A DNA stretch of 64,000 bases from Oidiodendron maius Zn (Eukaryota; Ascomycota; Leotiomycetes; Myxotrichaceae): the NCBI GenBank assembly GCA_000827325.1, contig KN832870.1, forward strand, positions 4,650,001-4,714,000. The letters are read 5' to 3'. The notes under the pieces were generated by a model. The model saw nothing but the letters and a program-made list of their open reading frames with translations. It ran no database searches and was not told where the DNA came from. Of this stretch, positions 1 through 64,000 are shown one piece after another. Numbering within the stretch: the first letter of the stretch is position 1; every line of letters starts with the position of its first letter. Made by a program: the position numbers and the translations under genes.

Positions 1-311
1 ATTTTGCTTCGTATGTGCATGATGAAAGATTTACAGATGGGCAGAGGCTCCAGCATAGACGCAAGGCAGAAAGTGGGTCGGTGACGGAGGAAATAACTTC
101 ACATTAACTCCGGACAGTATGGCTAACTCTGTAATTACAAGGTCGATATTAATTTTTGAGCGCAATCGTCAAACTGCGGCATCAGGCATCGCAGAAATGC
201 CTCTCTTTCTGTACAAAAATGCAGGTATTACTCTGCGGACTACTTTCTTAACGCCGGTCCCGATCCCATGCGTGTGAATGAAAGGGCGGAATAATTCAAT
301 CTTCATGCGCT

Positions 312-2143
312 TCATGCTCGCTTCGTGAAGGTCAGTGGGCAGTCATCCTATGGGCACGTTAGATGAGGCCCGTGTGACAACCGTGTCAGTCCGATCTAGG
401 AGGGCCTGCTTACCATGGGGAAAATCGTCGCGAACACCTTGATCTCCTCCGATCGCGGGGTCGGGTGGTGGACCCATTCTAGTTGCATGGCAGCTTTTCC
501 AATCATGAGGGCCAAGTTCAATTGCGCGTAGGTCTGGCCCAGACAGTAGTGCGCGCCCGTGCCGAAAACGAGGAAGTTCTTCGCGCCCTTCACCTCAGCA
601 TCGCCGCTATAGTATCGTTCTGGATCATAGACGTCGGGGTTGGGGTAGACTTCGGGATCACGGAGCGAGGGGTACACAGATGGGATGACCATCGCGCCTG
701 AAGTGGTCAGTATAACGCTGAAAACGCATTCCTTTCTTTACAACGTACCTTTGGGGACAGTGTATGTGTCTGTGATGGGGAAGGACTTCTTGGCGAGGTA
801 AGGCACCATGATAACTGGAGGGCGGTATCTCAACAGCTCCCTAACAGCAGCGCGGGTGTAGGTCATATTATCGAGCATATCCATAGTCACGGGCTTGTCT
901 CTGTCGCCATCACGGAGTCTCAGATTCTCCTCCCGGATGCGGTCGAGGACGTCAGGGCGCTGGGCCATGATCTGGAACAACCAAGTCGCGGCGCTGCTGG
1001 TGGCATCCTGCGAGGCGAAGAGGAACGTGAAAATGGTCTGGGCGACCTCGTAGTCGGTGAACTCGCGGAGCATAGGGTTGGGCTTCTCGATACCTTCTAG
1101 CGACTCGCCATTCTCCTGGCGGCGACGATAGTCGGCGGAATCGAGCTGATGCTTGACCCAACCGTCCATGATACAGGTGATTTCGCCTCCGGCAGCCATG
1201 CGGACTTTACTCTTGGTGGCACACTTGGTGAACTCAGACAGCACCATATCGGCAGCGCGCTTTCCATACCAGGTCCGCGTGTAGGGGATGATGATGGGAA
1301 AGTTGACAAGTTCCAGGGCAGCGGTGATCAGGTAGTAGTCGTCGGCAATCTTCTTGATGGCCTCGTCAGAGATGTAGTGGCCAACAAATGTCCGGCAAGA
1401 GACGGCGCACATGAGTTCGCGGAATTCCGGCATGAACGGGACTGGCTTTCCTCCTGCTTCTTCAGTGATCTTAGCAAACTTCTCGAGGTAGGCATTGTGA
1501 ACTTCTTCCTGGTGAGGGAGGTAGCACTCCAGCGCTTGGCGAGTGAACAGGCGGTTCAGGCCCTTCCGGAAATCAACATGCGCTTTGCCATCCAGGAAGA
1601 CCCAATTGTCGGCTCCCAGTAGCTTGGGGGCAACGTCGACGACACAGGGCTTGACGTGAGCAGGGGAGTTGAAGATCTTTCGGGACATATCACGAGTAGA
1701 GGCAATAACCACGAACCTGCTCGAATGATTAAGACAAATTTTATCGCAAGGAATATACGTAGGAGTCTTACTTGTGGAACACAGACACGCAGCTGAGCGG
1801 TCCACTTGCCCACTTCTCCATGTACTCTGACCACTTTGGTTCCATCGACGAGAGAAAGGGGCCGATGAATGGCGCCTTCCATGCTGGGCCAGCAATTGAA
1901 CCTTTACGCCAAATATAGCCAACTGAGTAAAACGGTCAGCATCGTTCTCATGCCCATGCATATCCATCTCCCTAACTCACATTGATCATACGCAACCGCG
2001 ACGAGCAAGAGCGTGATAGCTATCGTCCACCCACTAAGCTCAGAGAGCTGGGTCAAGAGGCTGTCGATCTGAGGGTGGCCCACGAATTGTGCATATTTTG
2101 CATCTGCTAGCGGCGATGCGAAGCTGGCGTTATGTACAGCCAT
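312..2143 (-). CDS. ERG5: Sterol C-22 desaturase, cytochrome P450 CYP61 (ERG5)
   Basis: Late ergosterol pathway P450 of the endoplasmic reticulum that introduces the C-22(23) double bond into the sterol side chain. Five exons (2143-1981, 1922-1772, 1716-749, 697-414, 347-312) join in phase to give 533 aa, the usual CYP61 length. An N-terminal hydrophobic anchor (about residues 38-52) is followed by the family segment YIWRKGSIAGP. The I-helix oxygen-binding motif reads ASQDATSSA, the ExxR motif is ELLRYRPP, the PERF-type motif is DPERYY, and the haem loop is FGTGAHYCLGQ with the cysteine ligand. The last exon codes only 12 residues, ending DDCPLTFTKRA, and would be missed by a simple ORF search. 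No internal damage is seen. Confidence 0.95.
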
Positions 2144-3068
2144 AACTGCGTTCCTGTGGGTTCCCCGTTCGCCTCAGACAGCAGAGCAAACAAATGGATA
2201 TTGTTTACCCTAGGAAGATAAGGAAAGGGTTAAAACGACAGACGCAGTCAATGACAGAGAGAAGTCAATGACGGGGTCAACGAGAGGCGGAGAAAGAAGT
2301 GGAGAGGGAAAAGGAAGGTGAGGAGATCGGGAGAAGGAAGTTCGTCAAGGGGTGAAGGAGAATTGGCGGTGGAGTTGAAGGCGGATGGGGGTAAATTCTT
2401 TTGGGCGGAGATTAGATTCAAGGTACGGGTACTTAGAGATACTTTCTCAGGCGCATATTTAGTACGGGTAACCGAAGTATTATTAAAGTACTGATCCCTA
2501 GACGAATCGCGGACTCGCCTATTTACTCTAGAACCTCTAATCGTACGATTTATTATTAGTGCCTTGGCGCCTGAGGACTGAAATTCCTGACAGACCTGAC
2601 TGTTTTTGGGACAAGAACGTTAGAAACAGCTATGCCGGGTTTTAACCCCACAGTGCTACTAAATTTCGTTTGCTTCCTTTATACTGCTGGTTAGTGTACC
2701 GGTTTACGCTGCCCGGTGAGTTTTGCAGAAGGCAGACACTCTGGTAGCATCGTCTTCCTCTCAAGACCGAAAAGGACGTCTCTGACGCTTTGCTCATCTT
2801 GGTGCTGAGACAGAGGCGGTCCATATTTTGTGTACTCGAGGCATGTTGGCTGATTAAACGCCCAGGAATGAAAGTAATTATATTATATCTCCACCGGCCC
2901 ATATCATATCATGGGAGTAGGAAAGGCAATCTCTTTCCCGCGCCCTTTCCAGCCATATTAAATTTCTTAATTAAACAACGTATGATATCACGCCCGCAGC
3001 ATTGTTGATATCCGTATAATATCCATATACCCCATGATATCACTAGCATTAAAAAGGCACCTGCCTTT
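2144..3068. other. Intergenic: ERG5 upstream region and 3' flank of the DhaL-type gene
   Basis: No gene is supported here. Positions 2215-2400 are purine-rich on the plus strand (pyrimidine-rich on the ERG5 sense strand), as expected of a fungal 5' leader. The 9-mer GTACGGGTA occurs twice (2423-2431 and 2462-2470). Short open frames in the stretch are AT-rich and resemble nothing I know. Confidence 0.6.
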
Positions 3069-4702
3069 TTAATCCAGGACTCCAACCATCCCCTCCAGTA
3101 ACTTCAACAGCCCGTACGCTCCCGGATCAGGAACGCCTCTAGTGGCGGCCTCATCTAGGTAACTTGAGCGCCCCATCTTTGCCTCGAGTTTCTTGGTACT
3201 CTCCACTCCCTTTACAGCCTCATCTAGTGCTTTCTTTGCGTTCCCCGTCCTAAGTAAAGTCTCCGTAAACGGGATCAAGCAGTCTAGAACGGTGCGGTCT
3301 CCAAGTCTGGCTCGCGTGTATTTGAGTAAGTGGTCTAAAGCACCCTTCAACGCTTCTGGGAAGCTCGAAGCAGTGGACATGTTCTGGGCTAGAGAGGATA
3401 GGAAGATGCAGTAAAGGGCTCCGGATGTGCCTCCCATGTTCACCTCAAGATCGTCAACTAGCTCGCTTAGGGCTGATGGTAATTTGGAGAGATCAGCATC
3501 GCTGATGAAGTGGAGGACTTGTTTCGCCCCGTCCCGCAAGGTATACCCGCAGTCGCCATCTCCTACAATGGTATCGTACTCGGTGATAGCGGGTTCGTCT
3601 TTGATGACGCTATCGCAGCCGGCATTGATCATCTTCCGGACCAGGGCATCTGAGACCAGGAATTTGGAGCTGCTCGGTCCTGCATGGGAATGTAAATGTA
3701 CAGCTGCGATACTGTTTGCAAGTGTGTTTGATGGGCGCGCCTGAGGACTTAAAAAACTCGTGGGAATTGCGCAGAGTGATATGCCCCACCCCCTGGTTAG
3801 AGACTTGCTGCTGCGTATAGTTGATTGAGTGATGTGTGAAGGTAGATTTTTATTTGCTAAACGGTATTAGTTTAGGTCTAAATAATAAAACCGGTACTTA
3901 CAGAGACAGACAGAAATCTCATGCGCGAGAATATTGTTCTCGAGCTTGGAAAAACCGTTGAGGTCTGAAAAGTGGACGGAGTACACCGCATATTCTCCTG
4001 ATAATTGCTTCGAACCTAACAGATGCTCGAGATCTCTGTTAATGGCCGCTTTAGCGGAAGTAAACTTAGCGACCCCAACGGCATGAGCTACTGAAGGTCT
4101 ATCTCCATCTTTGGTTTCTTGAAAAGTGGAAGTCGTTTCTACCGCAGCTTTGACGAACTGCTCGAGCATGGCTTTGGTCTTCGCTAATGATGCTCTGAGA
4201 AGTTAGATGTTACTACTAGACACAACACTAGGACTTACTTTGTTTCCCTATTGGATGACAGCAACAGTGACAAAACGTGATCCAACTTTAGTTCTCCGGG
4301 TAATGTGACTTCCAGAGTTTGCTCAGAGACATGTCGTAGATTCTGCTTTGCACCTGTTCTCACAACGATAACCCCGCACTCGGTATTAAAGCCACTTTCG
4401 TGGAGCAGTTCCACAATCTCTCCTGATCTGACAGCTAACTCTTGATCCTGGGCAACTGTGAAGGCTGCGAAGGAATGGCTGAGGACTCGATTTGAGAGAT
4501 GCCCCTGTCTTCCAACCACGGCAATCGCTACATCATTGCTATTAATGAGAGCAGTGTCTATGACCACGGGCTCGCCACTAGATAGCTCGACGACTGTGAC
4601 TGATGGCCGGATAAGATCAAATAACCTGCTCCACCGCTTCGGATCTTCGAGGTGCAGCGCAGATGCGGAGTAAGGCAGCGTTTGCTCGACGACGAGAGCC
4701 AT
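3069..4702 (-). CDS. Dihydroxyacetone-kinase family protein: degenerate DhaK half fused to an intact DhaL half
   Basis: Three exons (4702-4239, 4194-3902, 3856-3069) join in phase to 514 aa. The C-terminal ~215 residues are a good DhaL (ATP-binding) domain: the three metal-binding aspartates lie in EYDTIVGDGDCG, followed by MGGTSGALY and, near the end, GRSSYLDEA with PDPGAYG. The N-terminal ~290 residues keep the outline of DhaK (NDVAIAVVGRQGHLSNRVLSH corresponds to the GDDVA..GRRGL.G.VL region, and FSDLNGFSKLENNILAHEI to the VNNxGGxSxLE segment). The substrate-loop GGGSGHEP, the NYTGD aspartate and the HGEPG histidine are all absent. All introns are GT-AG and the frame is open, so this is not an obvious pseudogene. 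An ATG at 5032 could begin an upstream exon, but I found no splice in phase, so 4702 is preferred. It diverges from the DhaK-only gene at 5164. Confidence 0.82.
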
Positions 4703-5163
4703 GACAGCCGCGAATGCAGAGAATCTAGATATCACGACGACGGTAGAAATGAAATTGAGAGGGGATATATTGGTTCCAGAACGAGCGGAGGGAAATAGGC
4801 TAAGGTGATCAGGATGTCCTGGTAGGGCGAGATATAAACCCGGATGGCCCAAATAGGCAAGCCGTCGAGTAATTGCGGGGTGAGGAGAAGTGGGAGTGGT
4901 CTTACCAGCGGTCCAGGCTTCAGAAGCTGATAACTTCTCCTCCTTTGCTGTCGTGTAACTGATGTCAATCTTGCTGTACTTCTCTCCTCTGCGATCCTTA
5001 TTTCGTGTCACTTGTGCTATTACTGGCCTCATACGCGCTGAGCTTGACGTCCACCCCGCAATTCACCAAGCTTTATCTACACAACTTGCCCAACTACCTA
5101 ATGCACAGTACCTGCGTGCCTAACTACTAATACATAATTTCCCAATCCTGCTGGCTCTTCAAC
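4703..5163. promoter_or_regulatory. Shared divergent promoter of the DhaL-type and DhaK-type genes
   Basis: These 461 bases separate the two start codons. The arrangement implies that both genes share regulatory DNA. I recognise no specific operator. The sequence just before the plus-strand ATG is CT-rich, typical of a fungal leader. Confidence 0.5.
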
Positions 5164-6369
5164 ATGACGACAGAGACGCATACGCATGCCAGAGAAACCT
5201 TTCACTTTATCAACGAGCCTACAGATGCTATTAATGAGGCTGCGATTGGCCTGACAGAGCATCATCCTGGCCTGTCATATACTCCTGCGCATAAGATAGT
5301 ATATCGCTCCGACCTCGACACATTCCGAAGGGACCATGTCACTACTATCGGATTTGGCGGCGGGGGACAGTGAGTTTCTTGACAATAATCTCCCCCTCCA
5401 CGCTAGAGCTAATACCAAGCAGCGAGCCCATGTTCTCGGGCTTCGTAGGCCCATCTTACCTCTCGTGCTGCGTTTCCGGTAACATATTCGCGTCTCCGAC
5501 GGCAACGCAGATCCTTGAAGGCATAAAGCTGTGCCAATCGCTCGATTCTAGTTCTAAAGGCACGCTGGTCGTCTGTGGGAATTATACCGGGGACATCCTC
5601 AATGCGGGATTGGCCATCACGCGGGCAACGGCGATGGGGTATAAAGTCAGGTTCCTTCCTGTAGGTGACGACGTTGCGGTAGGGAGAAAGAAGGGCGGAA
5701 AGGTAGGGAGGAGAGGATTGAGCGGACACGTACTCGCTTTGAAGATTGCGTGTGCCTTAGCGGAGCAGGGAGACAGTCTGGAGAGGGTGGGCGACGTGAT
5801 GGAGTATATTGGCGCAAACTCTGGGACTATTGCAGTGGCTTTTGACCGGTGTGTGCACCTTCATATATCTATGTGACAGAGCTGACAGCGTAAGTGTTGC
5901 ATTGCCCAACGGCATCATTACAGAAATCCAGACACTACCCCCTGCAACTATCGAGCTTGGACTTGGCTGCCATGGCGAGCCTGGCCTGCGCCAGATGTCT
6001 CCAGTCCCAAGCCCAGAAGCTCTCACCAAGGATATGATTAAGCTCCTGATAGACACGTCTGATACCAATCGCGGGTTTATTCCATTCTCGTCGACGCGCA
6101 AGAACGAGGTTATCCTCTTGGTCAATAGCTCCGGAAGCACGTCAGATGAGGTCCTGGCTCGGTTCGCAGAATTAGCGATCGCCGAACTGAAGAGAGAGGG
6201 GATTGCCGTCAGGAGACTGACGTTGGGTCCGATAGTCACCAGCTTGAAGCAGAGTGGGTTTGGGTTTACAATTTGGAGGTTGCCGGATACGGAGGAAGGA
6301 GTGCTTGACAGAGACGAGGCATTACGATGTTGGGATAAGAAGGTCGGTGTGGTTGCTTGGAGGCAGTGA
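5164..6369 (+). CDS. DhaK-only dihydroxyacetone-kinase subunit (ketose-binding half)
   Basis: Three exons (5164-5369, 5423-5848, 5889-6369) give 370 aa, the length of a lone DhaK domain. Ordinary eukaryotic DHA kinases have DhaK plus DhaL in one chain of about 580 aa. The substrate-site elements are present: GFGGGGQHEPMFSGFVG (family GGGSGHEPAHAGFVG, with S-G changed to G-Q), NYTGDILNAG with the catalytic aspartate, GDDVAVGR..GRRGLSG, and LGLGCHGEPG with the histidine that binds the keto group covalently. The second subdomain motif is altered to LLVNSSGST from VNNLGGLS. No DhaL domain follows; the stop is clean and about 520 bases of non-coding DNA come next. This subunit cannot bind ATP by itself, so a DhaL partner is needed, and the divergent neighbour encodes one. 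The substrate may be dihydroxyacetone, glyceraldehyde or a tetrulose; the sequence does not decide. Confidence 0.88.
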
Positions 6370-6890
6370 GATGTACTATGCATGATTATTCAGTGAAATA
6401 TCACCTGTACAAGAAATATACTAATAATGAGCCGATTCTAACAAAAGAGAGAGAACTCTCAGGCAATGATCTCTATAATTTCGGAGTCCAGAGATAACCA
6501 TCCCATGAGATGCTCAAGTGTAAGCCGTCGCCTTTATATGCTGCCATATTGAAGACAAGCAGGCAAAGGGAGTTAAGCATATCCTGCACAGGACGGTGAA
6601 GTCGGCTCTTCTGACTCGCGAATATGCGCGTTTCATATAGCTAGGGGAATCTCACGAATCGACTTGCATACACCCAAAGTCAACGCCTAAAGGGAAATAG
6701 CTCATAGTGAAGGCGAAAATAAGTCAGCTTGCAAGCTGTTGCCCGGGATCAAAATAAATCATCCGTCCTCGTTGATGAAAATGAATCGTTTGTCTCCTAT
6801 GATCCAATCAGTTAGGGTAACGAAGCCTCAAGCGGTCCCATCACGGCTTTTGCGGTAGCTAGCCTGCAAAAGCGTCAATCAGCGACTGGT
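6370..6890. other. Intergenic, convergent 3' ends
   Basis: This stretch lies between the DhaK-type gene (+) and the BAR gene (-). I see only probable 3' untranslated sequence. No RNA gene, repeat or coding exon is supported. Confidence 0.6.
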
Positions 6891-8177
6891 TTAGGCAGTG
6901 AATTCCGCAGAGCGCTGTACCTCTTGCTCAACTTGTAATCCGTCGACGACGGGGGCGAGCTCGCTAAGGATCTCGTATGCCTTCTTGTGGTATTCCAGCT
7001 GAGCTGCGATCAAGTCGGCCAGGTTCCGAAGGGGCTCGGGGGTATCAAGGACCTGCTATTGTTAACACTTAGAGCATATTGTCAAGATTGTGAATGCATA
7101 CATTCTTCATCACACCAACAGCCTCCTCCGTCTGACCGACAAACTCGTCTTCAGCCTGCTCGATCTCAACTCTAGACGACTCATCTGCCTCGTCATTACG
7201 GCCTTCTACTCCTCGAGAGTTTGTTTGACCTGGAAGGTGCCAGCCAGAGTTTTTAGACTTCGCTTTGGCAGCATCGAGCAACAGTCTCGAGTTCTCAACA
7301 CCTTTTCGAGCCCGAGTTGCAAACATCAAGTTGGTATTCAAGGTGGTGCTCCAACCCGCAAGGAAACGGCTCTGGATCTGGGCATCTTGCGCGAGCCTAG
7401 CCTCGCCAACTCGCTCACTGGCTAAGGCATACTTCTCTAGTGCTGCTGCTAGAGGATCTTCGCCTGCTCCGGTATACTGTTGCTGGAGAAGCTGGCTGCT
7501 TGCCAAACTAGCACGGGCAATGGCGTGACTGAAGGTCTTTGGCTGTGGTTTCGCAGAGGGAGGAGCAGTAAGAGCCGCCTGTGCTTCGGCTGGAGAAGTC
7601 GCGGTTGTGAGAAGGTGTACCTTCTCGCTCACAGTACGGCCAAGGTCGTTGAAGGACTGATGTTGTATTAGACGCAATTTAAAGTCACATTCAGCAGTTC
7701 ATCTTACCTCCTTAATGTTATTTGGGTAGTCGTAGGCTTCATGCGAGTATTGAGAACTAGGCGTCATCGAATCAGCTTATATGTCTTGGTAGCTGGCCGT
7801 ACGATTTCACTTGTACTCACGTAACCTGTAGCATTTTCTGGTGGATCTGCTTCAGGGCATCGATCCTCTTTTCCAGCTCGATGTAGTCAGGGGGAAGCTG
7901 AGTCTAAGGATGGTAATTCAAAGGTAAGCATCTTCGCAAGTAAGAGTGCATGTTGTCTGACCTTGTCATCAACTTGTCCCAATTGCTCCTTCACATATTG
8001 CTGAGTGCGCGCAGCAAACGGCGAGAAGGAAGCCCTAAGCAACGAAATTAGCACTGAATCGCAAGTCAGGCTGCCGACATTTGGAATACGGCTCAGCTGA
8101 AGCGTGCATTCCTGTCGCCCAGGTATGAGAATGGTAACATACGTGAAGTTCTTGCCGAAAGCTGAAACCTTATCCAT
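6891..8177 (-). CDS. BAR-domain protein of the Gvp36 type
   Basis: About 315 aa from at least six exons. It starts MDKVSAFGKNFT (8177-8143), continues with ASFSPFAARTQQYVKEQLG, TQLPPDYIELEKRIDALKQ and SQYSHEAYDYPNN, then the long exon from about 7660 to 7085, and ends QEVQRSAEFTA before a TAA at 6891-6893. The chain is almost entirely amphipathic helix rich in K, E, Q and A, as in fungal BAR_2 proteins. The family shapes Golgi and vacuolar membranes and affects endocytosis in yeast. All splices seen are GT-AG. The family call is firm; equivalence to yeast GVP36 is inferred from general similarity. Confidence 0.8.
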
Positions 8178-9664
8178 GGCTATGAGCGTTCTGTAGGGTA
8201 TATTGATGGATGAGGCCTACAAGTTGTGGTTGTTGACGTCTGGTCCACTTGGATGCACGATACAGCCAGAATGCAACAGACACTCGCTTGTGATTTTGCC
8301 GGTGCTTTCTTAATAATACATTATATAATCAGATATTTAACGTCCTCGTGCCTCCTCCACTCCACTAGTTAAGTTGGATGCACCAGGTGCTTGATCCAGA
8401 TGTCAAATGAGCAACCTGTCTTGAGGTAAGTTCATATATAACGAAGTTTTGGTAGCCTGCTACATGCTTGTTGTATGTATAGGTATCTCACTACCTCGGC
8501 CCAGCATTAATCGGGCGGAACACAAAGTCTTTTCTTTAATCCTGTGAATTTCCTTTCTGCATCTCCAGGCTGACTTGCGGTACTGGGGCCATCTGTGGCA
8601 GTTCGCTGAGTAAAGCACGTGCTGTGCTATTTTTCAATTTTCAGGAACTTCTCTCTACCGTATATAGAGACGCTTTTAATAGAGGTATTCCCCTCCATGT
8701 CTTAAGGTTTTTAATAAACTTAAATGTCTGGCGCGTGGACAAATTTGGGAACTGAAGTATTGGATCGAGCAGTACATTCAGAAAGCATATGAGCCAAATA
8801 ATGTGGACTCACAGCTTGGTGGGCTTAAATTGTCGGTTTGGACAGCTCTACCACCAATATGAGAGAAAAGGAAAATCTCGCCAACTACTTGATAACTATA
8901 GAAATGATCAATGGACTACCATGAACATTGTCCCCACTGCAGGTCAGAAACGATCTATCTGCGTAGCGAAAAGGAATACTATGTCCAATTCGGCCAGTCT
9001 ATGCCTGTAAGGTAAATATAAAGCATAGTGATGATGCCTATAGGTATGGGAGCTGTGAATTGGGAGCTTTCCATCATTACTCACCTTTAACACATCCCAA
9101 AAGCATGTCAGACGAGTCAGATGTAACTACGAGATAGAGAAGCCAAAATATCATCTTTCAGATATACGATGATTCCGCAGCATTATGTCAATCGCACAGG
9201 TTATATCTTAGTAGCTGGGATGCAGGATGCTGTGAGCATGAATATGTGGTACTCAATTTCGGAGATCCCTAATCTGCCACAACCGCATATGAAAGTCTGT
9301 ATTCAGCGATAGTATTATGAGAAGGATATTAACAATTATCATGTTGTCATGTCGGCTGATTGTAAGCCTTTTACCTCGAGCCAGAAGTCGTTTTACAAAG
9401 AAGAAATCCTGTGCTCCTTCTTGATACTCAGCTCGAACGCAGCTTTATCATATATCAGGTAGCCACATCTCCGGGAATGAGTAGGAATATGTGGAATATC
9501 TCTCTCTATTAAGGCCGCTTCATCTACTTTACGATTTTAGAATATTCCAAACTTAAGCCGGCATGAAGCATAGTAAACACGTATAGTGTCTTCTAGTCGG
9601 GCCTTTATACTGGTGTAAAAAAAAATTTCTCCGACGCTACATTTCGCCCGGCCGAAATTTAGAA
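8178..9664. other. Intergenic, 1.5 kb, no gene recognised
   Basis: AT-rich with scattered stops in all frames. The longest open frame (8789-9010, +) has no recognisable motif. A CACGTG hexamer lies near 8617. The stretch holds the BAR gene promoter and the 3' flank of ARG2; nothing else is supported. Confidence 0.55.
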
Positions 9665-11869
9665 CTATCCGCCTTTATTGTCATTCCATGAGGGAACCAC
9701 GCCTCTACACACCCCTTCATAATCCCGAAAAGTCTGCTGATCCATGCTCAGATCTGGTGTTGTCCAGAACATTGTCCAGTCTGTGCCAGGCAACTTCCAA
9801 GTCCCCCTTGACCTCTCAAAATACCATTTGTTCACAGGATTTAGGCGCCTGGAACGCCAGCAGACACCGGACGGAAAGCAGTCTCGTACCATAGCGTTGA
9901 AGACGACATCCGCAACTGACCCTCCTTGAGAGCGTTTCAGGACAGCAAATTTATCGAGATATGGTACCATCCTAGCTCTAGATTCGGCTGAGCCATCGTC
10001 AAGTACTCCAGGTGGGGTCTCCCATGTCAACAATGCTCCACCCTCGTACTCTCCCGCAATAATAACACCTGCAATACGTCCATCGACTCGGTTCAGGTAG
10101 TTTTGAACGTCCAACTTACGGTTGAACGAATCTTCAATTAGATGCACTAGGCGGGGAAGGTCGATGTACGAGTCAGTTAACTGTAATCGCGGCTTTCCTG
10201 GTATTGGTGGCCCCCAAGGCGTAATCTTCGGATCTGGAAAGATGCTCACAGATATGCCATGCTTCACGAAAGTAGTTGGAGACACATAAGCCGATGGAGG
10301 TGCAGGTTCGTAACTCATGAACGATGAGGAATGGCCTAGTCTGCTGACAGGTAGAGAGGATGAAAAAACAGGTTTATCAGTGAGTAGATTATGTATCAGA
10401 GGATTCTTTTGTCTCCGGGTGCCAACTCCGGTAGCCTGAAACGGGGTATCTTGTTCCCGGCCTGAGTTTGCGGCCTCGTTCGGCGTGGTTAATAAGGCCG
10501 ACGAGCTAGGAGGGAGCATTGAGAGAATAGACCGAGTTAGCTGTAAGTTTTTTATATGCTGTAGCTTGCGAATATGAAAATCGTCTGTCAATTTATCGGA
10601 ACTTATGGCCTTGGCTGCAAGAATGTCCTGCTTCGCTGTATGATATTCCTGCTCCATGTTCAAGAATACATGATAGCCATTGGGTCGGTTTGATGCCGGA
10701 ATTCCGCCGAGAGGATCTAGGACAATAAGTCTGTCTAAGGATATCTCTTTTTGAAGTTCTCTTAAGCGGTCTCCAATGCCTTCTGTGTCATGTTCCGAAA
10801 GGGGAACAGATTGGAAGCCTGCCAACTCTCTGGCAAGAGCTAATACGATATCGTCGGCCGGGATAGAGTATGAGACTTGAGATCGGTCCGTGTAGCCTAT
10901 AGGCGGGATCACTAGAACAGTACCTCTCCTCAGTGGAGTCATCAGGAGCTTTCCCAGGGTCACGTGAACTTTTGATTTCATATAAATTGAAGGGGAGTCT
11001 TCCGTCGTCGCCTCAGATATTCCAATAACGTTGTTCACTACTCTTGCCCTCGGTTCTCTACTTGCGTCAATAGCAGCAGCAACACGATCCGTCTGTTCAA
11101 GAGCAAGTCTCCGGGAAATGGAATTAGCAGTGGTCCCTCCACTATTGTTGCAGTCAACAACAACAATACTTGTTAGGCCTAATCTCCCAAGCTGTGAAAG
11201 AGTCCTCCCGATTCCATAGAGAGTTTCGTCACTCAGGGTCTGGGGAGCCCTAATCTTCACAAGAGCGACATGCAATTGGGGTCCCGTGACTAGAGATGTT
11301 TGTTTTTGGGGGGGTTGAACAAATTTCGGGCTCTCTGCAACAGCTCTAGCATTGCCATAGAATGAACCCAGATTGACCCCATTTCTATATAATATCGGAT
11401 TGCTGCTGTCAGCAGGCAATGTCGGCTTCTTCTTTTCAGGCTCCTTGGCAAGGGTGAATCGTGAAAGGTATGATCGTGCGTCTCGCTTTGTTGCAGATGA
11501 GCCAAGGACGGACATAAAAAAGTCCTGAGTAAAGATTAAAATCAACGGCACTAGTTAATCACAAGAAGGATATACCCGGTCTAAGGTTTTAGCCTTCTTC
11601 TTGGCGTTCTGCTTGCTGGACAAATTCTTCACATGCTCTCTGGCCAGTTCTTCTTTCAATTGACTTGACGATGGTCCAGCTGTGGCAAAGTGGCAAGTGT
11701 TGTTGCTATGAATCGCCACGCTTGTCCTCTTGTATCTTGTCCACGGTAATGTCTGCCAGCCCTGGGTGCAGGTGAGTCAGTAGTATTCATCTCGATATAA
11801 GAATTCCCAGCTCACATTGCGACCAACCGCATCTGGGCATTTCTTTAGCGTGGGGTGAGGCAAGCCCAT
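9665..11869 (-). CDS. ARG2: Mitochondrial N-acetylglutamate synthase (amino-acid acetyltransferase)
   Basis: First step of arginine (ornithine) synthesis: acetyl-CoA + glutamate to N-acetylglutamate, in the mitochondrial matrix. Exons 11869-11816, 11761-11576 and 11524-9665 join in phase 0 to 699 aa. The N-terminus is basic and hydroxylated, fitting a mitochondrial presequence, followed by the fungal signature [25 protein letters not shown]-like segment. A degenerate amino-acid-kinase-like middle (about residues 130-330) carries [21 protein letters not shown]. The C-terminal GNAT region ends WFERSRG-type [23 protein letters not shown] and [12 protein letters not shown], as in fungal NAGS. It diverges from the dehydrogenase at 12338. 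Confidence 0.93.
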
Positions 11870-12337
11870 TGTGCATGTTGACACCAGTATTATTGCTCGA
11901 CACCTAGAGGTATTTCTTTCATTGTGGGAAGGGCGGTATGAATATGGAGATGAATGAGGGAAATATCTCGGCCGACAACGTCAAAGCTCGGCAGGTTCTT
12001 ATCGATAAGGAATGTGGCCCGTGCATCGATTTTAGAGCAGCCAGTGAGCAGAAATGATGCTTTTTATTGATATCGCTGTCCGAACCTGAGACGTAAGGCT
12101 CATTTGCTTCGAATAAGGCTCATTTGGGCTAAATATTCCTCCGATGTCTCTGGGCCTTATAAATCATGCGGTGAGAATTTTATTGACTGTGGATAACTCG
12201 AGGCACATCCAGCGAGTATAAATGCTCTGCCTGCTTACTCCACATCCCACTTTCCGAAATGTTATACCATCTAGCTACTTCTTTCTCTGCAACAATAAAA
12301 TATCTTCAACCCTCCCTTCCTCTCTGCTTAAACGCAA
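11870..12337. promoter_or_regulatory. Divergent promoter between ARG2 and the dehydrogenase gene, with a 13-bp direct repeat
   Basis: This 468-base spacer has the exact repeat TAAGGCTCATTTG at 12094-12106 and 12114-12126, starts 20 bases apart (two helical turns). A CT-rich leader (12270-12330) precedes the plus-strand ATG. A TATAAAT-like word lies at 12217-12223. No conserved upstream peptide was found in the ARG2 leader. Confidence 0.5.
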
Positions 12338-13494
12338 ATGGCGCCTCAACTTGCTTGGATCGGCCTAGGCAATATGGGCAGGGTGAGTCCTGAACCTTTT
12401 ACCTTGCATTGGGATCGATTGGGCGTTCCCGATCCTCCAACTGGGATTGATTCTGCTCTTTTCTCAATTGCGAAGATCTGGTTTTCTAAACGTTCATTAA
12501 GAGCATAACAATCATTGCTCAAGCTGACTCTGTTGGGGCAAGGGCATGTGTAAGAACATTGTCACCCGTGGGGACCTTGATAATCCTCTCATAATCTGCA
12601 ACCGAACGACAAAACGCGCAGAAGATTTCAGCAAGTCCCTACCGCCTGGGAAGTCAATTGTCGCCTCCTCCATAGAAGATGCTGTTTCAAAATCAGACAT
12701 CATCTTTACGTGCGTGGGCGACGATGCTGCAGTTAATGAGATCTTTGACGCCGCACTCCAAAAAGGTGCCAAGGGGAAGCTCTTTGTGGATTGCTCCACA
12801 GTTCACCCAGATACCACCGAGGGCCTGGCGAAGAAAGCCATCGCCGCTAGCGCAGAGTTTGGTGCAACCCCATTTTTCGCATCTTCTACTCTCAATTTTG
12901 CTTGTCTTGCTCTCTTTGCGGCTGCTAATTTGTAAAATAGTGGCTTGTCCTGTCTTTGGAGCCCCTGCAATGGCCGATAAAGGACAATTGGTATGCGTGC
13001 TCGCAGGGCCGGAATCATCTGTAGACAAAGTCAAACCATATACCACGGGTGTCATTAGCAGGATAAATGTTGATTTCAGTGGCCAGCGTGTTGGAAAGGC
13101 AACTTTGCTGAAGGTTATCGGCAACACCTTCATTCTCAACTTAATTGAATCACTCTCTGAGGGCCATGTGCTGGCTGAAAAGTCAGGTCTTGGAACTGAT
13201 AACCTTCACCAGTTTATCGAAGCCTTGCTGCCTGGTGTGTACGCTGGATACTCGACGAGAATGCTATCTGGAGAATATCACAAGCGAGAAGAACCTTTGT
13301 TCGCAGTAGACTTGGCTAGGAAGGATGCACGCCATGCACTGGCTCTAGCAGAGGCATCTGGCACGCATCTGAAGGGCTTAGAAGTTGCAGATGCCCATTT
13401 GGTGCAAGTCAAGGAACACATGGGCGGTAGGGGTGACAGTGCCTCAATCTATGGTGCTGTCCGGAAAGAGGCTGGTCTCAAATTTGAAAATTAA
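12338..13494 (+). CDS. NAD(P)-dependent beta-hydroxyacid dehydrogenase (3-hydroxyisobutyrate dehydrogenase-like)
   Basis: Exons 12338-12382, 12543-12861 and 12941-13494 give 305 aa, normal for the family. The Rossmann motif WIGLGNMGRGMC begins at residue 6, followed by NRT at the end of strand 2. The substrate-binding segment DCSTVHPDT, the VFGAPAMADKGQL region and the catalytic-lysine helix (LLKVIGNTFI) are all present. The family reduces or oxidises small beta-hydroxyacids such as 3-hydroxyisobutyrate, glyoxylate or succinic semialdehyde; the exact substrate cannot be read here. Intron 2 uses donor GTGCAA, which restores the expected EFVACPVFGAP junction. No targeting peptide is apparent, so it is probably cytosolic. 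Confidence 0.88.
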
Positions 13495-13742
13495 GTGAAG
13501 ATCTCAATTCGACGACTGAGTAGATGCCAGAACCTTAAGGAACTAGCCAAGTGCCTCTAGATTAGGAATTGGTCAGTAGATTTGATTTTTATCGTCTTGC
13601 ATCTTGGTAGTCAAGTAGCGAAGAATGGATTGATGACTAAGCGATATGCTGAAATTAGCTCGGTGTACTTCGCACCCGTCGCGTATCATGGACAGACAAC
13701 CATCAACGACGACCTTATAGAGCTCAAAAGACCTCCCCAGCC

Positions 13743-14180
13743 ATGGCGAACGGGTATGACACTGCTCCATGTATACACCTGAAGATAAGCGGATGGCTAA
13801 CTAATGATATTTCTTCCGTATAGCTGGAGCATATTCATTGGGCTGATAATTGTCATTCTGGCCTGCCTAGCTGCCTGGTTTTTGTCACCCAAGGGCGAGA
13901 CACAGACGTGTGTACAACACTCTCATACTATCACCTACTCCCGATCTGCTTGCCATATAACTCTGATAAAGCTCTGACGTTGCCCTAGGACATGGCGAAG
14001 CTCGCTCATCCTCTCCTTTACATCTTGCTACCTTATGTGGGGTACGTCTCCTCAATGACACCTGAATACGCAACCGTTGGGCAGGACTGATCGAATACAG
14101 CAATTACTTTCCTAGCGCAATTACATCCTCTCATTCATCCGCAGCGCACGGATTTGAAAATAATGCCAGGACATGAGTGA
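13743..14180 (+). CDS. VMA9: V-type proton ATPase subunit e (Vma9)
   Basis: A 75-aa membrane protein of the V0 sector, needed for assembly and proton pumping at the vacuole and Golgi. Four exons, 13743-13753 (only 11 nt), 13824-13907, 13989-14041 and 14101-14180, join in perfect phase across GT-AG introns. Transmembrane helix 1 is SIFIGLIIVILACLAAWFL, followed by the family signature SPKGETQT. The second helix runs through SSLILSFTSCYLMWAITFLA, and the tail reads QLHPLIHPQRTDLK. The layout (two helices, SPKG loop, LHPLI tail) is diagnostic. Each exon is too short to show as an open frame, so the gene is easily missed by annotation. Confidence 0.93.
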
Positions 14181-15213
14181 TAGCATTACATTGAGCGAGG
14201 GCGAATATAGTGCGGATGTCCTTGGCGTTTAAGGTGCGGGAGAGATAAGTCCTTTGAGGCTTTATGTGTAAACTATATTGTGATGCTGGACCGAAAATCG
14301 AGATAAATCCCATTTCTAAGTGCTATGAGGCTTGAATCCCATCGCTGCGGAAAACCATGCTTGGCAAAATGCCTAAGCAACATTGATTCAGGGTATACAG
14401 ACGTTAACGGCTAGGCATTAATATCCAACACAACTCGCAATTAATAACGAGCGAGGTAATACAGATACTGAGCAATGCCTCGGCAAGACCATTTGTGTCC
14501 GCCTTATTCTCCATTGCCACCAGTTATGTCAGCACTCAGAGCCCCCTCTCCTACCATGCAGAAGTACTTTGCCGCACCATGTTACTTTCCATTACCGGTT
14601 GATCCACGAAGCTCGCCAATGACAGTTGTACGTCAGTCAAACGCAGTTGACTTCTCGAGTTCGCCTCGGCAAGCAACATTTGCGTCCCTGTGTAGGTTTG
14701 AGTACGACAGACGCAAAATCCAGGATTGTATATAAGGAAAACGGCTGCCTAGGAAGCTACCCTGTGCTTATTTACTTAAACCGACAGCATTTCCGTAGGC
14801 GCACCACAACAAAAGGGTTTTCGCAGTTCCAACCTCATCAGCATATCTCATGCTGCAAACTGGTTACCTATTTAGGTAATTTAACCGGCCCGCCTTGTGT
14901 GACATTGGGGGTTCTCCTAAGCGAATCCGAATCTCATGGTTTCGTGGCTCGCGGAGGTGTGTACAAATGGAAATATCTGCCTCTCCATTCGCACGTTTTG
15001 TCCGGAAAACATCATCTTCGGAGATCTAGTTGCCCCGTTGTATGTGAGGGGAAAGCTTGGCCGTCAACGTCGGCCGTGCTTGAGACATTGACTCTCAATT
15101 TTTTGCCTTAAGATATATGGCATGCGCATTCTGTCTGACTTTTGTAGCTCCCTACTCATGTCTAGATCTCGTATCATTATATATCTTCCATTGTTTGCAA
15201 ACATATCTACGTT
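14181..15213. other. Intergenic, 1.0 kb, carotenoid oxygenase upstream region
   Basis: No convincing gene. A plus-strand open frame at 14626-15111 has no recognisable domain and atypical composition, so I do not call it. Imperfect direct repeats of the form GCCTCGGCAAG..CATTTG(T/C)GTCC lie at 14477-14500 and 14663-14687. Confidence 0.5.
14477..14687 (+). repeat. Pair of imperfect ~24-bp direct repeats upstream of the carotenoid oxygenase
   Basis: Copy 1 is 14477-14500 and copy 2 is 14663-14687. They share GCCTCGGCAAG, then CATTTG and GTCC, differing by a one-base insertion and a T/C change. They could be binding sites or chance. Confidence 0.35.
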
Positions 15214-17016
15214 ATGACAACACTTGCATCCTCAACTCCTGTTGCGATGTCTGAGAAGGCCTATACCAATAGTACTCAGACGGAAGCGTCTAAGCACGCT
15301 GGGAATTGGCCAAATGAGGCTGGAGTAAGTCAACTGATGCAATATTTTAATATGCATTGTTAGTCCAATTGCTCACTTTTGGCAAAGTTCAATGCCAGTA
15401 TCGAGGTCCGTGAGCCAAAGGAGTTAGTTGTTCAAGGCTTCATTCCCCCAGCAGTTGCGGGAACTCTTTACAGGACTGGTCCAGGCCACTACCAGATTCC
15501 AGATACTCCTATTGGCACATTCAAGGCCACACACTGGTTTGGTATGTTGAGCGGATCCTGTAACACACTATGCTGACTCGAGAAATCAGATGGATTTTCC
15601 CACATCCATAGATTCCAGATGATTCCTGATGGCAAAGGTTCTTGCAAAGTCCTGTACAACTCACGACGCCAAGTAGACCCACTCTTAGATGAAATTAAGA
15701 GGACCGGAAAGATGGATCTAATCACTTTTGGTCAGAAGAGGGATCCGTGCACCAGTTTATTTGGGAAACTCAAGTCTACCTTTGATTCTGGTCGAAGCTC
15801 TGATCCCTACTTCAACAATATCGGTGTAACAATTTCGGACAATTCAGGTTTATCCCCCAAAGCCAACGCCATGGTTGCGAAGACCGACAATGCTATCATG
15901 AAGGAGATAGATAGAGAGACCCTGGAACCTATTGGCATTGCCACACAGAAGAAGCTTCACCCAGATTTGAAAGGCCCGTTGTCCTGTGCACATGCCCAGT
16001 ATGATCACGAAACTGGTGATATGTTTAACTTTAACCTTGACCTGGGTGCAACCTGCACGTATCGCATCTTCAAAACGTCATTGACTACAGGAAAGACTGA
16101 GATTTTGGCCACCATTTCCGACAGGACGATCCCGCCGGCTTATATTCATTCGTTCTGCCTCACTCCCGACTACGTCATCTTAGCCGTGTGGTGTTCACAC
16201 ATCGCTGGAAATGGCTTGAAAATCCTGTGGGAGCGAAATATGCTGGATGCAATCTCTCCATTGGACCCTAAATCCAAAGTAAAGTGGCTTGTGATTGACC
16301 GAAAGCATGGCAAAGGGCTTGTTGCCGCTTTCGACGGTCCGCCCATGTTCTGCTTCCACACTGTCAACGCATACCAAGAGGCCTCTTCCGATGGCCAGTC
16401 TGTTGATATATACTGCGATCTTGTCGAGTACAAGTCGACCGATATTCTACATCGCCTGTACTACGAAAATCTTATCTCAACTGGACCTGGCGTCTCAAAG
16501 TATGCCACAGATGAAGGCCGTAATAAGACCAATACAGACTTCGTGAGATACCGCTTGGCAAAGGTTCCAACTGGCGCCACTGCACGCAGATCTGCAAAGA
16601 AGAGCCGACCAGGAACGGCCGAAGTTGTATTTGAGCTTTCTGGGCCGAAGGTTGGAGAGCTGCCCACCATCAATCCTTCCTTCTCCACCAAAAAGGCGCG
16701 TTACGTTTACACCATCATCGACCGGGGCTTCGCTTCTTGGGTCGATGGAATAGGAAAGACGGATCTTGAAACCAAGGAGACTACCTACTGGTCAGAGAAG
16801 AAACATACACCTGGAGAACCAATCTTCGTCGCTGACGACACAAGAGAGGGAGAAGATGCTGGATACCTGCTGAGCGTTATTTTGGATGGTGAAAAAGGCA
16901 CCAGCTATTTGCTCTGTTTGGATGCACAGACCATGAAGGAAGTAGGCCGGGCTGAATGCGAGGTTCCAGTTGGATTCGGCTTCCATGGCAATCACGTTCG
17001 GCCTAAGCTAGCGTGA
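15214..17016 (+). CDS. Carotenoid oxygenase (apocarotenoid/torulene-cleaving type)
   Basis: Non-haem iron dioxygenase that cleaves a conjugated double bond of a carotenoid or related polyene. Exons 15214-15324, 15388-15541 and 15590-17016 give 563 aa. The four histidine iron ligands are all in place: CAHAQYD, YIHSFCLTPDYVIL, CFHTVNAYQE and GFGFHGNHVRP. The second-shell region HWFDGFSHIHRF and the segments KILWERNMLDAI and WLVIDRKHGKGL resemble the fungal CarT/CAO-2 group (torulene cleavage in neurosporaxanthin synthesis) more than the stilbene-cleaving CAO-1 group; this subgroup call is from memory of family features. No carotenoid synthase, desaturase or opsin gene lies in the window. Confidence 0.88.
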
Positions 17017-17722
17017 AATGAAGCAGAACGAATTTTCAGCTTTTTAGCTGACTTGCAGGTCTTGGAATGCGGTCGTGTTTGTTACATATTCCTATTTGCC
17101 CTGTCAATGGTTATGTACTGGCGTTTCTCAATGTAGAGTCGGATGGAGTTTAGCACTATACCAATCGACTCTCCGTCCTTAAAATAGCTACAAAATTAAA
17201 TACTTGGAAGCTCTTCAAATAACGCGACCAGATGACAGTAGCTATGGTAGATGCTGCGTCTGGAAAATAGTGCATATATGTTATCTTAGAAAAAATATTC
17301 TGTGCGAGCAAGGTAGAAATGTAGTTCATGAAACATGAGGGTGGGGAAGGCCGTTTCACGTGATTTAGGAACCGCGACTGTGCCTAAACAGGAAGTAAAT
17401 AAATACGATAAACAAGAATCTCCATGTACTTGTATCCTCGCACCTCTAGGAATACGTCTGCGTCAAGGCAACTCCGAATTATTTATACTCGGATTCTAGC
17501 AAATATTGACAGCTGTTTTTATATCTCTTCTCTGCATATCAGTAATTTTGTAGGTATTGTGAATTTCTCATCACCGATCGGGACAGCTGACGCGGTTGTC
17601 CTTTAGCGTGAGCAACTGAATCAAAACACGAGCATCGATCATCAAATCCAGTTTTCATTTTCGACTTTGGAGGGATTCAAAGCAGGAGCAGTACTTTTTA
17701 CTCTACTATTCGACCATTCAGC
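17017..17722. other. Intergenic: BIR1 upstream region
   Basis: AT-rich 0.7 kb with no coding evidence. The palindrome TCACGTGA occurs at 17356-17363, 360 bases before the BIR1 start. The last 100 bases are leader-like. Confidence 0.55.
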
Positions 17723-20534
17723 ATGACTCTCGCTGATACCGCCGATCAATATTTCACATATGAGAGTCGCCTGACATCTTTCCAAACAGCCCAGCAACTG
17801 TCGAAGAGGACATCAAACGCGAATTCGAACATACCGAAGACCTTAAAATGGCCTCATCAGTCTCCATCAGCACAAGAGGTAATGTCATTGATCAAATATG
17901 AGATCTTGTTCCTGCTGACAAACTTCAAGCTGGCTAAAGCCGGGTTCTTCTACAATCCAACTCACGCCAACCCGGATAATGTTGTGTGCTTTCTCTGCCA
18001 CAAGTCTCTGGATGGATGGGAAGAAGATGACGATCCGGTTGCGGAGCATCTCAAGCATTCAGCGGACTGCGGGTGGGCAATTGTCGCGGCCGTAGAGAGG
18101 CAGGATGGCAATTTCAGTGGTGAATGCCCAACAAGCACAAGAATGATAGATGCACGAAGAGCGACTTTCGCAGACAAGTGGCCGCATGAGAACAAGAAGG
18201 GGTGGAAATGCAAGATTAAGCAGGTAGAGTTACCCATTGATATAAGTTATTTAATCGCCGCTGACAGTGGTTGTAGATGGTGGATGCCGGGTGGAAATAT
18301 ACACCGACTCCCGAGTATGATGATACTGCGACGTGTACGTATTGTTCGCTGGCTCTGGATGGATGGGAACAAGCAGACAAGCCACTGTAAGTTTGAGGTT
18401 CTGTTCTGAGGAAGGGGCTTCTTCTAATTGTGGCAGGGACGAACACTACAAACGTTCGCCTGACTGCCCTTTCTTCGCGCTCAGTAATGAATATAATAAA
18501 CAAGGCTCTGCTAGAAAATCTAAGGCGAAGAAAGACAGAGGTTCGAAGGCTTCCAGACTCTCAGCCCAATCAACCTTTACTGCTGCTTCAGACGTGGCGT
18601 CTCTGGCAGACCTTCCAGCCGATGACGACGATAGTATTCTCACCACAGCCACAAACGCAACAGCAACTCCAGCTGCAAAGAAGATGGATAAGAGGAAAAG
18701 AACCACGACTGGAAGGAGCAGAAAGACGAAAGCTAAGAAGAGTGAAGCCGTCGAAGTCCCTCTCCCTGCTGAGTTTAAAGACAATGATGTGGAATTCTTG
18801 GAAGTGCCGGCACCAAAGTCTACAAGGGCCCGCAAACGGAAGAGCGGTCAGATACAGGATTCTGGAAGGGATGATGTAGAAGCTGAGGCCCCGGCTGCCA
18901 AGCGCAGAACGACACAGACTCGGCAAAGTTCTGCCATTGAAGACGTTGCCCTTATTACAGAGTCCTCAGCGGACCAGGCGTTTACAGATGAGCCTCCAAG
19001 CTCAACTGAACCTAGTAGGGCAAAACGTGTGGGTAGGCCGAGCCGTAAACCGTCCGCTCGTAAGCCATCTGCCCGCAAGCCATCCGCACGAGTGGCTTCC
19101 AGGAAAGTTCCAGCCCCTCGTGTTCTAACGGACGAAGAAATCGATGCAGCACTGCAGGCGGACCTTGACAAGCATACCTCGGAAGATGAGGAGACCTCGA
19201 TAGTAAAGAAAGCAACTAGATCGGGCAAGATTGTCAACGCGGAATATGCTATGTTCAATCCGGAGCCAATGGATATTGATGAAGATGTAATTGATGCCGA
19301 GCTTGAAGCTATGGAAGCAGAGGCTAAGCCACCTATCAAACCCAAAGCTCCTAGAGGCAGGCCACGAAAGGCATCAGCCAAACAGACAGCTGCCGCAAAG
19401 AAGGCTGCTGAGGCCGAGGCTGAAGCACGGGAGGCTGCAGATGAACTGGCCGCTGACCAGATTACTTCTGAATTGGAGCTTAGCATTTCAATGCAACATT
19501 CGCCCCCTGCTCTGAAGCCGAAGAAGCAGCGAGCAGCGTCTCGCAAGGTGTCCGAACAGGCTCCTGCTCAGAACTCCAATTCCTCTCTCTTATCCAGCCA
19601 TGATAGTAGTATTATCCAGCCCGATGATTTACAGACCAGCGTCATTCATCAGAACATTCAGCGTGAACCCACAGAAGATTTCGGCAATGATACAAATCTT
19701 AGCATGGCAAGCCAGTCAACCGTTGTTAGATCCAGCACCTCGACGCTTCGTGGCAGCACAATAAAGAAGAGAGGACGGCCCAGCAAGCATCGCATAGCGA
19801 GCAGGAATATCGAAGCAATTCTACGGCCAAGCCAAAATTCCCCCAGCAATGAAGATAAGATTGATGAACTGCAGGCGGCCGCAAAGGAAGAGAGTCTAGA
19901 TGAAACTTCAATGGCCGAAGAAAGGTTCTATACACCTGCCCCTGAATTTCGCCCAGAGGAAGAAAAGCGCGTATCCGATGTTAACAAGGCTCAACCATCT
20001 AAGCCAAGGGGCCGGCCTCCGAAGATACCACGGGAACCGTTAACAATTGTCTCGGCAACACCACCTCAGAAGCAAGGCAAGAGGTCTCAATCCCCTCAAT
20101 CTTCTGACATTGAAAACCAGCCGCCCTCATCGAAGCCCTCCACTGTCAAAAAATCGGCCACCCCAAGGGCAACTTCGACTCGTGTGCCTCTTTCTGCTGC
20201 CACCCCTGCTCTGTCACCTTCCAAACTCAACGTCATATCTAGCCTGAAGAGTTCCAATCCTTGGACTGTGGTTGATCTTGATGCAATTTTCCTCAAGACC
20301 CCTAGTGATGAGAATGCAATAGAGCAAGGTCTCCTCGATGATACCATATCCAAGGTAAAAAACTCCGAGTTGACTAGCCCAGAGAAGAAGATGACTGTCG
20401 AGGAATGGATTGTTTATAATGGCCAAGTTGCCGAAGAAAATTTGCGTAATGAATGTGAGAGAATGGTAGGGACTTTTGAGAGAGAGGGCACGAGAGCTAT
20501 GGCGGCCTTGGAAGGAGTTGAGTGTACGGAGTGA
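17723..20534 (+). CDS. BIR1: Survivin/BIR-domain chromosomal passenger protein Bir1
   Basis: Chromosomal passenger complex subunit that targets Aurora kinase to centromeres through histone H3 and INCENP. Exons 17723-17878, 17930-18223, 18277-18386 and 18437-20534 join in phase (about 885 aa). Two BIR zinc folds are clear: the first has VVCFLCHKSLDGWEEDDDP followed by EHLKHSADCGW; the second has ATCTYCSLALDGWEQADKP followed by EHYKRSPDCPFF. Each has the CxxC, H and C ligand pattern. The long tail is basic and disordered, with RGRP-type AT-hook cores near 19030, 19355, 19770 and 20010 and a threefold RKPSA repeat (about 19040-19090). Intron 1 is 51 bases and in frame, so it can be misread as coding. 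Confidence 0.92.
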
Positions 20535-22556
20535 TGACTTACTAATGCGGAGTTGTCCTGGAGTTGGGATTGCATAGTTAACACATTCATGGAGTTTTTA
20601 TTGTTTATATTCAAGTGTTTTAAGTTAGTTATGATTGCTTTTCAAAGCATTGAAATAGAAATTACGACTCTTAGCAATGATGGAATTACCACAATTGCCG
20701 TACCTGGTAGAGCGCCACCAGAGTCGCATGATGATATGTGCTTATAGAAATGGCTGCGATAAATTGGGGCTCTTTTTTGTTCCTGTTTGAAACTTGAGCT
20801 ATCTTGATTATCATTCTAAATAGGAGGAACTACAGTATGACTGGTTATAAATCATTTTTAATTTAATTATACTATCCCACGATAGTATCTGAGGAAACAG
20901 TACATTTTATATAATACCAATAATGTGGAGAAAAGAATAATAGGATACTTATATAGCAGAGAATATGCAGTTAAAACGAGGCGCTTTACAAAATTATTCT
21001 ATTTACTCGCTTCTTATCCCCCAGCTTCAAACCTGCAGATAGCTGTGATGGACATAATAAAGAAATTCAAACATTATTGTGAGCATACCAATTGCAATAT
21101 AACTTAATCGAAAGTGGCGTTCCCAACTTAAGTCGACATGAATTGCAATTTACATGCAGAGAAGGTGGAAGGTCCCTCTCTTTTCTCACCAGACTTTCCG
21201 CTCATTTTTATCATACTCAACTGTCCTACTATTCGCTTTACCCAAAGAAGGATATAGTCAATATCTTAAATCGCGATATTCTGGAACCTAATCAGAAGAC
21301 GAACTTTCTAAACAGTGGCTACCCACTGTAGCTACTATTCTAAGATGGAGCTCCTGGCCTTGCCCATTCACTACCATTTGTTCGGTTGCACTGGAAGGTT
21401 ATTGCTGTGTCTCATCAGGCTGGCAGCCATCTTGATCAAACTGTTTCTTTAAATCCCCCCCTCTGCATATAGTTGGCACAAGCATCAAAGTTATAAAGGC
21501 GAGAGGCCTAACTCAACTTCAGTGGCTAAAGAGTTCAAGAATAAATTCCGCTTTCCTTCGTGATATGGCCCATGCAGTTCACCCCCATCCTCCAGCGATC
21601 GGATTAGCAGGTTCTAATCCGCGCCTGGATGTGAATGTCCTGTTTAGCCCTCCGTGTGAGTGTGGGTAGCTCGAAGCACGTTTGCCTCTGATCACTAATG
21701 GTTCGGACGTGCTGACTATAAAGTCTTGCAAAATATGACAAGTGCAACGCCGAGTATTATAGGATTAATTATAATCCGTTATAATACATGTCTGTCATTT
21801 AGTCAAAAGACATTCTAAGTAGAGGATTTGAGTCAAGGTATGTACTGAGATGGTCGTCAGGCGAGACCAATCATTGGACAGTATTGAAATGCACTGTGCC
21901 TATTCAGGAGCATGGCCTGTAAGTGATATAATACATAATAGTTCTGAGGTAATAAAGCATATTATTATAACAAATGCTATATCTTTTGCGTCGCTAAAAG
22001 GGCTTATTTTATATTTCCCATTCTTGTTTTTGAGCACCTGCAGACCAAGGTGCCGGACGTCTTAATGCAAACAAAGCTGCCAGATTACTACATGTGTTGC
22101 TATAGTCCTTAAAAGTAGTTAAGGTTGCAAGTCAGGCCGACATATTAGTGCGTACTTCTAATTTTATGTTAGATTTTATGGCCTATATTGTCCCTGGTTA
22201 TAATGTGACAGCATCTGCTAAGAGTCGAGCATGTACTTCATACTGTACTGTACAGGCTCGTCGGCGGCTGTTAGTAAGCGAGCTAGAAGAAGCCGGAAAC
22301 TGTGAAGCTCGGCACAAGAGGGACGTCGACCACAAAAGCAACACCAAAATTAAACCAAAAACTCCATGGCTTTCTACAAACGGTGACATTTTTGCAGCAT
22401 CTGCTGCACCCAGGAATCCTACAATACCTCCAGATGGGATTTTCCTTCTCATCTTGTAGCGCACAATGGCTTTCCGGTATTATTCAGTACGCTCTCCCAC
22501 GTTATGCCTGCTGCACTGAGATGGCTATAGCTGACTGGGCTCGCTTTAATTAGGCC
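20535..22556. other. Intergenic, 2.0 kb AT-rich, no gene recognised
   Basis: Strongly AT-rich with dense stops. Contains the near-palindrome at 21755-21786. Open frames at 22148-22459 and opposite have no recognisable motif. The last ~100 bases are the TAM41 leader. Nothing resembling a tRNA or transposase was seen. Confidence 0.55.
21755..21786. repeat. 32-bp near-perfect inverted repeat
   Basis: The core GGATTA-ATTA-TAATCC is flanked by TATTATA on the left and TATAATA on the right, so the element nearly equals its own reverse complement. It could form a hairpin, bind a dimeric regulator or be a transposon-end relic. Function is unknown. Confidence 0.5.
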
Positions 22557-24074
22557 ATGAAGGTGCTGCAAGCTATCCCTAGAGCCTGGAACTCAAATCT
22601 GCTCACAAGGAGCCAGTACTCTCAACTGCGATTCAATGTTTCAGCAAGACGGGCCTTGACAGCGCAAACGTCGAAAGATCGCGCGCCGAGTTCATCAAAC
22701 ACATCCAGCGATGGTCATACCACTGACTCGAATGTGTCGAATTCTTCCAAGGCCTCATCTAATTTGTCTAGCTCTGGTGGCTCTACGGCTTCCTCTCCGA
22801 ATCCCACGAGCGCCCCGCCATCAGACTGGGAAGAGGACCCAGACTACAACATCTCTCAATTCTCCCAGCTTCCGTACACGAACTTCGGAGTCAATCAGCA
22901 TATAGTGATTAACGATGAGTTCAAAGAGACACTACGGCAGATTCTCTGGCAGTTTCGGGCACCCATTACATATGCTTTTGCATATGGTTCGGGAGTCTTC
23001 CCGCAATCGAAGGATACCAAGCAGGCGTCATCGGATGCCGCCCTGATACACTCGAATCCTCCCACAGCGGTGGCGAAGGCCCAGGGTGGGAATCAGAAGA
23101 TGATCGATTTCATATTTGGCGTCTCTCACACACAACATTGGCATTCACTGAATCTGACCCAGCACCGTAATCATTATTCGGCGCTCGGATCGCTCGGATC
23201 GGGCGCGGTCTCTGCTGTCCAAGATAAATGGGGAGCTGGTGTATACTTCAACCCATTCGTAACGGTGAATGGAACCCTCATCAAGTATGGGGTAGTCAAT
23301 CTCGATACACTCTGCGAGGATCTCTCGTCATGGAATACTCTATACGTGGCAGGTCGATTACAAAAGCCCGTTAAAATATTGCGGGACAATGCTCGGGTCC
23401 GTCTAGCAAACCAAGTTAATCTCTTATCTGCATTGCGAACAGCACTCCTCCTCCTTCCTCCTTCTTTTACCGAGCTCGAGCTTTACGGCACCATTGCAAA
23501 CATTAGCTATATGGGCGATCCCCGCATGTCACTTCCCACTGAAAATCCATCGAAGGTCGCCAATATAGTGGGAAATAACCTACCTAACTTTCGCCGTCTC
23601 TATGGCCCTCTTATCGAAAACCTTCCTAACATTACTTTCAATGACTCAAAATGCTCTAACCCGGACTGGGCTTCTGATCCCTCCGCAAATGTCCAACTCG
23701 TTCAAGATATGGACCCCGTTAAACGTGGAAACATGGTTAGGCGGCTCCCCAAAGCATTTAGGTCAAAGCTGTACTTCCGATACCAAGAAAAGTATCAGAT
23801 TCCTCGGCTAGAATTCAACAAGATGATGGAAGGGTCGAAAGACGAAGATGCCACGCGGATTAATCGACGTGAGGGCGGAGGCTTTGAGAGGAGGATCGCC
23901 GGTGAACCAGCAGAGGATTTACGCTCTGAGATAAGAAGCGTCATAAAGAAGACGATAGGATGGACCAGCACGAGCCAGAGCTTAAAAGGCGTTGTCACAG
24001 GCGGCTTTTCGAGAACATGGAGATACATGAGCGAGAAGATGGCGAAGTATAGAGAAGGTAAACGAAGTGGCTAG
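22557..24074 (+). CDS. TAM41: Mitochondrial CDP-diacylglycerol synthase Tam41/Mmp37
   Basis: Inner-membrane matrix-side enzyme that makes CDP-diacylglycerol from phosphatidate for cardiolipin synthesis. Intronless, 505 aa. The start gives a basic amphipathic presequence (MKVLQAIPRAWNSNLLTRSQ), then a Ser-rich linker of about 60 residues. The nucleotidyltransferase motif AFAYGSGVF is followed by the metal-binding KMIDFIFGV segment, QHWHSLNLTQHRNHYS and WGAGVYFNP. The helical half includes ELYGTIANISYMGDPRM and NFRRLYGPLIEN. Length and order match fungal Tam41. Confidence 0.95.
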   Translation: MKVLQAIPRAWNSNLLTRSQYSQLRFNVSARRALTAQTSKDRAPSSSNTSSDGHTTDSNVSNSSKASSNLSSSGGSTASSPNPTSAPPSDWEEDPDYNISQFSQLPYTNFGVNQHIVINDEFKETLRQILWQFRAPITYAFAYGSGVFPQSKDTKQASSDAALIHSNPPTAVAKAQGGNQKMIDFIFGVSHTQHWHSLNLTQHRNHYSALGSLGSGAVSAVQDKWGAGVYFNPFVTVNGTLIKYGVVNLDTLCEDLSSWNTLYVAGRLQKPVKILRDNARVRLANQVNLLSALRTALLLLPPSFTELELYGTIANISYMGDPRMSLPTENPSKVANIVGNNLPNFRRLYGPLIENLPNITFNDSKCSNPDWASDPSANVQLVQDMDPVKRGNMVRRLPKAFRSKLYFRYQEKYQIPRLEFNKMMEGSKDEDATRINRREGGGFERRIAGEPAEDLRSEIRSVIKKTIGWTSTSQSLKGVVTGGFSRTWRYMSEKMAKYREGKRSG

Positions 24075-24966
24075 CAGGCTCTCCGTTCCTTTCTCTGGAT
24101 ATCTGCTCGACGCGTCGACATCGAAGTCTCCGTTCTCCAACAAGTTTCTGCATGTCAAACACGGATCGGCAACTATTGTCTTCACTAGCCTCCAATCCAA
24201 GCTCCGTATGGCTAACCAAGCCGGCCGAGTTTAACTGCGGCCTCTACAGTTGGGCAATGGCACTATACTGTTGTATTGTATGGGATAGACGGCAGGACAG
24301 AAAATAGACTGAGGTGGCGTCAAATATGCGGAACAGACATTATTCTGACTTTTATTGGGCTATGTTTTGGGATGACCATATGCATACTCTCTGAGGGATT
24401 GTGGTATATCTTCCTCTGACCGTATGCACTTGTACATATGCTTGCAAGCTGGACTAGGTCTGGCTGTCACTTAGCGACACGCATATTTCTTTTGTTTGGA
24501 TAGGAGCATGGGCGATGGGGGATATCGGACACACAAACGCGGAGTTGTAGCTAGTTGGAAAACAAGGGGTTGCCTAGCTAGGGCTTGACATGCCAGACTC
24601 ACGGCAGTAGTTGAGATGCCACCCTATTTGACAATCGCTTAGAGTAAACCACTATGTAGGATTTGGCTGTCAGCGGCGTAGTTTCCTCATCTAGATATAC
24701 CTTCTTATTGCAACAATGATCTCAAGTTCATGGTCCTCCCTGCTCACCTTAACCTCAGCCTGATATTATAGTTCTGCGTACTAATCATCCCTTTGCACAA
24801 TCTTGCCCAATCAACGATTCGATTTGCCCGTCCCTCAGCCTCGCTCATATGCCATGGTAACACAGCTGAATATCTAAGACAAAGTTGATGTAGGAAGTGG
24901 AAATTGCAACGACTGAAATATCTAAACTTACTCATATGAATTGAGATCTTGGTCAGATAGCTAAAC
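24075..24966. other. Intergenic, 0.9 kb
   Basis: TAM41 3' flank and thioesterase upstream region. No coding, RNA or repeat feature is supported. Confidence 0.55.
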
Positions 24967-25996
24967 ATGAAAGTCGTCACTGAGGGTGATGTGGGCCCGG
25001 ACCTACCGCTGTCCCCTGGGTTCAAGCCGAGCTCGTTTTCCGAAGCGACTGTTGTCCGTCCTGCAACAGGCACCGAGAATACTTACACTGCAGATATTAA
25101 GAGGGACTGGTGTATTGGGCTTGGTACGTGATACCTTGCCACACATATATAGGCTTCAATGGGTGTTAATGGCAATTTAAGTACCCCATGGCGGCTATCT
25201 CATGTCGGTCGTATCGGAAGCTGTCCGCGAGTACTTCAAGGACAGGCACCCGGCATTGAATCAACTGGACCTGGTTACATTCCACGTCCAATTCCTCTCA
25301 CACACTGCCGTTGGCCCTGCATCTATCTCTATTCAGCCGTTGAAACTGGGCAGACAGTTCTCTACGCTTCGTGTGAACCTCATCCAGCATGATCACGCCA
25401 CAAACATGAAGACCGTCTGTCTCGAGACGCTCGTCACGCAGGGCAATCTTACCAAAGAAAGCCAGAGCGGAGGTATACGCCTCCCCACGAAACCGACGTT
25501 GGACAAATCAGCTATCCCCAAGAGGGCAGAGTGGGAGAAGTGGGAGTACGATGAGAGACTACCTCGGCACCGGCCAGCTACGTTTCAAGTCACGACATAC
25601 CTGCCGCCGGGCTCAGATTCCATCTGTGCGTCGCCGACGATGGGCCCAAGCGTGCGCGAGCAATGGGTGTGCTGGGCCTCTGGGGTGGGAGAGAGGTTCT
25701 CGATCTCGTCGCTGGCGTTCCTGGCGGATAACTTCAGGCCGTTGCCGGAGGCGTTTGGGCTTACGGGGTGCTGGAAACCGACGATGAGTTATGGGGTCGA
25801 GGTGAAGAGAGCGCCGCCGGAGGGGGGGTGGGAGTGGCTGTTCATGAGAGTTGATATCGGAGAGTCTATCGGAGGGAGGTTTGATATGGATGTGATCATT
25901 GCGGACGAGGAGGGGGAGGTGGTTGCGGTGAGCAGGCACACTGCGCTGATTATCAGCGCCGAGAAGAATACGAAGGGAAGGATAACGAAGATCTAG
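24967..25996 (+). CDS. Thioesterase-like superfamily protein (double hot-dog acyl-CoA thioesterase fold)
   Basis: Exons 24967-25123 and 25182-25996 give 323 aa. The N-terminal hot-dog half has TYTADIKRDWCIGLVPHGGY, the usual HGGYL helix start of fungal thioesterase-like proteins, followed by HVQFLSHTAVGPASISI. The second half includes CWKPTMSYGVEVK and VSRHTALIIS near the end. This family hydrolyses acyl-CoA thioesters in related bacteria, but the fungal members are mostly uncharacterised and I see no unambiguous catalytic residue. No peroxisomal PTS1 is present (C-terminus RITKI). The spacing to the TAM41 stop is about 890 bases. Confidence 0.8.
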
Positions 25997-27122
25997 GGAC
26001 GTTTCATTTCGTGTTGGGTCTGGTGTGATACGGTTTGCTTTTAGACGTGGCGGCGACCGAAATAGTACAGCATGGAGAGATCAATATTCACACGAAACTA
26101 TCCTGGTAGCAGCCGTGTGATTCTCGCTATGGTTTGACAAGTACCGTAGGACAGCTGTAGCACTGAACTGAAGGAGAAACACGCTGGGACTTGGCGAGAA
26201 GGACAGAGCAGAGCAGGCCGGGAACTATCGAACGGGAGGTGAAACCGAACGAGTTGTGTTTGTGGGGAACCGACAGTGAAGGCGCCTCCTGGCCACTGTT
26301 CCTGGATCCACCGTGTTGCTCGACTGTTTCAGGACGGGAGAGCAACCAATGCACGGGGCCCAGCATGAAGACCTGCATTTCGGCCTCGGATAATTATAGA
26401 CAGCGACGGCGATATGAAGCTGGTCGTGTGATATGTGTGCAACACATCTGATATCGACATACGTGTGCGCTTTGTTGGCCCTGTACACCCATCTATGAAG
26501 ATATATGAGGACTTTGTACCAGGAGAGCACTTCCGCAACCCGCACCAGGAGTCGCGGTGTTTTGGATATTCCGGACGCCGACGCTAGGACAGCCGGAACC
26601 TGGCCAACCTCCTGCCCTTTCCTTCTTCCAGTCGTTTGTAAACATCGGTTCAATCCTCATCTTACCGCTTCATTTCCACCATAGAGACCCTTCACCGGAC
26701 TCAAATCACTTGTTGGAAATTCCCTTCTCTGTTTTATACCCTGATTCTTGTCCAAATTTACTTGCGACTCTTTGTTGTCACGATATCAACCCCCCCGGTC
26801 TTCTTTCTGCCAGCCCGTCGTCATTGGGTGGCGATTTTTAACGCCCACCTGAACTCGATACGAACAACCGCCCGCCGGCCATGAATGCTCGCAGATAACC
26901 CCTTGCTGCTCTTTGTTCTTCTCCTTCTCACCTACATCTCCCTCTGAGCCCTATGCGACTCACTCTACGACTTCAAAATCGCAACTCTGCTTCACCCGGA
27001 AGACCCATCTTTGCTATACGAAGAAGGTGAGCGAATACTACGACGCTGTTGACCGGCAAAACGACCCTCTCCGCGACTCGCCTACCCTTCCCGAGCGGCT
27101 CCCCGCTCGTGGATTTGTCGTC
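25997..27122. other. Intergenic with a long pyrimidine-rich leader and two upstream ORFs
   Basis: Positions 26550-27000 are rich in C and T, typical of a long fungal 5' leader. Two short upstream ORFs precede the NIPA gene: ATG at 26881-26898 (5 codons plus stop) and ATG at 26953-27030 (25 codons plus stop). Confidence 0.6.
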
Positions 27123-29370
27123 ATGGACCAAACTGGCCAGGTTCTCGCAACGGCACATCTCATTTATGCCAGAGCGAACTCTACAAGCTCGACAAACCCG
27201 AGTTCTGAGTCACGGCCGCCCGTCTACAAGGCTATTGGGATATCGCTCGCCATTGCGTCGGGACTGTTCATCGGCGTTTCCTTTGTTCTGAAGAAAATCG
27301 GTCTGCTGAAGGCCAATGAGAAGTACGATGAGGCCGCCGGTGAGGGATACGGCTACCTCAAGAATGCGCTGTGGTGGACAGGCATGACGCTCATGATTAT
27401 TGGCGAGATATGCAACTTCGTTGCATACGCCTTCGTCGATGCCATTCTGGTCACGCCCTTAGGAGCCTTATCTGTCGTGATCACTACTATTCTCTCAGCC
27501 ATCTTCCTCAAGGAACGGCTGAGCTTGATCGGAAAGGTCGGGTGTTTCCTGTGTATCATAGGCTCGGTGGTCATCGTCATGAATGCACCTGCCGAGTCCT
27601 CTGCGGCGACCATACAGGAGATGCAACACTTTGTGATCGCCCCTGGCTTCCTCAGCTATGCCGGCGTGATCATCGTCGGCTGCATATTCGTGGCACTTTG
27701 GGCTGGCCCACGCTACGGAAAGAAGTCGATGCTCGTATATTTGTCCATCTGCAGTTTGATTGGAGGTCTGAGCGTCGTAGCTACCCAAGGACTTGGAGCA
27801 GCTGTCGTCGCACAGATCGGAGGCACGCCGCAGTTCAACCAGTGGTTCCTCTACGTACTTCTTGTCTTCGTCCTCACCACTCTTGTTACTGAGATTATAT
27901 ACCTGAATGTGAGTCTTATTTCCTGGCTAAGGCGGCCATTACTGATAAGGTCTACAGAAAGCGTTAAATTTGTTCAATGCAGCATTGGTTACACCGACAT
28001 ACTATGTCTTTTTCACGAGCTCCACGATTATTACGTCCGCAATTCTTTTTAGGGGGTTTAAAGGCACCCCGACCTCCATCGTCACTGTCGTAATGGGTTT
28101 CTTTGTTATCTGCTCTGGAGTCGTTCTACTACAGCTTTCGAAGTCGGCTAAGGACGTACCGGATACTGCAGTCTTCGCTGGTGACCTCGATCAAGTACGA
28201 ACGATTGCAGAGCAAGAGCAGCCAGAAACGGAGCCGAAGGCAGATGCCATTCGCGGTACTGCAGCGATCGTCCGAAGACTCTCATCTGCACGACAACAGA
28301 TGGAGCTCAGTGAGGTGAAACGACTGCACGAGGAGAAACTCCAAGAGCTTCGATCTCTTACTGGGAATGAAGATTTCGAGTGGGACGGTCTTCGACGTCG
28401 TAGGACCACTTATCGTCCGGGATCGATTCAACGATCTGGAAACACTACGCCTTTCACTCTACCTCGAACACCCCAGCCGCATCCCCCGCTCGGCATGTCG
28501 CATTTCCCCGAAGAGAGCGACGAGGAGCATGATGAAGAGCAAGCGGGCGGGAATCAATTTGGTGGATTTATTGGGAGCATAAGGAGTCGCGCCCGGTCCG
28601 TCATTGTTCCAGGTCGTCGTTCACCGGGTGTCGGCCCCTCCGAGGTTCAAAGTCCAATGCACCCAGTTGCACTCACGGAAATGACTTTCCCGTCTTATAA
28701 AGGTGGAGATGAAGATCCTAGAGGCGCGTATGGGAGAGATACGTATGGTCTCCCTGCTAGTCAGAAGACTGAGTATGAGGGTGCAGCTGGCGTTGGCGAG
28801 AGACATATCACGATTGTTGACGATGGCGGCCCCCATCGTATGAGAAGTGACGATAGCTTACGTCCTCCATCCGTTGCCCCTACTCCTCCACCACATTCTG
28901 CGAAGAGACAATTTTCTTTCCAAAACGTTTTCAAAAGGAATCAGAACAATCCCGAGGGCGACCAACACAGTCGATCGCCTATGAGAGAAGGCTTTAGCAT
29001 CAGAAAATCGAGTCTTAGTTCGAAGCCTGGCACCGAAGAAGAGAGGCTAGGTTTGGTAAAGGGGGATACTGTCACGGGGAGACAACCTACGATTCCTGAC
29101 TTTGGTGAGGAAGACGCAGAACAATATGACCCGGACGATGACAATTGGAGTGTGGAGGATAAGATGCCGTACACCCAGAGTCCCGAGCGTGGCCCCAGGA
29201 GGGACTTGACGCCACCGAGACGGGAAAAGGAGGAAGAAACCGAACCTATGAGCCCGGAAGAACATTACGAGCAACGACGACGAGAGTGGAATGCACGTTC
29301 TTCTTCACGAGGACCTCCACCGCCGGAGAAAGACGAGAAGGGCGGAGGTGGCGGCGGAGCGTTCATATAG
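27123..29370 (+). CDS. NIPA-type (DUF803) multi-pass membrane transporter, putative Mg2+ transporter
   Basis: Exons 27123-27908 and 27958-29370 give 732 aa. Nine or so hydrophobic helices fill residues about 35-340, starting at AIGISLAIASGLFIGVSFVL and KKIGLL, with the family segments EICNFVAYAF, LVTPLGALSVV and YLNKALNLFNAALVTPTYYV. Animal NIPA proteins carry Mg2+; fungal members are assigned by homology only. About 350 hydrophilic C-terminal residues, rich in E, D, R, S and P, form a cytosolic tail absent from the animal proteins. The frame is open further upstream (to about 26913), but the ATG at 27123 places the start sensibly before helix 1. Confidence 0.87.
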
Positions 29371-29706
29371 CAGACTTGATGATCATCATGATTGCTTTGG
29401 CGTTTTTGGATGGAGATTCAATACATGCAACGAATAGTTGGATAATGAATACTTGTACCATAGTGAGATCGAATACCACTGGCACGGACGCATGTATACA
29501 TAGACGAGGATTACCATCTTAGATATATGACCTCCTTTACTCGGTTCTCTCTCAATTGCTCATTGGGAATAGAGACTGGATTGGAGGAGGAAATACGTAT
29601 AAAGCAATATAACAGATTATACGGAAACTAGACTTACCAACCATTGAGCCTTTGTCCCTCTCTCTTGTGCTCACTTCAACGCCACGACACCCTCATATTC
29701 CATAGG
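29371..29706. other. Intergenic between convergent genes
   Basis: 3' flanks of the NIPA-type gene and the BTB gene. Nothing else is seen. Confidence 0.55.
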
Positions 29707-30686
29707 TCAGTCAGAGGGATGAATCAACCAGTGGACAAGATCCGGCGTCAATTCACCCTTCTCCGCAAGCAAAAGCAGAAACTCAGGACAAAGCATCAGG
29801 CTTTCCACCTCACATGCAGCATACAACACTACCAACGACCTCAACTCATCGATGCATTCGCCACGATCTGGAGTGTGCTCATTAGAGTATGCATAGCGCA
29901 GGAGCTCTACAATATCACGTCGCCGCGATGAGTATAGAGTGAACGAAGTTATTGTCTCATGGAGCTTGTGCAGAGCAACAGTTTTTAAGTCGTTAATGCC
30001 CCATTTCTCAGCAAAGACGTACAACTGTGCGTGGCTAAGCAGAACTAGAGTGAAATCCTCTGTGGCACTAGAGTTCTCACGAACTGCACAACGAATTGTC
30101 GAGCTTGTGCGGATAGTCTCGACATCATAGTCCTTGCCATCAAGCAATCGCCGCAGGAAACGGCTCCTCGATGACTTCTTTGACACTATAGGCTTCGTCT
30201 CATCCAAGAAATCCGCGGGCTCCTCGGGATAGAATTCGTTGTCGGATAGGGGCTCGGGCTCATCTTCGTCATATCCCATATGCGGACTTTGGTCGCGAGG
30301 AGACGTGGAAGCACTTTGAGACTCGGTAGGAGTGGGTGGGCTACCTCGGCCGATGGGAACTAGAACGCCAGGATCGCGAACAAAGTCAGGAGGAGTATAG
30401 TCTCCCGTATATGCGAATTGGCAAAATCGAATAAAAGTATTCTCATCCAGATCCTCAAAGATGGCTCTTCCATCTGATGCCTCTGCCATTTCCCCACTGA
30501 CAAGAGCCTTGAGAGCCTTCGATTGTTTTGAAATGACATCTGCGTGGACACTAAACTCTGTTCTGCCCTCCCCGACCACAAACACGAATTGTCTTGAGCG
30601 GAATACCCTGCTCTCGGTATCAGTTCGGGAAGTTTTAGAGTAAAGGGAAGAAAGTAAAGAGCCTACCCTTCTAATAATGCTGCCAT
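29707..30686 (-). CDS. BTB/POZ domain protein
   Basis: A 20-nt first coding exon (30686-30667, MAALLEG) joins the main exon (30607-29707) in phase to give 306 aa. The BTB fold starts QFVFVVGEGRTEFSVHADVIS, continues ALKALVSGEMAEA and LDENTFIRFCQFAYTGDY. An acidic, Ser/Pro-rich insert (about residues 110-170) precedes a C-terminal helical region (AEKWGINDLKTVALHKLH), the standard layout of fungal BTB proteins of this type. Such proteins are often Cullin-3 adaptors or simply dimerisation modules; no KELCH or zinc finger is present. The partner is unknown. Confidence 0.86.
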
Positions 30687-31687
30687 GGTAAATTAACAAT
30701 GTGCTATATCTATATTGAGCAGTGATGTTTGTTTGGGAAATAAAAGAATGACAAGGCTCTACTCAAATGCGTCTGAGATGTCGTTACGTCTATGTTTGTG
30801 TAACACGACGAAGGCATCACTCGGCTCCACCAATACACCTTACGTGGCCACCGAGTATCTAAGTATTGTTTAACCTAAGCCCCCTATACCATCAATCTAG
30901 ATTAAATAATATAAAGGAGTGTAAGACTCAATCTAAGATTTACAGTATACTAGACCCCAAGGATCATGGCGTTGAAAGGCCTGCTACTACTGAAAGCCTC
31001 GGATGTAAGTGCCTACCTGAAGTCGTTTGTAATGTGTGTATCAAATATAAGGCGGTTGACTTTAATAAAAAATCTTAATCCCTCAGAATTCTACTGTTAA
31101 AATATTCCAATATGACGACTGCGTATGATTTTTATATTGACAGTGTTGAGGCCTCAGGTATCTATATGAGTATATCCTCATTGCTAGATATCAAGGTACA
31201 TATAACACAGACACTACAAGGCAGATCAAACACGTTGTATTACGCTATGAGCCTACGCATTAAGGTATACATATCATAAGCTCTTACGTTCTATAAGTGT
31301 ATCGAAGCATAAGTTATAGACTAATAGTGTTGGGTAATTAAGTAATTACTTGTACTCTCATTAATTGAACTAAGTTTTCTACCTTAATATTCGACTACGA
31401 CCTGCGCACCTAATACTAGCTCGTATCACATTATCTACGTACTAGCTATTTCCCTTAAGGCTCTACTCACAATTTTATAGCAATCTATCTCTAAAGCCGC
31501 GATCGGTAGTTGGTGGCACAGATCGCCAGTCAGTCCCACGTCGACTGCCCCACGTCCAACGTAGGCCGAGGTTATCCGATTGCCGCAAACAGATTAGTAC
31601 CTGCTCTACAAACAAGAATCTCTGTCTGGGAATTTAAATATTCCTTTATATACTTTCTCGGTGTCCTGGGTTGTCAATCCCGCCACT
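30687..31687. other. Intergenic, TA-rich block (about 30.85-31.50 kb)
   Basis: Positions 30850-31500 are unusually rich in TA dinucleotides with stops in every frame, unlike the adjoining genes. It resembles C-to-T-degraded repeat DNA, but no transposase or polymerase motif is legible. The last 150 bases before 31688 are the carrier-gene leader. Confidence 0.5.
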
Positions 31688-32879
31688 ATGGGCGCCCAAA
31701 ATGGCAATTCCTCAACGCCTCCCATAGTGTCTTTGATATCTGGCGGTATCGCTGGTGGGGTAGGTCCCTGAAATTCCACTCGCGTGCCTGAGTTTAGTCA
31801 GGAACATCCGCTCATCTTGACCCCTTCAACATCTCTGATACCTCACATTCCAATAATTTCCACCAAACACATTGCAGTACCAGACTAATATTTCCTCCTC
31901 CCAGGTTGAAGCCGGCGTCACCTACCCCCTCGAATACGCCAAAACTCGGGTCCAACTCAGCCATGAGCGTCCGCCCCGCAACCCCTTCGCCACGCTGATC
32001 CGCGTGTACCGCAATGAAGGCTTCCGCGCGCTGTACAAAGGGTGTGGCGTGCTTGTAGTTGGGAGCGTGGGCAAGGATGCGGTGCGTTTTCTCGGTTTCG
32101 ACAGCGTGAAGAATGCCTTCAAGGACCCCGCCACCGGGACCCTCACCCCAATGAGGAACATGCTGGCGGGGATGTGTGCTGGTGTTCTGGCGTCGGTATT
32201 AGCGGTCACGCCGACGGAGAGAATGAAGACGGCGCTTATTGATGATGCGAGAGGGGAGAGAAGATTTCGTGGAACGGGACATGCGGTGAAGATGATCTTG
32301 AGAGAGGATGGGCTGGTGGGGTTATATCGAGGCTTCGCGGGGACGACGTTGAAGCAGGCTTCGGCGACAAGTTTCCGCATGGGCTCGTATAATATCATTA
32401 AAGACTTTCAGGAGAGGAGGGGCGTGAAGCAAAGCACGATACTCAATTTCTTGAATGGGAGTGTGGCAGGTGAGTTTTACCTTTTTCCTTTTCTTATCCC
32501 TGGACGTTAAGAAGTTTGAATATGTCGGGTTATATCAGTGCTAAATTGAGAATGCAGGTACGATCACCACTCTCGCAACTCAACCATTCGATACTATTAA
32601 GACGCGATCGCAATCTGCAAAAGTCACGACAACAATGCAAGCTATCTCTGGAATAATAAAGGATGGAGGCATTCGGGCATTCTGGAGAGGCACAGTTATG
32701 AGACTTGGAAGGACTGTTTTTAGTGGAGGTATGTGATTTCCGTATATTGCCATCTCCTTACGCGGACTACGTACAAAGGGGCTGACATATCTGCAGGCGT
32801 CTTATTCACCACAGCAGAAGCGGTTTCTAAAGTCGTCAGTCCGATATTCACTCCATCGCAGTATAGACAAACGGTTTGA
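31688..32879 (+). CDS. CTP1: Mitochondrial tricarboxylate (citrate) carrier, SLC25/Ctp1 type
   Basis: Four exons (31688-31759, 31905-32469, 32558-32728, 32797-32879) give 296 aa, the family length. Three mitochondrial-carrier signatures are present: PLEYAKTR, PTERMKTAL and PFDTIKTR, with six expected helices. Citrate-carrier hallmarks include GGVEAGVTYPLEYAKTRVQL, KGCGVLVVGSVGKDAVRFLGFD, LVGLYRGFAGTTLKQASATSFRMG and QPFDTIKTRSQS. It would exchange citrate across the inner membrane. The gene sits next to TA-rich DNA and a dead monooxygenase, so it could be a paralogue rather than the housekeeping copy. Confidence 0.87.
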
Positions 32880-33265
32880 ATAAAGATTAGACATTTGTGA
32901 GCGCAGGCGTTAAGGATGTGTGTATATATATGTCTGGAGAAAAACCTAGCCGAATTTCAAAGCATTTTACTGCAGCTGTTAAGAGGCGAGAACTAGTATC
33001 CACATAGAAGAATAAAATCATCTACATAGTAGAGTCTTAAAGAATTGAATTTAGAAATTGCACTGAGAATTACGATAGAATATTTATTATCTTGTTAGTA
33101 TTTTCCGGTATACTACTTCTTGTCTTAGGTTCAACTAAGAGATAAATAATATTACTTAGGCAGCTTACTTTATCATATAAATTAAATACTTTTACGTCGG
33201 CCCCTTGACCGAGTATAAATTTAAGGACATTAGTTAGCTCCTTTGTAAACGACTTACATCTTAAT
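32880..33265. other. Intergenic, AT-rich
   Basis: 3' flank of the carrier gene and of the monooxygenase pseudogene. AT-rich, no feature. Confidence 0.5.
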
Positions 33266-34571
33266 CTAAATTGCCATGTCATTGATATTATAGAGCAAGC
33301 TTCTCTCTTCTATGCCAAGCTTATGCAGGGAAGTCCAAATCACTAATCGCAAGAGAGCCCATATAAGAACCTCCTTAAGCCACTGCCGCCACGAAGTGGT
33401 TTTCTTTCGATCCCCAACCCTCTGCGAAGCGTATCCATAAAACTTCTCAACCCGTGGTCTTCGGATACCGTCAAATTTCTCAAATAGCGTCGAGAGCAAT
33501 ACTGAGGGTGAGGTGCAACCGCGAGAGTAGAGAAGCATCCTCGAGCGCCATCGAGACGCCCTGCCCAGAATGTGGCTGCGTGGCGTGGGCCGCGTCGCCG
33601 AGGCCATCTGCCGCCCAGAGGAAGCCGGAAGATAGGAAAGAACTTCACTGTTTCGGTTTTCTTGATCACGTCCCTCAGGAAGGCACCCCACTCCATCTGG
33701 ATATCACCCAAAAAGCCCAAGAGAGCGGCTTCGAACCCTCCTCCTCTCGCCGACCCTGCTCTTCCCAACCTTCACGGTTGTTCCCCGACGAAGGAACCGG
33801 GACCTCATACGAGAAGAACCAGAAGAGAGTATCGAAAGATGCTGAGCACGGCGTCACGGCGAAGAGACCATGACGCATGTAGGTCCCCGTCAAGCTTGTC
33901 ACGATGCTTGTGGAAGGGGGCAAAGAGGATGCGGGGAGGAATGAATAGATGACCGAAAGGCCCTATTCTGGCGAGGTCTGTGGATCTACCTATGACGCCC
34001 GCACGCTAGAGCGAATCCCATCACACCCCGAGAAGCAATTGTGCCGTATCTCTTGTGCCGTCGGAGAAGGCAAGCTCAACGACATCGTCCGCCTCTTCAA
34101 CGGCTACTATACGTTTATCAAAATGGACTGGGATTCCTAGCTAGCGGGCCTTATCAAGGAGGACAGTCTGAAGGTCCGTTCTCCTGACCCGCATGCTCGT
34201 GTAGCCCGTCTTCTTTGCACTCCAAGAGCCCAATTCTAACTCTCCCAGCTTCGTTCCACGGCTAGAATACGCCGTGGCTTTGGGCAGCTTTGGTGCTCGG
34301 CGGGATATCTCATCGTAGACGCCGAGTAAATCAAGCAGCCGTAGACCGTTAGAGGGCACTATTATGGCGCCGCCCAATGTTGAAGGTGCCGGACTCACCC
34401 CATAGACGGTAGGCCAGAGACGATTTCGAGACTTCAGCTGAAGCGCTGCTGCTAGTCCTGCCGGCCTAGCGCCAATGATGAGCACCTACTCAAGGTCAGT
34501 TTGCTAGGGCTACCTGGGGAAACGTGTAGTAAGATCTGAAACTCACTGCACCTTTTGTATATCGGGCATTT
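33266..34571 (-). pseudogene. FAD-dependent monooxygenase, inactivated
   Basis: The remains of a full-length aromatic-hydroxylase-type flavoprotein can be read in several frames. Start MPDIQKVQ (34571-34548), then an intron, then VLIIGARPAGLAAALQL (from 34485), where the first dinucleotide-fold triplet G-A-G has become G-A-R. Next LRVRRTDLQ-type MRVRRTDLQTVLL and an in-frame TAG at about 34140 (expected Gln), then HFDKRIVAVEEADDVVELAFSD. A one-base gain in a G run follows, shifting the frame before CDGIRSSVRAS, with further stops. LFWFFSYEVPVPSSG (about 33800), LLGFLGDIQMEWG (about 33700), the LGDAAHATQPHSGQGVSMAL flavin motif (about 33600) and FEKFDGIRRPRVEKFY lie in shifting frames. At least three nonsense changes and three frame changes rule out a functional product. 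Confidence 0.88.
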
Positions 34572-34908
34572 TGCTAGAAGTTTACTCCAACCCCAAGCTA
34601 CGTTGCATTTCCTCTCATAACTAGTGCAGCCAAGTTGTCATCACCTCCTGACCCCAGATCTACAGAACCTTGTTGGCTGAAAGATAACCCCTGTCAAGTT
34701 TGGGGTAATTGATATAGGCACGTGATCACTCCGAACTTTTCCAGACTCGGCTTTAGAAATAATGACCGAATGACTGCATTCGCCGCTCAACACCATGATC
34801 GCTTACAGATATGCCTCCACTTTTCCAACGTTTGTTTCTTTCTCTGTATTCTGCGACTTGCAAACTTCACTGCTACATTGATATGCTCCCTCAGTAAGGA
34901 TCGCCCGG
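34572..34908. other. Intergenic: Mpv17-family gene upstream region
   Basis: Contains CACGTGA at 34719-34725, about 185 bases before the start codon. No other feature is seen. Confidence 0.5.
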
Positions 34909-35772
34909 ATGTTTGTATTCAGGGCCAAGGCGGCCGCAGGCCGAGCCGTCTTGCGAAGATCTCCATTCCAACATGCGCAAACAAACCTAGCCAAACGACA
35001 TACCTCGACCAACACTGCCGCCAAACCGAAAGTTGTGGATGTGACTAGCAATACTACTCTCCCTACGCAGGCTGCCGCACAGTCTGTGCCTCTGTGGCAA
35101 CGCTTCGGCGTGTTGTCCAAAGGCATTGCGCTATACGGACGGAGCCAGCAAAAGAACCCCTATAGAACACAATTTGTAACGTCACTTGTCATATACTTCC
35201 TGGGAGACCTGTCTGCGCAAAACATCAGCGGCGAGAAGTATAATCCGGTGCGGACGGGACGTGCTTTGGTAATTAGCGCGTTCTCTTCCATCCCGAGTTA
35301 CAAATGGTCAACCTACTCATCGCCTTTGATGGATTAAATATCCTATTAACCTTCTCTCAGGTTCATGTTCCTTAACGACCATTTTAACTATCCGTCTAAG
35401 ATCCTCTCCCTCGCTACAAAAGTGATCGTTAATCAGATCATCTTCGCGCCTATCTTCAACACCTATTTCTTTGGCATGCAATCCCTGCTTTCCGGGGATT
35501 CCCTCCCAGAAGTTTGGGAGCGCATACGACGTACAGTGCCGACATCTTTGATAAACAGCGTTAAATTTTGGCCTGCAGTTACGGCATTCAGCTTCACGTT
35601 TATAGAACCGCAGTACAGAAGTATATTCGCCGGTGGCGTGGCAATTGGATGGCAGACATATTTGAGTTATTTGAATAGAACGGCAGAAATCGCAGAGGCC
35701 GCTGAAAAGGCAGTAGAGCAGGAGGTAGCAACCAAGAGGGAAGGTATTCAGATGGTGCAAACCAGTACGTAA
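34909..35772 (+). CDS. Mpv17/PMP22-family mitochondrial membrane protein
   Basis: Exons 34909-35306 and 35361-35772 give 269 aa. The first ~45 residues are basic and Ser/Thr/Ala-rich, a probable mitochondrial presequence. The family body begins NPYRTQFVTSLVIYFLGDLSAQ, continues NPVRTGRALVISAFSSIPSYKWF, and ends WPAVTAFSFTFIEPQYRSIFAGGVAIGWQTYLSY-like (compare the WP..Q..NF..VP...R......V...W..YLS signature). Members are inner-membrane channels or metabolite pores (Sym1 in yeast); the substrate is unknown. The intron donor is GTCAAC, a weak site, but phase and family alignment need it. Confidence 0.87.
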
Positions 35773-36023
35773 AGCATACAAAGCATAAGATAGTGTTGCG
35801 GTAGGTGAAGGTACATCACTGTGCATAGATATGGCGTTTTAGGATACAGCAACAGGATTGCATGCATGCTTACAGTAACGTAGACTACAGATATCATTAT
35901 CCTTTAATTAATACCATTCAAAAAATTCATACCCCGCTCTTATCTCTTAGCAACCATATCCAAGCAGTCATTCATTCTTAGATTCTACGCCATGAGGGGG
36001 GGGCCGACCTAAACTCATCCTCT

Positions 36024-37519
36024 TCAGAAGGGATACGCCCTGACTTCGTCTTCTTTCTCAAAATCGAGTCCCGCTTCAACCTGCTCTCTATGCTTCGTAT
36101 CTAAATACTCCAACAAGACCTCCTCATATCGCTCCTTCCCTTTATACCTACTCACATCATCGCCCCAGCTCCTGACCGCACTCGCCAGTCGTCCAGGCAC
36201 ATACGACTCCTCACAGATTTCGGTGATCGGATGGAAGTACGTGCGAATGGTGAACACCACGCCGCCGCTACGCGGTAGTCGACGCAGTGTCTGACGTTCG
36301 GAGCGGAAGTAGTGATGTGAGATGGCTTTGTTTTTTTCAGCTGTGAACCAACCCACGCTTCCAGGCTCGCCGTCTTCAGGTCCGATGCTGGAAGACCAGG
36401 AGAGTTCGTCGTCGACTTGGATGAAATAATTGTTCTATAGCTAGGTTAGTATATGAAATCAAAGCGACTCATGTGACGACAGAGAGAGATCTCCAAGTGG
36501 AAAAGACAAAATATCTCACCCTCTGTACTGGCCCATTCGGCTGCACTCTCCTGAAGAAATTCATCATCCCTTTCTCCAACTTCTCTTTAAACCCAGGAAC
36601 ATCTCCCGAGGTATGGATCTCACTCAGTGGCATTCCGAACTTATCCTCCAGCCTCCAAAAACCAGCGAGTAAGATCGACCCTGCTAGCAGGTAATACTGC
36701 CCGTCCTCCCGCTCGAACATGATTGCGAGGTCATCTTGCACCATGCGACCCGCCATCTGCATGGGATCCTCAACTAGCGGCCGCTCGACGATGTTAAATG
36801 ACTCTCCTGTGAGAAGGTTATCCATTCCAACGAGCGTCCGTTTGAAGAGGCTGGGATAACGTTCGGGGAGGTAGCCGCATAATTCTTCAAGGAGCTCGAC
36901 GGCGCCGTCAAAAGCGGAGGGATCGGTGCGACTGCATTTGGGCCCGCGGTCAAGGATACGTTTAGCTTTATCGGCGTGAAATTTCAGGTAGTGCTTGTCT
37001 AGCTCTGTAGGGAGTTAGCCAGGAAAGGCGCGATGTGGTAGCAATATGGAATATTGAAGGCCGACGCACCTATCCACTCGTCCCAGTTCATATTTCGCAA
37101 GCCCATGGTGATGTGGTAAGGGCCATGTCTAAATGGACGATATGGGTTGGGCTTTGTTGTGTTAACATCCCAATTAGGAGCGGGTGGTGCTGTTGGCCGT
37201 TTAAATTCTATGGGTTCCCATACTATCTCATCTAGATCAGTCATCCTCCTGTTATACGAAGATGGTATAACACACCTCCTGGTTTTCTTGCAGGCGCTTT
37301 AAATGACCTCGAAGCTGGCTTCTCTAGGTCAGGCGTTGCCGGCCGACTTATCACTGGTTCCTTGAGAAACTTTATGGCTCTGAACAAGAGCCAAATAGCA
37401 AAGCATATTGTTAACGCCCCAAATGGGATGCTTCTGGAGTTAAAGGCAGCTTCGTGCATCGGCGAGAAGGAACGGGTCTGATCAATGAGCTTTTCAGCCC
37501 ATTCTTGACATCTCTGCAT
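36024..37519 (-). CDS. DUF3445 protein (haem-dependent oxidative N-demethylase-like), membrane-anchored
   Basis: Exons 37519-37308, 37248-37070, 37004-36520 and 36434-36024 give 428 aa with all phases closed. An N-terminal transmembrane segment (IPFGALTICFAIWLLFRAI) is followed by a linker, then the DUF3445 domain: FRHGPYHITMGLRNMNWDEWI, DRGPKCSRT, VQDDLAIMFEREDGQYYLLAG, AGFWRLEDKFGMPLSEIHT, NFFRRVQPNGPVQRNNYFIQ, and SERQTLRRLPRSGGVVFTIRTYFHPI. Bacterial relatives demethylate methylamine-type compounds with haem, NADPH and FMN; fungal copies are often labelled mannosyltransferase without support. The first intron has the weak donor GTCATT. It converges with the Mpv17-family gene (250 bases apart). 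Confidence 0.82.
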
Positions 37520-38223
37520 CTGGAAACGTTCTGTGAACTCAACGGCTGGATTGGTTATATAAAATGGGTAGTTCGACAGAAAGAAAGTCCTTCAGAGACA
37601 AGCAACAGTCGATGAATGGATATAATCTCAAATTGCAAGCAGCTTAGATGGATATTTACCGCGGGCGAGGGCCTGACAAACAAGTCTTTACAATTTATCG
37701 ATTTAGATTATACGGCGTCCATTGGCCTTAAAGGCCTGTTTAATGCCTGTTCACGTATGGGCCAGTGCCCATAAAATGATATGCTTTAATATCATTGCCT
37801 AATAGGGTCAAGGCTAATTGCGGGGTGATCGTCCCGATAACTTATCAGTTATCGAACAAAACGGCATGAAGGGACTTTTTGCCCACTTCGGGCTAAATTG
37901 ACAACCACCAACATCAAAGCAAACTAATCCTGAATCAGGAATCTATAACACTTTGCTACTGAGTTATTTCAGTGCCCGGTTGTTGAATCCACTGTCTACA
38001 CCACCGCCCACACCACTACAAGTACTAGCCATCTTTAATTGGTTTCTTGGCCAGGAACTACAAGGTAGGAACATATCTTTACTCTAGGTTCACATGAATT
38101 TGCTCAGTATGTCAATTAGCACTCCGTTGTAAGAGATGGGTCACATATGTTTGAATTATCATGACCTCCACTATCCGGAGACTATGTCTCGGCGCCTATT
38201 TCATACATAGAAGTACAGGATAT
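37520..38223. other. Intergenic, 0.7 kb
   Basis: DUF3445 gene promoter and NAF1 3' flank. No feature is recognised. Confidence 0.5.
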
Positions 38224-39945
38224 TTATTTTCCAGGGCCTGGGTTCCCTGGCGGATATGGTGACTGCGACTGCTGCTGCTGCTGCCCCTGTTGAGTCCATG
38301 GAACCGTAGGCACAGACTGAGCAACAGGGAAAAACGCAGGGTTTATGAAAGCTCCAGAGGGAAGAGAGGCACTTGGGGACATATTTTGCCAGCCATTTTC
38401 CGGCATGTTTGGGAAAGCTTGTTGATATGGTCGCTGGTATTGGGTTTGACGTGGAATATGTTGCCATAGTAAAGGTTGCTGAGGTGAGTACTCGTTAGGA
38501 GATGCATTGTTGAAGTTGGGTGAAGGGCCTTGCGGCAGTGGGTATCCTGCAGGAGGACTTGGCATAGGCGGCTGTGAGAAGGCTGGCGGTGATTGTGCGT
38601 AATTACCATTCTGGTGATCCTGTGGTGGTAATGAATAACCACTGCCGTCACCTCGGCGGTCGTAAAACCCTCCTCGGCCTCGACCCCTATCACCTCGACC
38701 TCTGCCCTTGTCCCCTCTACTCCTACCTCTGAAATGTTCTCCATTCCGGTTTCCGTAGTTTGCCCGATCAGTGCTACCTAAATATGTAGGCTCCAGTGGA
38801 GCTTCACCTCGGCCAACTGTGTCAGCGAAACCGGAAGGGCGTGTAAGTGGCTTATAAGGGCCATCGTCTTCAGCATCATCATAATTCAACGCCCCTGCTC
38901 CGCGGGAGGCAGTCTGTCCTTGTTGTAAGGGGTGAGCACCACGATTCGGGCCACCATTCTGTTGCATTTTCCCGCCTCTCTTCTCGACCCTTCGTTGCTT
39001 CAATTTCCGCCTATGCTCCATCTCTGCTTCATCGTCAGAGAATTCAACCTCTTCTTCGCCAACTTCTTCATCATGCATATTTGAAGCATCTGATCCTTTG
39101 AATGTCTTTAGTGCCTGAGTGAAGACATATGTCGAGTGCCGTTCTGAGTAGAACACTTTCGTTCCAACCACTAAACCTGTCTCTGCAATTTCAGTTGCGT
39201 TGGTGAATCGCACAGAGTAGAGTGGTTGTTGCACTCGACCAAGTGTTTCTGAGACTACTCCTATAACACTCCTATCACCCAGGCATAGAACAGAACCGCT
39301 TTCCAAAACTCTGTACTCTCCTGACGTCTTGGCTTTTATCAGAAGAGTGTTCTCAACGACGGCTTCAACCCCACCTAGCTCTTCGATTGGCATGTCGGAC
39401 GTAATCGTAACGTCTGGTTTTGGTATGACTTCTTCAGGAATTTCGTTCTTTGTTCTTAAATGACTGCTGGAACCCTTCCCTCCTTTATTGCCTCCCTCTT
39501 CGTCGTCCGATGCTCCGTCACCCAACATCAGTATTCTGGCTTGCTCCTCTGGACTCAGGAGCTTGTAGGAGTTCTCGCCGTCTTCGTCGCTGTCCTCTGA
39601 TGAGCTGTCATCGCTCGAGTCATCGGACGATGATTCAATTGGCGACGAATCAACTTCCCATTCTGGGTGATCATCTTCAGCCGTCGTCTCGTTCTCAGTA
39701 TTTGTTTCAATAGCTACTGAAGGAGGAGGAACTGGCGGAGGGGCTGGTTCGTCTTGCTTCACTAACACATTGGCTGACGAAGTCGAATCATGATTCCCAG
39801 CATCTATTGATCCAGAAATTTCGTTCTGTACCCGTTCTGTAGTTTCGTTCAAGATCGTCTCCTCCAACGCCATACTGGGATCGCTTGTCTTGTCAACGAT
39901 CATCTTATTGTCGGTCGAGTGACTGGTTATTTCTTCTGAGTCCAT
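38224..39945 (-). CDS. NAF1: H/ACA snoRNP assembly factor Naf1
   Basis: Nuclear chaperone that loads Cbf5/dyskerin onto H/ACA RNAs before Gar1 replaces it. Intronless, 573 aa. An acidic Ser/Asp/Glu N-terminus (including SSDDSSDDSSSEDSDEDGE) leads to the Gar1-like beta-barrel core at about residues 185-280: EELGGVEAVVENTLLIKAK, ESGSVLCLGDRSVIGVVSETLGRVQQPLYSVRF and GTKVFYSERHSTYVFTQ. An acidic stretch and basic KLKQRRVEKRGG follow, then RGRGRGD repeats (about 420-445) and a Pro/Gln/Tyr-rich tail with a six-Gln run. This order matches fungal Naf1. It diverges from ALG9, 263 bases between starts. Confidence 0.92.
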   Translation of the reverse strand: MDSEEITSHSTDNKMIVDKTSDPSMALEETILNETTERVQNEISGSIDAGNHDSTSSANVLVKQDEPAPPPVPPPSVAIETNTENETTAEDDHPEWEVDSSPIESSSDDSSDDSSSEDSDEDGENSYKLLSPEEQARILMLGDGASDDEEGGNKGGKGSSSHLRTKNEIPEEVIPKPDVTITSDMPIEELGGVEAVVENTLLIKAKTSGEYRVLESGSVLCLGDRSVIGVVSETLGRVQQPLYSVRFTNATEIAETGLVVGTKVFYSERHSTYVFTQALKTFKGSDASNMHDEEVGEEEVEFSDDEAEMEHRRKLKQRRVEKRGGKMQQNGGPNRGAHPLQQGQTASRGAGALNYDDAEDDGPYKPLTRPSGFADTVGRGEAPLEPTYLGSTDRANYGNRNGEHFRGRSRGDKGRGRGDRGRGRGGFYDRRGDGSGYSLPPQDHQNGNYAQSPPAFSQPPMPSPPAGYPLPQGPSPNFNNASPNEYSPQQPLLWQHIPRQTQYQRPYQQAFPNMPENGWQNMSPSASLPSGAFINPAFFPVAQSVPTVPWTQQGQQQQQSQSPYPPGNPGPGK

Positions 39946-40208
39946 ATTGCAATGGCCTCATGGAAAGTAATTCGAGGGTAGGATTCTATAAGAAATTCCA
40001 GAACTGCGCGTTGTGAAAGATCTGCTCAAAAATGGAACCCTTGTCGCGTTCATGGCGGAGAAATATTTCCAAAAATAAAATTATTTTATCGCGGGGAATA
40101 GCTATAACGGATTAATATTAAACCGATCCCGACGTGTCGTCACAACTCTTGCCGCTGTAGCTTACAACAGAGCACAACAACAAGCAGCTAAGAGGCGGAG
40201 ACCGTCAA

Positions 40209-42187
40209 ATGTCTACAAAAGACATGCCACAGCGCGGGCCAGGCTCTGCTGCCGAAGCTTTGAAACCAAAAAGGAAGTGAGTAAAACTCCATAGCATGCT
40301 TGAATAGAATTTGTTTTGAAACCCGAGCAACTGACCGTCTTCTATAGACCAGTAACTCCTTTTGCAGTAAACCCAATTAGCGCATTTTACGTTTTTCTAG
40401 GAGCCAATATACTTGCAGCATTATTCGCACCCATACAGGATTGTGACGAGACATTCAACTACTGGGAACCGACCCACTACCTCGCTCATGGCTATGGATT
40501 GCAGACGTGGGAGTACTCGCCGGAATACGCGATTCGAAGCTGGGCATATGTTGCATTCCATGCGGTTATCGGAAGTTTGCGGCGTTTATTGCCATTTCCA
40601 ACCAAAGTGGGCGAGTTCTACTTCATTCGCTACGCCCTGGCATTTATTTGTGCCATCTGCCAGACGCAACTATTTCGAGTCATCAGTAGGACTTTAAATC
40701 CTCGAATTGCTTTATTTTTTATGTTGGCAACTATATTCAGTCCAGGAATGTTCCATGCATCGACTGCCTTCCTCCCATCGAGCTTCGCCATGTACACCAC
40801 CATGCTTGGGATGGCCGCCTTCATGAATTGGCGGGGAGGTTTGAAGACAGCTCACGGGATCTTCTGGTTTGCTCTCGGAGGTGTACTGGGATGGCCATTT
40901 TCTATTGCCCTCTCAGCACCCTTTTTACTTGAAGAGGTAATACTTGCAGTCATAAGCAGCAAGGAGGCATTAATTGATGCTCTCATGCGCTTCGTTCGTG
41001 GCATTGTCGCCGGACTTCTTGTTCTCGTAAGCCACTACACTTTGCCTGATATCCTTTCGTGCAATTCTGACAAATAACAGCTATTTGAATTTTTAATATC
41101 AAGCTTCTTTTATAAGAAAGCTGTAGTTGTTCCTCTTAATATCGTCTTATATAACATCTTTAGCGGTCCTGGACGGGGTCCCGAGATATTTGGCACTGAG
41201 CCTTGGCATTTCTATATACGGAACCTCCTCCTCAACTTCAATATCTGGTTTATTCTAGCAACCGTAGCTCTTCCGGTCTTTACCTTACAGAAGATCTTCT
41301 CGCGATCTCCTGCTCCTCATGAAGGAGGCATCATAACTGGCCTCCGTAGCGTCATCTTTATGTCTCCATTTTACCTATGGCTTGGCATTTTCAGCCTTCA
41401 ACCGCACAAGGAGGAACGGTTTATGTACCCAGTGTATCCTGCACTTGCCCTGAACGCTTCAATGACGCTTCACATCCTCCTATCAGCGTTTGGTAATTCG
41501 GATACTAAATCACTCATCGGCAAGATTCCAGCACAATTGAAACTTCTGCTGGTTAGTAGTGTCATTCTTGGATCGTTGGATATTGGATTGGCCCGAATAT
41601 ACGGCATCTACAGCGCGTATTCAGCGCCATTAAAGATCTACGAACCTCTGGAGAGCGAAAGTTTCGGGGTGCGGGGGGGATCAGTTTGTTATGGCAAGGA
41701 ATGGTACAGGTTTCCAAGCTCTTATCATTTACCCAATGATATGCGAGCCAAATTCATCAAGAGTGAGTTTGATGGCTTACTTCCTGGTGAGTTCTCTGAG
41801 GCCAAGACGGGATTCGGCGTATGGCCAGGCGCCTGGCTTATCCCATCTGGTATGAATGACCAGAATATTGAGGACATGAGCAAATATGTAAGGCACCATC
41901 ACGACTCAAATAAATTAGACTAATACATTCGCTAGGTTGACCTACGAACTTGTAGTTTCCTGGTCGACACATATTATCCTGCATCTATTGCTTCTGAGCT
42001 CGAACCGCATTATGTCCTGGATTCTGAAAATTGGGAGCCAGTAGTGTGCAAGCGCTTTCTTGATGCCACCCAGACACACATTCTTGCACGAACAATATGG
42101 CTTCCAGAGTGGCCGATAATTCCTGAAAAGTTCCGAAGGAAATGGGCAAGACATTGCTTGTTGAAGCGTGCTACTAAAAGTAGATAG
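40209..42187 (+). CDS. ALG9: ALG9 alpha-1,2-mannosyltransferase (GT22)
   Basis: Endoplasmic-reticulum enzyme that adds two alpha-1,2-mannoses from dolichol-phosphate mannose during lipid-linked oligosaccharide assembly. Exons 40209-40276, 40348-41026, 41081-41887 and 41936-42187 give 601 aa with all phases closed. The GT22 lumenal loop motif is IQDCDETFNYWEPTHYL, with HGYGLQTWEYSPEYAIRSW after it. Many hydrophobic helices follow, and the HKEERFMYPVYP motif typical of GT22 enzymes lies about residue 405. Exon 4 supplies the C-terminal VDTYYPAS..LEPHYV and NWEPVVCKRFLD segment. No defect is seen. Confidence 0.95.
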
Positions 42188-42444
42188 ATAATTCTATGAA
42201 AATACGAGTTCACAAGTTATCCGGCTGGGAATATGTTTTCATGAGCTACGTTATCAATATTTGCAATGCCATTTGAAAAGAAATATATACAAGACACTAC
42301 CGCCATCACACAGCTCTCCGGCGGCATTTCATAGTCCATTTTCGAATCTCCAACTTGATGCCTCCAATAACTTCAAGAAGATGCTGTGGCGGCATTGTAG
42401 TAGTGGATCTGTATCAGTTCAGCGTACAATCTGGACGTTTATAT

Positions 42445-43273
42445 CTACGAACTCACTGTCTCATCAGCACAACCAGTTGGGGTATCATAGTCATATGGGC
42501 CTAGGTTGATGAATAGTTGCTGATCTGCGCAGACCAGCCACGCGCTCAAATTGGGCCTATCAATAGTTGGGATACTCCACTGTACTGCATCGCCGCTGAA
42601 TGCAAATGTTCCATAGGTGTTCTGGGTGGTGTTGAAAGTCATCGCAAGCATTGTGACATTTGCACTGGCCTGTTCTTCTACATTGGCATAGAGCAGCCCT
42701 CCTTTGATGAGCTCAACCAGTTGTCCGTCAACGATCTGGAATTGGCCGGCAGTTGTATACGAATCCAGGATAGCAATACCCGGTACGTATTCCGGGCTGG
42801 TTTGTAGGTACTTGTGGAAGTTGGGATCCTCAACTGCTCGGATCCAGTAGTACCCGCTCTGGAGATTAGTCCCTGGATATCCAGTGCTTCCTCCAGTTCC
42901 CCCAGTAGTGGTAGTCGAGGCGCCTCCTGAGGCACTGGTTGTGGGCGTTGTTGTAACAGTACTAGGGAGACATTGGGAATACCCTTAGTTACAATATTAG
43001 TGCCTTATAAGGAGATTTAGTCGTGAAGCCTTACATTCGCTGGTGACGAGTTAGAAAGCACTGAAAAGTAGGCAATGGTAACAACTGACTTTGATTCTAT
43101 GCATACATACCCAGCAACACATGAAGTCGGGCCGCTCCAACCTTCTCCCCCACCTAGTTATATTAGTTTCGGATTATTTGGGGGGTTTAAATGTATCCCA
43201 TACACTGGCCATAAGCAGTCTGCTGAGCGGTAACGCCAACTACATAAGATAGGAGAGCAATTGTGGACCACAT
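42445..43273 (-). CDS. Secreted CBM1 (cellulose-binding) protein with an uncharacterised C-terminal domain
   Basis: The first exon (43273-43204) codes a signal peptide (MWSTIALLSYVVGVTAQ) and the start of a fungal CBM1 (YGQC). The next exon continues GGEGWSGPTSCVAG, and a later exon gives YSQCLPS. A Thr/Ser/Gly linker follows (about 42960-42850), then a domain of about 150 residues: SGYYWIRAVEDPNFHKYLQT, EYVPGIAILDSYTTAGQFQI, and SAWLVCADQQLFINLGPYDY near the end. Similar domains occur at the C-terminus of fungal secreted CBM1 proteins, but I know no activity. I could not join the middle CBM1 exons in phase with strong splice sites; only a weak GTCACC donor works, and it shortens the module. 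Either the splicing is unusual or the gene carries a small frameshift. Confidence 0.65.
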
Positions 43274-44319
43274 TTTGCTAGGGTACGAAAAATCTCCAAA
43301 TGAAAACCTTGAAAAAAGGTTTATAGTGCAGCTCTACTTCATTCGCGGGTATGGCTCTCTTTTAAATGTTCGCATGCCAATCTTGTTCAATAGGCCAGTA
43401 CTGCGCCTGGGCGGACCGAAACCACCGGGGCAATATTTCGACATTTTGCCAGATTGTAGCCGGAATCCCACATGACCTAAGTTTATTATTTGCAAAATTT
43501 GAATTGACCTATCCAATAGGAAAAATAGGAAATGGAGAGCGAGGAGTGACGCATAAAGAAGTTCGCTCGAGTAGCACATAGATTGGCCTATTCAATGAAT
43601 AGCAGAGCCAACTTAGATAACACTGAAAATGAGCTTATGTTCGCTGGGCTACAGCAATAAATCCCAGCTAGATAAATGTATATTAGCATCTTGTATACAG
43701 CAACTATCATTAGTCTAGTCCTCTGTAATTCCCATCCACACTACAATTAAAATAATCGCATTCTCTGAGAAGGTAATCCTTCATGGACATTCCTGTCTTG
43801 AAAAGTCGACCACAACTCAGACGTCGTTGCTAGTCATTTATTTCCCCCATGGAAGCCAATGGCAAGACTTCGCAATCAGGAGCGAATGTGTATATGTCTC
43901 GGTGTCAAAAGGTGCTGCAATCTTTTAGTGCAGAATACCAATATTGATGACTTGTAGTTATCATCGTGTAAAAGGCCATATCACACATATTTTGAGAAAC
44001 CTTTTAAGTACTCACCATAATCATAAATTTTTTGAATAAAGCGGAAGTTTATGCCTTGTCGTGTGAGTCCTCTAAAGCAGCGGTTATATGGGTGACCCAG
44101 AAGAAAGGAAGATGGTAGAGAGATGAGAAGAGTCAAATATGTATACATTCTAATTCAAGTTGATGGCTCGAATACCATGTCCTCTTCTAGTCACTAAGCA
44201 AGCCTAATATAACCCTAAAGTATATAAACCACGGCAGAATATCCTGCTTCGCGGCACTAGGTGTGACAGGGAGAAGGAAAAGTAATTCGAATACGCGTAA
44301 AGGGAGTTTTTTCAAGTCC
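43274..44319. other. Intergenic, 1.0 kb
   Basis: CBM1-gene promoter and EXO5 3' flank. AT-rich; no coding, RNA or repeat feature is recognised. Confidence 0.5.
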
Positions 44320-45927
44320 TCACTTACTTCTTGACTTCCTCACTTTCTCCCTCGCCTCTTCAATCTTACCAAGCCTCCACTCGCAGTCGTCCGCAAATTC
44401 ACAACTCCTGCATTTGAATGCTTCCTCAACTACTACTCCCTGGGGTTTTCGTTCTCCTCTCCACCATTGCATCTCAAGATCCACATATGACTTTAACACC
44501 TTACTATCCATAGCGAACGTCTTGCTCCCCATAATCTCGCCAGTATCGCTTTTTCTATATTCTGCTCTTAGAACATTACTAAGAGATGCGGCACCATGAG
44601 GTAGAACGGTTTGAAATTCAGTGATCATGAGAGACCAGAGCGCGGATAAAGAATTATGCGCTAGAAGAGTGGTCATAGAGTCTTGACTCCATTGTTCTAT
44701 TTCCTGACTCCCACCAGGAATATATTGTGTACCATACAAGATATCATTGTTTAGACTGCCCACTTGAGCGATGAAAAGGTCAGAGAATGGCGCTAGTGGA
44801 TCAAGATCGTAGCGAGAGGTGAGGACACCGAAATCCACCTCATTCATGGCTAATGATGAGAGGAGGCTGTGATAAAGCATCAATTGCATTTTCGTTGGTC
44901 GGAATGCTGCCTCGGCAGGTAACGACCGAGTAGACCTGGTCTTCACATCGCAGATATAAACCATGTTGTTCTGGTGGCGAGGTTTATTCCTGGCTGCTTC
45001 GGCCAATGAACTACTCCCAACAGCGGCAAAGAATTCTGAGATGGCTGGCTGGTCCGGGGGTGGCTTGGTCTGAGGAAGCTTAGATGGCCTCTGCAATGAA
45101 TCCTCTAACTCGGTGTCTGGGCAAATATACGAGAGCTCATCAATGACGCCGATCACCACGAGACCGTCAACTACGCCCCATATTTCCAGCTCTCTTGTCT
45201 GGCCAGTATCTCGTAGTGTTCGAAGTCCTTGTATGACATTCCATATCCGAAGGCCCCAAGCGTCTACCTTTGTTGTTATATCGACTGTTACCGTCGTGTG
45301 GACTTGTTTCTCGAGCTCCTTGTGTATGACGCTGCCTTGCTTCATTGCCGGTGTCCTTATCTTCTTGCCGTGGCGAGTCAAGGTGTACCAGTATTGCAAT
45401 TCACACCATGCTGGTGATACCAGATCTGTGACAGAAAGAGCTTTCTTTGGCTGGGTTCGAAATCGTTCCAACGGAGATCGACTGTCAGGCGATATTGAAG
45501 AAGATGAAGCATCTAAAGGTACATTTGCTTCTAGGGTTGTTATCTCTTTACTATGGTTACTTGCTACGTGCTTAAACGTCAGTCAGGCGGCCTGTTGAAA
45601 CGACTTAAGGCATATACTTTTATAGGTCGCGAAGCTATCAATCTCAACTGAGCGGCGCATCCGTTCAGCAACCTCCTCCGCGGTCGCAGCGGCCCGAAAT
45701 AGTGGAGATTTCGACTCCCTCCCAAAGGTATGGGGCATGCGAAGAACCGGTTCTTCATAATGCTCGATTCCGGTAACAATTGGATTGTCCTCGGATTCTA
45801 ACTGCTGGTTGCCTGTCGCAACATCGAGCAATATCTCTGCTTCTTCTGGAGAAAAGTCAGACCCGTAATCGGTCTCGTCGTCATTTATGATATTCCCAGT
45901 GCATTCCTCTATGGAATGACTGGCCAT
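44320..45927 (-). CDS. EXO5: Exonuclease V (Exo5/Dem1), Fe-S single-strand DNA exonuclease
   Basis: Exons 45927-45618 and 45563-44320 give 517 aa. The family start LSVTDLVSPAWCELQYWYTL carries the first Fe-S cysteine; the other three lie in the C-terminal FKCRSCEFADDCEW. The PD-(D/E)XK nuclease core shows GSVIHKELEKQVH, GVIDELSY and VYICDVKTRSTRSLP (D..K), with FRPTKMQLMLYH after it. In yeast the enzyme maintains mitochondrial DNA; in S. pombe and animals it also acts in the nucleus. The N-terminal ~100 residues are acidic and show no strong presequence. The joined exon order preserves the four-cysteine cluster geometry. Confidence 0.92.
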
Positions 45928-46285
45928 GCCGATATCTTCATGACTTCAGTCCATGGTGTAGAATTTTGAGGTTGAAAGCTCTCCGCACGTCAAAAAGTTG
46001 GATTACTAAGCATATGGATGTATATACGTCCACAACTACCTGGACTCTAATTCGAATAGAATTGAAATGAAAGTAAGAGTTTTGAACAGTAAGCCTCTAT
46101 TAAGAATTCTCTTGAATGGGAGCCTGGAATTCTTATCCCGTGTTGAAGCTATCTTTACAATCTGTCATGTTTCATCGTGACCCAGGCAGCAATATACGAG
46201 GAACGAATATAAAACTGACATAAACATCATAGATTCAATTGTTCGTGACATTCCTAGATAATGAGCTACGTATTCATATTGTCAT
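45928..46285. other. Intergenic, divergent EXO5 / F-box upstream region
   Basis: 358 bases, AT-rich. No specific site is recognised. Confidence 0.5.
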
Positions 46286-46909
46286 ATGAGAGTGGATAAC
46301 ATGGAATCAATCCGGGTATCCCAAGAACCAGCTGCAACATTGATGTCTCTCCCAACTGAGCTTCATCTAATGATCTCTAAGCACCTTACATATCCTGATG
46401 CACTATCTCTGAAACACACAAATCAGCACTTCCATAGTCTCATCTATACCGGCGTACATCTGAAGATAGAATGGCTTATTGAGCGCCGGCGTCTCCACCT
46501 GGATTGCCCGAATGACAAGAAATGTGAATTGGGAAGTGATATACGATTCTGCCGAGGAAGCATTGGGTATCTATAACCCTTCTTAAAGCTCATATAGCAG
46601 TTATATGAAGACTAATTGTAACATCATCTTAGATTACTAATGAAGAGGAGAAGAGAGCATATCGAATGTGAAAACAAGGAAGGAGGAAGAGGCTGCATTA
46701 TTCTCGGCACTCCAATTTGCAAATCGAAGAAAAAGCAGACCCCTTGGGCAGTAATGAAAGGATGGATATGGAGATCTGCAACCTTATATATTGCACTTTG
46801 TTTTTTTGTTTTCGTATCGATTGCTGCGATTGGAATCCGAACAGCTGGCACGGTAGTGGATGTTGGTGCCTACTTGACTCCTATATCCATACCAGGTACT
46901 TCTCCTTGA
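46286..46909 (+). CDS. Small F-box protein with a C-terminal transmembrane helix
   Basis: Exons 46286-46566 and 46633-46909 give 185 aa. The F-box reads LMSLPTELHLMISKHLTYPDALSLKHTNQHFHSLI, shown here in parts: LPTELHLMI and DALSLKHTNQHF. It is followed by IEWLIERRRLH, CPNDKKCELGSDIRFCRG, then GLLMKRRREHIECENK and a CIILGT segment. The cysteine-rich region after the box is shared by a fungal family. The C-terminal part has one hydrophobic helix (ATLYIALCFFVFVSIAAIGI), so the protein could be a membrane-anchored SCF adaptor. An alternative start at Met-6 is possible. Target unknown. Confidence 0.78.
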
Positions 46910-47685
46910 CAATTGTAACAGGTATCATCTAATTAGATATAGTACTTCTAATATCTTCTTTATAATACCACAATAAAACCGATGTGTCAGCGAGCTTCAG
47001 CTCTAAAAGTACCGAAGCCAGAGAATTATTTGGTGACGCAACCTAGTCCTTGAGGATGCTCGTCTGAAGTTGGCAATTCTAAAATTGGCGTTCTATACCC
47101 TACTGCTCGATCCTTATTTGCTGAAGGAGAATGTAGAAAGGTGCCATAACCTTCGGTTGTCATACCTACGGTCGCTCCGTCACTGGTCTCGAAGCTCAGG
47201 TTGGATTTCGGTATCTTTGGTCCCTTCCGGCAGGTCTATTCTATCAGCGAGACCATATTTTCGAGCAAGAGACTTAGCTTAAAAATACAAGTATGACACG
47301 GCTGCTAGTTCTTACATGAGAAAAGTCATACCACATTGGCTTGTAGATTTTTGCACTGAATACTCCTTGATCCGCTGCTGCGACTATTCTCAAAGATAGG
47401 AATGAGTTGATGACATATGATGGGATTGGGATAGCTCTGACAATGGGAAACGCAGCATGGTGGGGCTCTGCTATCAACGCGCGGCTGACATGAACTGGTC
47501 AACTCTTTTTATATCTCCATAAGGAAAGGGAGATTCGGACTTTGTGGTCAAGATGTGCATCAAACCACCGGAGACGGCTATTGCAAGATTTGTCACACAC
47601 CGGCTCCCAAGGCAATGAAGTCATCTTTCAGTGTCTAATTGTTATTTCAAAGAAGGAATAGCAAGGGCTTGACCCATCTTGAATT
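46910..47685. other. Intergenic, 0.8 kb
   Basis: Lies between the F-box gene and the RRG7-like gene (convergent). A plus-strand open frame at 47070-47282 has no motif and is not called. Nothing else is seen. Confidence 0.5.
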
Positions 47686-48390
47686 CTAGACTTGACCAGG
47701 TTTTCCATGGATGACATTCCCCTTCCACGACAGAATGATCTCCTTATCATTTCGATCACCTTCACTGAAATACTTTAACTCAACCCCAACGCCTTCCAAT
47801 CCTTCTTCTGCTGCTCTTCGATTCCAAAGCATTTGCATAATCTTTCCATCCGAGCTGCAGAGGACATATCCCATGGGCCACCGGCTTCGGCCAAGAGCTT
47901 CTCTAACGGCTTTGGTTGCAGATTTCGGAGAGATATGGAGACCAAATACACCAGGCTCTCTCCAACCGAGGGGTGCACCAACAAAAGCGCCCTCGAGCTC
48001 TCGTATGTTGGCAGGTCCTCCAGCTCCTCCTTTGCCGCTGAATGCCTTGCATTGAGCAATTACCTTCATAGGGCGTGGCAAAGATGGAAGAGACCAAGTC
48101 CCGAGCAGATCAATCCCATAGTCTGATCGTCCGCCTACACGCTTGAGAGACATCCCTAAGCGCTTCAAGGAATACTGAACCGTATATTCATAGTGCGTTC
48201 CCACGTACACAGTGCTTTTGAGATCCATACCAGTCTGGGACGCGTAGTCCACAAAGCTCTGGAGATCATGGTGGTGAGGACTTAAGGATTCGGGATATAT
48301 TAGTTCTTCAGTTGGAGAGATTGAAGAGACTTGTCGTAGATGATTCAATGGTGCACGGCAAAGGTGCCGATGGAGTTGTCGAAGAAGCAT
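47686..48390 (-). CDS. RRG7: RRG7-like (DUF2034) mitochondrial protein with a restriction-endonuclease-like fold
   Basis: Intronless, 234 aa. The N-terminus MLLRQLHRHLCRAPLNHLRQ is a good mitochondrial presequence. The core has STVYVGTHYEYTVQ, then GGRSDYGIDLLGTW, VIAQCKAF, and GVFGLHISPKSATKAVREAL. The D..GIDL...QCK spacing is that of a PD-(D/E)XK nuclease site, as in Rrg7, which yeast needs for respiratory growth. Whether the fungal protein cuts nucleic acid is unknown. It diverges from MED21, with 365 bases between the two starts. Confidence 0.75.
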   Translation of the reverse strand: MLLRQLHRHLCRAPLNHLRQVSSISPTEELIYPESLSPHHHDLQSFVDYASQTGMDLKSTVYVGTHYEYTVQYSLKRLGMSLKRVGGRSDYGIDLLGTWSLPSLPRPMKVIAQCKAFSGKGGAGGPANIRELEGAFVGAPLGWREPGVFGLHISPKSATKAVREALGRSRWPMGYVLCSSDGKIMQMLWNRRAAEEGLEGVGVELKYFSEGDRNDKEIILSWKGNVIHGKPGQV

Positions 48391-48755
48391 AGGAATAGAG
48401 ATGTTCCCTGTTTGCCATGTCTAGGTAGCAAGCATTGGAGGTTGGATTTATCTGCGCTACATAACAAGTGAAAAGAGGAGAAAAGGAATAAAGGAGTGAG
48501 GAAAGAAAGATGAAAAATAATTTTCGAACAAAAGAAGGAAGTTCAAACTCAAACAGGCCGTTCAAGGATGAAATTGGTTTTTCTAATGTCACGTGATATG
48601 TTGAGCTAGCCAACCAAATTTGGTAGTTTAATGGCTTAACTTACCTAAATTGGATTAGAACAGCATGCGATGCTGTAGTCACTTACGGCGACTCAGCCTT
48701 GTGAATCTTCCTCTCATTATCAGCTAATAACACCACAAATTGTCCGGATTTTGCA
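48391..48755. promoter_or_regulatory. Divergent promoter between the RRG7-like gene and MED21, with TCACGTGA
   Basis: Palindrome TCACGTGA at 48589-48596, about 160 bases before MED21 and 200 before the RRG7-like start. It has the form of a bHLH (Cbf1-like) site. Confidence 0.5.
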
Positions 48756-49289
48756 ATGGCTGACCGACTTACACAACTCCAGGATGCCGTGGATCAGGTA
48801 TTCCTCCTGTAGGCGGGCCACACCTTGCTGCAATTAACATAGTTCTAGCTTGCAAACCAATTCGTAGCGTCGCTCTACTACATCAACAAACACCACGATC
48901 TCCAGACTCTAAGTGCGACAGACACAGTAAGACAAGAAAAGAAGATAGAAGGTGACCAGGACCCTGGAGAAAAAGAAGGTATATGTTGTTACATGCTGGA
49001 AGTCTAATAACTTACTCACAATGGTTCAGTTGACCCTTATCCTGCGGACGTGTTTAGAGCGGGCCAAAAAGAGCTAGCACAGGATCTTATCATCAAAGAG
49101 CAACAAATCGAAGCCTTCATATCTATGCTTCCAGGATTGGACAACAGTGAGAAAGACCAACAGGATACAATTCGACAATTGGAGGAGGAGCTGATGGCTG
49201 CCGAGCAGAAGCGTAAAGAGGCAGTCAAAGAGAAGGAGGCCGTTCTTGCTCGACTGGAGAGCGTCATCAGGAGCGTGAAACGCCCGTAA
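48756..49289 (+). CDS. MED21: Mediator complex subunit 21 (Med21/Srb7)
   Basis: Exons 48756-48797, 48849-48978 and 49030-49289 give 143 aa. The family start [20 protein letters not shown] is intact, then [16 protein letters not shown], and [20 protein letters not shown] leads into a long coiled coil ([20 protein letters not shown] through [12 protein letters not shown]). Med21 pairs with Med7 in the Mediator middle module and is essential in yeast. Length is normal. Converges with the HAD nucleotidase gene; the ends are 269 bases apart. Confidence 0.93.
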
Positions 49290-49558
49290 CATTGATTGAC
49301 TATACGATACCGAATCCCCTACGGCACCAAATATTCAGGCGTTGGGATATACCCTTGGACTTCAATATTGTACAGCCTTGAAAAGTCTCCCGCCTAATTG
49401 CTTCCAGTGCTTCGAATATATTTATTCCGACCGCGAAATTTATCTACTCTAAGTCTTTGCCGCACTGTCGCCTTTATCATGAGCTGCCTTCTTGTTTTAC
49501 TATATTGGACCTGATGTAAAACAGAGCTGAATTAGAATGAGGTATGAGGTATCCAAGT

Positions 49559-50402
49559 CTATGATGCCTTGAAGAATTGCGGAAAAAGATCTCTTAGTTC
49601 ATTCAAATGTTGAACCTGGTATTTGCAGGGCTTATTTGAAGGAGAGGGCTCTCCTTCCTCAACAAGATGAGCCGTTGTCCATCCCAGCTCCTCAGCTTTC
49701 CGACAATTCAGTGCGGAATCGTCTACGGCGATTAGAGTTTGAGTTATCCGGCAGAGGGTTCTACCTACCGACAAAATAGCAATCCCTCGGGTCTTTAACG
49801 CCGGCTTCAGTCATTGCCCTCTCGAACATCTTTGGGTGGGGCTTGCAGAGCATCGTCTCTTGGGCATAATCGCAAAAGGTCATCCCCTCAAACAGATCAT
49901 CGACTCCAAGTAATCTAACTACCCGCTTGCCATGGGTAACGTATGCATTGGTAAAGAGCCAGAGTTTAATTTTGGTCTTATCCATATCCTCAAGGAGCTT
50001 TCGGAGCTCTGGGTCCGGAAAAATAATGGATTCTAGAGGTAAGGCATCGTCCACTTGGCGATTATAGTCGAGGGGATCTATTTTGTGATGCCGGACTAGC
50101 CCTTCAATGGCCAAGCCATAGGTAGTATAGTATTCCATGTGGAGCTTATAGGCATCCTCTCGGCTCAGTTCTAGATGCTTAACAAAATACTGATCTATTA
50201 GTTGACTCATGTGATCGTGAACTTTCTTGCCTGCTCTGCCTTAGTACAATGTAGGTCTACTGTTGGAATAGCGAGACACACTCTTGGGATAAAGCTAGAA
50301 CGTAGGAATGGCTTGGTCAGTTGTCATCCGAGGATCATGAGTCAATGGTCAACATACACAGTTGTCAATATCAAAAAAGAAAACCGGTCTTGATTCGGCC
50401 AT
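49559..50402 (-). CDS. HAD-family pyrimidine 5'-nucleotidase (Sdt1/Phm8-like)
   Basis: Exons 50402-50358, 50294-50280 (15 nt), 50225-49769 and 49722-49559 join in phase to 226 aa. HAD motif I is FFFDIDNCLYPKS with both catalytic aspartates, motif II is LWLFTNAYVTH, the motif III lysine lies in LCKPHPKMFE, and the motif IV acidic pair in DCYFVDDSALN. The cap region includes YYTTYGLAIEGLVRHH. Yeast relatives dephosphorylate UMP/CMP or lysophosphatidate. The family uses the capped spacing seen here. The 15-nt exon is needed to complete motif I. TCACGTGA lies 171 bases upstream (50573-50580). Confidence 0.88.
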
Positions 50403-52244
50403 CTCGAACGATTGATGCAAGCCCTCTCACAACATATACGCAGAGCGCACTTTTGAATACAGATGGCCACTGTACAAGACCCAGGTAGATACTATGAACA
50501 TGAACAGGAACCTTTCTGCTCGCTAGTGCCGGGATTTATTGACGATAGCCGCTGGGGGAATTTAGAATTGCGTCACGTGAACGAATACTTATTTCAAGAT
50601 TTTCCAGCACCATTACGGCGGTAAAGAAGTGACATGCTCCGAAGACAGATTTGATGAGAGACATAAAATTAGTATAGGGGGCATAAAATCTCGTACTAAA
50701 GACGATAGAAAACGTGGAGAGAGGAATCACTTGGTTAGTCAGCTGTGTTCAAAGAGGGTTAGCTTCCGCATATTGAGTGAACTCTCTTCAGCTGATGTTA
50801 CACTTCATCAAAACCCCTTCCATTTTGTCCTTACAAGGCCAGTGGTCTTGCTCCCTCTCCTGTCCTTATTGGCGCTCGCGACGATACGGTGTGTTATGTT
50901 CAGCTCTTCTAATTTTTCACAATTAGGATTACTCTACGAGGGAAGCCACATTTGAGATGGAAGGATTGCTATGAACTTTGAATTTCAGAGAATTCGAAGA
51001 TTCCGACATAGAATCAAAACAGCCTTAGTGGACCTTTTTTAAAAAATTTCTCGTAGAGCTTCATTATGAACATCTAATATCTTTACACATACTCGTCCCT
51101 CTCTACTAAATACAAGCATTCTCGTTTCTTCCTGGTTTCCACTCTACATTTACACAAGTTTTCTGCGCCAGGCGTCATAATTTCAACATTGTCGCGGGTG
51201 CAACCGGCTTACGATTTCTTCTCTTTGCCTTCATATTTGCCTTCATTAATATCTGTATTGCCGATGTCATTGAAGAAGACAAAGAAGCTTTTTAAAGTCG
51301 AGACAGCATCTCCTCATACATCACAATCAATGGCCCACTGCGGTTCATACCTAATACAAGCTAGTTCTGGACTGGCTGCCCGGGCGCATACGCATTCGAG
51401 GCCGGTGATTTTAATTGTCATCGATTGTTTAGAGACGGTTTAGAGACCACGCATGACGGCTTAGCGATCGAAACAACGTCTATGTAATTTGAAGGTAAAC
51501 ATGCCCAATGTGGATCATGTCCGCTGCCAAACAACATGGGGACTCGCCTCGGTGTCTATGCCAAGCAAGCAAGCTGATATTATTTTATAGCCCTTAGAAC
51601 GGTATTCGGCCAAGTAATCTTAAGATGCTACTGAGTACCCATACTGCAGAGGAGGCCCAATTGAAGTGTGTTTATACGTTTATAGGTTCTGATACTTGCA
51701 GAAGCCGCAGTACCTGTGAGTTGTAGCTGGATAAGAACTGACTTGCTGGCCTAAGTTGACTAGCAAGCCTAGGGATATATTTAAGGGATTTATGGTATGA
51801 GTTGACTTACAGATCATAAGAATTTCGGGTTCATGGTGTTCAGGAGTGTGAATTGCGGTTTCTAAGTCTCTTACCTTTGTAGGCGCTTCTATCGGCAGTA
51901 GAATGTTGTAGTATAGAAAAAAGGGCAATCCGTACACTAGAGAAATTACTGAAAGTATGTATAAAATACTTTATTATTCATTGGCATCGCCATGGCGCAG
52001 TGAGTGTATTATCGTGAGGTGCTTCTATGCAAGTTGGCAGGCGAGAGACCCATGCACGGGCTTTACCAGAAACGGTACGTGCAAACACAGCTCCCGTTCA
52101 TATTTTGTTTCGGCAGCCTCGAGAGCTCACCAACACAGACAGCTCTGTCACCCTATATCGACCATACTTTGCTTTGCTCCGCACTGAATCAATGTTCGCT
52201 TGTATATTTACTTTTCCTTGCTAATTCACTATATAGAGCGCAGG
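50403..52244. other. Intergenic, 1.8 kb, no gene recognised
   Basis: HAD-gene promoter (TCACGTGA at 50573-50580), then AT-rich DNA, then a CT-rich tract near 51090-51250 that looks like a transcribed leader but is followed by no recognisable protein. The short frame at 51189-51443 is not called. The last ~250 bases are the leader of the next gene. Confidence 0.5.
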
Positions 52245-54902
52245 ATGGCGCAGGCTGCCGCACTCCTGCCAAATGGGGCGCCATCGACGATGACTGCTGA
52301 AGAGTTACGAGAAATCTTGGAGTATGAGAAGATTGTACAGTTTCGGGATGCGATCTTTGCTGGAACCCATCCGCGCATCAAGATCCCTCCTCTAGCTGGA
52401 AAACAGATTGAAGCTCCTCGAGTCACGTCGTCGCCAAATCTTTCGACATCTCTCCAAAACTCCACTACACAACTCACACGCCCTACATCTCACAACCATC
52501 AATCCGCGTTACCCTACTCTAATAACAAATCCCCAAGTAATTACCGTGCTACCACTAGCAAGTCGGAGATAAATCCAATATTTCTCGAGAAGTCGGATGA
52601 TCTGATCAGAGCAGAGATGCAGCTGCAGAGGCAGAGGCTCGAGAGAAGCTTTCGGGAGCAAATGGAACAGCAAAAGATGGGAGCAAAGGCTCAGTTGCAC
52701 TCATCTGAGGCTCTTCCCAATTTTGATCCTACGGAAGTTTTGTCAAAGGCTCTCGCTCTTGTTCCACCTGTCCCACCTGCAGAAGCTGAACCTGCTGGTG
52801 GCGCTCGTTCCCCTGCGACTGACTCTTTTGACGAAAATACCTTTTACTCCAGTCGGCATGATACACCTGAGCCATTTAGCTCCCCAAATGGACAAAAGGA
52901 GCCAGGTGAAGTGCAGTCAAACGATGTATTGTCGATTGATGAGCAACCTGCTGAGCTGCTTTCCGCAGAAAGTGGCGAACGCCAAGATGTGCTATCCCAT
53001 AATAACCATATAACATCTCAACTACACTCACAAGTTAAACAATTGCCTGCACAGATTATCAATCAAACTCGGAGCGCGGAGCTTCAACAGTCTCTAGAGA
53101 TGACGAACTCGGAGTCGAGTAGCTCGAGAGGTGCACGCGTTGAAGGCACTTCTGATGTGAGTTCACAGCAGAAGGAATATATCGGGGTTAGTACACATCA
53201 AGTAGATCCTTTGGGCTTGGCAGCAAATAGAGTTGTACATCCTGTTGACCAGACTGATGGCCAGGTGTCGACAGAACAACTTCTCCAGCAAGCATTCGCT
53301 AATGATACTACTTCCCCTCTTATTCGCGCACACAATCTCTCTCCGATTGCACCTCAACCTGCGAGAGTTTCGCCATTAGCTACTGCTAGAGCTCCTCCCA
53401 TTGTTCAAGAATCTCGGTTTCCTAATGAGGCTCCGCCCGCACAGGTTGCAGCCCTGCGTCAACAACCTGCAGGTATTTCAAGTGCGGATAGCTCTCCAAA
53501 AGGAGCTAAGTCCTCAGAAAAGAGGAAGGGAAAGAAGGAGAAGAAGAAGAAGCGCAAGGCCTCTGTTAATGACAATGCTACACCAGACTCACCCTATATT
53601 AAGCCTGAACCGCGATCCCCTTCACCATTCTCTGTGATGCCTTTGCCTAGACCGCAGAAGAGGCAGCGGCAAGTGGGACAGTTCGCTGCAGAGCTCAACT
53701 ACGACGAGCCTACGGGGGAAGAACATGATCGCGTTCCCGAGCCATACGAGCGAGCGCCGATACCTAGAGCCCGTGAGCGGCTTGAGGATAATTATGACCA
53801 GGGACCACGGAGGGTAGAGCCAAGGTACCACAGATTAGAAAGAGACGATGAAGATTTTAGAGCGGGCAGCGGAGCCTATACCCGCAACCCTCACACTCCA
53901 ACTGTGTATACTGTTCCATATGACCAAAGGGAAGCCGGTCCTGGCAGGGCTGCCTCACATAGCATGGTTGAACGAAGAATATACGAGGAGCCAGTATACT
54001 ACAAAGAGCCAATCCAGAGATACAGTGTACGTCCGGATGCCAACCGCGAGCGTTCTCGATCCCCCGCTATTCGGGAGAGGCGATCACCAATCCCAATGGC
54101 ACCCCCTCGGCCAGTCCGTATTGTGGTCGATGCCTACGGTAGGGAATACATAGATCCTGTACCCACATCCGCGCTGCGACAATCAGCAGCGCCTCCAGCT
54201 AGGTACCGCGACCCAGAAGTCATATACGAGCGTGCTCCTATCCGCACAGTATCCTCGCGAGGCCCTGTTGATGCGTATGAAGAAGGAGGAGTTGTTTATC
54301 GAAGACCATCACCGCCTCTGGTAGCACCGAGGCGTGTTATCACGCAGCCAGGGTACGCCAGACCTGAGTATAGATCTTATCGCCAGCGAGAGTACTCGGT
54401 GCGCCCAAGCACAATGGCACCACCTGGAGAAGAATTTATACAAATTAGAGGGCCTGTAGAACGCCGCCAGATGAGCTACTTCGAAGAGGCTCCTCGAGAG
54501 TATGCTCCTCGACCCCCCAGCGTGCATCCTGAACCTGTTCCATATGAGGTTCCTCGGGAGTATGTAGGCAGATTACAGAGTACTCGCCCTGAGCCACCCC
54601 CACGGGAGTATGCCACCAGTGTCCACCCCGAGGCGCGCCGGGGGATACCCCAGCGGGAGTACAGCGTACGTCCCGAAGCAAGGCATGAGATGCCCATCCG
54701 GTCGCAACGAGAATACAGCGTGCTCCCGGTGGAGTCTATCCCCCGCAGAGAGCAAGCCGTGGGCCCGAACCCTGAGCGGTATTATGAAGAGGTACCAAGG
54801 GGACGAGCTGCAGAGATTGCTTTCATTGAGCGCCCCCGAGCTCGCGAGTCGTCTGTAGTGGTGTATGCCGACGACGTTAGGAGAGAAGTAGTGTATAGAT
54901 AG
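52245..54902 (+). CDS. Large disordered nuclear-type protein with Tyr/Arg-rich C-terminal repeats, unknown function
   Basis: A single open frame of 885 aa. The only folded-looking part is the N-terminus (TAEELREILEYEKIVQFRDA and IFAGTHPRIKIP, residues about 17-50), conserved-looking but unknown to me. A Gln/Glu helix (EMQLQRQRLERSFREQMEQQ, about 125-145) may be a coiled coil. A basic run, KRKGKKEKKKKRKAS (about 53520-53560), is a likely nuclear localisation signal. The last ~350 residues are dominated by R, Y, P and E, with repeats of the type REYSVRP/REYAPRP (about 54390-54730) and PIxxRE units, like multivalent RNA-binding tails. Start 52245 is the first ATG after the last upstream stop. 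No homologue named with confidence. Confidence 0.75.
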   Translation: MAQAAALLPNGAPSTMTAEELREILEYEKIVQFRDAIFAGTHPRIKIPPLAGKQIEAPRVTSSPNLSTSLQNSTTQLTRPTSHNHQSALPYSNNKSPSNYRATTSKSEINPIFLEKSDDLIRAEMQLQRQRLERSFREQMEQQKMGAKAQLHSSEALPNFDPTEVLSKALALVPPVPPAEAEPAGGARSPATDSFDENTFYSSRHDTPEPFSSPNGQKEPGEVQSNDVLSIDEQPAELLSAESGERQDVLSHNNHITSQLHSQVKQLPAQIINQTRSAELQQSLEMTNSESSSSRGARVEGTSDVSSQQKEYIGVSTHQVDPLGLAANRVVHPVDQTDGQVSTEQLLQQAFANDTTSPLIRAHNLSPIAPQPARVSPLATARAPPIVQESRFPNEAPPAQVAALRQQPAGISSADSSPKGAKSSEKRKGKKEKKKKRKASVNDNATPDSPYIKPEPRSPSPFSVMPLPRPQKRQRQVGQFAAELNYDEPTGEEHDRVPEPYERAPIPRARERLEDNYDQGPRRVEPRYHRLERDDEDFRAGSGAYTRNPHTPTVYTVPYDQREAGPGRAASHSMVERRIYEEPVYYKEPIQRYSVRPDANRERSRSPAIRERRSPIPMAPPRPVRIVVDAYGREYIDPVPTSALRQSAAPPARYRDPEVIYERAPIRTVSSRGPVDAYEEGGVVYRRPSPPLVAPRRVITQPGYARPEYRSYRQREYSVRPSTMAPPGEEFIQIRGPVERRQMSYFEEAPREYAPRPPSVHPEPVPYEVPREYVGRLQSTRPEPPPREYATSVHPEARRGIPQREYSVRPEARHEMPIRSQREYSVLPVESIPRREQAVGPNPERYYEEVPRGRAAEIAFIERPRARESSVVVYADDVRREVVYR

Positions 54903-56269
54903 CATATGAAAGAGGATGGATAGCATTACACTGGGAAATGTGGCACGGAATTCGGATCTTGTCCATACTGGATAACACCTAGCATAGTGTGGGCGGCAGC
55001 ATCTTTGCCCTCGGCGTGGGGCTAAGGAGGATTGTGTGTATTAGTAAGGGATATGTATTCTAACTGATTCTAATACCTACGGACCGTACGAAATATGCAT
55101 TTTAGTGTCAACGTCATGCTCCAGTGGTGGACGGGGCCGACGGGACTCGTTTATAGGGCGCGGACACAACGGCCCTCCACACTGAACTAGCTGCTGTCAG
55201 TATGAGGTGGATGAAGTCATCACCATACATGGATTTGTAGGAGAGGACGCGGGCCGATGACAAAGAACAGTAAGAGCAGAGATAAGTCTGTTAACGATGA
55301 TACCTCAGAACGCCTTGAAGACTGATTTCAAGTGGAAGAATTGTTCCAAGGCGTGACACTGAGACCCACGAATTCCAAGTTCCAGATCCGGATTCTAGAG
55401 CTTGATGGCCCCGGCCCTAGACCAGGCAGCCTGGGTGATAGGCCGACACTTCAGATGTTTATCCATGTACTCTCGTATCGTGGGAAGAGGTATTGAATTG
55501 ACGATAATAAGGTCAATTGAGGTGGTAGAGAGAAGTAAGATGTAATATCTTGAGTAGTATCACGCGGGTGGCCGGTCTCGACGCAGGTGTGCTTGCGATA
55601 GGGAAGACAAAAAACCGCGCTGTAGAGGCAAGGAGGGGAGCAGATTGAGGACCCAGTGGAGGAGAGACATTGGGACCATCAAACACTTGATTTGATTTTC
55701 CCTGTCCTTCTCGATGGAGGGTGGACCGCGATACTCGAGACCTAGAAAGAGGATTAGCACACACCTTGCTAGGAAATACATAAGCCATCATGGACCCAGA
55801 ATCATAGATGGGAGACTATCGCGCCCCAGCTGCGGCCCGCAAACTCATGACAGCTGCATTCAGCTCTCAGTTACACCCGGAACCAGACCAATGTCTCTGT
55901 CGAACTCGAAAGGTGCTGTCAGCTATCTGCCCTCCAGCGTGCCCTCCCTTCTCTACCCTCTCACACCAACAGCACCACGAGTCAATTTAAAATCCGCGTC
56001 TCCGTCCTCTTAAAGCATAGAACAATCCCCCGCATGACCGTCGAGATGCTTGAGTCCCCGAGGTAATCAGATTATACCCCCACCCCCCCCATTCCGCGTT
56101 ATATTGTGGCGGAGTTTCTCGCTTCGACGCTGCTCTCCGAACAAATCCGTCTGCTTACTTACACACTTTAAGTATCGCCAGTCCCAGCTGCGGACCGCCA
56201 TCCTCCAACGTCAACGCTGACGGGCAGGCACGAGACTTTCTGCACAGCAATCACCCCGACGCCTTCACG
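54903..56269. other. Intergenic, 1.4 kb: long leader of the multi-KH gene
   Basis: Positions 55800-56265 are pyrimidine-rich, with a C-rich tract at 56077-56090, as in long fungal 5' leaders. A short upstream ORF (56034-56066, 10 codons plus stop) precedes the KH start. No gene is recognised in 54950-55800. Confidence 0.5.
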
Positions 56270-59200
56270 ATGAACAAGCTGGCCAACATGCGTCACTGGT
56301 CAGAGCGGATGGGCCCTGGCTTTGGGATGAAGCCGCAACCTCCCAACAATAACCCCATGGGCCTGCCCTCGATGACACCCCAGCAACAACAGCACAATAA
56401 GGCTGGCATCTCGCCCATAATGCCCCCCTCGCCCGCCGATGCCCCTATCTACTACACCTTCAACGTCCCCTTCTCTTCCGACCTCGCGGGCCCCAATACC
56501 GAGGACATTCTGTATGCCACTGCCGGCGCGGTCCTGCGCTGGACGCACCCTGAGGACGCGCCTGACGACGTACCCGTGTACGAGCTGCCCGTACACTCGA
56601 ACAACATCCTCAACCTGCGGAAGCTCTGCACCGACTTGACGAATGGTCCGAGGCCTATCGAGGCCCATGTTAAGTCATCCGAGCCGAAGCGGGTGAAGGG
56701 CCAGGTAACCACAGTATGTCTCTCGGGAAGCCCGGACCTCGTGCACGAGAGCAGGGAGGCCATACTGAATGAGACACCCTTGGCATTGGTGAGTGTTATT
56801 GAGACGTGTGATGTGTGAATGTGTACATGCTGACGGGTCTTTAGCGGTGTGCGGTGGTGGACGTTGATGGAGAACTAGTGATAGACTCAGCTGCCACAGC
56901 GCTGAAGACCCATGTCGTAGCTCACCTCGACGAAATTGCCAAGTTCTGCGGCGTCGATATCTTCCTTCTGGGCCCGAAGTTTGCGTCTTTGTCCGATGGA
57001 ATCACCAATAGTTTGGATGCGGGACGGGATCAGCGATGGAGGGTGGTCATCTACGGAGATATGGAGAGTGCCGAGCACGCAAAGACAAGAGTCTTGATCT
57101 TTATTGATCGCTTGGTAAGTGGCATTGCTTTGCCGCCTCTTGTGCAGTGCTAATACTATCTCTAGCTTGGTCGCGTAGTCGATGGCACGATGCTTGAATT
57201 GTCCTTACACACTGTCGTGTGTGGTCGATCGAGGAAAAATATCAAGCTCATCGAGTCGGCAACGAACACAGCCATCTACTTCCCTCCTCCATTCTCTCAG
57301 GTGTATAGATACTGTCCTGTTGGAGCTCAACGTCGAAACCCTGAGGAGATCTTCATTACTGGCGACACACCTCAGAATATTGCCATGGCCAAGAGAAAAA
57401 TACATGAGCTCGTTAGCGGCCTTAGACTTTTCATGAAGGATGCAGTTGTGTCTGCTGCTAAGATTGACAACATTCTTTTGACCAGATTAGATAAGGTCAG
57501 GAAGATCATGGAGACGAACGGCACTTTCATCCAGTTCCCCGCCCTGGCTTCTCAGCGCAACATGATCCGAATTCAGGGCGTTGAAGGACTTCATGTGGAG
57601 CGCACAGTCAGAGATATCATGTCGCTAGTAAGCTTGCATCTAACTCCATGATTAGATAGCTACTGACAAATTCACAGACTGGACAATTCTACAGCGCTTC
57701 ATGGTGGATCCAGCAAGCCGAGACTTCCCGTTTTCCTTCCCCGGAAAATACCAGGACAATGCTGTCTGACATCTGTGCCAACTCTGATGCTGATGTCTCC
57801 TTTGACAAGTTGACATTTACCATCACAGGCTCGGACGATGCTGTCAAAGCAGCCTTGATGGTCATTTCTGACATCAAATTCGTCGCACGATCACAATACA
57901 CGATACGAGTGAAGATTGAGTTGGCAAATGAACATAAAGAGTTCGTGAGTGGCAAGAAAAACGGTAAGATCAACAAGATCATGGGCCAGAGCAGTGTCCA
58001 GATTATCTTTGACGGTTTCAACGAGTACAACTTCAACATCGATGTCTGCGCTGCGAACTATGATGCCATGAAGTCGGGTCTTATGCTCGTTGAACAAGAA
58101 ATGCCAGCTTCTATCTCCTTCCATGTCCCTGATCAGTACCACAAGCGTATCATTGGCATTGGAGGACAGCACATTCAACGCATCATGAAGAAGCACTCTG
58201 TCTTTGTGAAGTTCTCCAACGCCATGGATCGTGGCGGTGTTGGTAGAGAAGACGACGATATCAAGGTGGATAACGTCATCTGTCGTACACCGGCACGGAA
58301 TGCTCAGAACCTTGAGCTGGTCAAGTCAGAGATCCTAGATATGGTCGATCGAGTCGACTCTGAGTTCACGAGCCAGACTGTTACTGTTGACAGGCTTTTC
58401 CATAGACAACTAATTGCTCGACTCAGCCAGCTAGAGGAACTCGAGAAAAAGTGGAACTGCAAGATCCTCTTCCCGAGCACCGAGCAGGCTAGCGACGATA
58501 TCACTATCTCAGGCCCGGAGTGGCAGGTCCCCCACTGTGTTGACGAGTTCCTTGGCATGGTCCCGGACAACCATGAGCTAGTTCTCGCAAGTTCAGCCGA
58601 GCTTCTAACATATTTCAACTCAGATGCCTTCAAGGCAGATCTAGCACCGAAGCTCAAGTCTCAGTATGTCGTCGACGTCGAGGTAAAGCAGGACGACAAG
58701 GAGCGTACTGAAGACGATGGTCCGACAGTTACTCTACGATTCACCTTTACGCGAAACAATGCCGGTGGAGTCCGAGATGCCATCGACTTCCTTACCACGG
58801 CTATTGCGGCTGCTGGAGTTGAAACCCATATCGTCAAAGGTGTCATTGCTCGGCCCAAGTCGGACTCCTTTGAAGATTCCCTGCCACATTTTGCCACGAA
58901 GTTGCTGCAGCATGCTCCTGCCCCTATTAATACCGACTCCCCGACAAAGACATCTTTCGGGGACGACGTTGCTCGCGACCGAAGCACGATCTTTGACAAG
59001 TTGCGCAAGCCTGGAAGCATGTCTTCGATCTCTTCCTTCCTTGACCGACGCAAGAACAGCTCCCATTCACCAGGCGGATCCTTTTTCAAGAACGGCTCTA
59101 GCAACGTGTCCAAGTCCTCATTAATCTCTATTGAATCTACCCGGAGCTTCAACGCTGACCGCAATCCATGGAACGACAGCGGCGTGAACTTGCCAGAAAA

Positions 59201-59399
59201 CGAAGCCTCCTCCCCATGGCCCCACCATTTTGGAAACGGAAGCGGTCTCGGCGTTGACCACAAGCTCTCCCAGCTGCCACATCCTGGTGATGTGACGCCG
59301 AGGCACACAATCCGGGGCTCGACCGATAGCGGTCGGCCCTCGACTTCTCATTCTACCAACTCAGGATACCCCGGCCCCATTGGACCACCGCGTTCTTAA
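56270..59399 (+). CDS. Multi-KH-domain RNA-binding protein
   Basis: Exons 56270-56788, 56845-57114, 57166-57627 and 57678-59399 give 990 aa. Several KH domains can be read: HTVVCGRSRKNIKLIESATN with downstream ITGDTPQNIAMAKRKI; AAKIDNILLTRLDKVRKIME-type degenerate copy; VSGKKNGKINKIMGQSSVQI (GKKNGKI variant of the GxxG loop); and FHVPDQYHKRIIGIGGQHIQ with RIMKKHSVFVKF, a canonical IIGxGG loop. One later copy lacks the GxxG loop. The N-terminus is Pro/Gln/Asn-rich and the C-terminal ~170 residues are Ser-rich and disordered. The layout recalls large fungal cytoplasmic multi-KH mRNA-binding proteins; I cannot assign an orthologue. Targets unknown. Confidence 0.87.
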
Positions 59400-60476
59400 A
59401 GACTCCTCTGCACCCGAAATTTCCTAGACTCATTGTGCACTGCACTGGCTGGATGTATACCCTGGCGCGCAATCTCTAGATACCTCTTTCTTCTTGTTTC
59501 TGTTTTTATTTTCTGCGGTTCTACATTTCATTTCTTGCTTTTTCTCTTTGCGCACTGCGAAGGCGTCGTTTGCAAGACCAACGAAAAAAATCATATCATG
59601 CCGGCACCCACACTTCGAGAAAAATAAAAAATCAATCAGATATAGGAGATCCGGCGCGTAAAGGAAAGAGCGGAAATACCAATTTGCTTTTGAGCTCCAC
59701 GGTTCGTTGGCGCGGGGATATGATGGGCTGCATATTGTCTCTCTCTCATGCTGATACTCTCACTCTACTCTCACAATCAGGGGCATCTCTCGGGGGTGCT
59801 CGGGCGGCGGAATATGTCTATCGATTCAATGATGGAAGCAACTGGGATGATGGACAAATGAGAGCGGAGTCGGTGGGTTTCTAGCTGGATACTGTTTTCT
59901 ACCTGCTAGGAGGGAGGCAATGATAGAACGGCGTGGGTATTATTATGTAGGGGCTGCGTTGTGATGATACCCATGCCATGAGAGAATACAATTCGTTCAC
60001 CAAGTTCTAGCGTATTCCATCTTCTTGTGAATATGTTAGCTACTAGACAATGTAGAGCTGCAGGCGTCTACCATCCTGAGCATATAGAAATCATCGGCCA
60101 ACATAACAATTACTACATTGACAGATAACTATATACTGCTGTAGAGCTACAGGTAACAACGTATCGCTAATAAGATCTATATGCCTTCTTGTGTATACTT
60201 CTTAACTTCTCTATCCATGGGTATATGGTATTTTACGTACTACCCCTCCATTGTCATCTGATAAGGCGTCTACGCTTACTAAGAAAATCGTGGTTCATCC
60301 CGTCTCCGATCCCGTCTTCTCATAACATCAAGTCGGCCTGCGACTCACCAGAACCTGAACAACTACCTCTTTGATCCTCTCCTGCCAACCTGGGCTTAAT
60401 AGTTGGCTTATATATCTACCCTATCCAGCCCTCTACACCTCCCTGCCGCGTTCTACGCCCCTCTCACCTCGCGGAA
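59400..60476. other. Intergenic, 1.1 kb
   Basis: 3' flank of the KH gene and promoter/leader of the Zn2Cys6 gene (CT-rich from about 60360 to 60470). No further feature. Confidence 0.5.
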
Positions 60477-62837
60477 ATGTCGACGGGAGGGGCAGGTGGC
60501 GGTCTCCCCCGGCGTCGGAATGGAAAACAGCAGGCCTGCGAGCCGTGTAGAAAAGCAAAGATTGCCTGCGACCACACGCTGCCTATTTGCGATCGGTGTA
60601 GGAGGAGGAAGGTCGCTGCCAAGTGCGTCTATGTCGACGCGCCAATGACGCGCAGCCCCGCGGATGGGAGAAAAGCGTCTATCATCCACATCCCACTCAC
60701 GCCTACCACCGGCTCAAGTGTGTCCCCGAAAGTGCCAATATCGACTCCAGATCCGAAGCCCAAGGCCGGGCCATTCATCAAAAGTGGTGGCTTTTTTGGA
60801 CCGACCAGCTTCTCCGCAGTGTTCCTGGAAAATCGCGAAAATCTGGGGAACGATGATATCCAGATCTCCAACGACTCCGGGCCCTACCCAGCGCCAGACG
60901 AGAGTCTGCAGTCTCAGACCTTCTTCATGCTGGCCAGCAATGAGTACCGGTCTCCGCCGAGAGTAGCATTGGGTGCCAAAGTCCTGAGGGCGTTTCCGGA
61001 CCAGCATACCTGCAAGTTCTTGCTTGAGTGGTACTTTGCCAACACGCACGAGTGCGCATTCCACAAGCCTAGCGTGATGGCTGTTGCGAGTTCCATATGG
61101 GCTACACTTGGAAAGTATCTGAAAGAGCCTAGGCGCGTATCTGATTTAGAACAGGCGTCTGCCATGCTATGCAAGAATGCGGAGATGGCACTGCCAGAAT
61201 TCGACGACTATGATAGCTGGCTGGCGTCGTTCTGTGGGGAGAACCTGAGATGGGAAGTGGTTGGGATGGTGTTTGGCGCGATGACAAGCGCGACTCTCGC
61301 CCTTCCTGAGCGCGATGCCTTCTTCTGTACTCAGCGAGGCCAGAGGACCAACAGGAAATACTTCGCCATGGAGATGAAGGATTGTGTGCAGACCTGTATC
61401 ACACTGTCTAATTACATGGACTTGATTAATATGCAGATGGTTTCTCTCCTCACTAAGAACTTAATCCTCCAGACAGTTCTTAGTGGCGATACAAGTAAGT
61501 TTTGTAGCTTTCTAAATGAGGCCTTGCTCACATCCGTGTAGGTTTGCTCGTATGGCGCCAGTTAGGAGACCTTGTTAGTGCAACGACAGCATTGGGTCTT
61601 CACCGTGACTTGGATGTTGCCGGGCCTATCTCATTTGTGTCTGAGTTAAGAAGACGTGTCTTTGCAATAGTATTCAATATCGACAAGGGTTCTTCGCTAT
61701 TGACTGGACGCCCCCCAGCACTAAGCTATCGGTACTGTCGATTCAGGCTCCCCTTGGACATTAGTGAAGAGGTCATGATGGAAGGTGGAGAGGCATTACG
61801 GAGAGCAGTCGAGAACCTGGATGAAGATGGTTGGAACACTGAGGGCAAGCTGTACCCCAACACAACAACTCGCGCTCATAGTAAACTCGCCAGCGTCCTC
61901 AATGAAATTCTCGAGCTGTACCTTGGGGATGTGGGTGACGATACAAATGAGCGGATCAAGTGAGTACTTCTCCCGTACTACTTGCAACTCCCTAACAAGT
62001 GTTTAGATACCTTATGAACAAGGTCGAGAAGACATACGCTTCGCTCCCATCTTTCGTACACTGGGATAGTGAGCTTATCTCTTCATCAGAAGTCTCAGAT
62101 CAGTCCATTTTCCGGCGACTGAGTCTCCGCCTTCAGATGTTAGAGCACAGGTTACTCCTCGAACGTTTAGCGTACAAGCAGGGACTTCAAGATGGACAGT
62201 CCATGGTGAACTGTGCCAGAGAAATGCTAGAGCTCACAGTTCTCATTTGGGTCCAGAGGGACCGCTTCGTTGAACACCATCACGACTATGATGTATGTCT
62301 CCTGTCCATTCTCCCTCAGTAATGAAGAGAAAATTGACTTCAACCCAGTGGATGCTAATGTGCTGGGGCGTCCCCTCCTCTGGCGTGCTCTGTGTCGAGC
62401 TACTCAAACAAATGAAAGCACCTCCGGGAAAAATTCACTTACCTTGCGTCCCTCGCGCCGAGGTTGTTCAGAATCTCTCCCTCCTCATCGGGTTCTTGGA
62501 ATGGGTTCGGCCCGCTGCCGGAAACTATAAACTCTGCGGGCGCATGCGGCTAGTCATCAAACGAATCCTAACTCGCATTCTCAACCCCATGACCCAACCA
62601 CAGTCGATGGCGTCGTCGCAGGAATCCAATGCTCCGAATGCTGGACCCTTGCCCCAGCAGATGTTTGAACCGGCTAGTATGATGGAGCCCTTCGATAGCA
62701 GCATGTTCGCTGCTGGAAGTTTCGACGATAGCCTGGAGAACCTGGACTGGTTGAACGAGATCGATTGGTCACGCGGCCCCTGGATCGATCTAGGGGGATC
62801 TGGGGGACAGGACTTTGCTGCTGCGCGATGGAATTGA
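60477..62837 (+). CDS. Zn2Cys6 binuclear-cluster transcription factor with fungal-specific TF domain
   Basis: Exons 60477-61494, 61542-61959, 62007-62292 and 62349-62837 give 736 aa. The Gal4-type cluster starts at residue 20: QACEPCRKAKIACDHTLPIC, then DRCRRRKVAAKC, with C-x2-C-x6-C-x6-C-x2-C-x8-C spacing. The middle homology region spans about 165-560 and includes FLLEWYFANTHECAFH, LVSATTALGLHRDLDV, ELRRRVFAIVFNIDKGSSLL and TGRPPALSYRYCRFRLPLD. The acidic C-terminus (SLENLDWLNEIDW) is a possible activation region. No biosynthetic cluster is adjacent, so the target genes are unknown. Confidence 0.92.
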
Positions 62838-63644
62838 AAGGGCGACATTAGAGATCCTATTATCAAGGGAAATAATTCTCTTAAGGAATCCGAATTATGA
62901 AATCACTCTACCTGGTTCTTCCACATCGGCGCTAAGACGCTAAGGCGTCTAGACAGAAGGGCGGGACAGGTAGAGAGCTAGGACAAGCATCCTCGAGAAA
63001 ATTTGTAAGAGCATGATACACTGGGGACACGACGCAATCTACTGAGATGAGCCAAGCTAGTGTCTATTAGTGGCACTGAAATGGGAATTGGATTAAGGAA
63101 TATAGAAGGGGAAAGGGAACGGAAATGGGCAAGAGAAGGCATATGTAGCGATCATAAGAATAGATGGATGTATGTATATACGAAGTATTTAATCTCAAAA
63201 CAAGTAATACCTACAGATGGAGCACCAAGATGTGACTCAAGTGATGTAAAGTGAGAATTTTGTATATTGTTGTCAACGTCTCTACTCTATATTAGGCATC
63301 TTTCATTGTTCGTATATTTCATCCCACATATTGTATATACGCTGAACCATTTTATCCCTCCTCCTGCTTCCTTGCCTTAGCAGAGCTAGAGCCTCACAAA
63401 TGAATACAATGTAGTATAAGGTCATCAATCATGTCATATCCTTCTCATGTGATCTAATTCAGAAGCAGGAGCTCTGTTCCCTTCCAACCTCTCATTTATA
63501 TACTCGATTCCTGACTCTGGGATATCTCAAGGACTGTACCAAGCCATGCATGCAAAACTCCAACCCACTTCCCCCGAAGATCAACCATAAACCAACATCC
63601 CCCCATCATGCTTTCGTGAAGGAACTCAGAAGGACAGCAATCAA
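62838..63644. other. Intergenic, 0.8 kb between convergent genes
   Basis: 3' flanks of the Zn2Cys6 gene and the right-edge gene. AT-rich; nothing else is supported. Confidence 0.5.
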
Positions 63645-64000
63645 TCACCACGGAGAAACTGGCGACGTGGCAGCAGCCTTCACTGCCTCAGCTACTGCCT
63701 CAGCTACATCCTCTGCGGACTTCGTATCCCTTTCGGTGCCAATGATGGGGGTTGAGTCTGCAGTCCATCCTGTGTGCGAGGCAGGTTCGGAATCACGGGT
63801 GGCAGATACGCTAGGTTCTAAAGCTGTTTCTGTTGCTGGTTCCGATTCTGCCGTTGGTTCTGGAATTGGAGCTGCGTCATGAGGTGCCTGGGGCTGGGTC
63901 TTGACTGGCAATTCATCTACGACTTGGTGGAATGTCAAAGGTACTGCGTGATCTGCGTGGACTTCCGCCACGTCCGTGCGAGATGTGCGTTTCGACTGGG
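63645..64000 (-). CDS. Partial gene: 3' end of an acidic, Ala/Glu/Pro/Thr-rich protein, cut by the window edge
   Basis: The open minus-strand frame enters from the right edge and stops at 63645. The visible ~118 residues are low-complexity, rich in A, E, P, T and S (for example AAPIPEPTAESEPATETALE and AEDVAEAVAEAVKAAATS). The composition fits the disordered tail of a larger protein. Function cannot be inferred without the upstream part. The opposite strand is also open here, so orientation is chosen by composition and edge continuity only. Confidence 0.45.
   Translation of the reverse strand, partial: QSKRTSRTDVAEVHADHAVPLTFHQVVDELPVKTQPQAPHDAAPIPEPTAESEPATETALEPSVSATRDSEPASHTGWTADSTPIIGTERDTKSAEDVAEAVAEAVKAAATSPVSPW

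Follow-up and report, generated by a model that had tools for sequence, protein, structure and literature searches.

Do two divergent genes of Oidiodendron maius Zn, one encoding a DhaK (K) domain and the other a DhaL (L) domain, together encode a single kinase whose active site is divided between two chains? In fused kinases of this class, two chains are described as intertwined, with K of one facing L of the other (PMC4661931, PMC6429413), in agreement with the premise of the earlier note that DhaL of one chain serves DhaK of the other in the dimer. The genes lie in a window of 64,000 nucleotides (the whole stretch of DNA analyzed), in a genome of 45.9 Mb on 58 contigs whose genes carry introns. 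They are called plus and minus here after their strands, and the features are as follows.

5164..6369, plus strand: DhaK-only gene (plus gene), exons 5164-5369, 5423-5848, and 5889-6369, 370 amino acids
3069..4702, minus strand: degenerate-DhaK plus DhaL gene (minus gene), exons 4702-4239, 4194-3902, and 3856-3069, 514 amino acids
3069..3659, minus strand: DhaL domain of the minus protein, residues 319-514 plus stop, with D347, D352, D354, GGTSG, and GDRT
3660..4702, minus strand: N-terminal region of the minus protein, residues 1-318, coding throughout, with residues ~191-286 likely DhaK derived and 1-190 uncertain
4703..5163, no strand: gap between the start codons of the two genes, 461 bases, possible shared promoter

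The genes stand head to head, with three exons each and 461 bases from start codon to start codon, so that the coordinates and the gap of the earlier note hold, now with three-exon models for both genes. Exon joins were set by GT-AG sites and reading frame, and the second intron of the plus gene is only 40 bases long. The gap is a possible shared promoter, in which a simple motif scan found nothing distinctive. The pair is flanked by a cytochrome P450 frame (741-1976, minus strand), which may be ERG5-like, and by a BAR_2-domain protein (7072-7698, minus strand). An NAD_binding_11 frame (C-terminal domain of 3-hydroxyisobutyrate dehydrogenases; 12676-13491, plus strand) lies ~6 kb from the pair, and an RPE65/carotenoid-oxygenase-type frame (313 bits) is found at 15577-17013 (plus strand). 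No sugar-catabolic cluster was seen in the 20 of the window's 30 long reading frames that were scanned; three of the other ten are the pair itself.

The domain content of the two proteins is complementary. The plus protein matched Pfam Dak1 (273 bits) and, as the earlier note had it, carries no DhaL (no Dak2 match), and the minus protein matched Dak2 (140 bits, residues 350-510) with no Dak1 match. The ATP-type kinase model TIGR02361 has 583 positions, of which plus covers 2-343 (303 bits) and residues 300-509 of minus cover 360-582 (196 bits). Both scores are far below the cut-off of 575 bits, against 738 bits for the genome's own fused kinase, and neither protein holds DhaK and DhaL in one chain. 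For both halves, the split-type models of DhaK and DhaL gave a poorer fit than this one, and the two proteins are also not a set of separate single-domain chains, the DhaL of minus sitting on a 318-residue N-terminal region. Judged by these matches, the two proteins jointly make up one ATP-type enzyme.

The whole genome was searched in six frames with Dak1 and Dak2 (best candidates scored, exon by exon). Dak1 found the plus gene and C4:2605234-2606205; Dak2 gave two matches only, the minus gene and C4:2604469-2604930. The C4 matches belong to one gene (C4:2604469-2606205), on another contig than the pair, which splices to a fused kinase of 593 amino acids, and these searches found no DhaK or DhaL match beyond it and the pair. 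A DhaL exon downstream of 6369, one of three findings that the earlier note named as speaking against a split enzyme, is therefore absent from the Dak2 results, an outcome in favor of the note. The EIIA-man/DhaM-type domain (PF03610) had 0 matches in the genome; as a control, it matched in 5 of 14 genomes. Because these searches found no other DAK locus and no DhaM-type match, the possible partner of the pair is either the pair itself or the fused kinase.

Residue by residue, the K of plus and the L of minus retain their catalytic positions. Plus keeps H69, S93, D126, and H239, which we take to be the classical DhaK residues, and thus has the catalytic His/Asp/His set (H69, D126, and H239). 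The earlier note credited plus with every DhaK substrate-site residue; this stands for the four residues, but the glycine loop SGGGSGHEP is altered to GFGGGGHEP. Of 77 columns conserved at ≥95% in 85 bacterial DhaK domains, plus keeps 52 and the fused kinase 62. In the human enzyme, the triose-binding histidine of DhaK is given as His221 (PMC6429413). The DhaL of minus was rightly called intact with its three metal-binding aspartates: D347, D352, and D354 are kept, with the spacing of Asp380, Asp385, and Asp387, described as anchoring Mg in the Citrobacter enzyme (PMC4661931). It also keeps 27 of 38 columns conserved at ≥90% in 33 other DhaLs (fused kinase, 26 of 38), and residues 315-512 are 42.5% identical to the fused kinase over 207 amino acids. 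A scan of viral contigs with the DhaL exon found no relative. The fused kinase itself reads SMDGTSG, with D456 at a position that is glycine in minus (G394) and in the majority of the 33 other DhaLs, and may differ in activity.

What precedes the DhaL of minus is harder to place. Residues 1-318 are an open frame (chance, 1.5e-7; 0 of 20,000 shuffles). The codon score of this degenerate half, 0.111 bits, resembles those of DhaL (0.144) and plus (0.120), and three other frames score negative; third-position G+C is 0.475 (DhaL, 0.599; plus, 0.585). The synonymous-codon score is about zero in all three stretches alike, so the codon score mainly mirrors amino acid make-up. Direct comparisons with DhaK gave little. 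With blastp, the degenerate half had no meaningful match to the fused kinase (E value of 6.9 or worse) and one weak, noncolinear match to plus (E value, 0.023). Residues 1-318 scored 0.8 bits with a custom DhaK profile in HMMER (not significant), their hhalign score was reached by 43 (local) and 88 (global) of 200 shuffles, and their custom PSSM alignment score was reached by 63 of 1,000 shuffles, a figure that carries no information, its optimum being an end-overlap artifact. In pairwise alignments of the N-terminal region with 13 DhaKs, the mean score was reached by 6, 6, 7, and 29 of 500 shuffles (four settings), with plus among the best single partners and no signal from the fused kinase; the 13 were chosen by hand from 87 and include L086 and L087, both best hits of minus itself, which biases the test.

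A DhaL-anchored test asked whether alignments starting in DhaL extend further upstream than shuffles permit. We trust the version run on 16 fused kinases picked without use of the minus protein, namely, L089-L091, L093-L102 (ten taken by hand from 40 rows), the genome's own, 26vk, and 1un9, some of which are closely related to each other, so that these are not 16 independent tests. Overall, 19 and 25 of 1,000 shuffles reached the score. With only residues 191-318 shuffled, 1 and 5 of 500 did so, and with only 191-286 shuffled, 2 and 8 of 500; shuffling only 1-190 had no effect (433 and 366 of 500). No extension at all was seen in 5 of 16 targets with BLOSUM62 and 2 of 16 with BLOSUM45; the strongest single target, L096, gave 5 and 2 of 1,000. 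With the genome's fused kinase as sole target, residues 1-318 did no better than shuffles (149 and 517 of 1,000). Earlier runs had given 1 and 0 of 500 (seven fused kinases) and 0 of 1,000 twice (nine), with section shuffles on the nine (191-286, 0 of 300; 1-190, 132 of 300) and a reversed-target control on six (mean, 1.2 versus 22.5); these figures are to be discounted, because three targets (L086-L088) came from the minus protein's own best hits.

Since shuffles of 191-286 rarely reach the anchored score, descent from DhaK is likely for the second part of the region. A K domain in residues 1-190 is suggested by position and is uncertain. In minus, 75 residues separate the end of K from the Asp motif of DhaL (fused kinase, 95; three bacterial kinases, 81), and motif-like places in the N-terminal region have DhaK-compatible spacing except for ~42 residues absent midregion. 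AlphaFold2 models were of low confidence, both for exon 1 alone (pLDDT, 41.7) and for residues 1-130 with an alignment trimmed by hand to force the DhaK register (pLDDT, 52.4); Foldseek found nothing in the PDB at an E value of 0.001 or better for either, and no DhaK among the best 50 of 651 and best 50 of 345 matches. Exon 1 can be set against DhaK in either of two registers, one pairing GRQGH with GSGHEP (trimmed relatives) and the other GRQG with GRRG. When relatives are trimmed to their first 120-130 residues, minus reads TGA at the TGD place; with longer relatives, MAFFT pairs its GRQG with GRRG instead. VAHAVG at 190-195 could leave a histidine near the site of the HGEPG histidine. The earlier note described a pseudo-DhaK half retained as an eroded scaffold and lacking the HGEPG histidine, the NYTGD aspartate, and the GGGSGHEP loop. 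For both the pseudo-DhaK and the scaffold, this is partly supported, namely, for residues ~191-286, 1-190 giving no sequence signal; of the motifs, the histidine is likely lost and the aspartate is Ala in one register, both depending on the alignment register.

For ancestry, at least 586 prokaryotic relatives were confirmed, of which 80 were kept and 79 had a usable frame; their use was limited to profiles, conservation, and trees, the latter drawing on a subset. In the DhaK tree (26 rows), plus, the fused kinase, and PDB 26vk (fungal, to judge by its similarity) formed one group (95/90), apart from bacterial fused and DhaK-only proteins; the plus branch is long (2.35), and the program flags the placement of such a row as unsure. 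In the DhaL tree (13 rows), the DhaL of minus likewise joined the fused kinase and 26vk (100/99), here too on long branches flagged as unsure. A fungal fused kinase thus seems to be the source of both halves, rather than import from a bacterial split system.

Known systems resemble the pair in part. The ATP-dependent dihydroxyacetone kinases/triokinases (TIGR02361 dak_ATP; PDB 26vk and 1un9; human TKFC) share the K and L domains, the models, and the catalytic residues of each half, but carry both domains on a single chain; in the pair they are spread over two, of which plus lacks L and minus has a degenerate K-like half. Bacterial PTS-type DhaK-DhaL-DhaM likewise has DhaK as its own chain; it differs in that the fungal genome holds no DhaM-type domain, the sequences side with the ATP type, and DhaL does not stand alone. 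DhaQ, the coactivator of DhaKLM (TIGR02362), is a DhaK relative that acts as a coactivator and not as a kinase, but plus is far closer to TIGR02361 (303 versus 145 bits). In Trypanosoma AdoMetDC and its prozyme, a dead paralogue is described as partnering an active one (PMC5201418); that enzyme is unrelated, and in the O. maius pair it would be the degenerate partner that contributes the ATP-binding domain. Among the literature matches listed (titles and abstract openings, with few subscription journals covered), no split fungal pair appeared; two DAK candidates each are mentioned for Neurospora crassa (PMC13158570) and Trichoderma reesei (PMC9781776).

These findings are compatible with several arrangements. 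We put at about even chances that the two proteins form a single heteromeric kinase, with one working site for each pair, that arose by duplication and complementary loss. The kinase would be ATP dependent and act on a ketose (triose or tetrulose), each gene encoding one of its two chains. A working K, but no L, would come from plus; a working L would come from minus, on a K-like region that has lost its substrate site and is retained for dimerizing and for placing L. A plus:minus dimer would then have exactly one complete site, which would explain what each gene has lost. The likely origin would be a fungal fused kinase that was duplicated and then underwent complementary loss. As each gene has one working half, sugar binding in plus and ATP binding in minus, the two probably must pair up to work. 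We infer dimerization, catalysis in trans, co-expression, and the substrate of the pair from sequence. In the strictest form, the triose/tetrulose kinase would be an obligate heterodimer: a fused enzyme, once duplicated, would have split its active site over two divergent genes, and the dead K would be kept solely to present L in trans, with one site per dimer. This form is more tentative, at somewhat less than even chances.

The pair could instead assemble in the bacterial manner, with a plus DhaK homodimer on which the DhaL of minus docks and the N-terminal region of minus being an extension for regulation or targeting and not a dimerizing K domain. A heterotetramer of this kind, DhaL-DhaK-DhaK-DhaL, is described for E. 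coli, where DhaK and DhaL are separate chains (PMC6429413), and residues 1-190 of minus, with no DhaK signal, would suit such an extension; the better fit of both halves to the fused ATP-type model than to split-type models, their grouping with the fused kinase in trees, and the DhaK-derived look of 191-286 argue the other way, and we consider this assembly unlikely. Equally unlikely in our judgment is that the genes work apart, plus borrowing the DhaL of the fused kinase or being a ligand-sensing nonkinase DhaK (compare DhaQ), and minus modulating the fused kinase or doing another ATP-dependent job. A complete fused kinase is indeed present, plus is weakly related to the DhaQ model (though TIGR02361 fits far better), its glycine loop is changed, and its branch is long; against this stand the head-to-head position, the exact complementarity of the losses, and the catalytic residues retained in the K of plus and the L of minus. 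That the pair is a decaying, functionless duplicate is very improbable: the motifs lost in the K-like half of minus, the long branch of plus, and the lower third-position G+C of the degenerate half, with synonymous-codon scores near zero throughout, would fit decay, but six exons have open frames and GT-AG sites, the codon score of the degenerate half is like those of DhaL and plus, its open frame is hardly due to chance, and the DhaL of minus is conserved as well as that of the fused kinase.

The fused kinase presumably handles dihydroxyacetone itself, so another ketose is possible as the substrate of the pair. The erythritol catabolism of Yarrowia includes an isomerase of the RpiB type. The erythrulose kinase of Yarrowia is described as EYK1. 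The one RpiB/LacAB-type isomerase match of the O. maius genome lies on the contig of the pair (C1:4796482-4796850), ~140 kb away, which, by analogy with Yarrowia, is at most a faint hint at a tetrulose substrate.

Each of the two genes partly matches kinase models, and neither has a whole active site, which calls for caution in annotation. If the heteromeric reading is true, the pair would show plainly how a two-domain homodimer can become an obligate heteromer by complementary domain loss, and it would give the fungus a second ketose kinase besides the fused one.
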